Shown here: positions 1 to 59,650 of the stretch, piece by piece | Layout: each line of letters begins with the position of its first letter | Position numbering within the stretch: the first letter of the stretch is position 1 | Source of the DNA: Candidatus Bathyarchaeota archaeon | GTDB lineage: Archaea > Thermoproteota > Bathyarchaeia > Bathyarchaeales > Bathycorpusculaceae | Assembly: GCA_003141855.1 (NCBI GenBank) | Contig: PLNS01000027.1 | Coordinates: 160,473 to 220,122 of the forward strand | DNA length: 59,650 bases | Reading direction: 5' to 3' | Notes under the pieces: generated by a model | The model's input: the letters and a program-made list of their open reading frames with translations, nothing else | Told to the model about the DNA's origin: nothing | Database searches by the model: none | Position numbers and translations under genes: made by a program

Positions 1-100
1 CTTTTTTTCCTAAAAACTCCTTCAGGCTTCTGGGTTTCATGTCCTCATCGGGCAGGGTAAAATCGGGTGCCTTGTCTCCAACTTTTACTTGGGTTACCAT
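1..100 (-). CDS. Peroxiredoxin (AhpC/TSA, Bcp-like), N-terminal part only
   Basis: The reading frame starts at an ATG at 98-100 and runs off the left edge after 33 codons. The visible protein begins MVTQVKVGDKAPDFTLPD and continues with a SLKEF segment. The K-x-G-D-x-A-P-D-F-T-L-P pattern is the first beta strand of thioredoxin-fold peroxiredoxins, which reduce peroxides with a cysteine located further along, outside the window. Family is clear from this pattern; the subclass (Bcp/PrxQ or AhpC) cannot be decided without the catalytic region. Confidence 0.8.
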   Translation of the reverse strand, partial: MVTQVKVGDKAPDFTLPDEDMKPRSLKEFLGKK

Positions 101-309
101 AAAAAACCATCCTTGATAGAAAAAGAAGAGGGGCACTTGTATAAATGGCTAATGCCTTGCTAGAAAAACAATAAACCTGCGAACAAGCGACTGTTGGTTA
201 GCTTATTTGCTTCCTTAAGCTTTTGTATAAAAATATTCATTTGTACTTGAGTGCGTATCATGCATTTGAGTTTCAAGTGCATGCCTAAGAGCCCACCCAA
301 AAAAGAAAA

Positions 310-888
310 TTATTTTTCTTCTGGCGGCTTCTCCCACAACTCTAGCTTCTGCTTCTTTAGCTCTGTCCGTTTCTTCTGCAAGTAATTGTACACTGTGTGA
401 TGCTGGCAGCCTTCAACAATCATTTGTACCGCGTTGCGTGCTGCATCTGACTCTTCAAAACTGCCGATAATCCCAATTGTGTGACCGTAAACTACTACGT
501 CGGCTTCAGTTAACTCTTCAATTAGCTTTCGGGTTTTGCCGTCTGCGCCAATGATTCTGCCCTTTACGCGTTTTATGTCAGATTCGGAGCGCCCAAAAAT
601 CAAGCGCAAATCTATCATGTCAAAGATGTCGTCTTCGTTTCGGATTAAGCGAAAAGCCGTTTCGGGCGTGAAGCCTCTGCCGATGGCTGTTACAACATCT
701 TTGGCTCTTAGAAATACTGATGGGTCGGGTACGTTTTCTGGAAGCGTTATGGTGACGCTGCCTTCTTTGTCGATGTCCAGCTTTATGTTTAGCTTTGTTT
801 CTATTTCCCGTTTTACTTTGCCTTCTGGACCGATTAGTATGCCGACGCGTTCTTTGGGAATTCTAACAAAAGTATCTGGACCAACCAT
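310..888 (-). CDS. Archaeal KH-domain protein, Dim2/Pno1 family (ribosome biogenesis)
   Basis: This 192-residue protein carries two KH RNA-binding domains. The first has the G-x-x-G loop in ILIGPEGK (about residues 17-24) and the second in GRIIGADGK (about 110-118). Size, domain order and the position next to rio1 match the archaeal homologue of eukaryotic Dim2/Pno1, which binds pre-18S/16S rRNA during small-subunit maturation and works with Rio kinases. Its start codon overlaps the stop of rio1 by one base (TAATG), so the two are translationally coupled. The tail (after residue 170) is rich in Lys and Glu. Role is by family; no catalytic activity is expected. Confidence 0.9.
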   Translation of the reverse strand: MVGPDTFVRIPKERVGILIGPEGKVKREIETKLNIKLDIDKEGSVTITLPENVPDPSVFLRAKDVVTAIGRGFTPETAFRLIRNEDDIFDMIDLRLIFGRSESDIKRVKGRIIGADGKTRKLIEELTEADVVVYGHTIGIIGSFEESDAARNAVQMIVEGCQHHTVYNYLQKKRTELKKQKLELWEKPPEEK

Positions 889-1682
889 TATTTACCAACA
901 ACCATCTTGTATAATTCTTCTTCTGGAATAACGGTAACGTCTAGCCGACTAAAGAACCTATTCACGTTAGCCAAATCCCGCCTAAGCATAAAGTCAGCCA
1001 AAGGATGCTGGATCGAAACAGACTGAGACACATCAAAAACCACGGGCCTGCCCTTCCACATCATAATGTTGTATTCGCTTAAGTCGCCGTGGACAATTTT
1101 GGCTTTTTTATAGAGGCGCTTGAGGTAAGTAACGATTATTTTGTAGACTCGCTCGGGGTTAGCTGGCGGCTGCTCCTTCAAAGACGGCGCACTAACACCA
1201 TCCTTCCCAATAAACTCCATAACCACAACATTGCTTTTGACTGCAATAGGTTTTGGCACACGTACCTTTGCCGCGTAAGCTTCCCTTAAATTGCGAAACT
1301 CCTTTTGTGCCCAAACAGCAATCAATGAGCGTGTGTCATGTTTGACGTCTTTGAAGCGCGGGTCGCCTTCGATGTATTTGTGCATGCCTTTCTTGAATTC
1401 GGCTGAAGAGGTTAAGTAAATTTTAACCGCTAAGTCTGTGCCGTCCTTGGTTGTGCCCCAGTAAACCCGTGCTTCCTTCCCTGAACTTACAACGCCATTG
1501 AGCTCATACAGAATGCCGCTGTTAAGTAAGTCAAAGACAACCATGCGCGTTGCCTGGTCGAAGACTTCTTCGACGGTGGCGCGTTCCTTGGACTTGTCGT
1601 GATTTAGCATTTTGTCTCGGCGTTCCACTCTTCTTTCGGTGTGGGCGATGCGTTCTTGAGCTTTTCCAGACATAGTGTTCAA
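888..1682 (-). CDS. rio1: Serine protein kinase Rio1
   Basis: This is an atypical protein kinase of 264 residues that acts in small-subunit ribosome maturation. The nucleotide-binding loop is SSGKEAR (about 66-72) with the ATP-binding lysine in AVKIY (K87). The catalytic loop is HGDLSEYN (198-205) and the metal-binding Asp lies in FDVSQSV (216-222), a RIO1-type pattern. The first 40 residues are charged and likely disordered. The gene lies between aIF1A upstream and the KH/Dim2 gene downstream on the same strand, and is coupled to the latter through a TAATG overlap. A nearby in-frame ATG at residue 4 is an alternative start. Confidence 0.95.
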   Translation of the reverse strand: MNTMSGKAQERIAHTERRVERRDKMLNHDKSKERATVEEVFDQATRMVVFDLLNSGILYELNGVVSSGKEARVYWGTTKDGTDLAVKIYLTSSAEFKKGMHKYIEGDPRFKDVKHDTRSLIAVWAQKEFRNLREAYAAKVRVPKPIAVKSNVVVMEFIGKDGVSAPSLKEQPPANPERVYKIIVTYLKRLYKKAKIVHGDLSEYNIMMWKGRPVVFDVSQSVSIQHPLADFMLRRDLANVNRFFSRLDVTVIPEEELYKMVVGK

Positions 1683-1756
1683 GCATGTTAACGGCTTTCG
1701 GGGTATTAAAACCAGTCGAGCAGAAATAGCCCTTTGGAATGTTGCCTTTAGCTTAA

Positions 1757-1820
1757 ATGCAAAATGCTTAAGGGGGGTAGGCCGCCATTGCCGTTTTTCA
1801 GCTTCAAAAGTATGTTAAGA
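1757..1820 (+). repeat. Degenerate half-unit of the AGGGGGTAGGTC repeat family
   Basis: The intergenic stretch between rio1 and the aIF1A gene contains CTTAAGGGGGGTAGGCC, then CCATTGCCGTTTTTCAGC and TATGTTAAG. This aligns by eye, piece by piece, with the second half of the long copies at 37.48 and 54.73 kb (CCTAAGAGGGGTAGGTCC, TAATGGCGTTTTTTGAAGCC, CATGTTAAA). The hairpin arms are no longer perfectly complementary, so this looks like an old decayed unit. Confidence 0.55.
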
Positions 1821-1865
1821 ACATCAACGAGAAATTGCAAAAGAATAATTGTTCAAAATTGGAAA

Positions 1866-2171
1866 TTAAAGGGTTAAAATGCCCTTGCGCCTAAGCGTAT
1901 CCGCCTGCGAATGCGTATAACGCCAAACCACGTCGCCGCGTTCTTTGGTTTGGAACTCCCAGGGTGCAACGATAACTATGTCGCCTTCACGGATCCAAAC
2001 GCGCCGCTTCATTTTGCCTCTGATTCGGCATAAACGTTCCGCGCCGTCTTGGCATTTGACTAATATGCGGTCGAAACCAAGCAGTTTGATTACTACGCCT
2101 AAGACTTCGCCTTGTCCAGGATAAACTAACTCGCCGATTGCGCCTTCGCTTAACACTTTTTTCTTTCCCAA
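1866..2171 (-). CDS. eif1A: Translation initiation factor aIF1A
   Basis: This 101-residue protein is the archaeal counterpart of eIF1A/IF1, an OB-fold factor that sits in the A site of the small subunit during initiation. The strands around GQVLGVV-like EVLGVVIKLLGFDRILVKC, the motif RIRGKMKRRVWIREGD and the VAPWEFQ segment are characteristic. It is the usual length (about 100 residues), with a start ATG preceded by AGTGTTTGGGAAAG-type purine sequence. A possible TATA element (CTTTTAAG, complement of about 2215-2222) lies about 45 bases upstream. It starts a same-strand run with rio1 and the KH gene, although about 180 bases containing a decayed repeat separate it from rio1. Confidence 0.95.
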   Translation of the reverse strand: MGKKKVLSEGAIGELVYPGQGEVLGVVIKLLGFDRILVKCQDGAERLCRIRGKMKRRVWIREGDIVIVAPWEFQTKERGDVVWRYTHSQADTLRRKGILTL

Positions 2172-2346
2172 ACACTAAACCTCATTTCGACTTGAAAAAA
2201 ATATGTGCAGCTTACTTAAAAGCGTGTTCATCGACCAATACAGCTTCAACAGGTCAAAAAACAATTTCTACACAAAAAACCAAGTCAACAAATGATGATA
2301 AATAACATCTTTTCGAACAAAAACAAACAATACCTCACATACCACA

Positions 2347-2391
2347 CCCTTCAAACGTTGAGGCTATAAATAAGGGGGGTATAGTCTGCTT
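2347..2391 (+). repeat. Conserved intergenic block with AAATAAGGGGGG core
   Basis: In the 320-base gap between the divergent aIF1A and HD genes, positions 2350-2362 read TTCAAACGTTGAG followed by TATAAATAAGGGGGG and TATAG. The same two blocks, in the same order and at nearly the same spacing, occur on the opposite strand at 40852-40890 upstream of ileS. The embedded TATAAATA could act as an archaeal TATA box for rightward transcription, but it is 120 bases from the HD start. The rest of the gap is AT-rich with no feature I can support. Confidence 0.5.
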
Positions 2392-2491
2392 CGAGCGCTA
2401 GAGTACACAAGAGTCTGCTTAGTCAATGTTTGCGCTTGATGTAAGTTTAAATCTTTACCCTAAATATTAGTCAATAACGGAGCATCACTAA

Positions 2492-3298
2492 GTGTCTTAC
2501 GTCTTTAACATACCCTACCGAAACAACCCTAAACTCAAGGCAGTCATGGAAAAAGTAAAAGACGACAAAAAACTCAAAACCTACTGGAGATGCGCCAACG
2601 TCATGGCTATCGAACGCATGGGCTACACCGACCATGGACCAACCCACGTTAAAATCGTAGCCAACCTCTCCCTCAAATTGCTGCGGATTTTGGTCGAAAA
2701 AAAACTCATCACCCCAAGCATAGTAGAAAATTACGGCATGAAAAACGACGACGCCGAAGTCGTCGTGGTTTTAGGCTCCATCTTCCACGATTTAGGCATG
2801 ATTGTTCAACGAAACAACCATGAAAAATACAGCGCATTTTTAGCCATGGAATTCTTCGACAAATTCCTAACCCCAACCTACAGCGAGGAAGAAAAAGCAA
2901 TAATCACCTCAGAAGTTCTCCACGCCATCGTAACCCACGAAGAACCGCCCAACAACGAACCGACAAACAAAATCTTAACCAAAGAAGCAGGCATAGTGGG
3001 CATCGCAGACGCCTTAGACATGGAAGCGGGAAGAGCACGAATACCCTTCCAAGCGGGAAAAGTAGACATCCACGCCGTTTCAGCCTTATCCATAGAAAAA
3101 GTAGACATAGAATTAGCAGAAAACGGCGAAAAACCCATCAACATAAAAATCAAAATGTCCAATTCGGCAGGCGTTTTCCAAATTGACGAGCTTCTAAAGC
3201 CAAGAATCGTTAATTCAGGGCTTCAACAATTCTTCCACGTTATCGCGGAAATTACAGGCGAAAAAGAAACCAAAATAATAGAAAAATTCGAAATCTAA
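2492..3298 (+). CDS. HD-domain phosphohydrolase
   Basis: This 268-residue protein has the metal-binding residues of the HD superfamily: His in DHGPTH (H48/H52), the HD doublet in IFHDLGM (H99-D100), a further His in VTHEEP (H149) and Asp in IADALDM (D173). Such enzymes hydrolyse phosphate esters, often of nucleotides, with a divalent metal pair. It starts at a GTG (2492), the only sensible start in frame with the first conserved residues. Substrate is unknown. The gene ends 27 bases before sdhA and may be cotranscribed with the sdhA-sdhB-aspA string, but nothing in the protein ties it to that pathway. Confidence 0.85.
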   Translation: MSYVFNIPYRNNPKLKAVMEKVKDDKKLKTYWRCANVMAIERMGYTDHGPTHVKIVANLSLKLLRILVEKKLITPSIVENYGMKNDDAEVVVVLGSIFHDLGMIVQRNNHEKYSAFLAMEFFDKFLTPTYSEEEKAIITSEVLHAIVTHEEPPNNEPTNKILTKEAGIVGIADALDMEAGRARIPFQAGKVDIHAVSALSIEKVDIELAENGEKPINIKIKMSNSAGVFQIDELLKPRIVNSGLQQFFHVIAEITGEKETKIIEKFEI

Positions 3299-3325
3299 AC
3301 CCATTTCATTTTTGAAGGCAACACC

Positions 3326-5050
3326 ATGATTCACGAGTATGACGTTGTGGTTATCGGAGGCGGAATCGCAGGGTTATACACTGCCTTGACAGCCGCTGAA
3401 AACGCCAAGGTCGCTGTCATCAGCAAGGTGCATGTTACGCGTTCGCATTCGGTTGCTGCTCAAGGCGGTATTGCGGCAAGCCTTGGAAACGAGGAAGAAG
3501 ACCATTGGGAATGGCACATGTACGACACCGTTAAAGGCAGCGACTACCTCGCCGACCAAAACGCAGTGGAAATTTTAGCTAAAGAAGCCCCAAACGCCAT
3601 CTACACGCTCGAGCACTTGGGTGTGCCCTTTAGCCGAAACGCGGAGGGCAAGATTGAGCAACGCCGATTCGGAGGACACACCAAAAACTTCGGCGAAGCC
3701 CCCATCAAACGCGCATGCTACGCCTCCGACCGCACAGGACGCGCAATCATGGACACGCTCTACGACCAATGCCTTCAGAAAGGCGTAACAATGCACAACG
3801 AAGTATTCATCCAGCACCTGCTGTTCGCATTAAACAACTGCTGCGGCGTCGCAGGATACGACATCGCCACGGGAACACCGCGCGTTTTCCATGCCCGAGC
3901 AGTCGTTTTAGCTACAGGCGGATGCGGCAAAATCTACAAAACCACCTCCAACGGCTATGCGTCAACAGGAGACGGTTTGGCTCTGGCGCTGGATGCACTC
4001 TTATCCTTGGAGGACATGGAGTTTGTGCAGTTCCACCCCACAGGCATTTACGGGCTTGGAATCCTAATAAGCGAAGCCGCAAGAGCAGAAGGCGGCGTTT
4101 TGCGGAACGGTTTAGGCGAACGCTTCATGGAGCGCTATGCGCCGACTTTGAAGGACTTGGCGCCCAGAGACATCGTGTCACGGGCGATTCTCAAAGAGAT
4201 AAGCGAGGGCAAGGGCGTAGACGGCAAAGACTACGTTCACCTTGACCTGCGCGACATTGGCAAGGAACAACTAAACCAGAAACTGCCCGAGATAACCTCA
4301 TTCGTTAAAACTTATTTGGGAATTGACCCCAGCGAAACGCAGATTCCTGTTGCGCCAACATGCCACTACATGATGGGCGGAATACCAACCGACGTTGAAG
4401 GGCACGTCTTAGCGGATAAGGCAGGCACAATCTTACCAGGTTTATACGCTGCTGGAGAATGCGCATGCGTGAGCGTTCATGGAGCAAACCGTTTAGGCTG
4501 CAACTCGCTGATTGACTTAGTCGTCTTCGGGCAAAGGGCTGGCTTGAGCATTCTAAAGGAGATTAAAGCAAGAATCATTCACCCGCTTCCAGTGCAAGCC
4601 GAAAACATAGTTGTGGATAAAATCAACAGTTTACTCGAATCCAGAGGCACCGAACGCGTTGCAGTCTTACGGGAAACACTGCAGTGTTTGATGACTGAGG
4701 AATGCAGCGTTTTCAGAAACGGACAAACCCTTGAACACTCCTTAGCTCAGATTCGCCAGCTTAAAAAGCGACTTTTAAACGTCGGTTTAACCAACAAGTC
4801 GAGGATTTTTAATTATGAGTTGCAGGAAGCCCTAGAGCTAAACAACATGCTCAGGGTCGCAGAGGTTATTGTTTATTCAGCGCTTGGGCGCAGGGAAAGT
4901 CGCGGAGCCCACTTCCGCAGCGACTACCCAGAAAGAAACGACGAAGAATGGCTCAGGCACACGTTTGTTAATGAGACGCCAACTGGCCTTAAAGAAAGCT
5001 ATAAGCCCCTCGCAACTGGCAGGTTTACGCCAGAAAAACGGAGTTATTAA
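3326..5050 (+). CDS. sdhA: Fumarate reductase/succinate dehydrogenase flavoprotein subunit
   Basis: This 574-residue flavoprotein interconverts fumarate and succinate. It opens with the FAD dinucleotide-binding motif GGGIAGLYTA (about 11-20), followed by RSHSVAAQGG, where the His normally carries covalent FAD. The substrate site is visible as FHPTGIYGLG, SEAARAEGG and PTCHYMMGG. The C-terminal domain has the usual ESRGAHFRSDYP segment. Length fits SdhA/FrdA (about 570-600). The iron-sulfur subunit follows one base after the stop. No SdhC/D-type membrane gene is present next to it, so electron donor and location are open; annotation as frdA or tfrA-like would be equally defensible. Confidence 0.93.
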   Translation: MIHEYDVVVIGGGIAGLYTALTAAENAKVAVISKVHVTRSHSVAAQGGIAASLGNEEEDHWEWHMYDTVKGSDYLADQNAVEILAKEAPNAIYTLEHLGVPFSRNAEGKIEQRRFGGHTKNFGEAPIKRACYASDRTGRAIMDTLYDQCLQKGVTMHNEVFIQHLLFALNNCCGVAGYDIATGTPRVFHARAVVLATGGCGKIYKTTSNGYASTGDGLALALDALLSLEDMEFVQFHPTGIYGLGILISEAARAEGGVLRNGLGERFMERYAPTLKDLAPRDIVSRAILKEISEGKGVDGKDYVHLDLRDIGKEQLNQKLPEITSFVKTYLGIDPSETQIPVAPTCHYMMGGIPTDVEGHVLADKAGTILPGLYAAGECACVSVHGANRLGCNSLIDLVVFGQRAGLSILKEIKARIIHPLPVQAENIVVDKINSLLESRGTERVAVLRETLQCLMTEECSVFRNGQTLEHSLAQIRQLKKRLLNVGLTNKSRIFNYELQEALELNNMLRVAEVIVYSALGRRESRGAHFRSDYPERNDEEWLRHTFVNETPTGLKESYKPLATGRFTPEKRSY

Positions 5051-5051
5051 C

Positions 5052-5777
5052 ATGAAGGTCACCTTGAAAGTTTACCGCTTCAACCCTGAAGCCGACATTG
5101 AACCGCACTATGATACCTTCAAGGTAGAAGCGGAACCTAACGAGCGAATACTTGACTGCCTAAACAAAATTCGCTGGCAACAAGACAGCACGCTTTCTTT
5201 CCGCATGTCGTGTGCCCATGGAATCTGCGGCTCCGACGGCTTAACAATCAACAGCCAATCCGCTTTGGCTTGCCAAAAACTCGTCGAAGACTACGACTAC
5301 ACCAAAGAGATTCTAATTGAACCGCTAAAATATTTCGACGTTCTCAAGGATTTGATCGTTGATTTAACGCCGTTTTTTGAGAGAGTCAAATCGGTAAACC
5401 CCAAAACACCCTCAAGCCCAGCAAACGTTGAACCGGAAAAGGAAAGACTCCAAAGCATCGAAGAACGCAGCCGATTCGACGACGCCTTAAAATGCATCCT
5501 GTGCGGTTGCTGCTACGGCGCTTGCCCAGTCATGGTTGAACAGGACCAAGAATTCATCGGTCCAGCCGCCATCTTAAGAGAGCAACGCTACATCTTCGAT
5601 TCCAGAACCGCTGATGCACAGGAGCGCTTGCAGGTGATGCAGAAGCCACACGGCGTTTGGGCTTGCAAAAGCTACTACATGTGCACGGTCGTTTGTCCAA
5701 AGAACATTAAAGTCACCGAGGCAATACTTAGGACTAAAAAGAAAATAATCAAAGAACAACAACCCAAAGTGGAATAA
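5052..5777 (+). CDS. sdhB: Fumarate reductase/succinate dehydrogenase iron-sulfur subunit
   Basis: This 241-residue subunit relays electrons to the flavoprotein. The N-terminal [2Fe-2S] ferredoxin domain has SCAHGICGSDG and the later ALAC cysteine. The C-terminal domain has CILCGCCYGACP and CKSYYMCTVVCP, the classical ligands for a [4Fe-4S] and a [3Fe-4S] cluster. The ATG at 5052, one base after the sdhA stop, is chosen over longer in-frame extension because homologues start at MKVTLKVYRFNP. There is no cysteine-rich CCG domain of the TfrB type, so it looks like ordinary SdhB/FrdB lacking its membrane partners. A lyase gene follows after 15 bases. Confidence 0.93.
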   Translation: MKVTLKVYRFNPEADIEPHYDTFKVEAEPNERILDCLNKIRWQQDSTLSFRMSCAHGICGSDGLTINSQSALACQKLVEDYDYTKEILIEPLKYFDVLKDLIVDLTPFFERVKSVNPKTPSSPANVEPEKERLQSIEERSRFDDALKCILCGCCYGACPVMVEQDQEFIGPAAILREQRYIFDSRTADAQERLQVMQKPHGVWACKSYYMCTVVCPKNIKVTEAILRTKKKIIKEQQPKVE

Positions 5778-5792
5778 CAGGAGACAAGTCGG

Positions 5793-7178
5793 ATGGAAAC
5801 CAGAAAAGAAATCGACCCATTAGGCGAGAGAGCAATCCCCAAAAACGCCTATTACGGTATTCAAACGTTGAGGGCGACCGAGAATTTTCCAGTCAGCGGA
5901 ATCAAAGCGCCAGTCCAATTCATCAAGGCTTATGTTCTCATAAAAAAAGCCGCCGCAGCAGCCAACAGTCAGGTAGGCTGGCTTGACCCCAAAACCGCCA
6001 AAGCCATCATCGAAGCATGCGACGAAGTCCTCGCGGGCAAACTGCTCGACCAATTCGTCGTTGACGTATTCCAAGCGGGCGCAGGCACATCCTTTAACAT
6101 GAACGTTAACGAGGTCTTAGCAAACAGGGCACTGGAAATCCTCGGCAAACAGAAAGGCGACTACAAAACCCTAAACCCCAACGACCACGTAAACATGGGC
6201 CAATCCACCAACGACACTTTCCCCACGGCGCTCCACGTTTCGGTTCTCATGGCGCTGCAGCCTTTGCTTTTGGCGCTCGATGAGCTTGCAGGAGCTTTTG
6301 AGGAGTTGGGTAAGAAGAACGCGCATGTTTTGAAGTCTGGCAGGACTCACCTTCAGGATGCTGTGCCTGTTACGGTTGGGCAGGAATTTAGCGCTTATGG
6401 CTCGGCGGTTGCTAGCGCATGTGCTGAACTGCGCAGAAGACAGGAGAACCTCTACTCGGTTGCTTTAGGCGGCACTGCCACGGGAACAGGCGCCAACACA
6501 CATCCAGATTACAAGCGAAAAGCCATTACTGAATTGGCAAAACTGACTGGTTTCCCACTCAAGCCAGCAAAGAACAATTTTGAGGCTCTCCAAAGCCACA
6601 GAGCATCGCAGTCAGTTTCAAGCGGGCTTAAAGAGTTGGCATTGGAACTTATCAGAATAGCCAACGACCTGCGGTTGCTGGCTTCGGGTCCAACGACTGG
6701 GCTCAATGAGATTACGCTTCCGCCCGTGCAGCCCGGCTCATCGATTATGCCGGGAAAAGTGAACCCTGTTATGGCTGAATGCCTCGACATGGTAGCGTTC
6801 CAAGTAGTCGGAAACGATTTGGCGACATCTATGGCTGTGCAGGCAGGACAATTGGAACTCAACGTCATGACCCCAGCAGTAATGTACAATATGCTCTTCT
6901 CCATCCAAATCCTCAGCAATTACATTCCAGTTTTCACGGAGAAATGCGTCAAAGGCATAACTGTTGACGAGAAACGCTGCGAACAATACCTGGAAAAAAA
7001 CCCCTCATTAGCAACATTGCTTGCTCCCAAAATCGGCTATCTAGAAGCCTCCAAAATCGCCAAGCAAGCCCAAGCCGAAAACCGCACAGTAAAAGAAATC
7101 GCCCTCGACAAAGGGTTGCTTAAGCCAGAGGAACTGGAGAAAATATTCAGCCGAAAAAATCTGCTAAACGAACATTAA
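5793..7178 (+). CDS. aspA: Aspartate ammonia-lyase (aspartase/fumarase family)
   Basis: This 461-residue enzyme belongs to the class II fumarase/aspartase superfamily. The N terminus DPLGERAIPKNAYYGIQT and TLRATENFPVSGI resembles aspartase more than fumarase C. The catalytic signature loop is GSSIMPGKVNPVMAE and the substrate-binding GQSTNDTFPTA and SGRTHLQDAVP are intact. Aspartase deaminates aspartate to fumarate; fumarase hydrates fumarate to malate. The PGKVNP form of the loop is found in both, so fumarase cannot be excluded. Lying 15 bases behind sdhB, it would supply fumarate to the reductase or use its product. An RBS-like AGGAGAC precedes the ATG. Confidence 0.85.
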   Translation: METRKEIDPLGERAIPKNAYYGIQTLRATENFPVSGIKAPVQFIKAYVLIKKAAAAANSQVGWLDPKTAKAIIEACDEVLAGKLLDQFVVDVFQAGAGTSFNMNVNEVLANRALEILGKQKGDYKTLNPNDHVNMGQSTNDTFPTALHVSVLMALQPLLLALDELAGAFEELGKKNAHVLKSGRTHLQDAVPVTVGQEFSAYGSAVASACAELRRRQENLYSVALGGTATGTGANTHPDYKRKAITELAKLTGFPLKPAKNNFEALQSHRASQSVSSGLKELALELIRIANDLRLLASGPTTGLNEITLPPVQPGSSIMPGKVNPVMAECLDMVAFQVVGNDLATSMAVQAGQLELNVMTPAVMYNMLFSIQILSNYIPVFTEKCVKGITVDEKRCEQYLEKNPSLATLLAPKIGYLEASKIAKQAQAENRTVKEIALDKGLLKPEELEKIFSRKNLLNEH

Positions 7179-7202
7179 GATTGTCATTGAAAAGAGATAG
7201 TC

Positions 7203-7240
7203 TCTCTTAAGTGACCTCCCCCTCCCCTTATTTGAAGGCG
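7203..7240 (-). repeat. Short copy of the AAATAAGGGG / AGGTCAC repeat
   Basis: Read on the minus strand, this convergent intergenic gap shows TTCAAATAAGGGGAGGGGG followed by AGGTCACTTAAGAG. It matches TTTAAATAAGGGAGGGGG and TAGGTCACAAGAG at 27424-27455 almost base for base. It lies between the stop codons of aspA and the beta-helix gene, so a promoter role is unlikely here. Confidence 0.5.
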
Positions 7241-7245
7241 GATTA

Positions 7246-8598
7246 TTACCCTGTTGTGCCGTAACCGCTAACTTTTACTGTTGCGTCTGTGGAGGCTGAG
7301 CTTGATTTAGCGTCAACTAAAACAGACCAAATTATGCTCTGCGAGGGATACAGCTGCATCATTTCATCGTCAGTTAACCATACTGAGCCGCTGCTGGTGA
7401 AGGTTCTGACTATGCTGTTTGAGATTACGTTGTCCACCATTTCCAAGCGGATTCTAACCGTGACTGTCTCGTTGTTGCTGAAGCTGCCGTCAACTTCAAT
7501 TTTTGGTTTGAAATTGAAGATTTTGAACGGACGAACCTCGATGCTCTTATTCAACCCATACTGGTTGTTTGAACCTACTGGAACATTGACGTTTTCTCGG
7601 TCAAAGACGCTGCCCACCCCAGAAAGCCAAATGCCAAATGGATTATGAACCCTCGCAGTCCAATTCCCCAAAAAGCTGACGCCGCTATCAAAAACTGGAG
7701 CAGGATCACAGGTTACTCCAAGATCAATACCAAACAAGTATACGGGTTCAGTCGTGAAGGATTCGAACACAACGCCAAACAGCAGGGTTTGGTACATTGA
7801 ACCATCGACTAATAGTCCAGTTTGGTTGGCTCTGCCGTTTTCGCCAATCCAGAACCTAACATCCTGTATCTGGCTGTCCGAAAACTCCGCAAACGGCTCA
7901 ACTTTGATGCCGACAGAGAAATCCCTCAGGTTAAAGGAGCACCGTTCAATTATTGAGCTGGCATACGAGCCTGTGCCGTTGCCGACGGGGGTTCGGAAAG
8001 CTATGCCTTCGGTGGCATTGATGAACTGGCAGTCCTCAACCCTGTTATATTCACTCCAAGTTTTCGTGTTAGCAAACTCGATGCCTGTGGACGTGTTCTC
8101 GAATATGATGTTGGAAATGGTTGTTCCAAACGAGTTCTCAACCCTAATGGTAGCGTTAATTAATGTTAAGCCTGAAATGAGCGCATAGCGCGAGGTTGTG
8201 TGGTCGTCGCCGTATATGATTATTTTTTTGCCGTTGCCGATTATGGTTGCGCCGTCGCTGACGATTTTAGCGTTCACCTTGTTAGAAATGACAATGTCAT
8301 CTGTTAAAGCATAGGTGCCTGGGTTGATGTAAACGGATTTGCCCGCAGTTAACGCCGAATTAATGGCTGAAGACGCGCTCTCAGGCTCAGCCGCAACATA
8401 ACCAGTCAACATGTTCTTTAACTTGTAATTGTTGCCGTCTTGAGAGAGCACATAATCATAATTCACTGCGCTGGTGCTCAAAGAGGTACGGGTTCCTTCA
8501 AAAATAAGGTACGTGTTGAAAGCTGATAAAACAAGCAACGCTACCAGAACAATAACTATGAGGCGTTTAGAACTTATTTTTTTTAGGGCATCTTTCAT
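7246..8598 (-). CDS. Membrane-anchored parallel beta-helix surface protein
   Basis: The protein is about 450 residues from the ATG at 8598. A basic start (KDALKKISSKR) and one transmembrane segment (LIVIVLVALLVLSAFNTYLI) form a signal anchor. The body resembles right-handed beta-helix proteins: an early ANSALTAGKSVYINPGTY-like turn, then repeated short strands with N, T, S and G turns. Such folds bind or cleave polysaccharides, but I see no diagnostic catalytic motif, so enzymatic function is open. A TATA-like TTTTAAAGTA (8617-8626 complement) is about 25 bases before this ATG, which suggests a leaderless transcript and supports this start over an in-frame TTG at 8676. Likely extracellular. 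Confidence 0.7.
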   Translation of the reverse strand: MKDALKKISSKRLIVIVLVALLVLSAFNTYLIFEGTRTSLSTSAVNYDYVLSQDGNNYKLKNMLTGYVAAEPESASSAINSALTAGKSVYINPGTYALTDDIVISNKVNAKIVSDGATIIGNGKKIIIYGDDHTTSRYALISGLTLINATIRVENSFGTTISNIIFENTSTGIEFANTKTWSEYNRVEDCQFINATEGIAFRTPVGNGTGSYASSIIERCSFNLRDFSVGIKVEPFAEFSDSQIQDVRFWIGENGRANQTGLLVDGSMYQTLLFGVVFESFTTEPVYLFGIDLGVTCDPAPVFDSGVSFLGNWTARVHNPFGIWLSGVGSVFDRENVNVPVGSNNQYGLNKSIEVRPFKIFNFKPKIEVDGSFSNNETVTVRIRLEMVDNVISNSIVRTFTSSGSVWLTDDEMMQLYPSQSIIWSVLVDAKSSSASTDATVKVSGYGTTG

Positions 8599-8616
8599 TT
8601 TGAAGGGCTCTGCAGT

Positions 8617-8626
8617 TTTAAAGTAC
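8617..8626 (-). promoter_or_regulatory. TATA-like element for the beta-helix gene
   Basis: The minus-strand sequence TACTTTAAAA lies about 23-26 bases before the ATG at 8598. That is the normal TATA-to-start distance in archaea, so transcription would begin at or next to the start codon. This is inference from spacing only. Confidence 0.4.
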
Positions 8627-8780
8627 CATGTAGAGCCATTGTTAATTAAATTTATTGATAATACCCTTCTTATCAACTAAATCGATTTACTCTCAGAATC
8701 TGTCATCCCGCAAACTTCTCGCGAAGCAGTAAACAGTTTTGCAGAATAGGTTTGTAGTTACATGTGGGGTCCAACTAGTC

Positions 8781-8792
8781 CTTATATAAGGT
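8781..8792 (+). promoter_or_regulatory. Palindromic TATA element CCTTATATAAGG
   Basis: A perfect 12-base palindrome containing TTATATAA stands in the divergent gap between the beta-helix gene and the wbqC-like gene. Rightward, it lies about 21 bases before an ATG at 8808 and 215 bases before the wbqC-like start. It is the best promoter candidate in the gap. The remaining sequence (8677-8780) shows nothing I can name. Confidence 0.45.
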
Positions 8793-8807
8793 TTTTTTTA
8801 TCCATTA

Positions 8808-8969
8808 ATGGTAGAGGCTGTTTTGTTTTGGAGACAATCGTTTACTATACCTCTCAAGAATCAGCATCAAAAGCAACCAAAAAGTCGCACTAACAGCTTT
8901 GTTGGCTTAACCAGTTTGCAGGAAGACAGCGTAGTTTCAAGCCTACTGGGCAGTAGGACTTTGGCTTAA
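8808..8969 (+). CDS. Possible small protein, 53 residues, upstream of wbqC-like gene
   Basis: An ATG about 21 bases past the palindromic TATA element opens a 53-codon frame ending TAA at 8967-8969. The product would begin MVEAVLFWRQSF and is rich in Q, S and T with no recognisable motif. Placement fits a near-leaderless transcript, and the frame would precede the wbqC-like gene by 34 bases. Composition is not convincing for a folded protein; it may instead be untranslated leader sequence. Function unknown. Confidence 0.22.
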   Translation: MVEAVLFWRQSFTIPLKNQHQKQPKSRTNSFVGLTSLQEDSVVSSLLGSRTLA

Positions 8970-9003
8970 AACAAACTAGAGCCTCTTCCCTGAGGAATAT
9001 TAA

Positions 9004-9750
9004 ATGATAGTTTTCGTTCACCAGCCGGAATACATTCCGTGGCTGGGCTTCTTCGACAAGCTTGCGAGATGTGACACTTTTGTTATCTACGATGATGCCC
9101 AATTCCAACACGGCGGATTCCACAACAGAAACAGAATTAGAACCAGCCAAAGATGGGAATGGCTGACAGTACCCATAATGCACGGTCACCCACAAACAAT
9201 CAAAAGCGTGAAAATTTCGGGGGATCAATGGAAAAGCAAGCATCTAAATATAATTAGCCAAAACTACGAAAAGACGCCTTACTTCAAAGAAATTTTTCCC
9301 ATAATTAGGGAAGCGATAGATTTTGAACATGAACTATTAATCGGGTTAAACCTGCATTTGATAAAAGTAATCGCCAAAATTTTGGATATTAAAGTTAACA
9401 TGGTGCGTTCCTCAGAGTTTTCTTACCTTGGAAAAGAAAAAAACGAAAAACTCGTCTCCATGTGCAAGCATATGGGAGCTGACACGTACCTTTCTGGCTC
9501 AGGCGGAAGAGCGTACGTCAACGAAGACATGTTTATTGAAGCAAAAATTAACATTCAATGGCACAACTACAACCATCCAACCTACAGGCAAAGGTTTGAT
9601 GATTTCCAACCGAACATGTCAATCATAGACTTACTTTTCAACACGGGTCCCAAGGCTAAGGAGATAATTCTGAAAGGAGGCATCCTAAACACCAGTGAAA
9701 CCGCAGATATCTTGGCGCTACCCAAAGCCTTAATCGTTGAACCGAACTAA
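9004..9750 (+). CDS. WbqC-like family protein
   Basis: This 248-residue protein matches the WbqC-like family, found in polysaccharide and sugar-modification clusters and probably acting as an amino-sugar N-acyltransferase or related enzyme. The signature N terminus is HQPEYIPWLGFFDKLARCD, followed by VIYDDAQFQ, NRNRIRT and WLTVP. The C-terminal part has YLSGSGGRAYV and HPTYRQRF. GAGGAATATT before the ATG offers a ribosome-binding site. The family's precise reaction is not settled, so I assign no substrate. Its neighbours here are not obvious sugar genes apart from the beta-helix surface protein upstream on the other strand. Confidence 0.85.
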   Translation: MIVFVHQPEYIPWLGFFDKLARCDTFVIYDDAQFQHGGFHNRNRIRTSQRWEWLTVPIMHGHPQTIKSVKISGDQWKSKHLNIISQNYEKTPYFKEIFPIIREAIDFEHELLIGLNLHLIKVIAKILDIKVNMVRSSEFSYLGKEKNEKLVSMCKHMGADTYLSGSGGRAYVNEDMFIEAKINIQWHNYNHPTYRQRFDDFQPNMSIIDLLFNTGPKAKEIILKGGILNTSETADILALPKALIVEPN

Positions 9751-9863
9751 AAAATTAGAGCTTAACTATCTGAGCGAATAACAAAAAACTGGATACATCT
9801 GTCACCCGCGCAACAATCCCTTTTTTATTTTTAGTTAGTTACTGAATGACAAAATAGTTTGAA

Positions 9864-10040
9864 CTAATGTTCGGCGGAACATACCCTATCTGGCGATGTC
9901 TCCCGCACAAACTTCCCTTTTCTTTGAAATTGTTCCCTCAAATTCTGGCGCGGAATGACGATTTTTCGCGCGCGTTTAGAGATGCCTATTCCTTCGGCTT
10001 TGGTTAATAAGTAGTGAAGCTGAGCGTGAATTGGAGAGGA
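9864..10040 (-). pseudogene. Start-less coding remnant of about 58 codons
   Basis: On the minus strand the frame ending TAG at 9864-9866 is open for 58 codons back to a TAA at 10038-10040. The translation looks protein-like (HAQLHYLLTKAEGIGISKR, then RKIVIPRQNLREQF) with balanced charge and normal codon use, yet has no ATG or GTG; the only TTG is internal. It is either a truncated gene remnant or a small gene beginning at ATT (10029-10031). I do not recognise the family. The rest of the 9751-10205 gap holds two ACATGTG words near 10045 and 10075 but nothing else I can support. Confidence 0.3.
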
Positions 10041-10205
10041 TTACACATGTAAATGTATTCGATTGAAAGGTTGTCACATGTGGATCTTTGTTTTGTCCCT
10101 CAAAGATTAATGCAGAGAAAAAGTTTGGCGGGGATATATTTCGTGTTTTGTTGAAAGAAAGAAAGAAGGATCTTACCGGTTGATACTTTGTTCTGCAGGG
10201 TTTTC

Positions 10206-10493
10206 CTACTCTTTTGTAAGCACTATTTCAATTGTTGAAACCATTCTAGACCTATTTTCGCCTTCTCTTGCGGGCATCTCTTCTGTTCCTATTGCGATTT
10301 TGCTTACTTTTAGGTCTTTTAGGAAGCGGTTTCTCGTTATTTCAGCTGCGTCAACGGCTGTAGTTATTGCTTGTCCTCTGGCCTTCAAAGTTATTTCTTT
10401 AGCGTTGCTCGCCGATAAGCCTGTGATAATCGCTAGAACATAGTCCATGGGCATTTTATTTCCAACAAAGACAATTCCTGATTTTTCCGACAT
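10206..10493 (-). CDS. albA: DNA/RNA-binding protein Alba
   Basis: This 95-residue protein is Alba, the small dimeric chromatin and RNA-binding protein of archaea. It shows VFVGNKMPMDYVLAI (strand 1 and helix 1), the basic KARGQAITTAVDAAEI helix and the variable loop before STIEIVLTKE. Lysines of the usual KxPMxYV region are largely kept, although the acetylated N-terminal Lys context is reduced to VGNK. Length is typical. A TATA box (TTATAAG, 10546-10552 complement) and GGTGATG near the start define its promoter and RBS. It is monocistronic as far as I can see. Confidence 0.93.
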   Translation of the reverse strand: MSEKSGIVFVGNKMPMDYVLAIITGLSASNAKEITLKARGQAITTAVDAAEITRNRFLKDLKVSKIAIGTEEMPAREGENRSRMVSTIEIVLTKE

Positions 10494-10543
10494 TTTACAT
10501 CACCATTTCATTAAAGCGCTACTGCTCTTTACTGTGCAACCTT

Positions 10544-10555
10544 CCTTATAAGCAC
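10544..10555 (-). promoter_or_regulatory. TATA box of albA
   Basis: The minus strand reads GTGCTTATAAGGAAGG, a good archaeal TATA element, roughly 55 bases upstream of the albA ATG at 10493. A short leader with GGTGATG just before the start is consistent with an SD-led message. Confidence 0.5.
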
Positions 10556-10867
10556 GCTTTCTGATCTCGGCTTAAGACTAACTAAAACCGAGATTGCTGG
10601 AGCAAGCAGGTTGCGCAGCAGTTTCAGTGACAAAACTGTTCAAGATTCTTTGTCTCTAAGCTAAAAAAAACCCAAGGTCTAAACTGGCTTCAAGTTAAAT
10701 TATGCATGCGAATTATACTCCTTCGCTAACAAAATTCTTTTAACTTTGAAGGACTATAATACAAATGTTGTCTTGTTTTGCGGTGTCTCTTGAGCAGCTA
10801 ATTTGCTGAATCAAACTTTGGTGTTTTAAGCTTTCCAAGAAAGTGATTTAATTTCGAGATGGATAGC
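10556..10867. other. Intergenic region with a 7-bp hairpin
   Basis: Between the albA promoter and the OB-fold gene, ATCTCGG (10564-10570) and CCGAGAT (10588-10594) are perfectly complementary around a 17-base loop. A second weaker pairing (AGTTT/AAAACT near 10618-10635) follows. The remainder is AT-rich with no reading frame that looks real. The hairpin may belong to a small RNA or to a 3' end; there is no clear T-run. Confidence 0.35.
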
Positions 10868-11689
10868 TTAGGCATAAACTGTGTTTTGGGAGTTTATTGT
10901 ATGTTGTTGTTCTACTCTATCGGCGTTACTTTGCAGTATGCTGAGTGTTCCGAATTTTCCCAAGCTTAGTTGTCTTTCTCCCTTGAAAGTTCGTACTGAC
11001 GCATGCTTGATTTGCACTATGTCACCTACGACGGGGGAGTTTGCCTGTTCACCCCAGAGGCAAAGCTTGACTTTTCCAGTTTCATCAGTTATCCAGGCGT
11101 TGGTCAGCATAACGCTGTTTCCAAACTGCGTGTGTATTAGTTGGGGTTTTTGGGTCTCTAAAACTTCTGCCCGCAGGTTAACCTTTTTCATGCCGTGTCG
11201 CAAGTTTTGGATTAACGTTAAATCACGTGCGAGGTTTTTTTTAGCTACTTGTTTGTGTATTTTGTCAGTATCTAACCAGCTCTCAAAACTTATGTTCTTT
11301 CTAAGGAGAAATTCTTCGGCAACTCGAAACTGCACTACCACAATGTTAGCTTTTGTGATTAGAAAGACAGCTTGGTCATTTATGACGCCGCGGTACTCGA
11401 CCGTTAGGTCCTCACAGACGGATTTCCCAATCACTCTTGCCGAAACTAAAGCTCGATAGAGTTCCGAAAGGTAAACGTTGTACTTCACCGAAAGAAAAGC
11501 AAGATGCTCGATTATTATTGGTTCTTTATGGTTCAAAGTTTTCTCTTCCAAATTTTTTGCCAGACTGTCTTGAAAAAGTAAAGTTAAACGAAGGATAGGA
11601 TAAGATACTTCTTCTTGAAAAATTTCCGACAAGTATTCTACTGCTGTGGAGTATATAGGGATAATAGCATAAGAGCTGGTTTTTTCCAT
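10868..11689 (-). CDS. RPA-like OB-fold single-stranded-DNA-binding protein
   Basis: The product is about 273 residues from the ATG at 11689. Its C-terminal 110 residues form an OB fold of the RPA/SSB type: KKVNLRAEVLETQKP, LTNAWITDETGKVKLCLWG, VVGDIVQIKHASVRTF and QLSLGKFGTL, which match archaeal RPA subunits. The N-terminal 150 residues are helical and unassigned. A longer in-frame extension to 11866 exists, but its residues do not look conserved. No zinc finger is present, unlike some euryarchaeal RPA41. It lies next to DUF424 and aIF2-beta genes on the same strand, separated by about 300 bases. Probably binds ssDNA in replication or repair; RNA binding is an alternative. Confidence 0.7.
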   Translation of the reverse strand: MEKTSSYAIIPIYSTAVEYLSEIFQEEVSYPILRLTLLFQDSLAKNLEEKTLNHKEPIIIEHLAFLSVKYNVYLSELYRALVSARVIGKSVCEDLTVEYRGVINDQAVFLITKANIVVVQFRVAEEFLLRKNISFESWLDTDKIHKQVAKKNLARDLTLIQNLRHGMKKVNLRAEVLETQKPQLIHTQFGNSVMLTNAWITDETGKVKLCLWGEQANSPVVGDIVQIKHASVRTFKGERQLSLGKFGTLSILQSNADRVEQQHTINSQNTVYA

Positions 11690-11782
11690 GCGGTTTTGAG
11701 TTTTAGGGCAAACAACGCGTCGGATCAGAACTCTATCCCTTATTCCGAAAAGTAATACATGCGCGGTCGAGGTGAGGTATTT

Positions 11783-11965
11783 TTGACTAATGTGGCGATG
11801 GCTCTCACAATCATTCTGTTTTTTGCTCAGCAGAAGAGCGCTAATTATTTGAGTTCGAAAGGACAAAATGAGTTTATGAGTCAGTACATTGCAGGGCTAA
11901 TAGAAGCCGGATTCGAATACGTCTGCGAAATGGGTTATGTTAAACTGTTCAGAAAGCGACGATAA
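11783..11965 (+). CDS. Possible small protein, 60 residues
   Basis: A short frame on the plus strand fills the gap between the OB-fold gene and DUF424. A TTG start at 11783 has GAGGTGAGG 9-17 bases upstream, a good ribosome-binding site. The product is LTNVAMALTIILFFAQQKS then NEFMSQYIAGLIEAGFEYV and a basic end LFRKRR. It could be a small membrane-associated protein. It overlaps the 5' extension of the OB-fold frame on the other strand, which is one reason to prefer the shorter OB-fold start. No family recognised. Confidence 0.35.
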   Translation: MTNVAMALTIILFFAQQKSANYLSSKGQNEFMSQYIAGLIEAGFEYVCEMGYVKLFRKRR

Positions 11966-11996
11966 CGGAATTTTTACTATTTGTCCTAAAGAATGG

Positions 11997-12293
11997 TCAA
12001 AACTTCATTATCTGGGCGTGCGGTATGCCTTCTATTTTTATCACTGCGTCGGGATGAACGTATCCTTTGGCGATGGCTTTTCCAACACAGTTCTTGCCCA
12101 CAAGGTTCACAATAGTTGAATTATTAATCAAGCCAACAGCCTCATCAACAGTTGCTTTTCGTCCGTTATAGAACTCTTCTTTTACATGAAAGACAATTTT
12201 GCCTTCCCGAAGCGTTCGCCCAAGCAAATCGCAGTCGCATACTGCTAAGAGCACGTTTTGCCCCATCTTTTTGATGTTGAGGTAAACTTCCAA
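11997..12293 (-). CDS. DUF424 family protein
   Basis: This 98-residue protein matches the archaeal DUF424 family: VYLNIKKMGQNVLLAVCD at the N terminus, LLGRTLREGKIVFHV, FYNGRKATVDEAV and the conserved end VIKIEGIPHAQIMKF. The family is near-universal in archaea and commonly sits beside aIF2-beta, as here (10 bases downstream of it). The function is unknown; a role in translation or RNA processing is suggested only by context. Length is normal and no catalytic motif is evident. Confidence 0.88.
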   Translation of the reverse strand: MEVYLNIKKMGQNVLLAVCDCDLLGRTLREGKIVFHVKEEFYNGRKATVDEAVGLINNSTIVNLVGKNCVGKAIAKGYVHPDAVIKIEGIPHAQIMKF

Positions 12294-12303
12294 GTTAGTT
12301 CTC

Positions 12304-12714
12304 TCATAACTGTTTAATGGATGATTTTGCTCCGCAAGCGTTGCATACCAGAAAAGATAAGCGCTTTTCTTTCACGATACGGGTGTCTGGGCGTTTACAT
12401 ACTGGGCAAATAACATAACCTTCTAAGTACCTTTGTAGCAGACGTTCAAAACTGTCCCCTCGAAATTTCCCTTGGAATATGGCTCTTGAATCATGGAATG
12501 TTGCTGCCGTGGCCATTTCTCGGGTTAAGAACTTTATGACGTGCTGGGGGTCACGGTCTAAAGCGTCGGCGACTTCTTTGAAGTTAGAAATAATTGTGCG
12601 CATACCAACAGTATTGATATATAATCTTGGTAGTTCTAAGCGTTCCCGTTTTTCGGACACTTGAGGCATTTGAGCGCAGGCTCGCTTTAGCAGTTCGTCA
12701 TAGTTGAAGGTCAT
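12304..12714 (-). CDS. eif2b: Translation initiation factor 2 subunit beta (aIF2-beta)
   Basis: This 136-residue protein is the beta subunit of the aIF2 complex that delivers initiator Met-tRNA to the small subunit. It starts with the helix contacting the gamma subunit (NYDELLKRACAQMP), has the central alpha-beta domain (TIISNFKEVADALDRDP, VIKFLTREM) and ends with a zinc ribbon CPVCKRPDT...CNACGAKS. Full length. It is the first gene of a tight pair with DUF424. The upstream gap to 12873 holds the divergent start of the coiled-coil gene. Confidence 0.95.
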   Translation of the reverse strand: MTFNYDELLKRACAQMPQVSEKRERLELPRLYINTVGMRTIISNFKEVADALDRDPQHVIKFLTREMATAATFHDSRAIFQGKFRGDSFERLLQRYLEGYVICPVCKRPDTRIVKEKRLSFLVCNACGAKSSIKQL

Positions 12715-12873
12715 GTTTCCATCTCACCCAATCATGGTGCCAGCACATATTTAAAATTATAACGTGTGAAAACAACATTGTGATGGCATTGCTGTGCCTT
12801 TGTAAAGTAAATCAATATAAATTCCGAAAGCAAAGCTAAGTATCAACTCTCGACTTAACACAGAGGCTAACGC

Positions 12874-13824
12874 GTGACAGAGAATCAAAAAACAAGCCAA
12901 GAAGGAAACATCAACCTACAAATAGACAAAATAAAGAAGCAAATTGGTGAAGCAAACGCTCAAATCAAAAAGTACGTTGAGAAAAGAAACCAGTTGCACG
13001 GGCAGGCAAGAAAGTCCCGTGAAGAAGTCAACCAGATAAAAACTGAAAGGGACGCCTTGAATGAGAAGGTAAAGTTGCTCAAGGAGCAAAGAGACCTCGT
13101 CAGAGTCAAAGCAACACCAATCATGGAAGAAGTAAATGCTATAGATGAAAAAATCGCTGAACTCAAAAAGAATGTGCCACGAGTGAGTCAGCGTGAATTG
13201 CAAGAGGAGCTTGACGCGATTGAATGGAAAATTTCAACGACTTCACTTGACTTGCAGGAGGAGAAAAGGCTCGTAGGCGATGTGAAAGAGCTTGAAATTC
13301 AGCTTAAGAGTTACAAAAAAATAGATAAAAAACACCAAAAAATCAACGAGTTACTTACCCAATGCAAGGCGATTGATGCCCAAGCTGGCGTGTACCATAA
13401 AGAATTAACTGATTTAGCCAAGAAGAGCCAAGAATTACACGCCACAATGATGGAAAAAGTAAATACTGTGAAAAGAGACAGGGCTGAAGCAGATAGCCTC
13501 CATCAAGCGTTTGTTAAAGCCAAGGAGCAAAACACTCTTTGGTATGAGCAAATTAAGCAATTGATCGATCAAAATAGGGGCCTGAGGGTCACAATTAGAG
13601 AATATGACCTAGCCAAGAGAAAGGAAGAAGACGCTAAAAGACAAGAAGAGCAAGCTAAATGGAAAGAGGTACAAGCGCAAAGAGCAGTTAAAGAGAAAGA
13701 GATTAAAGAAAAAATTGGCTCTGAAGCTAAAGAAAAACTGCAACGTGGCGAGAAAGTTAACTGGGATGAGTTCCAAATGATGCTTGGCGACGATGAAGAA
13801 GATGATTCGGAAACGCAAGATTAA
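12874..13824 (+). CDS. Archaeal coiled-coil protein (COG1340-like)
   Basis: This 316-residue protein is almost entirely coiled coil, with long heptad stretches dominated by K, E, Q and L from residue 15 to 290 and an acidic tail (DDEEDDSETQD). It resembles the archaeal family COG1340, sometimes mislabelled phosphoserine phosphatase. It starts with GTG at 12874. There is no membrane segment. It is followed after 36 bases by the DUF373 membrane protein, so the two may be cotranscribed. A scaffold or complex-assembly role is plausible, but function is not known. Confidence 0.75.
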   Translation: MTENQKTSQEGNINLQIDKIKKQIGEANAQIKKYVEKRNQLHGQARKSREEVNQIKTERDALNEKVKLLKEQRDLVRVKATPIMEEVNAIDEKIAELKKNVPRVSQRELQEELDAIEWKISTTSLDLQEEKRLVGDVKELEIQLKSYKKIDKKHQKINELLTQCKAIDAQAGVYHKELTDLAKKSQELHATMMEKVNTVKRDRAEADSLHQAFVKAKEQNTLWYEQIKQLIDQNRGLRVTIREYDLAKRKEEDAKRQEEQAKWKEVQAQRAVKEKEIKEKIGSEAKEKLQRGEKVNWDEFQMMLGDDEEDDSETQD

Positions 13825-13860
13825 AGTTAAGTGACAATATTAAAGAGATAGAGATTCGCG

Positions 13861-15096
13861 ATGGCTAAACGGGAAACGCAACAGCAAACGCAAAAGCGTA
13901 TCCTAATTTTATGTGTAGATAGAGATGGAGATCTGGAAGTTAAAGCAGGCATAAAGACACCGCTTCTGGGAAGAACCGCCAACATCGACGGCGCAGTTTC
14001 CTTAGCCCTCAAAGACCCTGAAGAACCAGACGCCAACGCCATGTTTGAAGCCGTCCGACTCTACGACCGATTACAAGATGAAAAACAACCCGAAGAAGTT
14101 TTTGAGGTAGCCACGATTTCGGGTTCTGAGTTGGGCGGGGTTAGCGCAGACCGAAAGCTAGTCAATGAACTAAACAATTTGCTTGATTCTTTCAACGCAA
14201 ACGAAGTCATACTGGTTTCGGATGGTTACTCTGACGAAGCGATTTTGCCGCTTGTCGAATCGAGAGTGCCAGTTTCATCCGTGCGACGTATAGTTATTAA
14301 GCACAGTGAATCCATCGAAGAGACCGCTGCGGTTTTCACAAAGTACATTCGGTTAATGGTGGATAATCCAAGGTATGCTCGTATGGCGTTAGGTTTACCG
14401 GGCATTTTGGTGTTCATTTTCGGTATTCTTTGGGCGATAGATAACTTAAAAATCTATCCAGGCGCCCTCTATTATTACGGCATTGCAATTGTTATTGTCG
14501 TCGGCGGGTTCTTGCTTCTCAAAGGCTTCGGCGTTGACAGGGCAACCAAAGACTTCTACAAGTGGGCAAGAGACTATTCGCCGCCGTCGCTTCCAATGCA
14601 AATTTCCAACTACACGGTTATCGCCGGAATACTATGCATTGCCGTGAGCGTTTATCTTGGCATAGCAAACGTTAACATCAACGTTGCACCTGCCGCCGAT
14701 TTAGCTGGCTGGCTTAACATAACTCCAAGGGTAGCGTATTACTTCATTACAGGAATTATTGATCTTTTAGTGGCAGGCATAAGTATCGTTTTGTTGGGGC
14801 GAAGTGTACGATTATATTTTGAGAGGGATTCAAGGTTACTGCGAAACGTTGCTTTAATCGTTTCAGTGGCTTGGTCACGTTGGGTTTTGGTTGGAACAGC
14901 GAACGTAATAATTCATTATTATAAAGATACATCCGCGGTGGTCGGGTTAAATGACTCAATTTTCTCAATTTTCTTATTTACAATAATAGTCGGCATTCTA
15001 ATCGGCGTTGCCTCTGTTCTGCTGATTTACATTATTAACAGGTCAGCGAAGAGTTTCTTTAAGAAAAACAATGAAGAAAAACCAGAAGAACTCTAA
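13861..15096 (+). CDS. DUF373 family multispanning membrane protein
   Basis: This 411-residue protein belongs to DUF373, an archaeal membrane protein family. The soluble N-terminal half has ILCVDRDGDLEVKAGIKTP and a Rossmann-like stretch ending VILVSDGYSDEA and RIVIKHSESIEE. From about residue 178 there are six or so hydrophobic segments (for example PGILVFIFGILWAI, GIAIVIVVGGFLLL, YFITGIIDLLVAGISIVLLG, IIVGILIGVASVLLIYII). The end is basic and polar. The conserved Asp residues near DRDGD suggest metal or nucleotide binding, but that is inference. Role unknown. Neighbours are the coiled-coil gene and the cis-prenyltransferase. Confidence 0.87.
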   Translation: MAKRETQQQTQKRILILCVDRDGDLEVKAGIKTPLLGRTANIDGAVSLALKDPEEPDANAMFEAVRLYDRLQDEKQPEEVFEVATISGSELGGVSADRKLVNELNNLLDSFNANEVILVSDGYSDEAILPLVESRVPVSSVRRIVIKHSESIEETAAVFTKYIRLMVDNPRYARMALGLPGILVFIFGILWAIDNLKIYPGALYYYGIAIVIVVGGFLLLKGFGVDRATKDFYKWARDYSPPSLPMQISNYTVIAGILCIAVSVYLGIANVNINVAPAADLAGWLNITPRVAYYFITGIIDLLVAGISIVLLGRSVRLYFERDSRLLRNVALIVSVAWSRWVLVGTANVIIHYYKDTSAVVGLNDSIFSIFLFTIIVGILIGVASVLLIYIINRSAKSFFKKNNEEKPEEL

Positions 15097-15219
15097 AAAA
15101 AAATTTTCTGATATTTTCTTTTTGATTTAGAGGAAGCTTTAATTGACCTACCAAGGCTTTAGCTATAGTGCACGGTAAAAATGCACGTGCAAAATCCTTA
15201 GACATGAGAGGTTCCATTA

Positions 15220-16017
15220 GTGCTTAAGAGAATTCTTTCCTTCATCGGCGCCTACAAAATTTACGAGAAATGGCTATGGCTCCAAGTTAAAAACGGCATA
15301 AAACCCGAACACATAGCCATAATTCTTGACGGAAACAGGCGATGGGCAAACGAGAATGAAACACACCCACTACTAACAAGGGACAAGTGGGGGCATGGAG
15401 GCGGCGCCGACACAGTTGAGCAACTTCTAGACTGGAGCCACATGATTGGCGTGAAAAATGTAACCCTCTACACGTTCTCCACGGAGAATTTTTCCAGACA
15501 ATCCGATGAGGTTGCGCAGATCATGAAGATTGCAGAGGAGAGGTTCCGTAAACTAATAAAAGACGAGCGTGTACATAGGGACAAAGTGCATGTTAAGGTT
15601 ATTGGCAGAACTAATTTGTTGCCTGAAAGTCTACGAAACACAATTAAGGAGCTTGAAGCGGCAACAGAAAACTATGATTGTTACTTCTGGAACTTTGCTT
15701 TCGCATACGGTGGCAGAGCAGAGATCGTGGATGCAGCCAAAATCATCGCTAAGAAAGTAAAAGATAACGAACTAAAAATCGACGACATATCGGAGGGTAC
15801 ATTTGAAAAGTACCTCTACACGTCCCACATGACAAAACAGGACCCCGACATGATTATACGTACATCAGGCGAAGAACGCCTAAGCGGGTTCCTGCTTTGG
15901 CAAGCTGCCTACAGCGAACTTCTTTTCTTGGATGTTTACTGGCCCGACTTCCGCTTTATCGACCTTTTAAGAGCGATCAGAGTGTTCCAGCACCGCAAAC
16001 GCCGCTTTGGAGCATAA
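15220..16017 (+). CDS. uppS: Cis-prenyltransferase (UppS-like polyprenyl diphosphate synthase)
   Basis: This 265-residue enzyme extends prenyl diphosphates in cis to make the long lipid carrier for glycan export. Motifs: the catalytic Asp in IAIILDGNRRWA, the WGHGGGADTVEQLL substrate helix, TLYTFSTENFSR, FAFAYGGRAEIVDA, and the C-terminal RTSGEERLSGFLLWQAAYSEL. All are intact and length is as expected. Archaeal members usually make dolichyl-type carriers for N-glycosylation. GTG start; the preceding GAGAGGT fits as a ribosome-binding site. A TATA-like element is not obvious. Confidence 0.93.
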   Translation: MLKRILSFIGAYKIYEKWLWLQVKNGIKPEHIAIILDGNRRWANENETHPLLTRDKWGHGGGADTVEQLLDWSHMIGVKNVTLYTFSTENFSRQSDEVAQIMKIAEERFRKLIKDERVHRDKVHVKVIGRTNLLPESLRNTIKELEAATENYDCYFWNFAFAYGGRAEIVDAAKIIAKKVKDNELKIDDISEGTFEKYLYTSHMTKQDPDMIIRTSGEERLSGFLLWQAAYSELLFLDVYWPDFRFIDLLRAIRVFQHRKRRFGA

Positions 16018-16030
16018 AAAAATAAAAAAG

Positions 16031-17254
16031 TTAAGCGCGTTTTTTAGCGCTAACAATTGAGATGACGTCGCGGTCTTTTAGGATGGCGTCTTCGCCGATT
16101 CTTCTTTTGTCTCGGGCGTCTATGGCGTAGATGAAGTTTTCACCGAGTTCAGTGTGGATTATGTAGGCGAATTGGTGGGCGGTTGTGCCTTTAGGTACGA
16201 GGTACGTGTCTGGCAGGACGCGCCCGTTGTGGTCGGACAGGTGCTCTAAGTCTTCGACTGGGTAAACGGTTATCATGTCTAAGAGTTTAAAGTAGGCGGT
16301 GTTTAGGGCTTCTTGAACACCTGTTGAACCATTCGTTGACAAGATTTTTTCTTTTATCGCCTCAAGCCCCTTGATTTGACCAGCCGATAGTTTCTCGGGC
16401 TGAGTTATCTTGAAGTTGCCGTCGCCCGGTTTATAATCAATCAACTGCTTCTCCGCCGCGCGTCTTAGCCCCAATTCTGCTTCTGCTGAACATGGAATCA
16501 CGGTGTAATCGAGTTTTTTCATTCGCTCAACGTTTGCTTTGGCGGTTGGCAAATCAATTTTGTTGGCAACAATCAGCATGGGTTTGGATATGCGCCTTAA
16601 CGTGTCTACGAACCGGTAGAAGTCTTCGTCAGTCCATGTAACGGGTTTGTCTACGTTTAAGTTAGCAGCTCTTATCGCCTCACCGACATACTGGCGTTTT
16701 ATGCCTAAACCTGTTAAACGCTCTTCAAGGTGGGAGGCAATGCCTTTTTTGTCTGCTTCTGCGGTCCTTGAGATTTTAGACCAGTCTTTCTTGAGTATGG
16801 TTACCATCCACATGGTTATTTCGCGTTCTAGAAACTTTACGTCTTCTAAGGGGTCGTGTTCGCCGGGTTTGCAGGTTTTTCCTTCGCAGTCGGTTCCGCC
16901 TGAAGCGTCAACTACGTGGATGAGGGCGTCTGCCCGTCGTATTTCGTCTAGGAACTGGTTGCCTAAGCCGCGTCCTTCCCAAGCTCCAGGCACGATGCCT
17001 GCGATATCGATTAATTCTACTGGAACAAGCCTTGTGCCGTCGAGGCAGAGCGAGTTTCTCGGGTTGTCTTTGACTTTGAATTCGTCGTGGACGCATGGGC
17101 TTCGGACGTAGCCGACGCCTCGGTTCGGCTTGATGGTTGTGAAGGGGTAGTTGGCTATTTCAGCCGCAACCAGGGTGGCAGCGCTAAAGAAAGTGGATTT
17201 TCCCGTGTTTGGTTTCCCAACTACTCCAAGTAGACGCGAGTAAGACCTTTGCAT
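16031..17254 (-). CDS. YchF-like archaeal GTPase with TGS domain
   Basis: This 407-residue P-loop protein belongs to the Obg/YchF branch of translation-factor GTPases. The G1 motif is GKPNTGKST (about 13-21), G3 is DIAGIVPGAWEGRGLGN, and G4 is ANKIDLP. The C-terminal 80 residues form a TGS domain (VYPVEDLEHLSD, LVPKGTTAHQFAYIIHTELG). The archaeal type has a helical insertion with the TEADKKGIASHLEERLTGLG segment, present here. It probably associates with ribosomes or translation factors; nucleotide preference (ATP or GTP) is not decided by sequence. It converges with uppS, with a 13-base gap. Confidence 0.9.
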   Translation of the reverse strand: MQRSYSRLLGVVGKPNTGKSTFFSAATLVAAEIANYPFTTIKPNRGVGYVRSPCVHDEFKVKDNPRNSLCLDGTRLVPVELIDIAGIVPGAWEGRGLGNQFLDEIRRADALIHVVDASGGTDCEGKTCKPGEHDPLEDVKFLEREITMWMVTILKKDWSKISRTAEADKKGIASHLEERLTGLGIKRQYVGEAIRAANLNVDKPVTWTDEDFYRFVDTLRRISKPMLIVANKIDLPTAKANVERMKKLDYTVIPCSAEAELGLRRAAEKQLIDYKPGDGNFKITQPEKLSAGQIKGLEAIKEKILSTNGSTGVQEALNTAYFKLLDMITVYPVEDLEHLSDHNGRVLPDTYLVPKGTTAHQFAYIIHTELGENFIYAIDARDKRRIGEDAILKDRDVISIVSAKKRA

Positions 17255-17443
17255 GAGTTTTCACTGCTGTATTGTTGCTGCGTGTAGGTCTATATTATTT
17301 GCGCTTGCAGAAATAGAAAAATGCTGTTCTTATTGTGGGTAAGCGTTTTATCGTTTATCAGTATGTCATAAAACATAAAAGAAAGCAACACTGACATAAA
17401 CAAGTTACCAATTACTGGAACGTTCCGTGAACAAAAAAGGAAC

Positions 17444-19915
17444 ATGTTTAAGGTGAACCGAATACACCCATCAAAAATTATGGTATTCATGGTATGTTCA
17501 TTGTTAATTATCGCTTACCTTGCTCCGTTCGGAACTATCTCAAATGCTCAGCCAGAAGATGATTGGATAGCCCAGCCCATGCATATTTCTCATCTTGTTA
17601 ATCCTTTAGCGTCTTTTTCAGGTTATACTCCAAGCCAAATAAGAACTGCATATGGTCTACCCACATCAGGAGGCGCCGGAACCACCATCGCAATAATAGA
17701 CGCTTATGACACCCCAAGTATATGGAACGATTTAGGCTACTTTTCCCTCCAATTCAATCTTCCGCTTCCAACAAGCAAAAATTTTGAAGTCGTAAAAATG
17801 GACCCAAACACAGGAACAAACAGCGATTGGGTGGAGGAAACTTGCTTAGATGTTGAGTGGGCCCATGTCATCGCCCCCAATGCAAAAATACTGCTAGTTG
17901 AAGCAGTCACCAACTCTCGAACCAATCTTCTTTCAGCGGTTGATTATGCGAGAAATCGCTCCGACGTTGTAGCTATTTCTATGAGCTGGGGCGGTAATGA
18001 ACCATCTAATCCAAGCAACTACGATTCTAGGCTTACCAGTAGTTATGGAGCAGTTTTCTTTGCATCTTCAGGAGACAACGGCTCAGGAGTAATCTGGCCT
18101 GCCAGTTCAGCAAACGCCATAGCAGTTGGAGGAACAACATTAAACCTAACCTCAGACGGGACAGTAATTTCTGAGACTGGTTGGAACGGAAGCGGAGGTG
18201 GAATAAGCAAATATGAAGCTATTCCTTCCTATCAAACAAGTTATGGAATCAACGAGACTAAACGTGCCGTCCCTGATGTTTCTTACAACGGTAATCCTTC
18301 CACAGGAGTCAAAGTCTACTGCAATTCTCAATGGTTAATAATGGGCGGCACAAGCGCGGGGGCACCTCAATGGGCAGCAATTCACGCTCTCGGATTATCA
18401 GCCACAAACTCTAATCTTTACCAGAAGGCAAAATTAGCATACTCTTCCTACTTCCGTGACATCACATCGGGCTCAAACGGAGACTACAATGCAACCGAAG
18501 GTTACGATTTAGTTACAGGGTTAGGCAGCCCATTAACGTTTAATTTTGGTTCACTAACGGTTACGCCAAATTCAGGTCCACCCGGAGGCTTGATTGCACT
18601 CAGTGGCATTGGCTTCTTGGGCAATTCGGCAAACATTTCATACTTGAACCCATTAAATTCCTCGTGGATTCCGATAATTAACAACTTAGCAACCACAACT
18701 GGAAATTTCAATTACACTTTTAATGCTTTAGACCTGTTGCAAAGCAACCCAGCAGGTGACAATCAACCATTTTCGGACAACATTGTTTTCCGCGCCCAAG
18801 ACAACAGCAACGGACACTCATATAACACAACGGTTCCATACACGGAATGGCGACGAGGCTTAACCCAAGTAGGCAACTTAACCGCCCAAGGATTGTACGG
18901 TAACAACACGGATTTGGCGACGAGCGTTTTTGTTCAAAATGGTGATTTCGTGCCTGTTTTCGGGGAATGGTTTAGCCCGGGCAACGTATCTTTGCTCTGG
19001 GATGGTACAACTGATTTAGGTACGATTTCGACGGATGAGACGGGGTTCTTCAATGCAACCATACAGGCGCCAACCACAACCGCGGGGCAGCACACACTTG
19101 TAATTAGGGATAGTATGTCTGATTTCAGTTTTAACTTGACTCGTTTGCCGACGGTAGCTAATGATTACGCGGATAGATGGCATACGTCAGACTTTACAAT
19201 AAACCTGACACCTGATTATGCTGTGAACGAAACCTTCTACAGACTAAACGGTGCACCAGTTTACAACGTTACCGCTAACGGGCAACCCACTATAACAACG
19301 GAAGGCAGCAGCAATACGCTCGAGTACTGGAGTACATGGGACGTTTATGGAACAGGCCTCAATGACCTTCCGCACGTTACTTTAACTGAAATTAAATTAG
19401 ATAAAACCGCACCAGTCGGTTCGATAATAACAAGCGCAACCACAAGCACAACTACAATTACTCTGGCTTTATCTGCGACCGATGGCACCTCAGGAATCGC
19501 GCAAATGCGTTTCTCAAACGATAACACCGTCTGGTCGGACTGGGAGCCTTATGCATCATCGAAAACTTGGACTCTACAAGGCGGCGACGGCCAAAAAACT
19601 GTAAGTGTCCAATTCAGGGATAATGCAGGTTTAACATCACCATACAGTTGCATAGTCACTCTTGAAACGCCTCAACCTTCGCCAACCGCGACACCCACTC
19701 CAACGCCAAGTCCAACTCCTTCCCAAACCCCATCACCTACTCCGACTGCTTCGCCCTCACCAACCCCAACATCTACGCCAACCTCTTCACCTGACCCCCG
19801 CAACCTACCACACACCGACCCCTCAGTCATGCTTGAAACCCCAGAAATAATCATGATTTTGATTGTGTTGGTAGCACTCGTTTTAGTCGTTGCATTAGTA
19901 AGAAGACGCAAATAA
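17444..19915 (+). CDS. Secreted S53 family (sedolisin-like) peptidase, membrane anchored
   Basis: This 823-residue protein has a signal peptide (VFMVCSLLIIAYLAPFGTISNA, split here as VFMVCSLLIIAYL and APFGTISNA). The catalytic S53 domain spans about 50-370 with E132 and D136 in EETCLD, the oxyanion Asp D211 in SSGDNGSG and the nucleophile S304 in GGTSAGAPQWAA; a calcium-binding end is visible around GYDLVTGLGSP. No long activation prodomain precedes it. Then come beta-rich Ig-like regions (380-735), a Pro/Thr/Ser linker (about 740-790) and a C-terminal transmembrane segment with RRRK. Sedolisins act at acid pH. It is likely displayed outside the membrane to degrade proteins. Confidence 0.9.
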   Translation: MFKVNRIHPSKIMVFMVCSLLIIAYLAPFGTISNAQPEDDWIAQPMHISHLVNPLASFSGYTPSQIRTAYGLPTSGGAGTTIAIIDAYDTPSIWNDLGYFSLQFNLPLPTSKNFEVVKMDPNTGTNSDWVEETCLDVEWAHVIAPNAKILLVEAVTNSRTNLLSAVDYARNRSDVVAISMSWGGNEPSNPSNYDSRLTSSYGAVFFASSGDNGSGVIWPASSANAIAVGGTTLNLTSDGTVISETGWNGSGGGISKYEAIPSYQTSYGINETKRAVPDVSYNGNPSTGVKVYCNSQWLIMGGTSAGAPQWAAIHALGLSATNSNLYQKAKLAYSSYFRDITSGSNGDYNATEGYDLVTGLGSPLTFNFGSLTVTPNSGPPGGLIALSGIGFLGNSANISYLNPLNSSWIPIINNLATTTGNFNYTFNALDLLQSNPAGDNQPFSDNIVFRAQDNSNGHSYNTTVPYTEWRRGLTQVGNLTAQGLYGNNTDLATSVFVQNGDFVPVFGEWFSPGNVSLLWDGTTDLGTISTDETGFFNATIQAPTTTAGQHTLVIRDSMSDFSFNLTRLPTVANDYADRWHTSDFTINLTPDYAVNETFYRLNGAPVYNVTANGQPTITTEGSSNTLEYWSTWDVYGTGLNDLPHVTLTEIKLDKTAPVGSIITSATTSTTTITLALSATDGTSGIAQMRFSNDNTVWSDWEPYASSKTWTLQGGDGQKTVSVQFRDNAGLTSPYSCIVTLETPQPSPTATPTPTPSPTPSQTPSPTPTASPSPTPTSTPTSSPDPRNLPHTDPSVMLETPEIIMILIVLVALVLVVALVRRRK

Positions 19916-20033
19916 CCTACTTGCGAGTCTTTTATGCAGAATGGTTTAGAGGAAAACTTCAAACTTTTTTGATGCTATTTTTAAAACTTTAAAGAAAAAA
20001 ATATAAAAATCAAAGAAAACGCAGATTGCCTGT

Positions 20034-21737
20034 CTATGCTTCCAGAGTGGGCTCAATTGCTGTTTTGGTTTCTAAGCGTCCATTCTCGGCGCAAGTGGTT
20101 TTTTTGCCCCTTAACCCTGAAAACGCGGCTGCTAAGAAGCACAAGATTGCGGCAATTATGAAGGCTGTTGTCAACGCTGACATGAAGGGCGCGGCTATGG
20201 CGTTGGGGAAGAAGGTTTGGCTTTCCAGAATGCTTAAGGTGCTCTGAGGCAACCCTGCAGCTATTGGACCCATACCATGCAACATTGTTCCTATGGGATT
20301 GTATCCTAGGAAAGCACCGAAGAGCGCCCCTGAAGCAGGCGTATGACTAAATGCTGATGCAATCTGCGGTGGAGCACCTGTGCTAGCTACTGCCGTTGTA
20401 AGTGCACCTGGCAAAGTAGTGTTTAGTGAAATGATGATTATGGCGAAGAAGATGGCTTGACTTATGGTTTGCCCGCAATTCTGCAAGGTTGAGCGCATCC
20501 CTGAAGCTGCACCTCTGTGTTCGGCTGGGCAAGAATTCATAACTGACGCCATGTTGGGTGACATGAAAATGCCGTTACCAATGCCCAGAAATAGGAGTAT
20601 TAACGCAAAGGGCAAGTATTCAAAGTTCACAGGCAACAAAGTGAAAACTAGAAACGCTATGCCTGTGATTACCATGCCAGCGGTCGCCAGTACTCTTGCG
20701 CCATGTTTGTCAGATAACCAACCGCTCAATGGGCCAGTAAGTGCTATGCCTATTGACATTGGAAGCATGAAAATGCCAGCCCAGAACGGTGTTGAGTCGT
20801 AGCTGTAACCGTGAAGGGGAAGCCATATGCCTTGTAAAAGTACCACGAGCATGACCATTACTCCGCCTCTTGAGATTGAACTTAGGAAGGTGGCGATGTT
20901 TGCTGTGGCGAACGTTCTGTTTTTGAAGAGGTCAAGGTTGAACAATGGGTCTTTCACGCGTTTTTCGATGAATGGAAACGCAAAGAGCAAGGCGGCTCCT
21001 GAAAGAAGTGATGCTACTACCCACGGGTTGCCCCAGCCCATTGGAGATGTTCCATAAGGCGTTAACCCATAAGTGATGCCTATCAGAATCAGCGTTAAGC
21101 CTGCGCCGAAGCTTATGTTTCCCCAATAATCCATCTTCTGTTTGCGTTTTGCAACGTGTTGCTCTTTAAGTTTCCAATATGACCATGCGGTTCCTATGAT
21201 TCCGACGGGAACGCTGACCAAAAAGACCAGCCGCCAATCGTAAACTGCTAAAACTCCGCCTAAAACTAAGCCGATTAGTGAGCCTGCGAGGAAAGCTAAT
21301 TGGTTGATGCCTAATGCTTTTCCGCGTTCGTTTTCTGGGAAGGCGTCGGTTATGATTGCTCCGCTGTTGGAGAAGAGGAAGGCGGCGCCGACTCCTTGAA
21401 CTATTCTGAAGGCTATTAGCTCTATGGCTCCAGCGTCGCCTGTGTTTGGGGTTAAGAATAGCAGGATTGAGCCGACTGTGAATATGGCAAAGCCAAGGTT
21501 GTAGAGTTTTACTCTGCCGTAAATGTCGGATAATCTGCCAAAAGTTACTAGTAGGGTTGCGGTTACGATGCTGTAACCGAACATGATCCAGAGCAGGTAC
21601 TGGAAGGATGTGAATGGGTCAATGTTTATGCCTCTAAAAATCGAGGGCATGGCAATTAACACTATGGTCATGTCGATTGAAGCCATGAGCATGCCAATGG
21701 TTGTGTTGGAGAGCGCGACCCATTTGTATTGAACCAT
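20034..21737 (-). CDS. MFS multidrug transporter, DHA2 (EmrB/QacA) type
   Basis: This 567-residue membrane protein has about fourteen hydrophobic segments. The MFS motif A appears as [12 protein letters not shown] in the first half, and [17 protein letters not shown] in the second. The N terminus has [20 protein letters not shown], typical of the 14-helix drug:proton antiporters. The fifth-helix antiporter motif is [19 protein letters not shown]. It would export drugs or metabolites, but the substrate cannot be read from sequence. It stands alone on the minus strand. Its C-terminal tail (after [14 protein letters not shown]) is short and cytoplasmic. Confidence 0.9.
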
Positions 21738-21783
21738 AAATTAGGACCAGACAGATATTTTCGGAGCTAAAAGATTTATGGGT

Positions 21784-21885
21784 TATAAAAGGTTTGTTGG
21801 TGGTTCCATGCTTTTACTTGATTTATTGGGTGCTAAGCGCTTCAACATTGGTGAGGATTTAAGGAAAGCGATACTAAATACTTGA
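21784..21885 (+). CDS. Possible leaderless micro-ORF, 25 residues, with TATA box
   Basis: TTATAAAA at 21783-21790 is followed 21 bases later by an ATG at 21808 that opens a 25-codon frame ending TGA at 21883-21885. The product MLLLDLLGAKRFNIGEDL then RKAILNT would form an amphipathic helix with a charged C-terminal half. Spacing from TATA to ATG matches a leaderless archaeal transcript. It may be a small protein or the N-terminal stub of a lost larger gene. Nothing in the family space comes to mind with certainty. Coordinates include the TATA element. Confidence 0.33.
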   Translation, partial: YKRFVGGSMLLLDLLGAKRFNIGEDLRKAILNT

Positions 21886-21913
21886 CAATGGAAATTTCCG
21901 CTGCTTGATTCTG

Positions 21914-22705
21914 TTAAACAGGATTTTCCTGAGAGTCTTTAGACTGCAATAGCTTCTTCAATGTCTTGTGGCATTTGCTGCATTCAAACATCGAGCTGCC
22001 GCATGAGGGACAGAACACTTCTTGTTTTAGCATTCGCTCCAAAAGCGCAAGCAGTTCGGCTTTATTCTGTACCTCGCGTGGGGACTCTTGCTGTGCAAGG
22101 AGGTCGTTGGCTTCTTTTTGTGGTTGCGGATTTTCGCTGGATACGATTTCTTGGTAAACTTTGGAGATGCTGGTTTTTCCGTCCCGCAGCTTCTGCTTAT
22201 CGTCTTCGCTTGCTTTTTCCATTATTTTCTTGCCTCGCTCGAAGGTTCGTGTTGAAACACCTGCTTTTTTAGCCACTGCATCGGTTGCTTTCGCCCTAGG
22301 CTCTGGCTCAACGTCGTCTGACGCTAACCCTAACTGCATGTCTCGCCCGTTTTTGCCGCCTTTCGATTGCCGCTTCTTCGCAAGTGCTTTCTCAATCTCA
22401 AGCAGTGGTACCGCTAATTCTACCAGCTGGAAGTTGTTTAGGTGGCGGCGTCTTAGGTTTGCTTCTATGACGAATTTTTTTTCCAGCAGTTTGTCGTCGA
22501 ATTTTCGCACTTCAAAATCTGGTTCAATATCGAGCTCGATGCAGGCGCGGAAGCGGTGGTGCCCATCTAAAACCTCCAAGTCCTCGTTTACGATTATTGG
22601 GTAGTGTTGTCCCTCGGTTTGGATTGAGGTTTTGAGTTCAGCGAATTCTTCTTCGGACATTTTTGGCAGGAGTTTGTTGTATTCTGGGTTTAAGCGTAAG
22701 CTCAT
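21914..22705 (-). CDS. ParB-like nuclease-domain protein with C-terminal zinc ribbon
   Basis: This 263-residue protein has an N-terminal ParB/Srx domain: the family signature is YPIIVNEDLEVLDGHHRFRAC (split as YPIIVNEDLEVLDG, HHRFRAC), about residues 35-56. A helical middle part contains AVAKKAGVSTRTFERGKKIM, a helix-turn-helix-like segment typical of ParB. The C terminus adds a small zinc ribbon CPSCGSSMFECSKCH. No ParA gene is adjacent. In archaea such stand-alone ParB-like proteins may act as DNA-binding regulators or belong to mobile elements. A polar linker rich in Q and E separates the HTH from the ribbon. Confidence 0.75.
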   Translation of the reverse strand: MSLRLNPEYNKLLPKMSEEEFAELKTSIQTEGQHYPIIVNEDLEVLDGHHRFRACIELDIEPDFEVRKFDDKLLEKKFVIEANLRRRHLNNFQLVELAVPLLEIEKALAKKRQSKGGKNGRDMQLGLASDDVEPEPRAKATDAVAKKAGVSTRTFERGKKIMEKASEDDKQKLRDGKTSISKVYQEIVSSENPQPQKEANDLLAQQESPREVQNKAELLALLERMLKQEVFCPSCGSSMFECSKCHKTLKKLLQSKDSQENPV

Positions 22706-23586
22706 GAGTACCGCCTTCTTCTTTGTTTGTAATATTATTTAAGTTGAAGGGTTCCAAGCGCTTTCAGGGGGCATTTTATTTAGTGCTCAGCCTTGCAATG
22801 TTGGCTTCACTGTGCAGTCACATATTCTTTTATTTTTACTTTGGGTTTATTTGGTATGCGTATGAAACCCGCGCAACATCGTTTGGCGGACCAGCAGTTA
22901 ACCAAAATGCGGTTGGATCTCTCTCCTCTCTCTTCCCCAATTTTTTAGTTCCGCATCAGGTTAACGACGGCTGCTCCGTCAAACTCTACTTTTCGGCGAA
23001 CTAAAGCAAAGTATTAATCATCATTTATTTCTTTAATGCCAACCGCTTCTGTTGAAATCAGAAAATAGCAGAATCAGTAAACCACAAAAGTTTTGTTCTT
23101 TGGAGCTTAACTGGAATAATTTTACGTTGATACGGAAACATTTACCCAAACCCGCACCTTGACTTTGCCGATTTAACAAAACAGTTTTGGTAAAGCGCCT
23201 AAAATGAGGATTGACGGATCAGTCAGCTTCAGCAAAGCGCGAGTGGAAAATGAGATCTTCCATTTGGAAGGGTGTTCGCGCTTCTTTTTAGCATTGACCC
23301 GCCAATCTTTTAGTAGGCAATCTTTTGAGGGGTTAAACTAAGAGTAATTGTTTAGGTTTAAATGAATATGTGACTACACAACGTTACAACAACGAACCTG
23401 AGAATTAATTTTAGGGAAGAGAAATGGAGAGTCCTTTGCCATCTTGAAAAAGTAATGATTAAACTCCTTAAGCTGAGAACCACAAGTATTATTAGAAAGC
23501 GTGCAACTAAATTCTAAATTAGTGATAAATTAAAATCTCATCATTGCGAGAAAAACTCGCATAGTGCGATTAACATAATCAAATAA
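22706..23586. other. Long intergenic region with a terminator-like compound hairpin
   Basis: About 880 bases between the ParB-like gene and dnaG. The only strong structure is AAGCGCGA (23235-23242) pairing with TCGCGCTT (23276-23283), enclosing a second hairpin CTTCC/GGAAG (23257-23261 and 23266-23270), followed by CTTCTTTTT. It resembles a terminator or the 3' part of a small RNA on the plus strand. A hydrophobic frame at 22723-23004 exists but looks spurious. An AT-rich stretch near 23524-23537 (ATAAATTAAAAT) may be the dnaG promoter. Confidence 0.4.
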
Positions 23587-23640
23587 AATATAACTTACAA
23601 TAGGAAGTGCATACTTACGGGAACATCCCAAACATTTACG

Positions 23641-24789
23641 ATAAAGTACGTTGTACACGCTAGATTTGAAATTGAAGGTGTAGTTGAAAAACCCGACGTT
23701 ATCGGCGCAGTTTTCGGTCAAACAGAAGGACTTTTCGGCCCCGAACTTGACCTACGAGAACTCCAAAAAACAGGGCGCATCGGCAGAATCGAAATCGACT
23801 TACACTCCAAAAACGACCGAACCACAGGTTCCATAACCATCCCAACCAGCTTAGACCGCGTTTCTACAGCCCTCATCGCAGCAAGCGTCGAGAGCATAAA
23901 CCGCGTTGGACCCTGCTCAGCTAAAGTTAGCCTAGACAAAATCGAGGACATCCGCGAAGCACGACGAAAAATAATCATCGACCGAGCCAAAGAAATCCTC
24001 CACAGATGGAACATCGAATCCATGCCCAGCGTAGATGAAGTTTACAAAGAAATCTCTGACACCATGAAAGTGGGCAAAGTAGAAAAGTACGGACCTGAAG
24101 ACTTGCCAGCTGGACCAGGACTGGAAAGCGCTAAAGAAATCATCGTTGTTGAAGGTCGCGCCGACATCATTAATTTGATGCGTTGCGGTATCTTTAACAC
24201 TGTCGCCCTCGAAGGCGCAAAAGTTCCTGACTCGATAAAGAAGATTACAAAAGAAAAATCAGCCACTGCATTGCTTGATGGCGACCGAGGCGGCGACTTA
24301 ATCTTAAAAGAGCTTTTGCAGGTAACAAACGTAAAGTTTGTTGGTCGTGCTCCAAGAGGCAAAGAAATCGAGGAATGCAACTGCAAAGAAGTCGCCGAAG
24401 CCATAGAAAACAAGTTACCAATAGCTGAAGCTGCAGGCGTAAGCAAGCCAACCCCGGCTCCTAAAAAGGTGCCTGAACGAGTCAAAGTTGAAGTCCCAGA
24501 CACCATAAGTCAAGCGGCAAAAGCGTTGGTTGGTACACTCGAAGCAGTCCTACTCAACGACAAACTCGAATTAATCGAGCGGTTACCAGTAAGCCAGCTT
24601 GCAGAGAAACTCTCGCAGGTAACTGGCGTTGACACAGTGGTTTTCGACGGCATCATCACCCAGAGAATCGTTGACATCTCAGCCGACAAGAGCATAAAAC
24701 GAATCGTTGCCTCACGCATCTCTGAAGCGGTTAAGCCTGCGTTGAACGTTGAATTGATAACGTTCCAAAACGCTATTCCTCCAGCCTAA
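23641..24789 (+). CDS. dnaG: Archaeal DnaG primase-like protein (no canonical start codon)
   Basis: The frame encodes about 383 residues. The N-terminal archaeal DnaG region reads KYVVHARFEIEGVVEKPDV, GAVFGQTEGLFGPELDLREL and GRIGRIEIDLHSKN. The central Toprim domain shows IIVVEGRADIINLMRCG (catalytic Glu) and ALLDGDRGGDLI (DxD). In archaea DnaG acts mainly with the exosome as an RNA-binding subunit, and possibly as a primase. The frame is open from 23587, but no ATG, GTG or TTG occurs between that point and the first conserved residues; the first ATG (24022) would delete about 125 conserved residues. I place the start at ATA 23641 by alignment; ATA 23611, preceded by AGGAAG, is another option. 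A GTG at 23607 is in another frame, so a one-base indel is also possible. The gene overlaps polB by four bases, tail to tail. Confidence 0.88.
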   Translation: MKYVVHARFEIEGVVEKPDVIGAVFGQTEGLFGPELDLRELQKTGRIGRIEIDLHSKNDRTTGSITIPTSLDRVSTALIAASVESINRVGPCSAKVSLDKIEDIREARRKIIIDRAKEILHRWNIESMPSVDEVYKEISDTMKVGKVEKYGPEDLPAGPGLESAKEIIVVEGRADIINLMRCGIFNTVALEGAKVPDSIKKITKEKSATALLDGDRGGDLILKELLQVTNVKFVGRAPRGKEIEECNCKEVAEAIENKLPIAEAAGVSKPTPAPKKVPERVKVEVPDTISQAAKALVGTLEAVLLNDKLELIERLPVSQLAEKLSQVTGVDTVVFDGIITQRIVDISADKSIKRIVASRISEAVKPALNVELITFQNAIPPA

Positions 24790-27173
24790 ACATAATCCAT
24801 TAGGCTTCTAATTTCTTCTGTTTCTTTTGTCTCTTTTAGCAGTTCAGCCTCGGTTACGTCGAAAAACACAAGGATTCTCGTTGCTGCAGGCAGCACCTGA
24901 TTGGTTACGTAGTAATCGACGTCTACTTCATCGTATTTTACGAAAACGTAAGGTTTCACTCGGTTGTACAAGCGCCCTTTTCCTTCAAGGATTATGTAGC
25001 CTACTTTGTCGCCGCCAGTTAAACGCCAGCCTTTTTCCTTGAGCATTTTTGCCGCCTCCACATGCGGTGCTCTGATGGCGTAATCCTCAGGAGCTTTTGT
25101 GAGGGTTTTCCAAATAATGAGGTCATGCAAAGGAACTTTTCTATGTTTTAAGTCAGCAATAACGGAACGCACGTACTCGATTGCTTTCTTAGGAGACTGC
25201 TCGTTGAGGATTATTTCGAGAACGTGCTCTTGCACTTTTTTGGCAACTTCTGCCCAGTCACCGCGGATAACTTCCAAGCCCACGATGTCGAGGCTGCCGT
25301 CCTGCCGTAAGCCCGCATAGCGTTTTTTGGCTTCCGTGAAGAAAATGCGCTTGTAAACTTCGCCGACTTCCACGTCTAACTTTAGTTCGTGCTTGATTTC
25401 TTCTTCCAACTTCGGAACCTTGGTTTCATCGTAATTTATGAACAGGCTGTCAGTGTCCCCGTAAACCACCACTATTCCAGCCCGCTCAGCCATCTGCGTA
25501 GACGTCAAAATTATGTGCCTACCCCAAGCTGAAGCTGCTTCAGCGACGGGTTTAATATACCATCTTGCGCCCACCCAGCCAGCATAGCCGTAAGCAGCGT
25601 TTGTTATGATTTTGACTGCTTTTTGGCGTGCATCCAGAACGTGGTATTCGACGGTTTTGGGGTTGAGGGTTTTCATTTTTTGGCGTATGGTGTTTCTTAC
25701 GTTGATTAGGTATGTGAGTGCTTCTTTGTAGAATCCTGGTGGGGTTTTGCGGAATTTGTGTTTTACTTCGGGTGCTTCGTAGACGCCGCTTGCTGGTTCT
25801 GGCTCGTCGGGTGCGATGTAGGTGTCTGGTGAGAGGTTGTAGGTTATCATGATGTTGGGGTACATGGACTTGAAGTCTAAAACGGCAATGTTCTCATGCA
25901 AGCCAGGCTTGGGAGAAAGCACAAGCCCGCCAGCGTAAGGCCTGTAAGGTTGCTCGATTCGTTTAGGGATGAGTTCACCGATTTTCTGGGCTTGCTTGAT
26001 AAGGAACCATTCAACGCGGAAGCCCACAGCCGCCGTCATCACGTGGTCCAGGGGTAGGCTTGTTAGGCTGGCAAGTTGCATGGCAAAATCCAAAAGCAAC
26101 ACTGCGGTGCCCTGTACTTTGCAGGCGCTATCCAACCCGAAACGCTTTAAATCGCTGCGTTTTTGCTTGTCATCCCAGTAATCCGCAAACTCAACATCCT
26201 CAACGATGCTCTGCTTGTCTTTCATTACGCCTAAATGGTCCGCAAAATTCCAAAGCGTTTTCACTTTAACCTCGGGGAACACATCCATGAAATCTGCCAA
26301 GTCAATGTTCACGGTGCCTGTGGTTGAAACGTGCCCGTAAACGCTGGTGTGGGGTTCCAAGCGAGCTCTGTCAAAGTCCAGTTTCAATTTTAACTTGTGG
26401 CTCCTGCCCTTGAGGTAAGTCCAATCTACCGTGTTGGCGCCGTAGCTTGCGATGATGTCGGGGTCAAACTGGCAAATGTAATTGATGAATCCTTCGATGA
26501 CGGGTTTGTCGTCTTTGTCGTCGTTTGCTATGAACTGTTTCTCTTCGCCGTTGCTGGCCGCAGTTGAAATGATTAGCACCGGGTTGCGGTCTGGTTTGGG
26601 TGAGCCCTCGCGGCTGTAGCAAATCATTGAGAAACCCAGAACCCTCAACGACGGCACAACCACATTGTCCAGCTGTTTGGGCTGCGCTTTTGCAGCATAA
26701 ACCTTGGATACTCTTACGCCTTCAGTGTTCTCTTCTTCGGTTGCTTCTACCTCATGCCACCCGCAGGGAACCACATTATTGTCGATTAGGTAGCGCATGG
26801 AGGCGCGAATGTCGTCTTCGAGGCAGTCTTTTACTCCTTCGACGCTTCGAAGTTGCTTTGCAAGCTTCCCTGTTTCGGTTGCCACCTTGCAGTAGACTTT
26901 TATTGCTTGCACGGGTTTGCCGAAGAAGCGTCTCTGGGTAACTTCCACCTTCACAATTGACGAGGCGTAAGCGTTCATGATTGCCTCTGCAGTCTTCGAC
27001 GCATCAAACCCTTCAGCCACCACGGCATAGAAGTAAGCAGTAAAGTTGCGGTCAATAACGAGGACCCGATTGCCAGCTGCATCGATGCCCCAAAGCCACA
27101 ACTCAACCGTGCCCTTGTCTTTATCGATTTTAGGGTTAATGTCTAGAAGCCAAAAAGTAACTTTCACAAGCAA
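24786..27173 (-). CDS. polB: Family B DNA polymerase with degenerate 3'-5' exonuclease motifs
   Basis: This 795-residue polymerase has intact synthesis motifs: A with D433 in LDFKSMYPN, B around KIITNAAYGYAGW (about 521-533), and C as YGDTDS (571-576) with D573 and D575. The exonuclease domain is present (about 175-370), but Exo I reads GFSMICYS (180-187) where FDIE is expected, so both acidic residues are replaced (S182, I184). Exo III reads FGLDSA (345-350) instead of YxxxD, losing Tyr and the catalytic Asp (S349). Exo II keeps D250 in NTVDW. Proofreading is therefore probably lost while polymerisation is kept. It ends tail to tail with dnaG. It may be the main or an accessory polymerase; this window cannot tell. 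Confidence 0.93.
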   Translation of the reverse strand: MLVKVTFWLLDINPKIDKDKGTVELWLWGIDAAGNRVLVIDRNFTAYFYAVVAEGFDASKTAEAIMNAYASSIVKVEVTQRRFFGKPVQAIKVYCKVATETGKLAKQLRSVEGVKDCLEDDIRASMRYLIDNNVVPCGWHEVEATEEENTEGVRVSKVYAAKAQPKQLDNVVVPSLRVLGFSMICYSREGSPKPDRNPVLIISTAASNGEEKQFIANDDKDDKPVIEGFINYICQFDPDIIASYGANTVDWTYLKGRSHKLKLKLDFDRARLEPHTSVYGHVSTTGTVNIDLADFMDVFPEVKVKTLWNFADHLGVMKDKQSIVEDVEFADYWDDKQKRSDLKRFGLDSACKVQGTAVLLLDFAMQLASLTSLPLDHVMTAAVGFRVEWFLIKQAQKIGELIPKRIEQPYRPYAGGLVLSPKPGLHENIAVLDFKSMYPNIMITYNLSPDTYIAPDEPEPASGVYEAPEVKHKFRKTPPGFYKEALTYLINVRNTIRQKMKTLNPKTVEYHVLDARQKAVKIITNAAYGYAGWVGARWYIKPVAEAASAWGRHIILTSTQMAERAGIVVVYGDTDSLFINYDETKVPKLEEEIKHELKLDVEVGEVYKRIFFTEAKKRYAGLRQDGSLDIVGLEVIRGDWAEVAKKVQEHVLEIILNEQSPKKAIEYVRSVIADLKHRKVPLHDLIIWKTLTKAPEDYAIRAPHVEAAKMLKEKGWRLTGGDKVGYIILEGKGRLYNRVKPYVFVKYDEVDVDYYVTNQVLPAATRILVFFDVTEAELLKETKETEEIRSLMDYV

Positions 27174-27262
27174 TCGCCATTAAACCATAGAGCAAGAGCC
27201 CCTTTTAAACCGTTTTTCTTAAAAAGCTCCATCTGATGTATGCTGGAAAAATAACGAGTAAC

Positions 27263-27455
27263 GAGCATATTTGGGTCCTAATAGAAATAGCATGCAGAAA
27301 CCTATAGGGGGTAGGATCACTAATCGCGATTCTTCGAACCAAAAGCATGTTTGAAACCCTAAGAGGGGTAGGTCGGTATTGGCCTTTTCCAGCAGGCATT
27401 AGCATGTTGAACGCGGTTGGTGCTTTAAATAAGGGAGGGGGTAGGTCACAAGAGC
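27263..27455 (+). repeat. Long copy 1 of the AGGGGGTAGGTC intergenic repeat
   Basis: This copy lies between the diverging-away ends of polB (5' side) and the VWA gene (3' side). It begins CATATTTGGGTCCTAATAGA, continues GAAACCTATAGGGGGTAGG (27298-27316), then CCCTAAGAGGGGTAGGTC (27357-27374), GGCATTAGCATGTT, and adds a third G-rich block TTTAAATAAGGGAGGGGG with TAGGTCAC (27424-27449). The hairpin arms of each subunit are partly mutated compared with the 54.7-kb copy. No reading frame spans it. Confidence 0.75.
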
Positions 27456-27487
27456 ACTAGGCTACTGTCGAAAAACTGAGATTGTCA

Positions 27488-29209
27488 TTATGTCTCTAGA
27501 GCTTTTGCAGAGGCATCCGCGAAAACGCCACCGAATCTCTTAATCAAATCTTTCTGCCTATAAACTGAAGCATGAAACTTGAAGAAATTACTCATCCTAT
27601 CCGTTTCCACCCCAATCCCGATGACTAAAACGCTTTTCCTCATCAAATTATTAACACACTTCTTCAACGCTATCGGCATATTGGGGTAGCCATATGGCCA
27701 ACCATCAGAAATAACAATTAGGCAGCGCTGTTCCTCGAATCTTTTAGCCAGCATTTTACCTGCCACCGTTATCGCGTCTGGAATGTAAGTGAGCCCCTCA
27801 AATTTCAAGCCGCCAATCCTTGCTCTAACCCGTTTCGAATAAGATTCATTGCTGTCCTTTAGTATGTAGAATCTATCGCTAAAAGCAAAGAACGTCCAAG
27901 AAGTGGGATCAGTCATTAACTCTTTTGCTGCCTCAGCCACAGCTATCGCCAACGCTCGACCATACTCACCTTTCACCTGCATACTACTGCTTACATCAAA
28001 AACTATTGACCAAGCGAAACTTGGCTTAAGATACTCATCAAGGGTAAACACGTCTATTGCAGGCTTGTTACTTGCCAATGATTGGATTACTGCGGTTAAA
28101 TCAAGCTGCCCCATTTCCTGCCTTGCGTCCTCATCAAGATAATTAAACGCTGAACGTAGGATATCAAGAAGTCTTCGGCTTGTTCCCTGCACCAAACTTC
28201 TTGCTCTAAGATACTGGGTGTAATCTTCTGTTGGAAAAGACACCGACCTAAACTGAGTTGAAGACATATAGGAATTAATTCTGGCAAGTATTTTTTCTTC
28301 CCGCAGTTTTTGGTATTGGTCAGAGTTGAACGCTTGCAAGGCTTCTGCTTCTTGTCCAGGTCTCCAACATTCCTCCATGTTATCTACTGAAGGAACCGTT
28401 CCACCTAAGGATTCCAGAGATTGCCTAAATAAAACATCAAAGTCGTCACTTGCAGAAGTTTCAGCTTCTGAGTAAATGCTACAGCTCCCTATACTTTCAG
28501 TATGCCGCAGAGATGGCGCCTCCAAAAATGGACCAAACGGCTCAAGCAAATACATTATAGTTTTAACTTTTTCATCAAACAATTCGTCAAAAAATTTGAT
28601 TTTTTGATCGGCTATCGAAGCCAAGAATGTTTCTTTGAGAGTCATTAAGTCTTTGAATAATTGGTTAACTATTTGCTCTTGTTCATTACCTGGGGAATTT
28701 TTGATTATGCCTACGTTGAGTTTTGTTAGTAAAGCCGCCATCAGTTTTGTTGATGATGTAAAGATTCTCTCGGAAGATTTTATTTTTTGGTAAGCAAACG
28801 CGTTAGCATAGGCAATGTCTACTAGTTTTTCAGGGTATCGTGCTTGAAGGTAAGCGTTGACGTAAGTGTCGTTGATTAAAGATTTGGCATACGCTTTAGT
28901 TATTGAGTCTGACTTGTGGGGAGCGATTTTTTCTTTGGAAAATGGAGCCGTGGTATGCGTTGTTAAGTGTAAAACTGACGCCCTAAATAATCGCCCTACT
29001 TTGGATTTGCCTGAAGCGTTTGAAGCAAACTTATGCCCTAAAAAAGAAATTTGCCCGTCTTCCAAGAAACGAGCAGTTGGAAGTTTTATGGTGAACCCAA
29101 AATTATCCAATTCCAGAGTTGGCTGGGCTAAGGCTTCATCTTGGAGTATTTTTACTTTAGTGTTGTCTTTTTGTAGGGAGACTATCCAAGCGTAATCAAG
29201 AAACCCCAA
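27488..29209 (-). CDS. VWA-domain protein, partner of MoxR-type AAA ATPase
   Basis: This 573-residue protein ends with a von Willebrand factor A domain whose metal-binding MIDAS motif is DVSSSMQ (near residue 400), followed by GGLKFEGLTYIPDAI (Thr of the site) and VISDGWPYGYP (Asp). The N-terminal 380 residues are helical and include an acidic segment (ETSASDDFDVLFRQ), the layout seen in CbbO/NorD-like proteins. These work with MoxR-type AAA+ ATPases to insert metals or remodel target proteins. The ATPase gene lies directly upstream (17-base gap) on the same strand. No target enzyme is adjacent, so what the pair acts on is open. No signal peptide. Confidence 0.85.
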   Translation of the reverse strand: MGFLDYAWIVSLQKDNTKVKILQDEALAQPTLELDNFGFTIKLPTARFLEDGQISFLGHKFASNASGKSKVGRLFRASVLHLTTHTTAPFSKEKIAPHKSDSITKAYAKSLINDTYVNAYLQARYPEKLVDIAYANAFAYQKIKSSERIFTSSTKLMAALLTKLNVGIIKNSPGNEQEQIVNQLFKDLMTLKETFLASIADQKIKFFDELFDEKVKTIMYLLEPFGPFLEAPSLRHTESIGSCSIYSEAETSASDDFDVLFRQSLESLGGTVPSVDNMEECWRPGQEAEALQAFNSDQYQKLREEKILARINSYMSSTQFRSVSFPTEDYTQYLRARSLVQGTSRRLLDILRSAFNYLDEDARQEMGQLDLTAVIQSLASNKPAIDVFTLDEYLKPSFAWSIVFDVSSSMQVKGEYGRALAIAVAEAAKELMTDPTSWTFFAFSDRFYILKDSNESYSKRVRARIGGLKFEGLTYIPDAITVAGKMLAKRFEEQRCLIVISDGWPYGYPNMPIALKKCVNNLMRKSVLVIGIGVETDRMSNFFKFHASVYRQKDLIKRFGGVFADASAKALET

Positions 29210-29226
29210 GATACAATAACTCCAAA

Positions 29227-30252
29227 TTACTGCGTTTTGTTGAAGAATGCTTCAATGATTCTCCTCACATCAGCTTGGACTTCAACGTTATCGCTGGTTA
29301 ACCCAATTATCGTTTCCTCAGCTGCTACCAAAGCAGTATTTCCATCAGACACCAAAGTCCCCCAATTAATTAAGTCACCTAAAGATGGCCCATAAGGCAA
29401 GTCACCAGCCTTGTATTGTCTTCTTAACTCGGCGCCAGCCTGAATGATTTTATAAGCTGTATCTTGGTCAAGCTTGGTTCTTTCTCGCAGCATCTTCACT
29501 TCCTGTTGGGAGATGGTTTCTCCGACGCTTAAGAAGTCGAAGTTTATCCAGACGGCCATGCGTCGTCTCATGGCAGCGTTTAACGGTTTTGTACCAGAAA
29601 ATTCAGCTGTTGCAGGGTTCATGCTGATAATCAGGTAACCGTACTTATGACGTTCGATTACTTCGCTGTCTTTTTCGTTTAGCACTAGGTGGCCTCGAGT
29701 ATCCAAAACTGGGTTTAATCTAGTGGCAACGTCCTGCTTCATCATGTTGGCTTCGTCAAGGTACATGATTCCGCCTTTTCTAAGCCACTGCGTTAGCAAT
29801 CCATCCACCCAGTTTTCTTTGCCCAGGCCGATGAATCGCCCGATGAGGTCAAATGAGGATGTTGATAAACCGCAGTTAATCTCCCAAATTGGCAGTCCAG
29901 TAAGTTCTGCAACGAGGTAAACGATGTGGGTTTTTCCTGTTCCTGAAGGCCCGATTAGGCTGCACTGTTTGAAATAGAATAATGCTCGTACGATGCGTTC
30001 TACATAGTTTAGGCCATGGTCAATGTACTCGGGCGTGTTCTTTGGAATCAATTCGTCTAAGTGAGCGAAATTAAAGTTTGGGTGAAGATCGTATTTTTGG
30101 ATGTTGTATTTTTCGTATAAGGGTGATTTGGACATGAGGCGCTCTTTATCGAGGGATACAGTTACCTTGAATTTGTCTTGTTTTAGCGAGGATACCTCTT
30201 GTATTCTGCTTGCTTGCTCTTTTTCTTTTAGTCCTTGGTGACTGAAACTCAA
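29227..30252 (-). CDS. MoxR-type AAA+ ATPase (CbbQ/NorQ/GvpN-like)
   Basis: This 341-residue ATPase has Walker A GPSGTGKT (about residue 99), Walker B IMYLDEANM, the sensor 1 region IISMNPATAEFSG and an arginine-finger region AAMRRRMAVWINFDF. The arrangement and the cooccurring VWA gene match the CbbQ/NorQ/GvpN branch of MoxR ATPases, which act as chaperone-like remodelers of specific enzymes or complexes. The first 60 residues are charged and may be unstructured. It forms a two-gene operon with the VWA gene. There is no gas vesicle, Rubisco or NO-reductase gene in the window, so the client is unknown. Confidence 0.88.
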   Translation of the reverse strand: MSFSHQGLKEKEQASRIQEVSSLKQDKFKVTVSLDKERLMSKSPLYEKYNIQKYDLHPNFNFAHLDELIPKNTPEYIDHGLNYVERIVRALFYFKQCSLIGPSGTGKTHIVYLVAELTGLPIWEINCGLSTSSFDLIGRFIGLGKENWVDGLLTQWLRKGGIMYLDEANMMKQDVATRLNPVLDTRGHLVLNEKDSEVIERHKYGYLIISMNPATAEFSGTKPLNAAMRRRMAVWINFDFLSVGETISQQEVKMLRERTKLDQDTAYKIIQAGAELRRQYKAGDLPYGPSLGDLINWGTLVSDGNTALVAAEETIIGLTSDNVEVQADVRRIIEAFFNKTQ

Positions 30253-30576
30253 ATTGGCGCCTCCTCTAAGGCGATTAAGTGTGGTAATTAGATAATTAAG
30301 TATTATTGATTGCTACTCCATATACACAATAAAGATGCCTTCGCCAGCAAGCCACAAAAAAACAAATCAAACCCATTAAAACTGTCTTGAAGCTCTTAGA
30401 ATTATTCCATTTTTATTCTCATTATTTAGTGTTTTTAATACTCCAGAATATTGCATATCACTACATAATACATCTACATAACCCTTTTATGTTGTTATCT
30501 TAAATCTTAAGACAGTAAGAAGCAAACCGTAAATGAGCACAATGTAGACGATGAATTCAAAAAAGCATATTTCAAC
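30253..30576. other. AT-rich intergenic region upstream of the MoxR gene and cheD remnant
   Basis: About 320 bases without a supported gene. It is rich in A and T and holds several TATA-like words on both strands (for example TTTATGTTGTTATC near 30487). It likely contains the divergent promoter for the ATPase gene. I see no repeat or RNA structure. Confidence 0.4.
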
Positions 30577-30966
30577 ATGCCGAAATGGACACTTGCCTAC
30601 CAACAGTTAGAGCCATGCGTAACAATAGACGCTAACACAGATCCGCAGGTGGAAGAGGTTCGAGTGGACATGGCAGGAATGAAAGTGGAAAGCAAACCTG
30701 TTGAGCTATAGACAAGTGTTGGATCATGCGTAGCAATTTGCTTGTATGATTCCATACATAGATGTGGGGGGTTAGCTCACATTATGCTTCCACTCTCCGC
30801 CAATGGACCGCAAGAACCTCTTCCATCAAAGTTCGCCGACACAGCCGTTCCAGCCCTTGCAAAAGCAATACGGGAAATTAATAGAGCGGAAACTCGCCTT
30901 TCAGCCAAAATCGCAGGTGGCGCCAACATGTTCGCAAACACATGTGCCAACGGCACAACCAGCTAA
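30577..30966 (+). pseudogene. cheD: Broken cheD (chemoreceptor glutamine deamidase)
   Basis: The frame encodes the first two thirds of CheD, which deamidates Gln and hydrolyses methyl esters on chemoreceptors. VEEVRVDMAGMKVESKPVEL is followed by an in-frame TAG (30709-30711), then SVGSCVAICLYD with the catalytic Cys, GGLAHIMLPLS with the catalytic His, FADTAVPAL with the Thr, and AKIAGGANMF. The protein then stops at a TAA (30964-30966) after ANTCANGTTS, so about 50 C-terminal residues of the family are missing. With an internal stop and a lost tail this is a decayed gene. The frame is open upstream to 30511 without a better start. No other chemotaxis gene is in the window. TAG is a normal stop elsewhere here, so pyrrolysine is unlikely. 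Confidence 0.75.
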
Positions 30967-31168
30967 TTCTCCCTATTTTCATCAGTTATTTTTTTACCTT
31001 TTGCTGACCTTAAAAGCGCATTTTTTGTTTAAATTGTTTAATGATGCCAAAAGTGTCAGCGAATGCAATGCACTTCCATTCACTGAAATTTTGGCGTTTC
31101 TGTACATAACTCTTGAGACATACAAGCGCTTTTCTGCCTAGAAAACGCTATTCACCATTTGATCAACA

Positions 31169-31699
31169 TTGACTCAAGAAGCAGTAATTAAAGAAGAGCC
31201 AGTAGAACTCTTCACTTCCCAAGAACCAAAGCACATCGAGAGTAAAAAGCAGACGACAATCGAAGAACTTGTTGAATCCTTTAGAAGCACAGCAGACGAC
31301 ATCGGCCAAATAAGCGAACTCAGTTCAGAAGAAAAAATATTGATAGCTCAATTCTTTTCCTCCCTCTTTAAGCTCATGCATCCCCTAGCTCCCTCAATAG
31401 CGGTAAATCCATTAGCACTTCCAGCTGAAGTTGGAGATGCAGTTCAGGCGCATATTGATCCAACAGGACACTTGGTACTACAGTTTGAGGATGGCCACTT
31501 AGAACTTAAAGACTTAAGTGAAGAAAAGAACCGCGACCTCATGACCGCAGTTATCGGAGATATAGTGCCAAAATTCAAAAGCTTAACAAGCATGCAAAAA
31601 AGCAAATTAGAGAACCGTATAAGGTTGCTTTCAAGTGTAACAAAGGAAATTCAGAAGAGTGCTGAGGCTCTTTCAGCGGCTATTTCCGCTGGTCAATAG
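31169..31699 (+). CDS. Hypothetical protein, 176 residues
   Basis: A TTG start (31169) and a TAG stop delimit a soluble, acidic protein of 176 residues. The N-terminal 45 residues are Glu/Lys-rich and likely disordered, the middle is helical (TIEELVESFRSTADDIGQI, ILIAQFFSSLFKLMHPLAPS), followed by a beta-like AHIDPTGHLVLQFEDGHLEL segment and a C-terminal helix. I do not recognise a family. Its neighbour upstream is the broken cheD and downstream, convergent, the G1 peptidase. The helix-strand-helix arrangement suggests a small regulatory or adaptor protein, but that is only an impression. Confidence 0.6.
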   Translation: MTQEAVIKEEPVELFTSQEPKHIESKKQTTIEELVESFRSTADDIGQISELSSEEKILIAQFFSSLFKLMHPLAPSIAVNPLALPAEVGDAVQAHIDPTGHLVLQFEDGHLELKDLSEEKNRDLMTAVIGDIVPKFKSLTSMQKSKLENRIRLLSSVTKEIQKSAEALSAAISAGQ

Positions 31700-31709
31700 C
31701 CTATTTTTT

Positions 31710-32441
31710 TCAACTTCCCGCTACATAATTAACAGTGAAGCTTGAACCGTCTGCACTAAGCGTTGAAACAGAAGCTAACGGTGCATTCTGCTGATTTGTC
31801 ATCCGTACTTTAGAATACGTAAAATTGCTAATTGACCCCATAACATTGTTCACGTTTATCTGGCAGTTACTAAAGGGAACGTTTCCAAAATCACATAGAG
31901 TGCTAATTTGTTTATTTATGGTTGGTCTTTCTACGATCCATTCGCCTGAAGAGAGCGTGGAATTGTAAACAACATTTTTGTTGAAGGCTTGCCCGCTTGT
32001 GGTGTCGCTTAATTGTATGTTCCAATTATTTGTGTCAGAATTGATTAAAGTTAGGGATGCAACAATCGTGTCTCCTGGAGCGATTGTTACCTCGTTTATT
32101 GTTACCGAAAAGCTAGGTAGCATTTCATACCAAGCGTGGTAGGTTTCTTGTCCACCTTGTGAATCGTGTTCTGTTCCAACCTGTATCAAGGTTTTATCGG
32201 TTTGGCCGCCGATTCCAATCCACGCAGAAGAGTAACCGTCACCCGCTGAAGCATTAACTTGCGGTACCGTCCATGAAGCCTCAATAGCGGTGACTCCGAG
32301 CGGCGGGTTAAAACTTTGGGAAATAATGTATCCAGCCCAACTTAGGCTTACAATGGTTCGGCTCTCAGGATTGCTATTAAATATGGCTACAAGAGCAGAC
32401 AAGAAGGATAACATTGCCAATAGTAACACTATCCAGATCAC
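31710..32441 (-). CDS. Secreted G1 family (eqolisin-type) glutamic peptidase
   Basis: This 243-residue protein begins with a transmembrane signal (WIVLLLAMLSFLSALVAIF) and then a beta-sandwich domain of the G1 glutamic peptidase type. Diagnostic pieces are SWAGYIIS, ASWTVPQV, SSAWIGIGGQ, TLIQVGTEHD with the catalytic Gln, YHAWYEMLP and SGEWIVERPT with the catalytic Glu. G1 peptidases cleave at acid pH and are best known from fungi, with prokaryotic relatives. The start is a GTG at 32439-32441; the in-frame sequence before it encodes ARIRKIRRRAIFLL, a good n-region, but contains no canonical start codon. Likely membrane-tethered or secreted. Confidence 0.83.
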   Translation of the reverse strand: MIWIVLLLAMLSFLSALVAIFNSNPESRTIVSLSWAGYIISQSFNPPLGVTAIEASWTVPQVNASAGDGYSSAWIGIGGQTDKTLIQVGTEHDSQGGQETYHAWYEMLPSFSVTINEVTIAPGDTIVASLTLINSDTNNWNIQLSDTTSGQAFNKNVVYNSTLSSGEWIVERPTINKQISTLCDFGNVPFSNCQINVNNVMGSISNFTYSKVRMTNQQNAPLASVSTLSADGSSFTVNYVAGS

Positions 32442-32673
32442 TAACAGGAAAATAGCGCGTCTTCTAATTTTTCTTATTCTTGCAACAATAATTTGTCACC
32501 CATCATTAAAACTTCAAAACAGTAATTATGCCAACGAAAAAATAATCATCCTTTATTTGAGTTAACTTGGAAAATAAAGGTTTTGTTGTACCACTTTTGT
32601 TATAAAAATTAATCAAATTATCCTCAAGAGTAAACAAACTTAATTGCTTAGACCAATCTACAATTTATCACCT

Positions 32674-33513
32674 ATGTTCCAAGTAAAGCAGATGAGCCCT
32701 AAAGACTTCTCTTTTGCAACCGAACTAGCCAACACCATGAACTGGAACATGTCAACACAAGATTTCGAATTTATGACTCAGCTTGAGCCAGACGGCTGCT
32801 TTGTTCTTCTTGACGATTCAAAAAGGGTTGGTATTGCTACAAGCATCAGTTATGGCAAAGTAGGCTGGTTTGGGAACCTTATCGTTAAAGAAGAGTACCG
32901 CAATATGGGTGCTGGAAGCTTGCTTGTGAAGCATGCAGTTGACTATTTACGTGGCAAAGGCGTGGAAACGATTGGGTTATATGCTTATCCAAAATTGATT
33001 AAATTCTATAGTAACCAAGGTTTCAAGGCAGATGACGATTTCACTGTTTTAAATGCCCAAACCCTCAATGTATCAAACAAGGAAACGTTACCCCCAATTG
33101 GAAAGCACAACATCTACGCAGTAACCAAATTCGATAGAGAATGTTTTGGTGGAGACAGAAAAAAACTGCTCGAATCCATCATTCTCGAAGAAGGCAACTT
33201 AAGCTATTACGCATCTAAGGGTAACGAGGTTGTTGGGTATGTGGCAGCTACAGTTTACGAGACAATGGCTTGGGTTGGACCCTTAATATGCCAAGGGGGC
33301 AACGTTGACGATGCTGTTACGCTGCTTAAAGTGGTTCTTGCAAAATTAACTGGCTTGAAAGTTTACGTGGCGCTACCAAAAACAGAGATTGCTCTCGCAG
33401 ACATGCTTTCTGCTGTAGGCTTTAAGGAAGATTTTTCAGTTGTGAGAATGTATTTAGGACCAAGCGTGGCAAAAAATTGTATATACTTGGCTGAATCTTT
33501 AGAGAGAGGATAA
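32674..33513 (+). CDS. Two-domain GNAT acetyltransferase
   Basis: About 279 residues from the ATG at 32674 (a TTG ten codons upstream is in frame but less likely). The first GNAT domain has NLIVKEEYRNMGAGSLLVKH (cut as NLIVKEEYRNMGAGSLL), whose RNMGAG is the acetyl-CoA loop, and the second half (from about residue 150) resembles the C-terminal GNAT-like domain of tandem acetyltransferases, with YYASKGNEVVGYVAATVYE and WVGPLICQG. The substrate is unknown. The next gene begins three bases after the stop, so this starts an operon with the 453-residue unknown protein and the HExxH protein. Confidence 0.82.
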   Translation: MFQVKQMSPKDFSFATELANTMNWNMSTQDFEFMTQLEPDGCFVLLDDSKRVGIATSISYGKVGWFGNLIVKEEYRNMGAGSLLVKHAVDYLRGKGVETIGLYAYPKLIKFYSNQGFKADDDFTVLNAQTLNVSNKETLPPIGKHNIYAVTKFDRECFGGDRKKLLESIILEEGNLSYYASKGNEVVGYVAATVYETMAWVGPLICQGGNVDDAVTLLKVVLAKLTGLKVYVALPKTEIALADMLSAVGFKEDFSVVRMYLGPSVAKNCIYLAESLERG

Positions 33514-33516
33514 TTT

Positions 33517-34878
33517 ATGGAAGATTACTGTAGACTTTTGCTTGAGGATTTTTTGAAGACTTCTTTTTCAACAGTTAAGGTTTTAGTTGAAGGCGCCGCT
33601 GCTTCGAAGGGACAGAATAGCAACCGTAAGGTTACGTTGTTCCGTTATGTTAACGGCAAAAAAGTTTCTGTTCCATTCTCCGATGAACGGTTCTATCTGC
33701 GCGGTTCTGTTGAATATACTAATCCGCAGTTGACGGTTGAGGAAGTTCAAGGCATTATAGGCACTCGGCTGCTTGAAACCTGCGCCAACTACTTCTTCAA
33801 GCATGGTTTGCATCAGCCAGATGATGGCGACATAGTTGCGCTTGCAGAGTTGCTAAAGAAACCCACGCAAGGCTACATCGTGCCCTTCCTCCTAAACACG
33901 GATGATGTGGAGCCAGACCGCTACTCCATGAATCCGCTTAAACAATCAATCGTGGATAGTGGACAAAGCGCGTTCCCAGCAGCCAATGTCAAAACCGACC
34001 AGCTCAAAATCGATAAAGCATACCTCAAAAAGTACGACGGTAGCTTAATATCCCAAAAAGAAGCCACGCTCATAACGGAAAGCCTCAGGGATAGCAACGG
34101 TTCATACCTTGACCTGGTAGATTCCATCAAATACAGCCAGCTAAAAGATTTGTCGGTGTTCTTCGGAATGGACCTCTCGCTTTACACGTTGCGTATGCCG
34201 CTTTCAACCTTGAAGACAGAGACTAAAGACGGCTTGTTGCATTATATAATCCGAGAAAGCAACCAAGATTACGCGTCTATCGAGGAGGCATACACATGCA
34301 TGGGCCGCAGTATGAAAAACCGCACAACCCTTTTGACAGTGCCGCATTCCAAGAAAGGCTTTGGCTCCAAACGTGCAGCCCGAGGCAAATTGCACTTTGA
34401 AGACGGCAAATTACTTGATGCAACTGTAAAATACAAAACCACCCAACTTTATCCCAACGCCATGGACCCCGAAGACATAGCTGTTGCAGTTTGTGATGAC
34501 AGCTTCACAGTATCCGGCGAAAAACTTGCTGATTACAGTTTTGCCGAAACGCCTTCTTCCCCCCAGTTTTTCCTATACTCCATTGGTTCCCCCGAAGACG
34601 CGACGGTTTGGCATGGCGTCGGCGCATTTGCAGCTCCACAACTGCTACAGAGTTATCGTTCCGGCCGCATAGCCTGCCGGGAAGGAAGATTAATTAAGAA
34701 TTTAAGCGAAAAGTACAATATCAAAGTGGATGTTCCCTTGCAGTTTAACCTTGCACCCGAAGGCATATGGAGCCACCCAATCCACCGAAACATTGACGCC
34801 AGCATAGGCAGCGTAGAAGACCTTCCGGATCTGGCGCATCGAGGAATGAGGCTTGAGTACCTTTCAGCTTTCAAGTAG
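33517..34878 (+). CDS. Uncharacterised 453-residue protein in GNAT operon
   Basis: I do not recognise this protein. It is soluble, has mixed alpha/beta composition, and lacks a signal peptide or membrane segment. Notable stretches are VEGAAASKGQNSNRKVTLF near the start, VPFLLNTDDVEPDRYSMNP around residue 135, FFGMDLSLYTLRMPLSTL, and PEGIWSHPIHRNIDASIGS near the C terminus. There is no Walker motif, no clustered cysteines and no obvious catalytic triad. It follows the GNAT gene with a three-base gap and precedes a putative metallopeptidase by 15 bases, so a common task is likely. Codon use resembles its neighbours. Confidence 0.75.
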   Translation: MEDYCRLLLEDFLKTSFSTVKVLVEGAAASKGQNSNRKVTLFRYVNGKKVSVPFSDERFYLRGSVEYTNPQLTVEEVQGIIGTRLLETCANYFFKHGLHQPDDGDIVALAELLKKPTQGYIVPFLLNTDDVEPDRYSMNPLKQSIVDSGQSAFPAANVKTDQLKIDKAYLKKYDGSLISQKEATLITESLRDSNGSYLDLVDSIKYSQLKDLSVFFGMDLSLYTLRMPLSTLKTETKDGLLHYIIRESNQDYASIEEAYTCMGRSMKNRTTLLTVPHSKKGFGSKRAARGKLHFEDGKLLDATVKYKTTQLYPNAMDPEDIAVAVCDDSFTVSGEKLADYSFAETPSSPQFFLYSIGSPEDATVWHGVGAFAAPQLLQSYRSGRIACREGRLIKNLSEKYNIKVDVPLQFNLAPEGIWSHPIHRNIDASIGSVEDLPDLAHRGMRLEYLSAFK

Positions 34879-34893
34879 GAGCAGTCTTGCGAT

Positions 34894-35421
34894 TTGACGG
34901 CAATAGAGTACGCTGTGTTTAGAATCTTGCGCTTGTTTAGAAAACTTCCTTTTAACGTACTCGGGATTGGAAACCAGAAGGTAATTTTCACAGAGTACTT
35001 CAAGGATTTCGAAAAAGTTGACGCGGTGAAAGGTATTTTTGGCGAAAAAACCGGTGAAGTTCTAAGTCACCTCAAAGTGGAACTCAGCTGGATTTTCGGC
35101 TACATGTACGTGGACGGCTCCGACGGACACCTTGTGATAAGCAAAGGCTACCTGAACACGGGCAACAAGACCGACATTTACTTGGATTTAATTCATGAGT
35201 TGTGTCATGTAAAGCAGTTTTTGGATGGCAGAGAACTCTTCGACCCACGGTACGATTACGTTGATAGACCCACGGAGATTGAAGCTTACCGTTATGCGGT
35301 TCAAGAGGCAAGACGGCTGGGTTTAAGCGAGGATAGAATCTGTCTTTATTTGAGGACTGAGTGGATGGGCGAGGGCGATTTTAGGCGATTGGCGAAGTCA
35401 GTCAACGTCTTAATCCGCTAA
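34894..35421 (+). CDS. Putative zinc metallopeptidase-like protein (HELCH)
   Basis: This 175-residue protein has a zinc-binding HExxH-type motif in LIHELCHVKQF, followed 25-35 residues later by PTEIEAYRYAVQEARRLGL, whose Glu can provide the third ligand as in ImmA/IrrE-like and SprT-like minimal proteases. A TTG start at 34894 is chosen; AGGAG at about 34877-34881 is a little far. The N terminus is hydrophobic/basic (YAVFRILRLFRKLPF), possibly membrane-associated. It ends the GNAT / unknown / peptidase operon and overlaps the convergent glycosyltransferase by 12 bases. Substrate unknown; it may process the other operon products. Confidence 0.68.
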   Translation: MTAIEYAVFRILRLFRKLPFNVLGIGNQKVIFTEYFKDFEKVDAVKGIFGEKTGEVLSHLKVELSWIFGYMYVDGSDGHLVISKGYLNTGNKTDIYLDLIHELCHVKQFLDGRELFDPRYDYVDRPTEIEAYRYAVQEARRLGLSEDRICLYLRTEWMGEGDFRRLAKSVNVLIR

Positions 35422-36609
35422 CGCTTCACGATAAACCTTGAGCATCTTTTGAGCGCAAATGTCCCACGTGAAGTTTTCAGTAACAAACCCGCGACCATTG
35501 GCACCCATTTTTTCTCTCAAAGGCTTGTCAGAAAGAAGCCGGAGCAACGCATCCGCCAACTCATCGCTGCTTCCCCGCTCAACCAGCAAGCCCGTTTCTC
35601 CGTTGCGGACGGCTTCGTTGACTCCGCCCACGTCAAAAGCAACAACCGGCTTACCTGACGCTTGAGCTTCGAGCAGCACGATTCCTTGTCCTTCTTGGAG
35701 GGATGGCAAAACAAACACGTCAGCGCAATTGTATACGGCTGAAAGAGCGTCCTCTTTGAGGTTGCCAAGAAACTTGAAGTTGCCTGAAAGGTTAGCGGTC
35801 TCAAGGGAATCGTCTAACTGTTTTCTAAGCGGTCCATCACCGACAATCAAAAACTTGGTGCCCGCTTGTTCTTTGACTATTTTTTTTGCTGCTTCCACCA
35901 GAAAAGGCAACCCCTTCCGAGGTATCAAACTGCCTACAAAAAGCACGCAAGGCTCATTGCCCAACCCAAACTGCTGCTTTAAGGCTTCAGCGTTCTCTAT
36001 TGGCTTGAATTTTTCGACATCAACGCCGTTTGGAACAATCCGAACCTTACTCTCGTCAACGCCATAAAACTTTTGGATTTTTTCAAGGGAATAATTGCTT
36101 ATAGTAACAATTAATGTTGCCTTCTGTGCAGTTTCCTCTTCCAATCTGGCAAGCTGACGCATGAACTGGTTTGCAATCCTGCTTCTAAACGATTGATACC
36201 CGTTTTTCTTTGCTTGCTCGTACTCGTCTGCAAGGACGCCGTGAATGGTTTGTATGAAGGGCTTGTTGATGCCCAGTTTCTTAAGCGTTTTAGGGAATCC
36301 ATAGCCGCTTACCGCATGGGCTTCGTAAACGTCAGCGTTGAGGTCGCTGGCTTTTTTGGATAAGCTTCTGTTGAAAAACCAGTTGTCTAAGGGAAAGATT
36401 TTGTCTGTTGAATAACACGGAACAAAACTTACGCCATTGATGGCAGCGGGTTCTTTGAAGCCTGCTTTGGTACCGCTGTAGACGATAATGTCCGCTTGGT
36501 TTTGCAGCCGCTTGGTCGTTTCGATTATGCGCCGCTCTACGCCCCCAAAGTACAAGTGGGGCGGCTGGGTGTTGAAGACGGCTAACCGAAACCTATCCAT
36601 ACCAGTCAC
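35410..36609 (-). CDS. Glycosyltransferase family 4
   Basis: This 399-residue enzyme has the GT-B fold of GT4 retaining glycosyltransferases. The acceptor-side loop is FGGVERRIIETT (about 21-32), and the donor domain has LFVGSLIPRKGLPFLVEAAK and the E-x7-E motif in SLQEGQGIVLLEAQASGKP. It transfers a sugar from a nucleotide-sugar donor in glycan assembly, probably on the cytoplasmic face. No membrane segment. It stands alone on the minus strand and could serve surface glycosylation together with the cis-prenyltransferase elsewhere in the window. Sugar specificity cannot be told. Confidence 0.9.
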   Translation of the reverse strand: MTGMDRFRLAVFNTQPPHLYFGGVERRIIETTKRLQNQADIIVYSGTKAGFKEPAAINGVSFVPCYSTDKIFPLDNWFFNRSLSKKASDLNADVYEAHAVSGYGFPKTLKKLGINKPFIQTIHGVLADEYEQAKKNGYQSFRSRIANQFMRQLARLEEETAQKATLIVTISNYSLEKIQKFYGVDESKVRIVPNGVDVEKFKPIENAEALKQQFGLGNEPCVLFVGSLIPRKGLPFLVEAAKKIVKEQAGTKFLIVGDGPLRKQLDDSLETANLSGNFKFLGNLKEDALSAVYNCADVFVLPSLQEGQGIVLLEAQASGKPVVAFDVGGVNEAVRNGETGLLVERGSSDELADALLRLLSDKPLREKMGANGRGFVTENFTWDICAQKMLKVYREALAD

Positions 36610-36743
36610 TTCTGGCTTATTGTTAGCTTGGTTTTAGATATAAGTTGCACCTTTGCAAATAGCCTAAAAAGCTAGCATGATAAATTTTTGATAATATTCT
36701 TAGTCAAATATCCTTAAATTAATGATACTTTCATACCTTTAAA

Positions 36744-37304
36744 ATGATTAGCATGGGAATCGATTACTCCTTTATCCACAAAATCCTTAAAGACTCGACT
36801 AGAAGAGACATCCTGCGATATCTCAACGATGAACCATTAACTTACGTGGAACTGATGAAGCTATCGAAAGTTACCAACACGGGTAGATTCAACTATCACC
36901 TGAAAGTGCTTGGCGGCTTAATAGAGAAAATGGCAGATGGAAGATACAGGTTAACTGAACGGGGTCAGCTTGCTGTTCAGTTGCTTGAAAAGTTCCCTGA
37001 AAAAAATATGAAAATAGACGGCCAACCTGCAGTTGGAGTTAGCGATATTCCTACTTTAGCGAGGTCAAGAAAAAGGGAATTCATTTTAATGACTGTAGCA
37101 ATTATTCTCGCAAATGGAGCAATTTGGCTTTTATTTTTTGGTGTAATTTTCTTGAGAAGCCCTTGGCCATACGGACCGTTTTCCTTAAAAAGTTTAATAG
37201 GAATAATTCTCGGTTTAAGCTTTGTTTTTCTAACTGTTATAGTTCGCAGAAAATACTTAAGGGAAAGAAACAAAAATAAAAACCTGTCGAATACAAAGAT
37301 TTAG
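36744..37304 (+). CDS. Membrane-anchored winged-helix transcriptional regulator
   Basis: This 186-residue protein has an N-terminal winged-helix domain of the ArsR-like archaeal type (residues about 5-75): KDSTRRDILRYLNDEPLTYV, SKVTNTGRFNYHLKVLGGLI and GRYRLTERGQLA. A linker leads to two C-terminal transmembrane segments (LMTVAIILANGAIWLLFFGVIF; SLIGIILGLSFVFLTVIV, each about 20 residues) and a basic tail. Such proteins tether a DNA-binding domain to the membrane. An ATG at codon 4 is an alternative start. Archaeal TATA-like sequence lies upstream in 36700-36735. The signal sensed is unknown. Confidence 0.82.
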   Translation: MISMGIDYSFIHKILKDSTRRDILRYLNDEPLTYVELMKLSKVTNTGRFNYHLKVLGGLIEKMADGRYRLTERGQLAVQLLEKFPEKNMKIDGQPAVGVSDIPTLARSRKREFILMTVAIILANGAIWLLFFGVIFLRSPWPYGPFSLKSLIGIILGLSFVFLTVIVRRKYLRERNKNKNLSNTKI

Positions 37305-37406
37305 TCATAATATCATCATTTTTTTTTGGTTTGAGGTTTAAATTATATACCGGGCGTTTTAAGTGTTTTTGGTTATTTATTACCTGTATAAGTTGGACAT
37401 GGATAC

Positions 37407-37535
37407 GAACATATTTGGATCCTAATAGTGGTTCGTTGCAGAAACCTATAGGGGGTAGGTCACCAGTGCCGATTCCCTAAGAGGGGTAGGTCCGTAATGG
37501 CGATTTTTTAAGCCATTAGCATGTAGAAAATAAGG
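37407..37535 (+). repeat. Long copy 2 of the AGGGGGTAGGTC intergenic repeat
   Basis: It starts GAACATATTTGGATCCTAAT, has GAAACCTATAGGGGGTAGG (37441-37459) and, after only 14 bases, CCCTAAGAGGGGTAGGTCC (37475-37493). So the first subunit's hairpin is deleted relative to the 54.7-kb copy. The second subunit has the perfect inverted repeat TAATGGC (37495-37501) and GCCATTA (37512-37518). It abuts the stop codon of the zinc-finger gene on the other strand. The sequence from 37305 to 37406 is AT-rich and featureless apart from a T-run at 37319-37328. Confidence 0.8.
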
Positions 37536-37537
37536 GC

Positions 37538-37714
37538 CTATTCTTCGCCGTATCCGTGTTCTAGTCTGCCATGCGTTTTTTTGTATGTGTATTCGTGTTG
37601 TTCTTTGGTTTCGCCGAAAACGCTTGTGTGTTTTTGCAGGTCAGCTTGGGTTAAAAATATGCAGGCGCAGTGTGGGCATTTGTAGTGTCGGTTGTTGTTT
37701 GTTTCTTGCGTCAT
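37538..37714 (-). CDS. Small C2H2-like zinc-finger protein, 58 residues
   Basis: A 58-codon gene sits ten bases downstream of ileS on the same strand. The protein reads MTQETNNNRHYKCPHCACIF, then LTQADLQKHTSVFGETKEQH and further His residues. The C-x2-C and the following L-x2-H pattern match a classical C2H2-type zinc finger (YKCPHC...ADLQKH...H), with the fourth ligand His a little further than usual. Archaeal genomes carry many such mini zinc-finger proteins; several bind nucleic acid. ATG start, TAG stop. Cotranscription with ileS is likely from the gap. Function unknown. Confidence 0.72.
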   Translation of the reverse strand: MTQETNNNRHYKCPHCACIFLTQADLQKHTSVFGETKEQHEYTYKKTHGRLEHGYGEE

Positions 37715-37723
37715 GTTTTTCGC

Positions 37724-40700
37724 CTAGTGGATGTTTATGTGTATTTTTTTGCCGTCCAGTTCTGACTCGTGCCATTCTGCTTCAATTTCACTGCAGTTGA
37801 GGTGCAAGTAGACTTTTCGCGCCCTTACTAACCCAGCCATCTCCGCTAAATACGGCTCCAAAAGCCCCATGCTTTCCGCGTCCAACTCGGCAATGTGAAC
37901 AGACTCCAACGTTTCTGTCGGCACAAACCCCATCTCTTTGCGCAACGCTTGCACACGACGAGCCAAATCGCGCATTATGCCTTCGCCCAGCAATTTATCG
38001 TCGCGTTGCCCGCTCAGGAACACGGTTATGTCGTCTTCTTGGCTGGAAACCCAGTTTTCGCCCCCAACGTACTCAGGAACCGACGCTGCGTACTCAGCAG
38101 CTTTAACGTTCGTTAATTCCAAAAACAATGCCTGAAGACTCTTTAGGGCTTGCAGGGTTTTTTCTGGCGCCACTACGATTGTTTTGCTCAAGGGCCAGCG
38201 GCGCTTTAGTTTTCCCTGTTGGCGAGCCGCATGCGATATTGAAACAACTTTCAGCAGAATATCAAATTCTTCTTCCAATGCTTGGTTGCGGATTTTCTCG
38301 TTTGGAACAGGCCACGATGCAAAATTGACCGATTCAGGCAGGTCCGATTCTAGTTGCCTGTAGACCTTCTGGTAGAGCGCTTCGCTTAGGTATGGCGTGA
38401 TTGGATTGAAGAGCAACGTCACCGTCTTTAAAGTGTGATGCAGCAGGGCGTAGATGGTTTGGCGACGCTCAAAGGATTCAGGCTCATCCGTCCAAAGCTC
38501 CTTGCGAATCATGGGCACATAAAGCCTGCTAAGCGTTTCAATAACGAAATCATCCAAAACCGCAACTGCAGTGTTGAATTCGCACCCTTCAAGTTTCTTT
38601 GTGTATTCCTCAATTTTCTCCTGCAACTTTGATAAAAGCCACAGGTCAGCCGCCTGAAGCTTACCTGCCTTAAACGCCCATTCTAAAGTGTACTTTTGAG
38701 GGTTAAACTCGTCAAACGTGGCGTTTTGCAAGAAGAATCTGCTCAGGTGGTAGAGTGTTGAGAGGACTTGGTAGGGTCTGCGGGTTAGTTCCTGCAAGTC
38801 GAAACTCATGAAGTCGACGGGTGAGCATTTGCGCATCATGTAGAAGCGGCACAAGTCCGCGCTGTTCTTTTCGAGGAGCTTGTTGGTTTCGACGACGTTT
38901 CCGAGGCTTTTACTCATTTTTCTGCCTTTTGAATCCTGCGTTAACCCTTGAAAAAGAAATGCCTTGTAGGGAGCAACGGATTTTCCAGTTAAGATAACGT
39001 ACTCTAAGAGAAGCGAGTTTGCCCAACCCCGCGTTTGGTCGATTCCTTCCGTCAAGAACGCAGTGGGAACAAACTTCTCGAACTCTTCATCAGTGAAGCG
39101 TGCGTAGGGTGAAGCGCCGCTGTTGTGCCATGTGTCTAAAACGAAGTCTTCTCGCCGCATGGTTCCGCTGCATTTTTCGCATTTCAATGTGATTCGGTCA
39201 ACCCATGGCTTGTGCAGCTCAAAGTTTTCCGGGATAGGTTCTTGAGCGTTTTCGACTAGTTCTTTTTTGCTTACGATTAAGCGTTTGTTGCCGCATTTTT
39301 CGCATTTCCATATTGGCAGGGGTGTGCCCCAGATGCGTTCGCGACTGATGCACCATGGCTTGCCCTCTTTTAGGAAACCGAGAAAGCGGTTTTTGGGTTC
39401 TTCAAAGAAATACTCGATTTTTTCTGCTGCTTCGAGCACTTTGCTGTTTATCTTGTCGGTTCGCAAAAAGTACTCTTTTCTTGCAAGCCAAACCAGTTTG
39501 TGGTGTGAGCGCCAGCAGGTTGGGTACTCGTGTCTGATTTTTTTAACTTTCACGAAGGCGTTGCGGTTGCGTAGTTCCTCAACCACCAACATGTCTGCGT
39601 CACGAGCAAACACGCCCGTGAAAAGGCCAGCGTCGTTTGTGAATTTGACTTCGTCATCGTATGGAACGAAAATGGGAACTCCTCTGCGTTGTGCAGCCCA
39701 AAAATCGTCTTCGCCGTTGCCAGGCGAAAGATGCACCACACCAGTGGCGGTGTTGACGTCGACGAAGTCTTCGCCGATGACCTTGTGCACAAGCGGATGT
39801 TTAGTTTCAAGTTCCGCCTGTTTGGGAATTATGTCTTTGAGCGGGTATTCGTAGCCTGTTCCTTCCAAACTTTTACCCGTCATGGACTCGGTAATTTGGT
39901 AATTGGTGATTTCAAGTTCCGCCATAACTGGTTCAACGCGTTGCCGGACCATTATCCAGGTTTCTTCGCCGAATTTTACTTTGACGTATTCGGCTTTTGG
40001 CTGAACCGCAAGCATAGTGTCAGTTATGATGGTGAAGGGCATGGTGGTCCAAACCAAAAAGAACTCGTTTTCTTTGCCTGCCACCTTGAATTTGAAGTAT
40101 AAGGATGGGTCTTCGACTTCTTTGTAGCTGCCTTCGTAGCCGACTTCGGCGCTGCTAAGGCTGGTTTGGCATCCTGGGCAGTAAGCGACAACGTAGTGTC
40201 CTTCTTCTAGGAGGTTTTGTTCCCATGCGCGTTTAAGGTAGAACCATTCCCGTTCGATGTAGCTGTCTTTGTAAGTCCAATAAGCTTTATCTTGGTTAAT
40301 AAAAATGCCCAGTCGACCGTCGGCTTCAAGCCACATTTGGTGGTAGCGCATGATGGCTTTTTTGCATTCTTCAATGAAGCGTTCCATGCCGAATTTTTCT
40401 ATGGATTCCCGCTTGTTCCTCACGCCCAGGAGCTTTTCAACTTCCAACTCCACGGGCAAACCTTGGCAGTCCCATCCAGCCCAAAACGGCATGTAGTAGC
40501 CTTCCATGGTTTTCCATCGGTAACGAATGTCCTTCATGATGCGTCCGCGTGCGTGGCCGATGTGCGGGATGCCGTTTAGCGTCGGCGGACCTTCCACGTA
40601 ACCTAAAAAGCCTTTAGCGTTCTTTTCCACGAGCTCCAGCTTGTTGCGGATATCGTTTTTTGTCCAGAATTCGCGCATTTCCCTTTCGAGTTCAAGCGGC

Positions 40701-40759
40701 GAATAATTTGTCGGTAAGCTTAGGTTTTGGTCGGCTTCGGTTTGGGCAGTCAAATTCAT
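37724..40759 (-). CDS. ileS: Isoleucyl-tRNA synthetase
   Basis: This 1011-residue class Ia synthetase charges tRNA-Ile. The HIGH signature appears in LNGIPHIGHARGR (about 65-77) and KMSKS in GRKMSKSLGNVVE. The editing (CP1) domain is present with the GTGVVHLSPGNGEDDF-type TATGVVHLSPGNGEDDFW motif. Zinc-binding pairs CEKCGNKR and CEKCSGTM are seen. The C-terminal anticodon-binding domain runs through RLYVPMIRKELWTDE to the end. Length fits archaeal/eukaryotic IleRS. The AAATAAGGGGG block lies about 90-130 bases upstream. A small zinc-finger gene follows. Confidence 0.97.
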   Translation of the reverse strand: MNLTAQTEADQNLSLPTNYSPLELEREMREFWTKNDIRNKLELVEKNAKGFLGYVEGPPTLNGIPHIGHARGRIMKDIRYRWKTMEGYYMPFWAGWDCQGLPVELEVEKLLGVRNKRESIEKFGMERFIEECKKAIMRYHQMWLEADGRLGIFINQDKAYWTYKDSYIEREWFYLKRAWEQNLLEEGHYVVAYCPGCQTSLSSAEVGYEGSYKEVEDPSLYFKFKVAGKENEFFLVWTTMPFTIITDTMLAVQPKAEYVKVKFGEETWIMVRQRVEPVMAELEITNYQITESMTGKSLEGTGYEYPLKDIIPKQAELETKHPLVHKVIGEDFVDVNTATGVVHLSPGNGEDDFWAAQRRGVPIFVPYDDEVKFTNDAGLFTGVFARDADMLVVEELRNRNAFVKVKKIRHEYPTCWRSHHKLVWLARKEYFLRTDKINSKVLEAAEKIEYFFEEPKNRFLGFLKEGKPWCISRERIWGTPLPIWKCEKCGNKRLIVSKKELVENAQEPIPENFELHKPWVDRITLKCEKCSGTMRREDFVLDTWHNSGASPYARFTDEEFEKFVPTAFLTEGIDQTRGWANSLLLEYVILTGKSVAPYKAFLFQGLTQDSKGRKMSKSLGNVVETNKLLEKNSADLCRFYMMRKCSPVDFMSFDLQELTRRPYQVLSTLYHLSRFFLQNATFDEFNPQKYTLEWAFKAGKLQAADLWLLSKLQEKIEEYTKKLEGCEFNTAVAVLDDFVIETLSRLYVPMIRKELWTDEPESFERRQTIYALLHHTLKTVTLLFNPITPYLSEALYQKVYRQLESDLPESVNFASWPVPNEKIRNQALEEEFDILLKVVSISHAARQQGKLKRRWPLSKTIVVAPEKTLQALKSLQALFLELTNVKAAEYAASVPEYVGGENWVSSQEDDITVFLSGQRDDKLLGEGIMRDLARRVQALRKEMGFVPTETLESVHIAELDAESMGLLEPYLAEMAGLVRARKVYLHLNCSEIEAEWHESELDGKKIHINIH

Positions 40760-40851
40760 TACCGTAACGCAAAATACGCATAAAGACTATATAAAAGTAT
40801 AAACCTGGACATTAGCGCTAGAACGCATGGGACTCTGGTGCTCTTTTTTTT

Positions 40852-40890
40852 CTATAGCCCCCTTATTTAAAGGCTCAACGTTTGAATAGG
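40852..40890 (-). repeat. Conserved block TTCAAACGTTGAG / AAATAAGGGGG upstream of ileS
   Basis: On the minus strand this reads TTCAAACGTTGAG, then CCTTTAAATAAGGGGG and CTATAG. The first 13 bases are identical to 2350-2362, and the second block recurs at 2366-2384 and 52446-52466. It is about 93 bases before the ileS ATG, with TTTAAATA as a possible TATA box. A second TATA-like element (AGTCTTTATGCG complement near 40780-40790) is nearer the start, so promoter assignment is uncertain. Confidence 0.5.
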
Positions 40891-41004
40891 CTAAAATTTT
40901 GGAGCTTTGCGCGTTTGTTTTAGGGGAAAAGCAAGTTATCTGCGCTTGTTTGGGATAACTTGTGTTCTCTTAACATTTGCAGTTTAACCTTTGCCTGAAA
41001 TAGC

Positions 41005-41044
41005 GTAGTAATTTTTATAAGTACTACCTACATGATAATACTAC
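41005..41044 (+). promoter_or_regulatory. VapBC promoter with three evenly spaced GTAGTA/TACTAC boxes
   Basis: GTAGTA at 41005-41010, TACTAC at 41022-41027 and TACTAC at 41039-41044 begin exactly 17 bases apart. The first two form an inverted repeat around the TATA-like TTTTTATAA (41012-41020). The third lies just before the TTG start of the antitoxin (41055). This is a plausible autoregulatory operator for an AbrB-type antitoxin. Confidence 0.6.
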
Positions 41045-41054
41045 GGGGTTAAAG

Positions 41055-41285
41055 TTGGAAAATCAAGTAGTAGTTACGAGAAAAGGGCAAACAACAATTC
41101 CAGCCAAGCTTCGCCGCAAATACAAAATTGAAGAAGGAACAAAGCTTCAAGTTATAGATACAAATGACGGGATACTCCTCAAGCCCAAGTTAACAACAAT
41201 GGATTTGTTTGGCTCAGGCGCTAAATATGCAACTGTAGAAGAAATGAAAAAGCTACTTGATGAACTCAGGGCTGAAGATGAGTAA
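41055..41285 (+). CDS. vapB: AbrB/SpoVT-type antitoxin (VapB)
   Basis: This 76-residue protein carries the swapped-hairpin AbrB domain: VVVTRKGQTTIPAKLRRKY, KIEEGTKLQVID and GILLKPK. The C-terminal helix (MKKLLDELRAEDE) would block the toxin active site. TTG start at 41055, supported by the domain's normal beginning. It overlaps the toxin gene by eight bases (ATGAGTAA), a usual toxin-antitoxin coupling. It likely binds the three-box operator upstream and represses its own operon. Confidence 0.9.
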   Translation: MENQVVVTRKGQTTIPAKLRRKYKIEEGTKLQVIDTNDGILLKPKLTTMDLFGSGAKYATVEEMKKLLDELRAEDE

Positions 41286-41664
41286 AGCTGTTTTTGACAC
41301 AAGGTTTTTCATGGCAGGCTACTATTCGCCCGACCCAAATGAGGTAAAAAAATTAAAGGAAAAGAATCGGGGAACAAAAGAACGATTCCTTTCCACAATT
41401 GTCCTACATGAAATATACCAACTGACGCTTAAAAAAGAAGGCCGAGAAACCGCAAAACTCAGAACTGCGATATTAGAGCAAGATTACAAAGTAGTGGATG
41501 TTGATGGTAACCTCGCAAAAACCTCCGCCGAATTAAGATTAAAATATGATATGTCGATGGCTGACAGCATAATAGCGGCAACAGCATTAGCTCTTAAAGC
41601 TACGTGCATTTCGGATGATCCACATTTTAAAGCTGTAAAAGAAATCAGAACCGAGTGGATTTAG
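41278..41664 (+). CDS. vapC: PIN-domain ribonuclease toxin (VapC)
   Basis: This 128-residue toxin starts at the ATG at 41278 inside the antitoxin stop. PIN active-site acids are visible: Asp in AVFDTRFFMAGYY, Glu in IVLHEIYQLTL, Asp in YDMSMADSIIAATAL and a final Asp in CISDDPHF. VapC proteins cleave RNAs, often tRNAs, when antitoxin is degraded. Complete and of normal size. It ends with TAG. A 110-base gap separates it from the convergent NTPase gene. Confidence 0.92.
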   Translation: MSKAVFDTRFFMAGYYSPDPNEVKKLKEKNRGTKERFLSTIVLHEIYQLTLKKEGRETAKLRTAILEQDYKVVDVDGNLAKTSAELRLKYDMSMADSIIAATALALKATCISDDPHFKAVKEIRTEWI

Positions 41665-41777
41665 CCAACTAAAAGGCATCTGCCTCTCTGAGCGACTTCT
41701 TCCCCATAGGTTTCTGAAACGCAACTCTATTGGCTCCAAATGTGTCGCGTAAAATTAGGGAAGAGAGGACGAGTAGG

Positions 41778-42317
41778 TTAAATCGTATCCAGAGCCTTTA
41801 TGGTTAATTGCTCAGGCAGGTTTTCTCTATTAGAAAAAGTCACATTAAAAATTTCCGCGTCAACTCTTCGCTTTACCTGAGTTACTAGCGGGTCTTTGGC
41901 TTTTCCATGCACAACCACCAACACCAACTTTTTGCTCTCCAACACTTGCCCTACGGCTTGCTTGAACTTCTGCGAAAACAGCTCCATGGGGCCAATCTCG
42001 TCGATGGCGATGGCGCTGCATTTTTCGAGGGCTTGCGTGATGGCTGCGGTGCCAATGTTGTCGAGGTCGTCAAGGTTGACATGGTACTTGCCCACCTGTG
42101 GACCCCCCTGCCCGTTTACGTGAGCCAACCACCCATGTTTGCCGCTGGTTAAGTCCAAGATTTCAAAGCCCACACGCACATTGCCTTCCCGCACTTCACG
42201 GCTAATCATGCCACCCACACTAACACCCTTCGCTTTTAGGGCGTCCACTGTCTTAGTAAGCACGGTGGTCTTTCCAACCCCCGGAGCACCAGTCAAAAGC
42301 AAAACCCTCGTCATCAA
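41778..42317 (-). CDS. THEP1-type nucleoside triphosphatase
   Basis: This 179-residue P-loop enzyme has Walker A LLTGAPGVGKTTVL (about 7-20), GGMISREVREG, GFEILDLTSG and Walker B SAIAIDEIGPMELFS. These are signatures of the THEP1 NTPase family (nucleoside-triphosphatase, COG1618), which hydrolyses ATP and GTP and may be related to nucleotide kinases. Full length. ATG start; an adjacent second ATG is equivalent. It is divergent from trm1. Biological role in archaea is not settled. Confidence 0.9.
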   Translation of the reverse strand: MMTRVLLLTGAPGVGKTTVLTKTVDALKAKGVSVGGMISREVREGNVRVGFEILDLTSGKHGWLAHVNGQGGPQVGKYHVNLDDLDNIGTAAITQALEKCSAIAIDEIGPMELFSQKFKQAVGQVLESKKLVLVVVHGKAKDPLVTQVKRRVDAEIFNVTFSNRENLPEQLTIKALDTI

Positions 42318-42397
42318 CGTCTTTTACACCAACTATACCATAAGTCTAATATGCAGATAAAATTCTTTTTGATACCAACACCTCTGGAGCAGACCGA

Positions 42398-43621
42398 ATG
42401 GCAGATAAAGAAGGTTACGTGGCAGGTTTTCCGAGCGAAATAATCAAGGAAGGCAAAGTCCAAGTCTTAGTGCCCAAGCTCGAAGCGTACGGTGTTGTGC
42501 CATCCGATTATGCCCCGTCTAAAGCTCCAGTCTTCTACAATCCCGTCATGGAATTCAACCGAGACTTAACGGTTTTAGCATTCAAAGCTTTCCAGCACAT
42601 GGTTAACCATGAAATCAGCATCTGCGAACCTTTTACCAGCCAAGGCATCAGGGGAATCCGTTTCGCAGTTGAAGTCGATGGCGTAACGAAGGTGCTGCTC
42701 AGCGACATCAACACCGCAGCTTACGAATTGGCAAAGCACAACGTTGAACTAAACAAGCTTGAAGATAAAATCACGCTTAAGCATAAGGACGCCAACTGCG
42801 TTCTAAGCAACAATGCCTCACCGAAAAAACGATTCGACATAATAGACATCGACCCATTCGGCACCCCCGTTCCCTATTTGGATTCAGCGTTTAGAGCACT
42901 AAGAAACAATGGGCTACTGGCTACTACTGCCACGGATTTGGCACCGTTGTGCGGGGTTCACGCGAAAGCTTGCGTGCGAAAATACGGCGGCAAACCTTTG
43001 CGGACGGAGTATTGTCACGAGTTGGCAGTGCGGCTTTTGGCAGGCTGCATGGCATCGTTAGCGGCAAAACACGACATCGGAATCCGAATCCTCTTCAGCC
43101 ACAGCAGCGACCACTACATCCGAGTCTACGCCCAAATCGAGTATGGCGCAAAAAAAGGCGATGAAAGCCTCAAAAACACAGGCTACATCCTGCACTGCTT
43201 CAACTGCCTGCACCGAGAAACCGCACACCAAATTTTTGGTAAAAGTGACCAGTGTCCCGAGTGCGACTCAAAAATGGAGCATGCAGGTCCCTTGTGGATA
43301 GGCGGTATCTCTGACCCATCCTTCATTGAACACGTCATGAAGGAAAACCAGAACACCGCCTTCAAAAACAGCGCCAAAATCACAAAACTCCTCACCCTAA
43401 CCAAAAACGAAGCCACAGCACCAGCCACATACTACGTGATTGATAAGTTAAGTGGAAAACTCAAGCTGCCCGCGCCCAGCGTCCAAGCATTCCTAACAGC
43501 ACTCCATAACAGCGGCTTCCAAGCGGTGCAAACACACTTTAACACGCGAGGCATAAAAACCGATGCACCTGCATTAATGATGCATAAACTTCTCAGGGAT
43601 ATAGTAGCACCACAGCATTAG
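42398..43621 (+). CDS. trm1: tRNA (guanine(26)-N2)-dimethyltransferase Trm1
   Basis: This 407-residue methyltransferase makes N2,N2-dimethylguanosine at position 26 of tRNAs using SAM. The N-terminal YNPVMEFNRDLTVLA and SQGIRGIRFA segments, the SAM site around LSDINTAAYELAKHN, and the catalytic DIDPFGTPVPYLDSA are characteristic. The C-terminal domain has a zinc site CFNCLHRE...CPECDSK. The final 28 residues (HFNTRGIKTDAPALMMHK and on) are duplicated in a decayed copy 330 bases downstream. ATG start. Confidence 0.96.
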   Translation: MADKEGYVAGFPSEIIKEGKVQVLVPKLEAYGVVPSDYAPSKAPVFYNPVMEFNRDLTVLAFKAFQHMVNHEISICEPFTSQGIRGIRFAVEVDGVTKVLLSDINTAAYELAKHNVELNKLEDKITLKHKDANCVLSNNASPKKRFDIIDIDPFGTPVPYLDSAFRALRNNGLLATTATDLAPLCGVHAKACVRKYGGKPLRTEYCHELAVRLLAGCMASLAAKHDIGIRILFSHSSDHYIRVYAQIEYGAKKGDESLKNTGYILHCFNCLHRETAHQIFGKSDQCPECDSKMEHAGPLWIGGISDPSFIEHVMKENQNTAFKNSAKITKLLTLTKNEATAPATYYVIDKLSGKLKLPAPSVQAFLTALHNSGFQAVQTHFNTRGIKTDAPALMMHKLLRDIVAPQH

Positions 43622-43682
43622 AAGAAAAAGGCTTGACAACTAATGGTAACAAATAACTGGATATTGCATCAAATATGTGCTT

Positions 43683-43874
43683 TCAATATCTTTTCCAAAT
43701 TAATATCGCGAGAGCAATTAAAATTACTCCGATAACCAAAGAAGACACATTATAAGCCAATGCCAAACGCCATGCAGAAGGGTCAACAAAATAAACATAA
43801 ATTGAAAATACTAATAGTATGATTCCAGTGACCCGAAGAATACTCACACTGATTCTTTTCGTTTCTTTATCCAT
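43683..43874 (-). CDS. Small two-helix membrane protein, 63 residues
   Basis: This small protein has two hydrophobic segments: ILRVTGIILLVFSIYVYFV and NVSSLVIGVILIALAILIW, joined by DPSAWRLALAY, with basic ends (KETKRIS, KRY). The hydrophobic pattern and the positive-inside distribution look real, and codon use is normal. No family recognised. It sits between trm1 and the decayed trm1 tail, so it may have arrived with the rearrangement that left the tail. ATG start at 43872-43874. Confidence 0.55.
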   Translation of the reverse strand: MDKETKRISVSILRVTGIILLVFSIYVYFVDPSAWRLALAYNVSSLVIGVILIALAILIWKRY

Positions 43875-43933
43875 GCGATTCCTTCTCAGCTAAGTATTAT
43901 TGAATCATTTATTTATCATTTTTTTTATTACCA

Positions 43934-44020
43934 ACCCACTTTAACACCAGAGGCATCAAAACAAACGCCCCAGCGCTAATTATGCATAAATTGCTCAGAG
44001 AAATTGTGGCAACAAAATAG
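43934..44020 (+). pseudogene. Decayed 3'-end fragment of a trm1 copy
   Basis: The frame encodes THFNTRGIKTNAPALIMHK then LLREIVATK and a TAG at 44018-44020. It matches the last 28 residues of the intact Trm1 just upstream (THFNTRGIKTDAPALMMHK, LLRDIVAPQH) with a few substitutions. Upstream of 43934 the similarity stops abruptly in an AT-rich stretch. It is the remnant of a second trm1 3' end, either from a tandem duplication or from replacement of the original end by recombination. Confidence 0.8.
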
Positions 44021-44090
44021 CAACGGCTTTTCGGCAACAAAAGTTTAAAGAGCAAAACCAATGTTCTTAACAGTAAAGTAGTGAAAAGTC

Positions 44091-44897
44091 ATGAATGACA
44101 AAATCACAGTTATAGGCGCGGGCATGATGGGAAGCGCCATAATCAAAAGCCTCCTCAAAGGCAACTACGGGGGCAAGATAACAGCGGTTGATATAGCTCC
44201 TGAAAAACTCAAAGACCTAGAGAAGCTTGGCGTGAAAGTTTCCTCTGACAACCGCAAAGCCGCCTCTGACGCCGACATAGTTTTCCTAATCGTTAAACCA
44301 GGCGATGTGGAAAAAGTCCTCAGAGAAATCAGCAAAGAAATCAAAGGCAAGCTCCTCATTTCCGCGGCTGCTACTGTGCCTTTAAAGTTTCTGAGGAAGA
44401 ATGCAGCTGAAGCGCGGATTGTGCGGATTATGCCTAATTTAGGCGCTTTGGTGCAAGCTTCTTACACTGCTTACTGCTGCGAAGATAACGTGACAGCTGA
44501 GGATAAAGAAAAAGTAAAAACGCTCTTGAACATGATGGGCATCTGCGACGAGATGGACGAGAAATACATGGATGCAATCACTGCTGTCAGCGGTAGCGGA
44601 CCAGGCTACATGTCAATCATCATTGAAGCGTTGACCTATGCGGGATTAAAAGTTGGGTTGCCACGCAACATCGCTTTATCCGCCGCGGCGCAAACCGTCA
44701 TGGGCACGGGCAAACTAGTCATCGACCTGCATGAAGACCCAGCTAAAATCAAAGACATGACCACCACCCCAGGCGGAACAACCATCGAAGCCATCTACCA
44801 AATCGAACAAAGCCAAATCCGACCCGCCATGATACGCGCCATCGAAGAAGCCACAAAGAAAAGCCAAGCCATACGAGAAAAACTAAACCTAACCTAA
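44091..44897 (+). CDS. proC: Pyrroline-5-carboxylate reductase
   Basis: This 268-residue enzyme reduces pyrroline-5-carboxylate to proline with NAD(P)H. The Rossmann motif is VIGAGMMGSAIIKSLL (about 6-21). FLIVKPGDVEKVL, RIMPNLGALVQ, the catalytic-region SGSGPGYMSIIIEAL and the C-terminal TTPGGTTIEAIYQIE are all conserved. Length is normal. The following HAD gene begins nine bases after the stop. The other proline genes are not in the window, so it probably completes a dispersed pathway. Confidence 0.95.
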   Translation: MNDKITVIGAGMMGSAIIKSLLKGNYGGKITAVDIAPEKLKDLEKLGVKVSSDNRKAASDADIVFLIVKPGDVEKVLREISKEIKGKLLISAAATVPLKFLRKNAAEARIVRIMPNLGALVQASYTAYCCEDNVTAEDKEKVKTLLNMMGICDEMDEKYMDAITAVSGSGPGYMSIIIEALTYAGLKVGLPRNIALSAAAQTVMGTGKLVIDLHEDPAKIKDMTTTPGGTTIEAIYQIEQSQIRPAMIRAIEEATKKSQAIREKLNLT

Positions 44898-44906
44898 AGA
44901 CCAGCC

Positions 44907-45563
44907 ATGTTTGAAGCAGTAATCTTCGACTGGGACGGCACATTAGCCGACACCCGTCAAGTAATCGTTATTTCATTCCAAAAAGCCCTCGGAGAAATCA
45001 ACTGCCAAGTCCCCAGCGAATACATCGAACGCCGAATCGGGATTGGCGCCACAGAAACTTTCCGTGAAATCTTGCGGTCGGCAAAGGTGCAGTTTGACGA
45101 AGGTTTGATTGAGCGTTTAGTTGAGCGGAAAAGCGAGCTTGAAATCGAGTTAACCCCTCAAGTAGAACTGTTTGAGGGCGCCAGAGAACTCCTTGAAGAA
45201 CTTCATGGCAAGGTGAAGGTGGGCTTGGCATCGATGAACAACCGCTCCGTCATCCTGCACATGCTTAAAACGAACGATTTAGAAAAATACTTCCAAGTGG
45301 TTTTAACGGCTGAGTCAATTTCCCATTCAAAGCCCGACCCTGAAATCTTCTTGAAAACCGCTTCCGAACTAAAGAACAGCCCCGCAAGAAGCGTTGTTTT
45401 GGAGGATTCACTTTTCGGCGTCAAAGCCGCCAAAGCCGCAAACATGGGCTGCATCGCAGTCACAACAGGCGTTTATTCCAAGCAAGAGCTTGAGCTGGAA
45501 AAGCCTGATTTAATCGTTAAAACCCTAAAAGACCCTCAAATTCTCAAAATTATTTTGCAGTAA
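44907..45563 (+). CDS. HAD-family phosphatase (phosphoglycolate phosphatase-like)
   Basis: This 218-residue hydrolase has the HAD motifs in order: nucleophile Asp in AVIFDWDGTLADT, Ser/Thr motif II around LASMNNRSVI, Lys motif III in HSKPDPEIFLKT and motif IV acids in VVLEDSLFGVKAAKAA. A C1-type helical cap follows motif I. Members act on small sugar phosphates or phosphoglycolate; the substrate cannot be read. The end DLIVKTLKDPQIL is the usual last strand. Nine-base spacing to proC suggests cotranscription without implying a shared pathway. Confidence 0.9.
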   Translation: MFEAVIFDWDGTLADTRQVIVISFQKALGEINCQVPSEYIERRIGIGATETFREILRSAKVQFDEGLIERLVERKSELEIELTPQVELFEGARELLEELHGKVKVGLASMNNRSVILHMLKTNDLEKYFQVVLTAESISHSKPDPEIFLKTASELKNSPARSVVLEDSLFGVKAAKAANMGCIAVTTGVYSKQELELEKPDLIVKTLKDPQILKIILQ

Positions 45564-45657
45564 TAATACCTTGTGGTAGCGCGTTGACAGTCACATAGCT
45601 TTAAACATTTTTTGAAGAGATATACAGTTACTCTCAAACCTGAAGGAAGAAACATTC

Positions 45658-45927
45658 GTGACAACACAGCTAAAGAAAAGAACTAGACCATCGGTTTTTC
45701 AGGTACTCCTCCTTGACAACGACGCCAGCGAAGATGTTGAGGTTCAAGAAGCAAAACAAGTAGACTTTTTCCAAGTCAAAGAACACCTAAAAAACGGCGG
45801 ATCAGTCTTCATAACCAGCAGAGGCTCACAAAAACTATCTTTCCCAAAAGCCAAAGCACAGCAAAACTACAACCGCTCCAGAAAAACCATCGGGCTACTC
45901 TTCCGACAGCACATGAGAAGTTCATAA
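45658..45927 (+). CDS. Hypothetical protein, 89 residues
   Basis: A GTG start at 45658 with GAAGGAAG about 9 bases upstream opens an 89-codon gene. The product is soluble and basic: VFQVLLLDNDASEDVEVQ, then FFQVKEHLKNGGSVFITSR, and a Lys/Arg-rich C-terminal half ending RQHMRSS. The alternation suggests a small alpha/beta domain with a nucleic-acid-binding tail. A TATA-like TTTAAACATTTTTT (about 45600-45613) and the RBS support expression. No family recognised. Confidence 0.6.
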   Translation: MTTQLKKRTRPSVFQVLLLDNDASEDVEVQEAKQVDFFQVKEHLKNGGSVFITSRGSQKLSFPKAKAQQNYNRSRKTIGLLFRQHMRSS

Positions 45928-46045
45928 CCATGTGACGTGCATCCAGACAAGATTCCCTTTACCCCCCTCTCTCTTCCGAATTTTTTTGGGTGCACGCCAC
46001 TCTCGCTAACCATAAATTTTTGTATTTAAAAAAATGGATTTTGGC

Positions 46046-46175
46046 TTATTTTTCCCTTAGCACTTTAGGAATGTATCCGCATCGTGGGTCTGAACCTAAA
46101 ATGTCGCCTGTATAGAACAGCGCTACTGAACGGCATCGGCCCCATAGTTCCCTCTGATTGTGAAGGCTGCCACAA
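46046..46175 (-). pseudogene. Degenerate 3'-end fragment of the radical SAM/SPASM gene
   Basis: On the minus strand the frame ends at TAA 46046-46048 and encodes SVALFYTGDILGSDPRCGYI, then PKVLREK, nearly the same as the C terminus of the intact SPASM enzyme at 47.4-48.5 kb (SAALFYTGDILGSDPRCGYI, PAALRKK). Upstream, the cluster-binding part is eroded: NCGSLHNQRELWGRC stands where KCGVCEYKELCGGC is expected, so two cysteines are lost. Similarity ends near 46175. It is a decayed paralogue tail. The rest of 45928-46360 has a CT-rich tract (45958-45975) and no supported gene. Confidence 0.75.
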
Positions 46176-46360
46176 TTTGCTGCCACCAAACTTTTGAGCA
46201 CCCTCCACAAGCAAAAAGTCGCAAACCTGTCTATAACTCAAAAAAGCGCAACAAAAACAAATGGGGTTTTAATTCGCGCTCAAATTCAAAAACCCTTAAA
46301 TTCACACCTCTTAATATCAGCGCTTGGGTATCAGAAGAAAACAAGCGGTTGGGTGTTTCC

Positions 46361-47330
46361 ATGACAAATAATAAACTGTTAGGTTTACTTGCCATAGTCC
46401 TCGTAATCTCAAGCTGTACCTCTCTAGTAGCTACCTCCACGATTACTTTGACCCAAAATGGGAAACCTGCATATACTCCACAGGCCAGCGGTTTTCCTTT
46501 TCCATTTTCAACGCCAACACCTACCCCTGCCCCTACTCCTGAACCAACCGTTACTCCAATCCCAACGCCTAAACCAGAACCTACAGCTAAACCCATAATG
46601 GAAATAAACTGCAAAAGTACCGCCGCCGCAAGCAGCCTCCAAGTTGAAGTAACTGGTACCTTGACTTACAACAAAACCGCCATCCCCGGTGCATCCATAT
46701 ATCTCTCCTACAGTGCTGACTCTGGAAACAGATGGGAAAACCTCGTTGGTACAAACCCGATCTGAAGGGGACTTTGGAGCACTATGGATTCCCAATGCAA
46801 CGGGCAACTACTTGCTCACTGCTCAATGGGAAGGAAACTCGACACTACATTGGATGAACGCTACCGTAAACCTATCGCTTACGCCCGATTCAGCAGGTAA
46901 CGTTTTCTCCGTAGAGTCAAACTCAACCATATCCGGCTTTAACTATACCTTTGCAACTCAAACACTCAGTTTTAACACAAATGGAACCTCAAGCACAACC
47001 GGGTATGCCCATGTTTGCATTCCGAAAACTCTCGTAACCGACATCCAAACGGTAAAAGTGAACATAGACGGAAAACCAGTTACGTTTACAAGCGAATCCC
47101 AAGACGACGTATGGGTTATCTCCTGCGTGTACACTCAGAGCCAACACGCCTTCACCCTGCAGATACCCCTCATGCAGGTGCTAAGTCCAGCCACGACACC
47201 TTGGATAACCATTGTCGTTGTCATAGCCATACTAATTGCTCTTGTAGCTACCGCAGTGGTCATTAGACGTAGGCGCAGAACCGCTGCAACCGTAGCAGCC
47301 ATCCTTAAACAGAACCGTCCACTAAACTAA
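46361..47330 (+). pseudogene. Pro/Thr-rich surface protein interrupted by a frameshift
   Basis: The first part (46361-46764) starts MTNNKLLGLLAIVLVISSCT, a signal peptide, then a linker of TPTPAP-type repeats and an Ig-like beginning LQVEVTGTLTYNKTAIPGA. It stops at TGA just after SADSGNRWENLVGTNPI. A second frame (+1) continues the same domain: TSLVQTRSEGDFGALWIPN, LTAQWEGNSTLHW, and ends with a transmembrane segment ITIVVVIAILIALVATAVVI and RRRRR. Removing one A from the AAAA run at about 46738-46741 joins them smoothly (NRWETSLVQT). So this is one surface-anchored protein of about 320 residues broken by a single-base insertion, or a sequencing error. Confidence 0.7.
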
Positions 47331-47420
47331 ATATACTGGCTAAAGAAGCCATTATCCGCCAATCTCTCAAATGCGATTAACCTTTCAAGCAAACGACCAG
47401 ACCTGAGGACTACTGGGAGA

Positions 47421-48485
47421 TTACTTTTTTCTAAGAGCAGCTGGAATGTAGCCGCATCGGGGGTCAGAACCCAAAATGTCACCTGTATAGAACAGCGCCG
47501 CAGACTTGCATCCGCCACAGAGTTCCTTGTATTCGCAGACGCCACATTTGCCCTTGATGTTGCCTTTGTCTTTGACTTTATTGAAAAACTCCGAGTTCTG
47601 CATGTCATCCCAAATCTGCTTTATAGGTTTATTTTTGATGTTTCCAACTCGGTAGGCGTCGTTGTAGCTGCAGGGGATGGCGTCGCCGTTTTCCGCGATG
47701 CTAAGGAACTTGCCGAAGAAGCACCTGCCCAAGAAGAAATTGTTGAACCAGTTGTCGAAGTGGGGCATGCCGCGCTGTTTTGCCACTCGGGCGTAAAAGG
47801 GAATGTAAACGTTGATTGCGGGTTTGCCATTGTACCGTGCGGTTAAATCGTAGAGTTTGTTGCATACCCACTCGTACTGTTGAGGTGTGGGGTCTGCTTT
47901 GAGGCTGGTTTTATCGTTGCTGTAGGGGATGAAGCCGTGGAAGACCACCCAGCGGGCATCGTACTTTTTGGCTAAATCAAGCACATGAACCATATCTGCC
48001 TCATTCACGTTTGTGGCTTCGCCCGCATTAGCGAAGGTGTAAACCAGGCAATTCAACAATTTCTCCCCAGAAAACCTCTCTATCGCTGAAACGGCAGCGA
48101 CGTAAGCGCCTTTGCCTCGGATGGCATCGTTTGTTTTTTGTGCGCCGTCGATGCTTATGGAAATTTTAGTTTGGTTCTTGACTATGTTTTCAAAGGCTTT
48201 ATCGTCGAGGAGGCGCCCGTCAGTTATGATGCTCGTGTTCAAACCGAGCTTAGTGGCGTAATCGAGCACTTCGAAGAGGTCTTTTCGCAGAAACGGTTGT
48301 CCGCCGGTGATTCCGAAAAAGCTTGCGCCAAAATCACATACTTGGTCAACGATTTTCATGGCGGCTGCAGTGTCAACCTCGCCTGGAACTGCCTGTTTTC
48401 CTGCTGAAGTGCAGTGGACACAGGTGCTGTCGCAGGCGAAGGTACATCGCCAGGGAACGATGAATAGTGGACCTTTGTTTTTCAA
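47421..48485 (-). CDS. Radical SAM enzyme with SPASM domain
   Basis: This 354-residue enzyme binds a [4Fe-4S] cluster through C-x3-C-x2-C in ACDSTCVHC near residue 20, after a PWRCTF start. GITGGQPFLRKDL is the SAM-binding GGxP motif. The C terminus is a SPASM domain with further cysteines: GRCFFG, GDAIPCSYND, KCGVCEYKELCGGCK and DPRCGY. SPASM enzymes modify peptides or act in cofactor and heme synthesis (AhbC/AhbD/NirJ/PqqE relatives). No peptide precursor gene is evident nearby. A degenerate copy of its last 40 codons lies 1.3 kb away. The substrate is unknown. Confidence 0.88.
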   Translation of the reverse strand: MKNKGPLFIVPWRCTFACDSTCVHCTSAGKQAVPGEVDTAAAMKIVDQVCDFGASFFGITGGQPFLRKDLFEVLDYATKLGLNTSIITDGRLLDDKAFENIVKNQTKISISIDGAQKTNDAIRGKGAYVAAVSAIERFSGEKLLNCLVYTFANAGEATNVNEADMVHVLDLAKKYDARWVVFHGFIPYSNDKTSLKADPTPQQYEWVCNKLYDLTARYNGKPAINVYIPFYARVAKQRGMPHFDNWFNNFFLGRCFFGKFLSIAENGDAIPCSYNDAYRVGNIKNKPIKQIWDDMQNSEFFNKVKDKGNIKGKCGVCEYKELCGGCKSAALFYTGDILGSDPRCGYIPAALRKK

Positions 48486-48636
48486 GCCTTAATTTCTCCA
48501 AATGGCTTCGTGTATTAATCAGAAACGGTTTTTTTGGTATTTAACGCTTCACATTCGAAGGTTAAATTTTATGGGTGAGGTTGTGGAACAGAAATCTTAA
48601 ATCCACTAAATTAACTATTTCTCAGTAGTGATTTTA

Positions 48637-49056
48637 ATGGCAAAAGTTAAGGCAAACGCAAAACTCCTTGAAAACACCCGTTTAGTAACCGACAACACCC
48701 GTGGACACAGCGTCATCTGTGATTTACCTGTAGCTTCAGGCGGAACCAACAGTGGACCAACCCCGCTCGAACTCGCTTTGATGGCGTTGGCGGGCTGCGG
48801 AGTCATAATCTACGCGGATGTATGCAAGAACAGCAAGATTGAACCAGGCAACATTGAGATTGCCGTGGAAGCAGAAAAATCACCTAACTCGCCTACCCTA
48901 ACGGGAGTTACTATGAAAGTTAACATTTCGTCGAAGGCAAGAAAAGCGTTGGTGGAAGCGGCTTGGAGAAGAACTGAAGCAGGCTGCCCGGTGCTGTTTG
49001 TTTACAAGGAATCAATCCCTGTTAAAGTTGAAGTCGAAGTAAAAACGGCAGAGTAA
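48637..49056 (+). CDS. OsmC/Ohr family protein
   Basis: This 139-residue protein (from ATG 48637; a GTG nine bases earlier is also in frame) belongs to the OsmC family. The first reactive Cys is C54 in ALAGCGVIIYAD, and the second is in EAGCPVLFVYKE near residue 118. GGTNSGPTPLELALMA is the family signature. OsmC/Ohr proteins reduce organic hydroperoxides with a two-cysteine site. Full length. It stands alone on the plus strand and may complement the peroxiredoxin at the left edge. Confidence 0.9.
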   Translation: MAKVKANAKLLENTRLVTDNTRGHSVICDLPVASGGTNSGPTPLELALMALAGCGVIIYADVCKNSKIEPGNIEIAVEAEKSPNSPTLTGVTMKVNISSKARKALVEAAWRRTEAGCPVLFVYKESIPVKVEVEVKTAE

Positions 49057-49173
49057 ACCCTCGTTTTACCCAAATTTTTTCTGCTTTTAAGCGTTGGTGC
49101 AGGCTGAGAACCGCTTTTTTCGCAAACTTTTTTTAAGCAACCCTCTTTTAACTGTTAAGTGAGGAGAAGGAGA

Positions 49174-49347
49174 ATGGAAGAGGACGTTCTGTTTAACACA
49201 AGCCAGCCTGACTGTAATCATCAAAAACAGGAATTATACGCGCAAAGACGCTTTGACATACTCAACGGCTTCGAATTTAACCTAACACGATGCCTTAACT
49301 GCCACAAAATCGTGGAGTTAGAAGCAAAAAAATTCTCTACGCACTAG
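49174..49347 (+). CDS. Small zinc-binding-like protein, 57 residues
   Basis: An ATG at 49174 with GGAGAAGGAG directly upstream gives a strong ribosome-binding site. The 57-residue protein has Cys/His pairs DCNHQ and RCLNCHKIVELE, a likely zinc site, separated by YAQRRFDILNGFEFNLT. This may be a treble-clef or ribbon mini-protein. A TATA-like stretch TTTTTTTAAGC (49127-49137) lies upstream. Real from signals; no family recognised. It converges with the DCD-like gene, six bases apart. Confidence 0.62.
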   Translation: MEEDVLFNTSQPDCNHQKQELYAQRRFDILNGFEFNLTRCLNCHKIVELEAKKFSTH

Positions 49348-49353
49348 CTTTTT

Positions 49354-49761
49354 CTACTTGTTTTTTGCGTAAAGGTAGAGTTCTCCCTTTTTTAAGAGGT
49401 CTAAAGCATTCTGTGTTTCAATAGATGTCAACTTGCAGGTTTTCGGGTCTTTTAGGAACGGGAGTGCTTCGGGCGCATTTTGGATTATATGCAGGTCTTC
49501 CCAGGTTACCTTGATGTCTTCGGAGGGTATGTGGGTATCGACATCCATGGCCCATGCGCCCGCATCCAATTCGTCGCCTTCCATTAAGGCTGTAAAAGGG
49601 CCAAGCAAACTTTTATCGTCAACGTTATAGAGAAAAATTACTGAACCCGCTTTAATTTCCTCCGCGGGCTTTGTTTTTTCATCCGCACAAGTATAACGCT
49701 TATTGCTTAAACATTGTTGCCGGGATGTTTTGGTACAAAAAAATATGTATCCGTCGTACAT
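49354..49761 (-). CDS. DCD-like (development and cell death) domain protein
   Basis: This 135-residue protein resembles the DCD domain described from plants and also found in archaea: GYIFFCTKTSRQQCLSNKRY at the start, IKAGSVIFLYNVDDKSLLGPFTAL in the middle (cut as SVIFLYNVDDKSLLGPF), and a late ALPFLKDPKTCKL. DCD domains share the PUA/EVE-like fold and may bind nucleic acid or modified bases, but archaeal function is unknown. No membrane segment. Domain assignment rests on the GPF and FLYN pattern and is less certain than others here. Confidence 0.6.
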   Translation of the reverse strand: MYDGYIFFCTKTSRQQCLSNKRYTCADEKTKPAEEIKAGSVIFLYNVDDKSLLGPFTALMEGDELDAGAWAMDVDTHIPSEDIKVTWEDLHIIQNAPEALPFLKDPKTCKLTSIETQNALDLLKKGELYLYAKNK

Positions 49762-49977
49762 AACTCAATAAAACCTTCTCTATAGTTGGAAGCGTCTCGG
49801 CGTTTATTTCCTTTTTCTTTTTTAGGCTTCGCATTATGAAAAGGTATGTTGGTTCACGGTGAATCCACAACTCTATTTATTTCATCAAATGGTAGACAAA
49901 ACCAAAGCACAAGCCTGCATTCCCCTGCATTCACTTTCCCTAGCCCTTGCACAGCGATACCTTTTTTAAGTTAGAGA

Positions 49978-50964
49978 ATGGAAAAAATGGTTAAGAAAAC
50001 CCTTATTGTCAAGGCTTCATGTTCCACAATAGCCATAGCCGTGTCTTTAGTACTCCTCCTTTTGTTTCTAACCAATAATCCATACCACTCTAATGGATAT
50101 GGCGCTACAGCGAACTCTATGCAGAGTGGGATTCGCTATGAGCTAATGGCTGATAATGGGACTTCACCTACCCCAGCACCTACTTCGACACCAACGCCCA
50201 GTCCAACCCCTATTCCTACGGCAACCCCGACCCCGAGTGCAACGCCATCGCCAACACCGACGGCTTCTCCGACCCCAACGCCAACCCCTAGCCCCACGTC
50301 GTCACCTACTCCAACAGCTACTCCCACCCAAACACCAACTCCAAGCCCCACTCCAAAGCCAACCACCACACCAACGCCAACTCCCACGCCCACACCATCA
50401 CCAACTCCAACTCCAACGACCACTCCAAAACCATCAGCCACTCCAACTCCTACACCGTCACCTTCTCCAGCACCGACCACTTCACCCTCGCCGACACCCA
50501 AACCGACCGCTACTCCAACCCCATCACCAACGCCAACACCTACACCTAATCCGACCGCTACCCCCACACCGACCCCGACACCAACCGCAACCCCAACTCC
50601 GACACCTTCACCAGCTCCTACGCCAGACCCAACTTCACAGCCGACAGCAGAACCAACCCCTCAACCAACACCAAACCCGACCCCCACACCTCAACAAGCC
50701 AACCCTACACCAAAACCAACCAACGCCCCAACAACCATTCCCACAGCCAAACCAACCCCGCCGCCAACACCTACACCAGTAGCCACAGAAACACCTAAAC
50801 CAACAGCTACCTTCAACCCCAACACAATCTCTCAAAGCGAAATGTACCCTGCAGGAACCGCAGCAGTCGCAATCATCGCAGTCACAGTAGCAACAACAAT
50901 TGTGATTAAGAAAAGGCAGCAAGCAAGCGAATCGCTGGAAGATTCTGACCTGCAAAGCGTTTAA
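49978..50964 (+). CDS. Mucin-like Pro/Thr/Ser-repeat surface protein
   Basis: This 328-residue protein has a signal/transmembrane start ([18 protein letters not shown]), about 220 residues of TPTP, SPTP and ATPTP repeats (about 60-285) and a C-terminal transmembrane segment [16 protein letters not shown] with KKRQQ. There is no globular domain between them. The repeat has the same composition as the linkers of the S53 peptidase and the frameshifted surface protein. It would form an extended, probably O-glycosylated stalk across the cell envelope. The DNA repeat is low-complexity (CCAACN, CCNACN), so length may vary between strains. Expression signals: ATG with AAGTTAGAGAATGG upstream. Confidence 0.72.
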
Positions 50965-51035
50965 AAGCGCTAATTCGCCTATGTGGAAACTAGAAAATTT
51001 TATTAAACCTTGCTTTATGTTGCTAATTCGTATAG

Positions 51036-52445
51036 GTGGAATGCGCTTTCAAGACTGTTTCAGTAGCAAAATTCGGCGGGAGCCTCCTTGACGTGGAAGG
51101 CAAAGGGATCCCAAAAATAGTAAAGCAAATAAAAGAAATCAAAGGTAACGATGGCTGTGGACCCGTTGCCGTGTTTTCTGCGCCCATGGGCTGCACTGAC
51201 GCGCTCATTAGGACAGGGGAATCTTACGCGCAGGCGTGCCAGTTGCCTTTGGAGCCTGTTTTTGAAGTTTACGAACATTTAGCAAAACTCTACATTAAGG
51301 GCAAATATCTAAAACAAGCCCGTGACGAGTTGGCTAATTACAAAGCGTTAACCCAAACCACCCTTGACGCTGTTAACAAGCGTTTCAGCGGCAACATCAA
51401 AGCCCGAACCCTCACTTTAGGCGGCGAACTCGCCATGTCCATGTTGATGGATTACATTTTGAAGAGCAACGGCTTAGACTCCTGTTGCCTCTCCATGGAA
51501 GACTGGCCCATCGTCACCGACGACAGCTTTGAGGATGCCCTGCCGAATTACGAGTCAAGCAAAAAGAAGCTGCATGCGTTGATCGAACCCCTCGAAGATG
51601 GGAAAGTTGTTTCTTTAGCAGGTTTCTTAGGCGTCACAGCCGACGGCCTTGAAACCATCTTGGGACGAGGCGGTTCAGACTTAACGGCTGTTTTCACTTC
51701 TTGCCTTCTAAAGGATGTTTACTCAACTAAAACGCTCCTCTACAAGGATGTGCCAGTGCAAAGTGCTGACCCCAAGGTTGTGCGGGGACAGAAAACTGAA
51801 CACGTAAAAGCGCTAACTTACAATGAGGCTCATAAAGCCTCCATGATGGGCATGAAAATCGTGCAGAGCCCAGCAATCGCTATGGCAAGGCGTTTTGGTC
51901 AGGCGTTGATGGTGGTGCCCATTGATGAGCCCAAGATGTACTCGGTAATTGAGGCTGAAACAAGCGGCGGCGAAGTAGTGAAATGCTTAACAGGCAAGTC
52001 TGGCTGCGCAATCTTGTCGATGAATGATGAAAAAAGCCGCTCGCTGGAAGATTCCCTACGCATATGGGAACGGAGAAACGACTTCATGGATTTGGGCGCT
52101 GAAACTATGGAAACTGGCGAGCGCATCCGAGACTTCCTCTTTTTGGACTCAGACTTTTTAAAGAAGAACGAGGAAAAACTCAAGGGTTTCGACGAGAACA
52201 TGAGGATAGATTACGGTTTAGGCGTAGTCACGCTCATCGGCGACCGCATGAAGGATTCACCGGGAGTGGCATCTTTAGCAATCAGCGCCATCTCAGGCAT
52301 CAACATTAAACGCGGCATCTTTGCACCCCACACCTCACAGATCATCCTCGTCGTCGAGGAGCGAAACGTTAACGCCACTGTTGCAGCAATACACCAGAAA
52401 AAGCAAGAACTAAACAAGCCGCCGAGCTGGCCCATGGGTTTTTAG
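51036..52445 (+). CDS. lysC: Aspartate kinase
   Basis: This 469-residue kinase phosphorylates aspartate, the entry to Lys/Thr/Met synthesis. The N-terminal motif is VAKFGGSLLDV (about 10-20). FLGVTADGLETILGRGGSDLTA is the catalytic core (cut as GVTADGLETILGRGGSDL). The C-terminal ACT regulatory domains include VTLIGDRMKDSPGVASLA and SAISGINI. Length fits the archaeal monofunctional type. Start is GTG at 51036; the preceding TATAGGTGG is short as an RBS. Allosteric control by a pathway amino acid is likely from the ACT domains. No other pathway gene is adjacent. Confidence 0.93.
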   Translation: MECAFKTVSVAKFGGSLLDVEGKGIPKIVKQIKEIKGNDGCGPVAVFSAPMGCTDALIRTGESYAQACQLPLEPVFEVYEHLAKLYIKGKYLKQARDELANYKALTQTTLDAVNKRFSGNIKARTLTLGGELAMSMLMDYILKSNGLDSCCLSMEDWPIVTDDSFEDALPNYESSKKKLHALIEPLEDGKVVSLAGFLGVTADGLETILGRGGSDLTAVFTSCLLKDVYSTKTLLYKDVPVQSADPKVVRGQKTEHVKALTYNEAHKASMMGMKIVQSPAIAMARRFGQALMVVPIDEPKMYSVIEAETSGGEVVKCLTGKSGCAILSMNDEKSRSLEDSLRIWERRNDFMDLGAETMETGERIRDFLFLDSDFLKKNEEKLKGFDENMRIDYGLGVVTLIGDRMKDSPGVASLAISAISGINIKRGIFAPHTSQIILVVEERNVNATVAAIHQKKQELNKPPSWPMGF

Positions 52446-52466
52446 CCTTTAAACAAGGGGCTATAG
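52446..52466 (+). repeat. Short copy of the TTTAAA-AAGGGG-CTATAG block
   Basis: Directly after the lysC stop the sequence is CCTTTAAACAAGGGGCTATA followed by G and T8. It matches CCTTTAAATAAGGGGG-CTATAG of 40852-40876 (minus strand) with one substitution and one base less. Here it lies between two convergent genes, so it is not a promoter for either. Confidence 0.45.
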
Positions 52467-52493
52467 TTTTTTTTCACACGCGAGTTCTAAGGT

Positions 52494-53222
52494 TTAGGCT
52501 TCTTTTTCCAATAGTTTTTTGAGGGTCAAACAGTTTTTTACCGCATTAGCATTAACATCATTGTTAAAATAGCAAAACACTCTTTGTGTATTCTGCTGCT
52601 TTATTTTATCAGCCCATTCCTCCAGCGCTTTTTCAGGGTAAAAATGGTGGTACCAGCCGTCTTTGCCATGAAATCGCACGTAAATTGTCGACCCAGTCTG
52701 TACAAGCGTTTCAGGAAGCTCAGAAGCCGAAACCGTGCAGAAAACCAACCCCTTCTTTTTCATGAAATCGTATACTTCGCTGTCCCACCAGCTCCCATGC
52801 CTAAACTCAACAACATTAGTAACCTTCAAGTCAACCTGACCAGCAATTTTTTCGAGCAACTCCATGTTTTTGTGGATAAAAGGCGGCAGTTGAAAAAGCA
52901 CGCAACTGAGCTTTTCGCCTAAAAGGTGGGCTAACTTGTAAAAATTGGCTGTTAACTGTTCCGTATTGTTGAATTTTCGGGTATGCGTTATAGCCCTGTT
53001 AGCTTTAAGCGTAAACTTGAAATCTACGGGGGTTTTCTGGTACCAGCCTTGGAGCATTTTTTCGTTTGGAAAACGGTAGAACGTGTTGTTAACTTCCAGC
53101 GTGTTAAAGTGGTCGGCGTAATATGGTAGCCATTCGGTTTTCGCTAGCTTTTCAGGGTAAAAAAGCCTTCTCCAATGGTTATAGTAAAAACCTGAGCAAC
53201 CCAAGAAATATTCAGTTTTCAT
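52494..53222 (-). CDS. DUF72 family protein
   Basis: The protein is 242 residues from the ATG at 53222 (MKTEYFLGCSGFYYNHW), a start preferred over an in-frame extension to 53270. It has the DUF72 pattern: LGCSGFYYNHWRRLFYP, FNTLEVNNTFYRFP, FKFTLKANRAITH, LFQLPP, VEFRHGSWW and a late YVRFHGKDGWY. The family adopts a TIM-barrel fold and has no agreed function; suggestions include nuclease or sugar-related roles. All conserved blocks are present. It is a single gene between lysC and small regulators. Confidence 0.9.
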   Translation of the reverse strand: MKTEYFLGCSGFYYNHWRRLFYPEKLAKTEWLPYYADHFNTLEVNNTFYRFPNEKMLQGWYQKTPVDFKFTLKANRAITHTRKFNNTEQLTANFYKLAHLLGEKLSCVLFQLPPFIHKNMELLEKIAGQVDLKVTNVVEFRHGSWWDSEVYDFMKKKGLVFCTVSASELPETLVQTGSTIYVRFHGKDGWYHHFYPEKALEEWADKIKQQNTQRVFCYFNNDVNANAVKNCLTLKKLLEKEA

Positions 53223-53438
53223 CAGAGCATGTATCCCATCAGTCAAATCATTCAAAACAGCCCATGCCAAATAATCAAAGAACTACAAATATTGTTTTGT
53301 GACTACCAAACGCAACTACAAAAGCTCTTGAACTTTAACAAACAAGCACTTTCACTGACCTCTCCCCCGCTCGGCAATGTCGTGGCGACACCCGCCTTTT
53401 AAGCATTATCTACAATACCGGTGGCTCCGTGAACAAAC

Positions 53439-53672
53439 ATGACTCAAACCGAAATGGCAACCGAAGAAGACCTGCTTGTGTCCCTGACATTCCACAACTT
53501 CTCAGCTGAAATGCTTAAAGAATTCGCCCTAAAAATCGTTAAGCCTTATTTTAACGGCAACATGAACCAAGCAGTAAGAAGCCTAATGGAAAAAGCCATC
53601 AACGAAGAAACAATAGTCAACCAAGCACTAATAACAGAACGCAACAGTGGCCAGAATGTCCATCTTTCTTAA
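53439..53672 (+). CDS. Small helical protein, ribbon-helix-helix-like, 77 residues
   Basis: The ATG at 53439 follows a TATA-like TTTTAAGCATT about 40 bases upstream and starts a 77-residue acidic protein. The core VSLTFHNFSAEMLKEFALKI and NGNMNQAVRSLMEKAINEE resembles a ribbon-helix-helix or antitoxin-type DNA-binding dimer. No toxin follows directly; the next genes form a VapBC pair. It may be a solitary antitoxin-like regulator. No exact family recognised. Confidence 0.55.
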   Translation: MTQTEMATEEDLLVSLTFHNFSAEMLKEFALKIVKPYFNGNMNQAVRSLMEKAINEETIVNQALITERNSGQNVHLS

Positions 53673-53752
53673 GCTTTCCTTCAGGCGCAGAACGCTCAAT
53701 GATCTTATGTTGCAAGGTTAAAAACACCAGTTTTTGAGAACCTATATATGTT

Positions 53753-54049
53753 ATGACCGTTATAGATCCTATGAAGCTTATGACCACAATATCAGTTTCT
53801 GAAGATGTCAAAGAGAAGTTGCTAAGGGTAGCCTCTGAGCTTCAGTTAAAGTTGGGGCGCCGAGTCGACCTTAACGAGGCTTTAAGTTTTCTGGTGGATC
53901 AACGGGAGAAGAATCCTCAGCTACTTGAGGAGGCTTGTAGCCCCATGATTGGAGCGAAGGAAGCAATCGAAGAATTGGAAAGGGAACGGAAAGTTGACGA
54001 GACAAGACTTGAAAGGAAAATTAGCGGTAGACGCCAGCGCCCTGATTGA
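53753..54049 (+). CDS. Antitoxin of second VapBC pair (ribbon-helix-helix type)
   Basis: This 98-residue protein begins with MKLMTTISVSEDVKEKLLRV (start possibly at the ATG of MKLMTT, 53771), a ribbon-helix-helix DNA-binding fold typical of VapB/CopG antitoxins. A long charged C-terminal helix (AKEAIEELERERKVDETR) would wrap the toxin. Its end overlaps the PIN gene by about 40 bases. Neutralises and represses the following toxin by analogy. Confidence 0.78.
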   Translation: MTVIDPMKLMTTISVSEDVKEKLLRVASELQLKLGRRVDLNEALSFLVDQREKNPQLLEEACSPMIGAKEAIEELERERKVDETRLERKISGRRQRPD

Positions 54050-54437
54050 GCTAGTATATTGTGAAGCGCTAGGACAGAAACTCAAGCAAGCTTTAGAAAA
54101 TGATTTAGTCGAAGCTTGGACCACTGAACTTGCCCTGACGGAACTGAGGTATATCCTCTGCAGAAAACTTGGATGGTCAGAATCAAGTAAAAGAGTAAAC
54201 AAGCTTCTGGCATCGGGTTACTTTAAAGTTGAAGACACAATGAAACTGATGAATGAAGCTGCAAAGCTTAAGTGTTGCAGAGCCGTTTCTTTACCTGATT
54301 GCTTTACTATAGCGTTAGCTCAGGAAATCAGTGGCACCGCTCTTTTTGCCAGAAAAGAACAAGATTTAACAATTGAAATGCAAAGAAAACCGTTTGACAT
54401 CAACGTGCTCTTTCTAGAAGACCAAGTGGAACCTTGA
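54009..54437 (+). CDS. PIN-domain toxin of second VapBC pair
   Basis: About 142 residues. The first conserved strand is LAVDASALIELVYCEALG with the first catalytic Asp, then TELALTELRYILCRKLG with the Glu and VSLPDCFTIALAQEISG with the later Asp. The start is a TTG at 54009 or at 53994, both inside the antitoxin gene; ATG is absent. The PIN fold degrades RNA. The family is clear; the exact start is not. The end is followed by tRNA-Ala on the other strand, and VapC toxins often target tRNA, but that adjacency is not evidence for a target. Confidence 0.82.
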   Translation: MKGKLAVDASALIELVYCEALGQKLKQALENDLVEAWTTELALTELRYILCRKLGWSESSKRVNKLLASGYFKVEDTMKLMNEAAKLKCCRAVSLPDCFTIALAQEISGTALFARKEQDLTIEMQRKPFDINVLFLEDQVEP

Positions 54438-54499
54438 GTGTAACGATACGCAATCAGAATTTGGATTTTCGGCTTCGATAGGTTAGTAAATTTGGAAAG

Positions 54500-54574
54500 T
54501 GGACCGGGCGGGATTTGAACCCGCGGCTTCCGCGTTGCGAACGCGGCGATCATACCGAGCTGATCTACCGGCCC
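54500..54574 (-). tRNA. tRNA-Ala (CGC)
   Basis: The 75-base gene folds into a standard cloverleaf. The acceptor stem GGGCCGG pairs with CCGGTCC and contains G3:U70, the alanine identity pair; the discriminator is A. The D arm is GATC-loop-GATC. The anticodon stem CCGCG/CGCGG carries loop TTCGCAA with anticodon CGC. The T arm is GCGGG-TTCAAAT-CCCGC. CCA is not encoded. No intron. Confidence 0.95.
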
Positions 54575-54639
54575 ATTTCTGGAAAAACACGGTGATGAGG
54601 GCATTTAGAGCTTTCGGTGGCTTTGGCTCTGGATTGTTT

Positions 54640-54797
54640 GGGCATATTTGGCGCCTAATAGAAATAGTATGCTGAAACCTATAGGGGGTAGGTCACTAAT
54701 GGCGTTCTTTCAAGCCAAAAGCCTTCTTGAAGTCCCTAAGAGGGGTAGGTCCGTAATGGCGTTTTTTGAAGCCATTAACATGTTAAAAAGTATAGGT
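54640..54797 (+). repeat. Long copy 3 (best preserved) of the AGGGGGTAGGTC repeat
   Basis: It begins GGCATATTTGGCGCCTAATA and contains two homologous subunits of about 58 bases. Subunit A is GAAACCTATAGGGGGTAGG (54673-54691) plus TCACTAATGGCGTTCTTTC. Subunit B is TCCCTAAGAGGGGTAGGTCC (54733-54752) plus the perfect hairpin TAATGGC (54754-54760) / GCCATTA (54771-54777) with a T-rich loop, ending CATGTTAAAAAG. It lies 65 bases from the 5' end of tRNA-Ala and before the stop of the next minus-strand gene. Confidence 0.8.
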
Positions 54798-54817
54798 AGA
54801 TGAAAAACCGAATGTGG

Positions 54818-55099
54818 TTACTGTTTTTTGGTTTTTGCCTTGCGCTTTGTCCCTTGCATTTTTGTGGGTTCGTCCCAGTATTCGTCGAATTCTCCTGGCG
54901 ACATGATGTTTAAGCTTGCAAGTTGCTGGCTGAAAGCATCCAAGGCGCATGGGTTGTTCAGGTGCGCCCGATAAATTTCCATAAGCAAATCAACAGCCAT
55001 CGACGGCGAAACCGGCTTTTTCGCCATCAACGACAATTCCTCAGAAACCTTAACTAAATCCTCATGAACACGCAAGGGCAAATCAACAGTCTTAGTCAT
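54818..55099 (-). CDS. Small antitoxin-like protein, 93 residues
   Basis: From the ATG at 55099 the protein starts MTKTVDLPLRVHEDLVKVSE, a strand followed by a helix as in ribbon-helix-helix proteins, and has a second helix SPSMAVDLLMEIYRAHL. The C terminus is basic (TKRKAKTKKQ). It resembles solitary CopG-like regulators. The flavodoxin gene lies 16 bases upstream on the same strand, so the two may be cotranscribed. No toxin gene is adjacent. Confidence 0.6.
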   Translation of the reverse strand: MTKTVDLPLRVHEDLVKVSEELSLMAKKPVSPSMAVDLLMEIYRAHLNNPCALDAFSQQLASLNIMSPGEFDEYWDEPTKMQGTKRKAKTKKQ

Positions 55100-55115
55100 A
55101 CCAATCACTTTCTAA

Positions 55116-55664
55116 TTACAAACTCTTAGCTATTTGCTGGGCATCCTTTTTAATTTTCCCCAACTCATCCGCCGTCGGCTTGCCTTTAATGTCGCCGAGC
55201 CTGCCCTGAGTGCTCATGTCTTCTCGGCCATGAAATTCGCTTGGAACATACCATTCGCCAAGTATGTTGAAGCCGAAATGCTCAAAGTACTGCCTCATGG
55301 TTTTGCCCGCGGGCGTTGCCTCATCAATACCTGTGTGCGTACCAGAATAGGTACAGAAAACCAACGCGTTTTTGCCCGCAAGTTTTGGGGCGCATGGCTT
55401 AATCTTTCCTTGACTACGGTACAAGTTCAGTTTAGCCTTCAGCAAATCAACCATTGGTTTAGCAGGTTGCCACTCAATCGAGGGCGAACCCACACAAACC
55501 AAATCATAACCATAAAAATCAACCTCAACGGCTTCTTGGGGCTTCTTCAAATCAACCTGCAAACCGCCTGCTTCTAAGCCGTCTTTGATGGCATAAGCGA
55601 CTTTTTGCGTGTTCCCTGTGCTTGAATGGTAAACTATCAAGGCTGACTTCAAACTTGACACCAA
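55116..55664 (-). CDS. Flavodoxin family protein
   Basis: This 182-residue protein has a flavodoxin-like fold. The FMN phosphate loop is IVYHSSTGNTQKVA (about 10-23); the isoalloxazine loops are CVGSPSIEWQPAKP and FCTYSGTHTGIDEATP. The final segment AGKTMRQYFEHFGF and a trailing helix complete the fold. Such proteins carry electrons or serve as quinone/flavin reductases; the longer loop after GKIKPCAPKLAGK is typical of archaeal versions. ATG start with ACTTGACACC upstream. Probable redox partner unknown. Confidence 0.85.
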   Translation of the reverse strand: MVSSLKSALIVYHSSTGNTQKVAYAIKDGLEAGGLQVDLKKPQEAVEVDFYGYDLVCVGSPSIEWQPAKPMVDLLKAKLNLYRSQGKIKPCAPKLAGKNALVFCTYSGTHTGIDEATPAGKTMRQYFEHFGFNILGEWYVPSEFHGREDMSTQGRLGDIKGKPTADELGKIKKDAQQIAKSL

Positions 55665-55782
55665 TAATACTCAATCCTGCTCTCAGAATTAAAACATTTT
55701 TAACGATTTACTTATCTAAAATCAATAGTGGCGCTCTTTAAGGTATAAATAACTTGTAAGCGATAGATATAGCAAGTTTCAG

Positions 55783-57030
55783 GTGACTTTTTTGAGAATA
55801 GGCTTTTTCGTTTGGGAATACCCACCTCAAATCGTCGGCGGCTTAGGAACATACGCCGAATACATCACCCACCAATTCGTAGACATCGGACATGACGTTT
55901 CAGTCTTCACACTAAACAACAACGGGTTAAAAACAAGAGAAATAATGCAAGGCGTCGAAGTTCACAGGCCACAAATAGCTGACGCAAGCAACATCTGGCC
56001 ATTCTTTGTGGTTGATGACCTCAAAAAATGGGGCACCAACATCAAACTCTTCAACGACATCTTCATCTACAACATTTTGAGCGCAACCAAATTCATCAAC
56101 GGCTTAATACAAAAAGAAAATTACAATTTTGATGTAGTCTGCGTGCACGATTGGTTAAGCAGCATCGCGGGCTTAGTAATCAAGAACGAAACCAAAATCC
56201 CAGTTGTCTTTCACACGCATAGTACGGAGTGGGGAAGAAGCGGTGGACAAGGCTCGGAGGTCGTGTCACACCTTGAAAATGCTATGGCTCAAAACTCAGA
56301 CAAAATAATAACCGTAAGCTACGCCATGCAGGAAGACCTCATAAAACACGGCTGGCAACCCTCCAAAATCAGCGTGGTCTGGAACGGTGTGGACCCTGAT
56401 CGCTATGATCCAGTTAATGTTCAAAAACAAGAAGTCGCTGCAATCAGAAAGAAATACGGCATTCCAGACGATTGGAACATGCTGCTCTTCGTGGGAAGAC
56501 TTACATGGGTGAAAGGCGTACGCAACCTTCTGCAGGCAATGCCTCTTATTCTCAAGGAATACCCGAACACTAAACTGGTCATCTTAGGCAAAGGCGAAGA
56601 ACAAGCTGACATCGTGGAAACAGCCGAAAGACTAAACATCAAAGATAACATCGCTTACGTCTTCGACTTCGTTTCGGAAAAAGAAAGAATCCTCCATTAT
56701 GCAGCCGCTGACGTATGCGTTTTTCCCTCAATCTATGAACCGTTCGGAATCGTCAGCTTGGAGGCGATGGCTATGGAGAAGCCCGTCGTAGTGGGCGCCC
56801 ACGGCGTAGTCGGTTTCAAGGAGCAAGTCGTGAATGGCGGTCCAGACCAGAACGGCGTGCACATTAACGGTGAAGACCCAGCAGACATAGCATGGGGTAT
56901 CAAAGAAACATTGCGCAATCCCGAGAAAGCGAAGAACTGGGGCGAAAACGGCAGGCGAAGAGTGCTGGAATATTTCACTTGGCAAAAAGTGGCTGAGCAA
57001 ACCCTCAAAATCTATGAATCGCTACTGTAA
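55783..57030 (+). CDS. Glycosyltransferase family 4 (glycogen synthase-like)
   Basis: This 415-residue GT-B enzyme has the donor-loop GGLGTYAEYITHQFVDIGHD near the N terminus as in starch/glycogen synthase-like GT4/GT5 proteins. VCVHDWLSSIAGLV, FHTHSTEWGRSGG, LFVGRLTWVKGVRNLLQA and the E-x7-E motif in YEPFGIVSLEAMAMEKP are intact. It uses a nucleotide-sugar to extend glucan or other glycans. A GTG start at 55783 with TATA-like TATAAATAACTTG (about 55743-55755) upstream. The convergent neighbour is phosphofructokinase, so a link to storage sugar metabolism is possible. Confidence 0.88.
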   Translation: MTFLRIGFFVWEYPPQIVGGLGTYAEYITHQFVDIGHDVSVFTLNNNGLKTREIMQGVEVHRPQIADASNIWPFFVVDDLKKWGTNIKLFNDIFIYNILSATKFINGLIQKENYNFDVVCVHDWLSSIAGLVIKNETKIPVVFHTHSTEWGRSGGQGSEVVSHLENAMAQNSDKIITVSYAMQEDLIKHGWQPSKISVVWNGVDPDRYDPVNVQKQEVAAIRKKYGIPDDWNMLLFVGRLTWVKGVRNLLQAMPLILKEYPNTKLVILGKGEEQADIVETAERLNIKDNIAYVFDFVSEKERILHYAAADVCVFPSIYEPFGIVSLEAMAMEKPVVVGAHGVVGFKEQVVNGGPDQNGVHINGEDPADIAWGIKETLRNPEKAKNWGENGRRRVLEYFTWQKVAEQTLKIYESLL

Positions 57031-57064
57031 CAAAAAATTACTAAATTAAAAAATAAAATTGCGC

Positions 57065-58030
57065 TTAAATCGAAAGCATTTCCGCCACTTTCAACAAACG
57101 CAAATCCAACGGCTTCTTGTTTTTAGCTGCCTTTTCCAGCTCAATACTGGTAATTGCGCCCTTCTGTAAACCAACAGCCATGCTGCCTTTTCCCTCGCAG
57201 ACTAATTCAACTGCTCTCTCAGCAAACAAACTAGCCAATAATCTGCTGCGTGCTGTTGGTGATCCTCCGCGTTGGGCATAGCCAAGGATGGATAGTCTGA
57301 CTTCGGATTCTGTTTGCCGCTGCATTTCCTGGGCTAATTTGCTTGAGTCACCGAAACCTTCGGCGGCGACTATTATTCCTGCTCTTTTGCCTTTTTTGGA
57401 GTTATCATCCATGATGTTTACTATCTCAGCTAACTCTAGCGGGTTTTCAGGAACCAAAATCACTTCCGCGCCCACACACATTCCTACCTCTAGCGCTAAG
57501 AAGCCTCTTTTGCGACCCATAACCTCGACAATAAAAATTCGTTCATGGGAAATCGCCGTATCCCTGATTTTATCGATTATGCCCACCGCTGTGTTAACTG
57601 CAGTGTCAAAACCGATTGTTTCATCCGAGCCGTAAACGTCATTGTCGATGGTGGCTGGAATCCCAACCATCAAAGCATCAGTTTTCTTGCCCAATTCCAA
57701 TGCTCCGCGGAACGAACCATCCCCGCCAATAACTACTAAAGCATCAACATTGTTTAATCGCAGAGTTTCAGCGCCTGTTTCAACTCCGCCAGCTTGCTCA
57801 AACGCGGGGCACCTTAACGTATGGAGCATGGTGCCGCCCAGCTGGATTATGCCACCGACGCTGCGTGGTATCAACTTTTTGAAAGTGTTAGTTAATAGTC
57901 CATCCCAGCCGCGTTCAAACCCAATCACTTGAAAACCCATCGAGTGACCAACACGCGTCACTGCCCGGATTGCAGCGTTCATGCCTGGTGCGTCTCCTCC
58001 AGAAGTAACAATGCCGATAGTCTTTGCCAT
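57065..58030 (-). CDS. pfkA: 6-phosphofructokinase (PfkA family, ATP-type residues)
   Basis: This 321-residue kinase phosphorylates fructose 6-phosphate in glycolysis. The N-terminal VTSGGDAPGMNAAIRA is the nucleotide loop. ALVVIGGDGSFRGA has Gly at the site that is Asp in many PPi-dependent enzymes, and GIPATIDNDVYGSD has Ala where PPi-types have Lys, so ATP is the likelier donor. VEVMGRKRGFLAL and GYAQRGGSPTARSR bind substrate. Most archaea use ADP-dependent PFK instead, so a bacterial-type PfkA here suggests transfer, as known for some TACK and euryarchaeal lines. ATG start. Confidence 0.92.
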   Translation of the reverse strand: MAKTIGIVTSGGDAPGMNAAIRAVTRVGHSMGFQVIGFERGWDGLLTNTFKKLIPRSVGGIIQLGGTMLHTLRCPAFEQAGGVETGAETLRLNNVDALVVIGGDGSFRGALELGKKTDALMVGIPATIDNDVYGSDETIGFDTAVNTAVGIIDKIRDTAISHERIFIVEVMGRKRGFLALEVGMCVGAEVILVPENPLELAEIVNIMDDNSKKGKRAGIIVAAEGFGDSSKLAQEMQRQTESEVRLSILGYAQRGGSPTARSRLLASLFAERAVELVCEGKGSMAVGLQKGAITSIELEKAAKNKKPLDLRLLKVAEMLSI

Positions 58031-58152
58031 TTAACTGCGCCTCTTGCAGTAAGAATCACTATAGCTAAAAGATTAAAATGTTTAGTATGGCATAAGGAAC
58101 CGAAAAATGCCAAAACACATAAATTCTTTTCTTTTGTCTTTATCGTCTTTGT

Positions 58153-58306
58153 CGGGAGGTAGCTCAGCCTGGCAGAGCTCTCGAGCTGGCTAACTTGTTT
58201 AGCTGGTGGAGAAGCTGTAGAGGTCTACCCATGGTGGGCTTCATTCTAGCCTGCACAGGCCACAGATACCGAGCCGTCGCAGGTTCAAATCCTGCTCTCC
58301 CGACCA
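58153..58306 (+). tRNA. tRNA-Tyr (GTA) with probably two introns, CCA encoded
   Basis: The ends fit a tRNA: acceptor CGGGAGG pairs with TCTCCCG (58296-58302), discriminator A, then encoded CCA. The C1-G72 pair is the archaeal tyrosine identity pair. The D arm is GCTC...GAGC and the T arm GCAGG-TTCAAAT-CCTGC. The anticodon arm is split. Joining CTCG (58180-58183) to GCTGTAG (58214-58220) and to ACCGAG (58268-58273) gives CTCGG-CTGTAGA-CCGAG, a perfect stem with anticodon GTA (58217-58219). This implies introns at 58184-58213 (30 bases, after position 30) and 58221-58267 (47 bases, after position 37). Mature length is 74. I could not draw canonical bulge-helix-bulge motifs for both, so the borders are inferred. 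Confidence 0.82.
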
Positions 58307-58757
58307 TCTAAAACTCCAGAAATACGCTCATTTTGAGCAGTTTTTAGCTATTTAGACGATATAAATCCTGCTCCCAAACTGCTGCGGTTTACCATTTCAC
58401 TTCTCGGTTTATACCGTCGAACTTATAGCACTGGATGAGCTATGTATGTTGGGAATAGAAATTGTCTCGTGAATTTGACTTGCCCGAGTGTAGAGACTGC
58501 ATCTATAAAGGCAGTAGTTACTGTTGGGGTCAATGCTCCTTTAACGTCTGGAAACGAAACAGGGATTACTAAAGCTACTGCTGGACTGTTTATGGAGTGA
58601 AAAAGAGAAAGTGAGGTGAATAAATGAATGACTTGTGAAGAATATCGTGAAAAATGCCTTAATGAAACCATACAGAAAATCGAAGAGTCAATAAAGAAAA
58701 AGAAAGAAGGCGCGCTAACGAAAAAATAATTACACCAGACGTTCTGCAAACCAAATA
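58307..58757. other. Low-coding gap after tRNA-Tyr
   Basis: This stretch holds two short plus-strand frames. One is 58442-58600, 52 residues with ASIKAVVTVGVNAPLTSGNE, which reads as protein-like but has no recognisable family; an antisense frame covers the same bases, so I do not call it. The other is described separately at 58628. A TATA-like TTTATACC occurs near 58408-58415. Confidence 0.35.
58628..58729 (+). CDS. Possible micro-protein, 33 residues
   Basis: ATG at 58628 after GTGAGGTGAATAA opens a 33-codon frame: MTCEEYREKCLNETIQKIEE then SIKKKKEGALTKK. It forms a highly charged helix with two early cysteines. GAGGTG eight bases upstream is a reasonable ribosome-binding site. It ends 30 bases before a strong TATA box. 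Real expression is uncertain; composition is typical of small archaeal basic proteins. Confidence 0.35.
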   Translation: MTCEEYREKCLNETIQKIEESIKKKKEGALTKK

Positions 58758-58769
58758 ATCTTTATATCT
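58758..58769 (+). promoter_or_regulatory. TATA box for candidate structured RNA
   Basis: ATCTTTATATCT with preceding AATA forms a strong archaeal TATA/BRE-like element. Transcription would start about 25 bases downstream, near 58785-58790, at the beginning of the structured region and not near any start codon. Confidence 0.55.
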
Positions 58770-58777
58770 AAAAAGCA

Positions 58778-58955
58778 GCCCGAAGAGAAACTCGGGCAAA
58801 AGACTTAGTTATATCTTTAGGCTTCATGGGCTTCAAACTTAATCCCTCGCTCACTATTTCGTAGGGGTTAAATCCAAGTTCTCGAATAGAAGCATGGGAG
58901 AAACTGATCTCTTCATTCTATACCACCCATAAGAGGGAACCAGGCTCTCCCATTA
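58778..58955 (+). ncRNA. Candidate structured non-coding RNA
   Basis: No reading frame covers this stretch, yet it is dense in complementary segments. Helix 1 is GCCCGA (58778-58783) with TCGGGC (58792-58797). Helix 2 is TTAATCCC (58839-58846) with GGGGTTAA (58864-58871), enclosed by GCTTC/GAAGC (about 58830-58834 and 58889-58893). Helix 3 is ATGGGAGA (58894-58901) with TCTCCCAT (58946-58953), enclosing CTCTT/AAGAG (58909-58913 and 58931-58935). A good TATA box lies just upstream and an AT-rich stretch follows. It does not match RNase P, SRP or 5S RNA consensus words that I know. Length about 175 bases. Identity unknown. Confidence 0.55.
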
Positions 58956-59048
58956 AAGCAATTATTTAATCTGCACGCGTGGGTGCCTTGAAAGTTTAGG
59001 GTCGAAAGATAAAATAAAAGTTGAATTGCAAACTGGAGAATAGAGGTT

Positions 59049-59650
59049 ATGAGTGCTTCCCAAGAGCTTGAGAAGAATGCAACCAACTACGCGTCGGAAG
59101 CAGTGCGCTTGGACAAGCAAGGCTCAAGAGGCATGGCAATAACCATGTACCAGAAATCCATAGGAAGCCTACTTCAACTTGTTCAACTCTATCCTGAATA
59201 CGACTTGAACAAAGTCTACGTGCAAAAAGCGATCGCCTACCAAGAACGCATAAAGGCGATTCAAGGCGCCGTAGGTGTGCCGCGCGAACAACCTCACGCA
59301 GAAGTTAGAAACGGCGGGCGTGAGGGTGAAACCAAAAAGAGTGAAGGCGGCAAGTCCAGTTACGAAGAACTGATAGTCACAGAGAAGCTCAACGTGAAAT
59401 GGGCGGACGTCGTTGGACTGGACCCCGCAAAGAAGGCGGTGAAGGAGGCAATAATCTATCCTGTTCAGAGACCCGACCTGTTTCCATTAGGCTGGCCACG
59501 GGGAATATTGCTCTTCGGGCCGCCGGGTTGCGGGAAAACATTGCTGGCAGCAGCCGTCGCTACGGAAATAGACGCTACTTTCGTCTCAATTGACGCGGCT
59601 TCGATAATGTCAAAATGGCTGGGTGAAGCTGAACAGAATGTCGCACGCCT
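59049..59650 (+). CDS. cdvC: CdvC/Vps4-like AAA ATPase with MIT domain (5' part)
   Basis: The frame opens at ATG 59049 (AGAGGTT upstream) and runs off the right edge after about 200 codons. Residues 5-75 form a MIT domain: [32 protein letters not shown] and KAIAYQERI. After a charged linker (80-105) comes the AAA+ domain with [20 protein letters not shown], Walker A GPPGCGKT (157-164) and the pore-loop SKWLGEAE. This is the archaeal ESCRT ATPase CdvC, which disassembles CdvB filaments in cell division and membrane remodeling. CdvA and CdvB are not within the window. The presence of MIT plus AAA separates it from general AAA proteases. Confidence 0.9.

Follow-up and report, generated by a model that had tools for sequence, protein, structure and literature searches.

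The PolB3 locus and its exonuclease site

The window (the whole stretch of 59,650 nucleotides that was analyzed) carries a family B DNA polymerase gene and, convergent with it, an archaeal dnaG gene. The features of this locus are collected in Table 1. The polymerase gene had originally been described as otherwise undamaged, and its reading frame was indeed found to be open over the coordinates given in the table, with TTG as the start codon. Pfam analysis of the product returned the domains DNA_pol_B_exo1 (5.9e-20) and DNA_pol_B (5.2e-65). The closest solved relative, which was the top match both by sequence and by fold, is 5mdn, the PolB3 of Pyrobaculum calidifontis (phmmer, E-value 7e-213). 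An AlphaFold model of the window polymerase has a mean pLDDT of 88, and its Foldseek comparison with 5mdn gave TM values of 0.88/0.92. The two proteins are homologous over their whole length and have the polymerase motifs in common.

Table 1. Positions of the genes and motifs at the PolB3 locus, numbered along the window.
Feature	Position	Strand	Remarks
Archaeal dnaG, convergent neighbor	23617..24789	+	Start codon probably ACG; synteny with PolB3 ancestral
PolB3-type family B DNA polymerase, 795 aa	24786..27173	-	Exonuclease site lost, polymerase site intact
C-terminal tail IRSLMDYV	24789..24812	-	Resembles a PCNA-binding box
Polymerase motif C VVYGDTDSLF	25440..25469	-	Residues 569-578, intact
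Polymerase motif A VLDFKSMYPNI	25851..25883	-	Residues 431-441, intact
Exo III remnant LKRFGLDSACK	26118..26150	-	Residues 342-352; Tyr replaced by F345, Asp by S349
Exo II ASYGANTVDWTYL	26412..26450	-	Residues 242-254; D250 retained, G245 in place of Asn
Exo I remnant LGFSMICYS	26613..26639	-	Residues 179-187; Asp replaced by S182, Glu by I184

All three polymerase motifs, A, B, and C, are intact in the window polymerase, as stated in the original prediction and as borne out by the alignment and by the relatives. In the phmmer alignment to 5mdn, the Exo I segment LGFSMICYS stands opposite LAFDIEVYN (S182 at the Asp and I184 at the Glu), the Exo II segment ASYGANTVDWTYL opposite VGYNSNGFDWPYL (G245 at the Asn and D250 at the Asp), and the Exo III segment LKRFGLDSACK opposite LMRYVLDDVRS (F345 at the Tyr and S349 at the Asp). 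While 5mdn has all four catalytic exonuclease acids, three of the four are gone in the window protein, where the positions read S, I, D, and S, and the Asn of Exo II and the Tyr of Exo III are lost as well. The five residues named beforehand (S182, I184, D250, F345, and S349) were all right according to this alignment, and the change of the Exo II Asn to Gly can be added to the list. The loss of the acids is not a sequencing accident, since the same state was found in relatives at 88–39% identity. Judged by its residues, the window PolB3 would have no exonuclease activity.

The exonuclease-dead state among relatives

The lost proofreading site extends beyond one gene, across a whole archaeal branch. 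Among 29 homologues of the same genus, family, or order, both Exo I acids are missing wherever Exo I is readable (one fragmentary row does not include it), and they are likewise missing in 38 out of 38 further stretches from the class (three of them fragments), many of which represent deep lineages. Exonuclease-dead PolB3 was read in 20 of the 23 families of the window's class, the other three having yielded no full PolB3. Among 80 named loci (the best 80 of the 299 confirmed in the scan), 14 were exonuclease-intact and 66 were dead or, in the case of one fragment, unreadable at Exo I. By record name, the intact loci belong to Thermoprotei, Thermoproteota, Desulfurococcales, Pyrodictiaceae, Thermofilum, or Baldrarchaeota, and the 66 others mostly to 'Candidatus Bathyarchaeota' and Hecatellales. 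A set of 30 rows from the phylum comprised 16 intact and 13 dead PolB3 proteins and one protein (L204) that is apparently another PolB and has the acids.

Altogether 178 proteins were pooled, and 133 distinct PolB3 proteins remained after the removal of duplicates and of ten partial or odd rows (L034, L091, L093, L133, L144, L145, L154, L155, L156, and L204). Four exonuclease acids are present in 27 of them, three in none, two in one (L202), one in 80, and none at all in 25. The polymerase residues Asp433, Asp573, and Asp575 are retained in 133 out of 133, one of which has a masked residue. The gap between four acids and one is the pattern expected from a single old inactivation followed by drift. 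Outside the 133 stand L204, which is 27% identical, and 20 further rows, of which 12 are intact, five are dead like the main branch (one of these partial), and three, all from family f35, are partly decayed.

A tree was calculated by a quick method for 100 of the 133 rows (at <82% identity), the rows being PolB3 only. As it was built from polymerase-domain columns alone, the exonuclease trait cannot shape it. On this tree, in which row L198 has a very long branch, 73 of the 74 exonuclease-dead rows fall on one side of a single branch with an SH-aLRT of 100, and the exonuclease state needs two changes, whereas shuffled labels need 23 on average. The dead branch takes in every PolB3 read in the window's class together with other families of the phylum. 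This distribution suggests that the PolB3 exonuclease site was inactivated once, long ago, in a large branch of the Thermoproteota. The only dead row outside the main branch, L202, lies inside the exonuclease-intact group and is a second, separate loss.

L202 belongs to family f48, is isolated, and has two acids left, with Exo I intact and the acids of Exo II and Exo III lost. Family f35 resembles the window protein in that some of its catalytic acids are replaced, but its decay is separate and partial and was seen in three of the seven rows read (L210, L211, and L215, from three genomes). L210 shows decay of the polymerase motifs too, and L211 is truncated. One PolB3 (L145, G052:C157:21302-25200) has about 447 extra in-frame residues near polymerase motif B, probably an intein. 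One genome (G126; 86% complete, 4% contamination) contains two diverged PolB3 copies, L137 and L138, both exonuclease-dead, for which a mixed bin is possible.

Constraint, neighboring genes, and other polymerases

Both domains of the exonuclease-dead PolB3 are under purifying selection. By a simple counting method, and with high dS in several pairs, dN/dS was 0.08–0.23 for the exonuclease domain in 11 out of 12 pairs of relatives, the twelfth being saturated, and 0.04–0.20 for the polymerase domain in all 12. The latter values, together with the conserved motifs A, B, and C, agree with the original view that selection keeps polymerization. The dead exonuclease domain is predicted by the structural model to be still folded. 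At 50–60% polymerase identity, the identity of the exonuclease domain is 40% among dead rows versus 53% among intact ones, so the constraint on the dead domain is weaker but real; its faster evolution in the dead branch also fits a slow decay. In this comparison of 104 dead with 27 intact rows, from which L198 and L202 were left out, the columns that separate dead from intact PolB3 within residues 150–370 are chiefly the catalytic ones. Acids or other residues that are fixed in the intact group have been lost or exchanged in the dead group at columns 182, 184, 187 (Asn to Ser), 197 (Asp to Asn or Asp), 245, and 349.

Among the loci with at least 1400 bases downstream, a convergent dnaG lies within 600 bases in 48 of the 61 dead and in 5 of the 14 intact loci, and in five of the other nine intact loci it is convergent at a distance of a little over a kilobase. 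One study reports the convergent dnaG–PolB3 pair in most crenarchaea (PMC4104785). Given this synteny, the dead protein is best regarded as the orthologue of PolB3 rather than as an extra paralogue. The window polymerase is itself an archaeal PolB3 orthologue. The upstream VWA and AAA genes were considered as partners and rejected, as they recur in none of the 80 loci.

A truncated dnaG (255 aa from the first ATG) was also considered and rejected, as permitting a start codon other than ATG gives a complete gene. No ATG, GTG, or TTG is found in frame at the start of dnaG in the window and in loci L037-L082 and L093. At 23617-23619 (+) there is an ACG codon where the relatives L065, L071, and L072 have ATG. 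In a survey of 59 loci, this ACG was invariant in the 32 loci with an aligned anchor, and no other Thr codon ever took its place, in contrast to the Thr codons nearby, which vary; 24 loci were unanchored or different, four of these with ACG by eye. Many loci have a Shine-Dalgarno-like AGGAGG ahead of the ACG, and in some a TTG or GTG lies in frame three codons before it. The codon patterns indicate that ACG is probably a conserved start codon of dnaG.

The genome of the window (2.39 Mb, 96% complete) encodes a PolB1 with complete Exo motifs, and PolB1 is exonuclease-intact in 30 out of 30 genus members read (32 matched). PolD is present as DP2 and DP1, and in DP1 the metal-binding motifs, as we take them to be, read intact; DP2 was found in 178 of the 189 class genomes. 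The genome also carries two PolB2-type polymerases (G000:C17:47883-50186 and G000:C26:5713-7980), which are 63% identical and both have HGIVDS, with one Asp, as motif C. The second polymerase (PolD or PolB) for which a search had been proposed was thus found in the form of PolB1, two PolB2-like genes, and the two PolD subunits. Proofreading by another protein, as had been suggested, could come from PolB1 or from PolD with its intact-looking DP1.

PolB3 is present in 105 and absent from 84 of the 189 class genomes, which are drafts at least 80% complete, so that some absences are gaps; many of the absences are in genomes more than 90% complete. A genome was scored as positive when its match outdid the PolB1 cross-match by a wide margin, and large fragments were counted as present. 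Inside the genus, the presence of PolB3 needs at least four changes on the PolB1 tree. Short PolB3 remnants with stop codons and no full PolB3 were seen in G024:C54 (region L150) and G049:C1 (region L151). The absences in the class, the changes inside the genus, and the stop-codon remnant of G024 indicate that PolB3 is dispensable. No association between PolB3 and PolB2 was found over the 189 genomes of the class (p 0.77). PolB2 was rejected as a functional partner, as a link seen in the genus (10/15 versus 1/16, p 6e-4) was gone under tree control and class-wide.

Possible roles of the exonuclease-dead PolB3

We consider it rather probable that the protein is an accessory, PCNA-recruited, non-proofreading repair PolB3 that lost its exonuclease site once in a large branch of the Thermoproteota, its activity being deduced from residues. 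Such an enzyme would copy DNA without proofreading and would not be the main replicase. Recruitment may go through its C-terminal PCNA box, and the work would be patch synthesis during repair, the filling of gaps, or extension beyond damaged sites, tasks for which an idling exonuclease would be an obstacle. Correction of its errors would fall to PolD, PolB1, or other repair. The dead domain may survive as a scaffold that holds template and primer beside the palm. A loose PCNA-box pattern is present at the tail in 63 of the 75 dead and 14 of the 14 intact rows with an available C-terminus, and we presume that this tail is a PCNA-interacting box. According to PMC8100216, PolB3 is non-essential in Sulfolobus islandicus, and deleting it alters the survival of DNA damage; a repair role is therefore the obvious place to start. 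No conserved DNA-repair gene was found beside PolB3, which counts against its being a repair polymerase. The original prediction had offered a specialized non-proofreading polymerase or proofreading by another protein, and both are supported as far as sequence can tell. Beyond that prediction, the loss is old and clade-wide and PolB3 itself has often been discarded.

A dedicated translesion extender, which would act like an archaeal Pol zeta together with PolB2 or a Y-family polymerase, seems doubtful. A dead exonuclease beside a live polymerase is the Pol zeta pattern, as described in PMC7544198, and the window's genome contains two PolB2-like genes and Y-family matches in the form of two fragments. 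However, PolB2 shows no class-wide link, Y-family matches occur in only 112 of the 189 class genomes, and no operon is shared. It is also unlikely that the protein is still replicative in the manner of Pol alpha, extending primers or making part of the lagging strand while PolD or PolB1 remove the errors. This role should be harder to lose than the absence of PolB3 from 84 of the 189 class genomes implies, and neither a primase fusion nor a primase operon was seen, although the PCNA-box-like tail is kept, other proofreaders are present, and dnaG is the neighbor. The argument from dnaG is qualified by the finding, in PMC4227792, that archaeal DnaG is an exosome subunit.

The repeated complete loss of PolB3, the stop-codon remnants in G024 and G049, and the lack of PolB3 in Thaumarchaeota (PMC4104785) would fit a relic on its way out, with the exonuclease lost first and the entire gene later. 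We regard this as quite unlikely, as the gene is open and conserved where present, the polymerase aspartates are kept in all 133 proteins (one masked), dN/dS is well below 1, and the dead state occurs across 20 of the class's families. An exonuclease that still works through D250 and acids recruited from other positions is highly improbable. D250 is retained in most of the branch, and columns 268, 326, and 362 have become acidic in the dead group, but none of these three occupies a catalytic position of the alignment (362 lies 13 residues farther on in the Exo III helix), and all four acids are missing in 25 of the 133 rows. Acids at equivalent positions nearby, named in the original prediction as evidence against it, did not appear at any catalytic position in these column counts.

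The accessory, non-proofreading repair PolB3 that we favor would join other exonuclease-dead B-family polymerases, for which Pol alpha, Pol zeta, and PolB2 are named in PMC7544198. Archaeal PolB2 (Dpo2) is likewise an archaeal B-family enzyme with a lost exonuclease site, but the same source gives it a single Asp in motif C, whereas DTD is intact in the window PolB3. Eukaryotic Pol alpha and Pol zeta also combine an inactivated exonuclease domain with a live polymerase (same source), and the window PolB3 would do so by its residues. The loss in PolB3 took place in another lineage, and no partner subunits are known for it. The catalytic subunits of eukaryotic Pol alpha and Pol zeta have a zinc-binding C-terminal domain, while the window protein stops soon after its polymerase domain and lacks such an extension. 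The literature searched contained no mention of an exonuclease-dead PolB3, nor of an entire archaeal class in which PolB3 is regularly exonuclease-dead with its polymerase intact.

Tentatively, and as a possibility that we would not put at even chances, a single ancient loss in the common ancestor of Bathyarchaeia and several other Thermoproteota lineages may have converted a polymerase of the replication type into an archaeal equivalent of Pol zeta or Pol alpha, freed from fidelity, and may have been the first step to the complete loss of PolB3 in Thaumarchaeota and many Bathyarchaeia. The clade-wide loss suggests that PolB3 is not relied on there for accurate bulk replication, and it means that B-family polymerases with a dead exonuclease have one more independent origin, alongside Pol alpha, Pol zeta, and PolB2. 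As the proofreading site only was lost, and clade-wide, it is a natural experiment, and the dead branch may be a source of natural exonuclease-free polymerases.

Follow-up and report, generated by a model that had tools for sequence, protein, structure and literature searches.

Modular repeats in the window

The window, i.e., the whole 59,650-nt stretch of DNA analyzed here, carries at positions 54640-54797 a G-rich repeat lying between a tRNA-Ala gene and a small ORF. Three long copies had been reported (27263-27455, 37407-37535, and 54640-54797), and all three were present and were also scored by R1, a covariance model that uses sequence only and was trained on 25 copies. Each copy had been described as a tandem of two related subunits, which correspond to modules c3 and c4 in all three. 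The copy at 27263, however, does not consist of two subunits only and has a third module, c5. The copy at 37407 indeed lacks the first hairpin, its c3 inverted repeat having been deleted. The features are as follows.

54499-54574, minus strand: tRNA-Ala adjoining the reported copy (Rfam)
54640-54797, plus strand: reported copy, c3 + c4 tandem, with tRNA-Ala on one side and the small ORF on the other
54644-54661, plus strand: dyad A, ATATTTGG-CG-CCTAATAG, at the 5' end of c3, conserved in the 25-copy alignment
54678-54694, plus strand: c3 core, CCTATAGGGGGTAGGTC, near 2 bits per column in 65 own copies
54697-54717, plus strand: first (imperfect) inverted repeat, in c3, TAATGGC ... GCCA
54735-54751, plus strand: c4 core, CCTAAGAGGGGTAGGTC
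54754-54777, plus strand: second inverted repeat, in c4, TAATGGC ... GCCATTA, then ACATGTTAAAA; no covariation across copies
54818-55108, minus strand: small ORF adjoining the reported copy
27263-27455, plus strand: copy with c3, c4, and c5 (c5 is TTTAAATAAGGGAGGGGGTAGGTC, at 27424-27447)
37407-37535, plus strand: copy with c3 and c4, c3 inverted repeat deleted
1756-1820, plus strand: decayed single copy, core CTTAAGGGGGGTAGGCC (R1, E 8e-7)
7211-7236, minus strand: copy of a c5-type module, TTCAAATAAGGGGAGGGGGAGGTCAC
41689-41743, minus strand: decayed copy, ACATTTGGAGCCAATAG ... AGAAACCTATGGGG (R1)

The R1 matches were at 54643-54728 (E 6e-24) and 54735-54789 for the 54640 copy, at 27266-27355 (E 6e-22) and 27358-27408 for the 27263 copy, and at 37410-37474 (E 1.5e-16) and 37476-37529 for the 37407 copy. 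The decayed relative noted at 1757 was recovered by the same model. The reverse relative noted at 7203 also exists on the minus strand, but it belongs to another module type, c5. The decayed copy at 41689-41743 had been overlooked; it lies on the minus strand, so the copies are not all on one strand, which the genome-wide strand count given below also shows. An Rfam scan returned tRNA only, the element being without a match. The DNA polymerase B gene adjoining the 27263 copy did not keep its upstream neighbors in relatives, and this comparison was uninformative.

Copy number and module order in the genome

R1 was applied to the genome of the source archaeon (G000, 2.39 Mb), where it gave 160 matches; the 150 matches listed correspond to at least 116 loci. 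Among the matches listed, these 116 loci were divided equally between the strands (58 plus, 58 minus), and comprised 85 single, 29 double, 1 triple, and 1 quadruple copies. In the same genome, GGGGTAGGTC occurred 109 times compared to once for the reversed pattern, and TATTTGGNNCCTAWTA, allowing one mismatch, 128 times compared to three, indicating that the repeat is not due to chance. The initial annotation had proposed a covariance-model search of the whole genome and its relatives, and had held that the family would fall if no further copies were found or if similarity ended with the G-rich core. Many further copies were found in both, and neither expectation of failure came true.

Six core types were distinguished:

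c1: ACCTATAGAGGGG
c2: AACGATAGAGGGG
c3: ACCTATAGGGGGTAGG
c4: CCCTAAGAGGGGTAGG
c5: TTWAWATAAGGGAGGGGG
c6: TTTAWATAAGGGGGYTATAG

At the G000 loci, 51 pairs of neighboring cores followed the order from c1 to c6, none was reversed, and one was of the same type, indicating that the copies are sub-sets of one ordered six-module parent. For the order to be so fixed across loci, the copies must derive from one parent. All modules within one locus were on the same strand. The element is modular and 60-160 bp in length. A dyad, ATATTTGG-NN-CCTAATAG, and then a freely varying 8-nt stretch lie 5' of c1-c3, TATTGGCG ... GCCATTAGCATGTT lies 3' of c3 and c4, and the c5 module, which most G000 copies do not have, carries a TATA-like stretch. 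The half-sites TATTTGG, TATTAGG (the complement of CCTAATA), TATTGGC, and TAATGGC resemble one another, which suggests, by inference, a single binding protein for both dyads.

The 8-nt stretch between the dyad and TGCAG (54662-54669 in the window, and in other copies) showed a limited set of combined states, such as AAAT, AAAC, AGGT, TAAT, or GATA with AGCA, ACGA, TCAT, or TCTA, and these states differed between species at shared sites. In the element copy at C8:44104-44195 of G000, two N mark an assembly gap within the repeat.

Placement relative to genes

Genes were called with a simple codon-usage gene finder. The intergenic location claimed for the window copies held genome-wide, as all but one of the 116 loci (among the matches listed) were intergenic. 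The copies avoided start codons; the median distance was 173 bp to a start and 77 bp to a stop, and 5% of copies were within 60 bp of a start compared to 39% for a stop. This proximity to stop codons would suit a role in the neighboring genes as 3'-UTR elements or transcription terminators. However, 28 copies are flanked by divergent genes, so that no transcription enters them, and neither strand is preferred. An orientation bias among the first 41 copies (12 antisense, 1 sense) vanished in the full set, where 27 copies were antisense to codirectional genes, 22 were sense, and 29 were convergent, showing no bias to gene direction in G000. The terminator reading is largely refuted, and we consider it highly improbable.

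Along the G000 chromosome, no strand polarity was observed (46 of 93 neighbors shared a strand). In G000, the copies were spaced a little more evenly than at random (P ~0.003 unconditioned, 0.01-0.02 conditioned); in G022, a sister species, the effect was not significant (P 0.13). This evenness is weak and gives a hint only.

Distribution among relatives

As far as searched, the family was confined to Bathyarchaeia, with nearly all copies in a single GTDB family. In the genome contigs searched, an exact 24-mer from the core occurred only in Candidatus Bathyarchaeota. R1 matches numbered 96 in G007, 100 in G013, 111 in G024, 57 in G018, 128 in G025, and 104 in G022. Within the genus the distribution was patchy: copy-rich members had 57-160 matches, and most of the others had few or none. 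Model-independent counts of the dyad A pattern agreed with this (128 in G000 and 155 in G025, with most other genomes at the control level). On a tree of 15 genus members, about four changes were needed to explain copy-rich status, and clustering was no better than shuffled.

The c5 class numbered 96 in G011, 49 in G018, 31 in G009, and 28 in G000, with almost none elsewhere in the genus, and a class-wide search found it within the same GTDB family only. The c1-c4 and c5 classes are distributed separately, so that species carry c1-c4, c5, or both; some close relatives are without the family entirely or have the c5 class only. G011, with its 96 c5 copies, had almost no c1-c4. The c5 copies of the sister species G011 and G018 share a 45-bp block (TTTAWATAAGGGAGGGGAGGTCAGCnnTGAGASGTCGCGTGRTTC) that includes a TATA-like box.

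G214, from another genus of the same family, had near-identical copies (88.5 bits, nearly as high as own copies), which fit the G000 consensus better than those of most same-genus species. At the level of sequence, this near-identity hints at horizontal transfer or exchange. Patchiness within the genus and between genera, and the score of G214 above same-genus species, would both be expected if the copies were relics of a non-autonomous mobile element (MITE- or BOX-like) that was moved in trans, then persisted as neutral passengers that selection removed from promoters and genes, with conservation reflecting recent spread. The fixed six-module order, which implies copying from a single parent, and locations away from genes and start-codon regions also fit such relics, as does one copy on an IMG/VR contig, where it adjoins an integrase gene.

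In viral contigs, no exact c3 core was found, and one c4 copy was found on one contig. This contig, IMGVR_UViG_3300048598_000369, is classed as viral, and its element copy (13050-13140) lies just 3' of a phage-integrase-family ORF. This copy may belong to flanking host DNA or to an attachment region.

Tests for RNA structure

The initial annotation had suggested a conserved hairpin and, as one possible identity, a family of small RNAs. As shown in the feature list, an imperfect inverted repeat is present, but it is without covariation: in c4, paired positions made up 79.3% observed compared to 79.6% shuffled. An RNAalifold consensus had only five pairs, none with a compensatory change, and folding energy was ordinary (z −1.35 to 0.10). 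The hairpin was therefore rejected as an RNA structure. A closing RNA stem, TAGCATGC/GCATGTTA, was seen in one fold and was not kept in the consensus structure.

If the copies encoded small RNAs or acted as RNA, the TATA-like box of c5 would serve as promoter, with transcription beginning about 25 nt downstream of it, at a conserved GAGA. Consistent with this, the box and GAGA are separated by a fixed 28 nt in nearly all of 40 G011/G018 copies, and 13 of the 40 have an inverted repeat, CGGATACG-loop-CGTATGCG, after the c5 block. Nevertheless, the lack of an Rfam match, of covariation, and of unusual folding energy argue against this reading, as does the absence of c5 from most G000 copies. Moreover, neither the G000 copies nor the c5 copies of G011/G018 preferred a direction relative to the next gene. 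The TATA-like c5 leaves a little room for small RNAs, but we regard them as unlikely.

Tests for mobility

The hallmarks of mobile elements were also examined. Terminal inverted repeats were no better than shuffled (P 0.37), and target duplications were absent in 43 copies, where the mean shared word was 4.28 compared to 4.27 shuffled, the boundaries of decayed copies being uncertain. The Y1 (REP-type) transposase PF01797 gave no matches in G000, G013, G007, G018, and G022, while control genomes were matched; a REP/RAYT system was rejected for want of this enzyme. A CRISPR array was also rejected, as the units are dispersed, single to quadruple, with divergent sequences and irregular spacing. 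The statement that the repeat is neither an insertion sequence nor CRISPR was right.

Shared sites and constraint

We compared the copies with those of the sister species G022. Among the best 30 of its 104 matches, flanking genes matched the flanks of own copies in 18, the own flanks used covering 354 kb of 2.39 Mb. Conversely, 15 own loci had synteny in about 780 kb of G022, and about 10 of these had the element at the same place and on the same strand. The element was missing from G022 at 4-5 of the 15, indicating that single sites are dispensable; no clean insertion scar or clean empty site was seen among them. Site C1:126185 was common to three species (G000, G022, and G007), and site C1:162202 to G000, G022, and G024. 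The number of modules at one site varied between species. Many sites are therefore old residents common with the sister species.

Ten unit pairs taken from shared sites differed at 53% of positions in the 8-nt stretch and at 16% in dyad A. In TGCAGAAACCTA, 0-3 of the 10 pairs differed per column, with 0 or 1 in most columns, although only recognizable copies were counted and the apparent core conservation is partly inflated by this. The 3' half of the core, GGGGGTAGGTC, was more variable in these pairs, partly through one-base shifts. With the 8-nt stretch so different and the dyad and 5' core little changed, the resident copies appear constrained.

These results bear on the mobile relics introduced above. 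Most copies with testable synteny are common to G022, and neutral decay would not be expected to give sharply different rates in neighboring columns at shared sites; inverted termini, target duplications, the Y1 transposase, and clean empty sites were likewise wanting. The earlier suggestion of a small non-coding mobile element holds for copying from a parent but conflicts with these absences and with the many old residents. We consider such relics a possible, though not the favored, explanation.

Copies at a shared site resembled one another no more than they resembled the rest of the family. The free positions are thus saturated, and others are kept. Species preferences were also observed, G022 having TTTGGATCC with GATATCAT, and G000 TTTGGAGCC with AAATA... 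These preferences may have arisen by gene conversion or by renewed spread instead of selection, or else through a reader co-evolving with its sites.

Proposed origin and role

The ordered parent indicates past copying, while shared positions and uneven rates indicate that the copies now stay and are constrained, which favors reading them as sites. We propose, at a probability of about 0.5, that the family is a modular dispersed element resembling BOX, whose copies spread in the past and are now kept as DNA sites for a putative sequence-specific protein. The composite parent would have had six related modules, each with a G-rich core beside AT-rich dyads or a TATA-like stretch, and would have been copied to about 100 intergenic places. 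Modules would then have been lost or gained singly at each place, probably by recombination between like cores, leaving ordered sub-sets. From the dyads TATTTGG-NN-CCTAATA and TATTGGC ... GCCATTA, which share the half-site TAWTNGG, and from the G-run, we infer a binding protein, probably dimeric, for which the copies are predicted sites. On this view, the copies would act neither as RNA nor as local gene switches but as DNA sites across the genome, serving chromosome organization or a broad regulator.

A chromosome-organizing site, the last of the identities first suggested, best fits the constraint on resident copies, their position between genes without regard to gene direction, and their slightly even spacing, but no candidate binding protein was found. 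More speculatively, and with considerable doubt, the copies could be lineage-specific genome-wide composite sites through which a predicted protein organizes the Bathyarchaeia chromosome, with modules swapped (c1-c4 for c5-c6) and sites kept and homogenized while their reader co-evolves.

Our results point away from ordinary junk repeats and toward a genome-wide set of DNA sites not described before, and the literature searched contained no earlier description of the element. Dispersed modular repeats at such density are well known from bacteria; to our knowledge, they are little described in archaea. If the copies are protein sites, they offer an entry point, as DNA bait, to an archaeal chromatin or regulatory protein, and if they are mobile, they represent an archaeal counterpart of BOX elements. 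On either reading, they give a major uncultured group a family of ready-made markers.

Comparison with known systems

BOX elements of Streptococcus pneumoniae have three module types, IS-like terminal inverted repeats, and a predicted RNA stem-loop (PMC3049150). Like the present element, they are dispersed, mostly intergenic, and non-coding, occupy many loci in a ~2-Mb genome, and have distinct modules in fixed order and variable number, with length varying between strains at the same locus (PMC3049150). In contrast, the archaeal element has six module types and shows no inverted termini, target duplication, RNA covariation, or transcribed stem-loop, and no sequence relation is claimed. By analogy of form, BOX is the closest system.

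REP repeats have GTAG near the repeat, a feature shared with the present element. REP/BIME repeats also exceed 100 copies per genome and are intergenic, often composite, and built on inverted repeats (PMC2817692), whereas the Y1 transposase is missing from G000 and four other copy-rich genomes. In addition, REP/BIME units alternate in orientation, whereas the present modules always have one orientation. MITEs of archaea and bacteria are likewise short, non-coding, multi-copy, and intergenic (PMC10969869), but their hallmarks, terminal inverted repeats and target duplication, are absent here, and no parental IS was identified.

In keeping with a protein-site family, the conserved dyad occurs at many loci and is kept at shared sites. 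Scattered palindromic protein sites do exist on archaeal chromosomes, as the SegB sites of Sulfolobales indicate (PMC12284271); these are a 13-bp motif, TCTAGA-S-TCTAGA, found mostly inside genes at tens per genome and tied to organization of the chromosome. The present element differs from them in being 60-160 bp, modular, located between genes, and unrelated in sequence.
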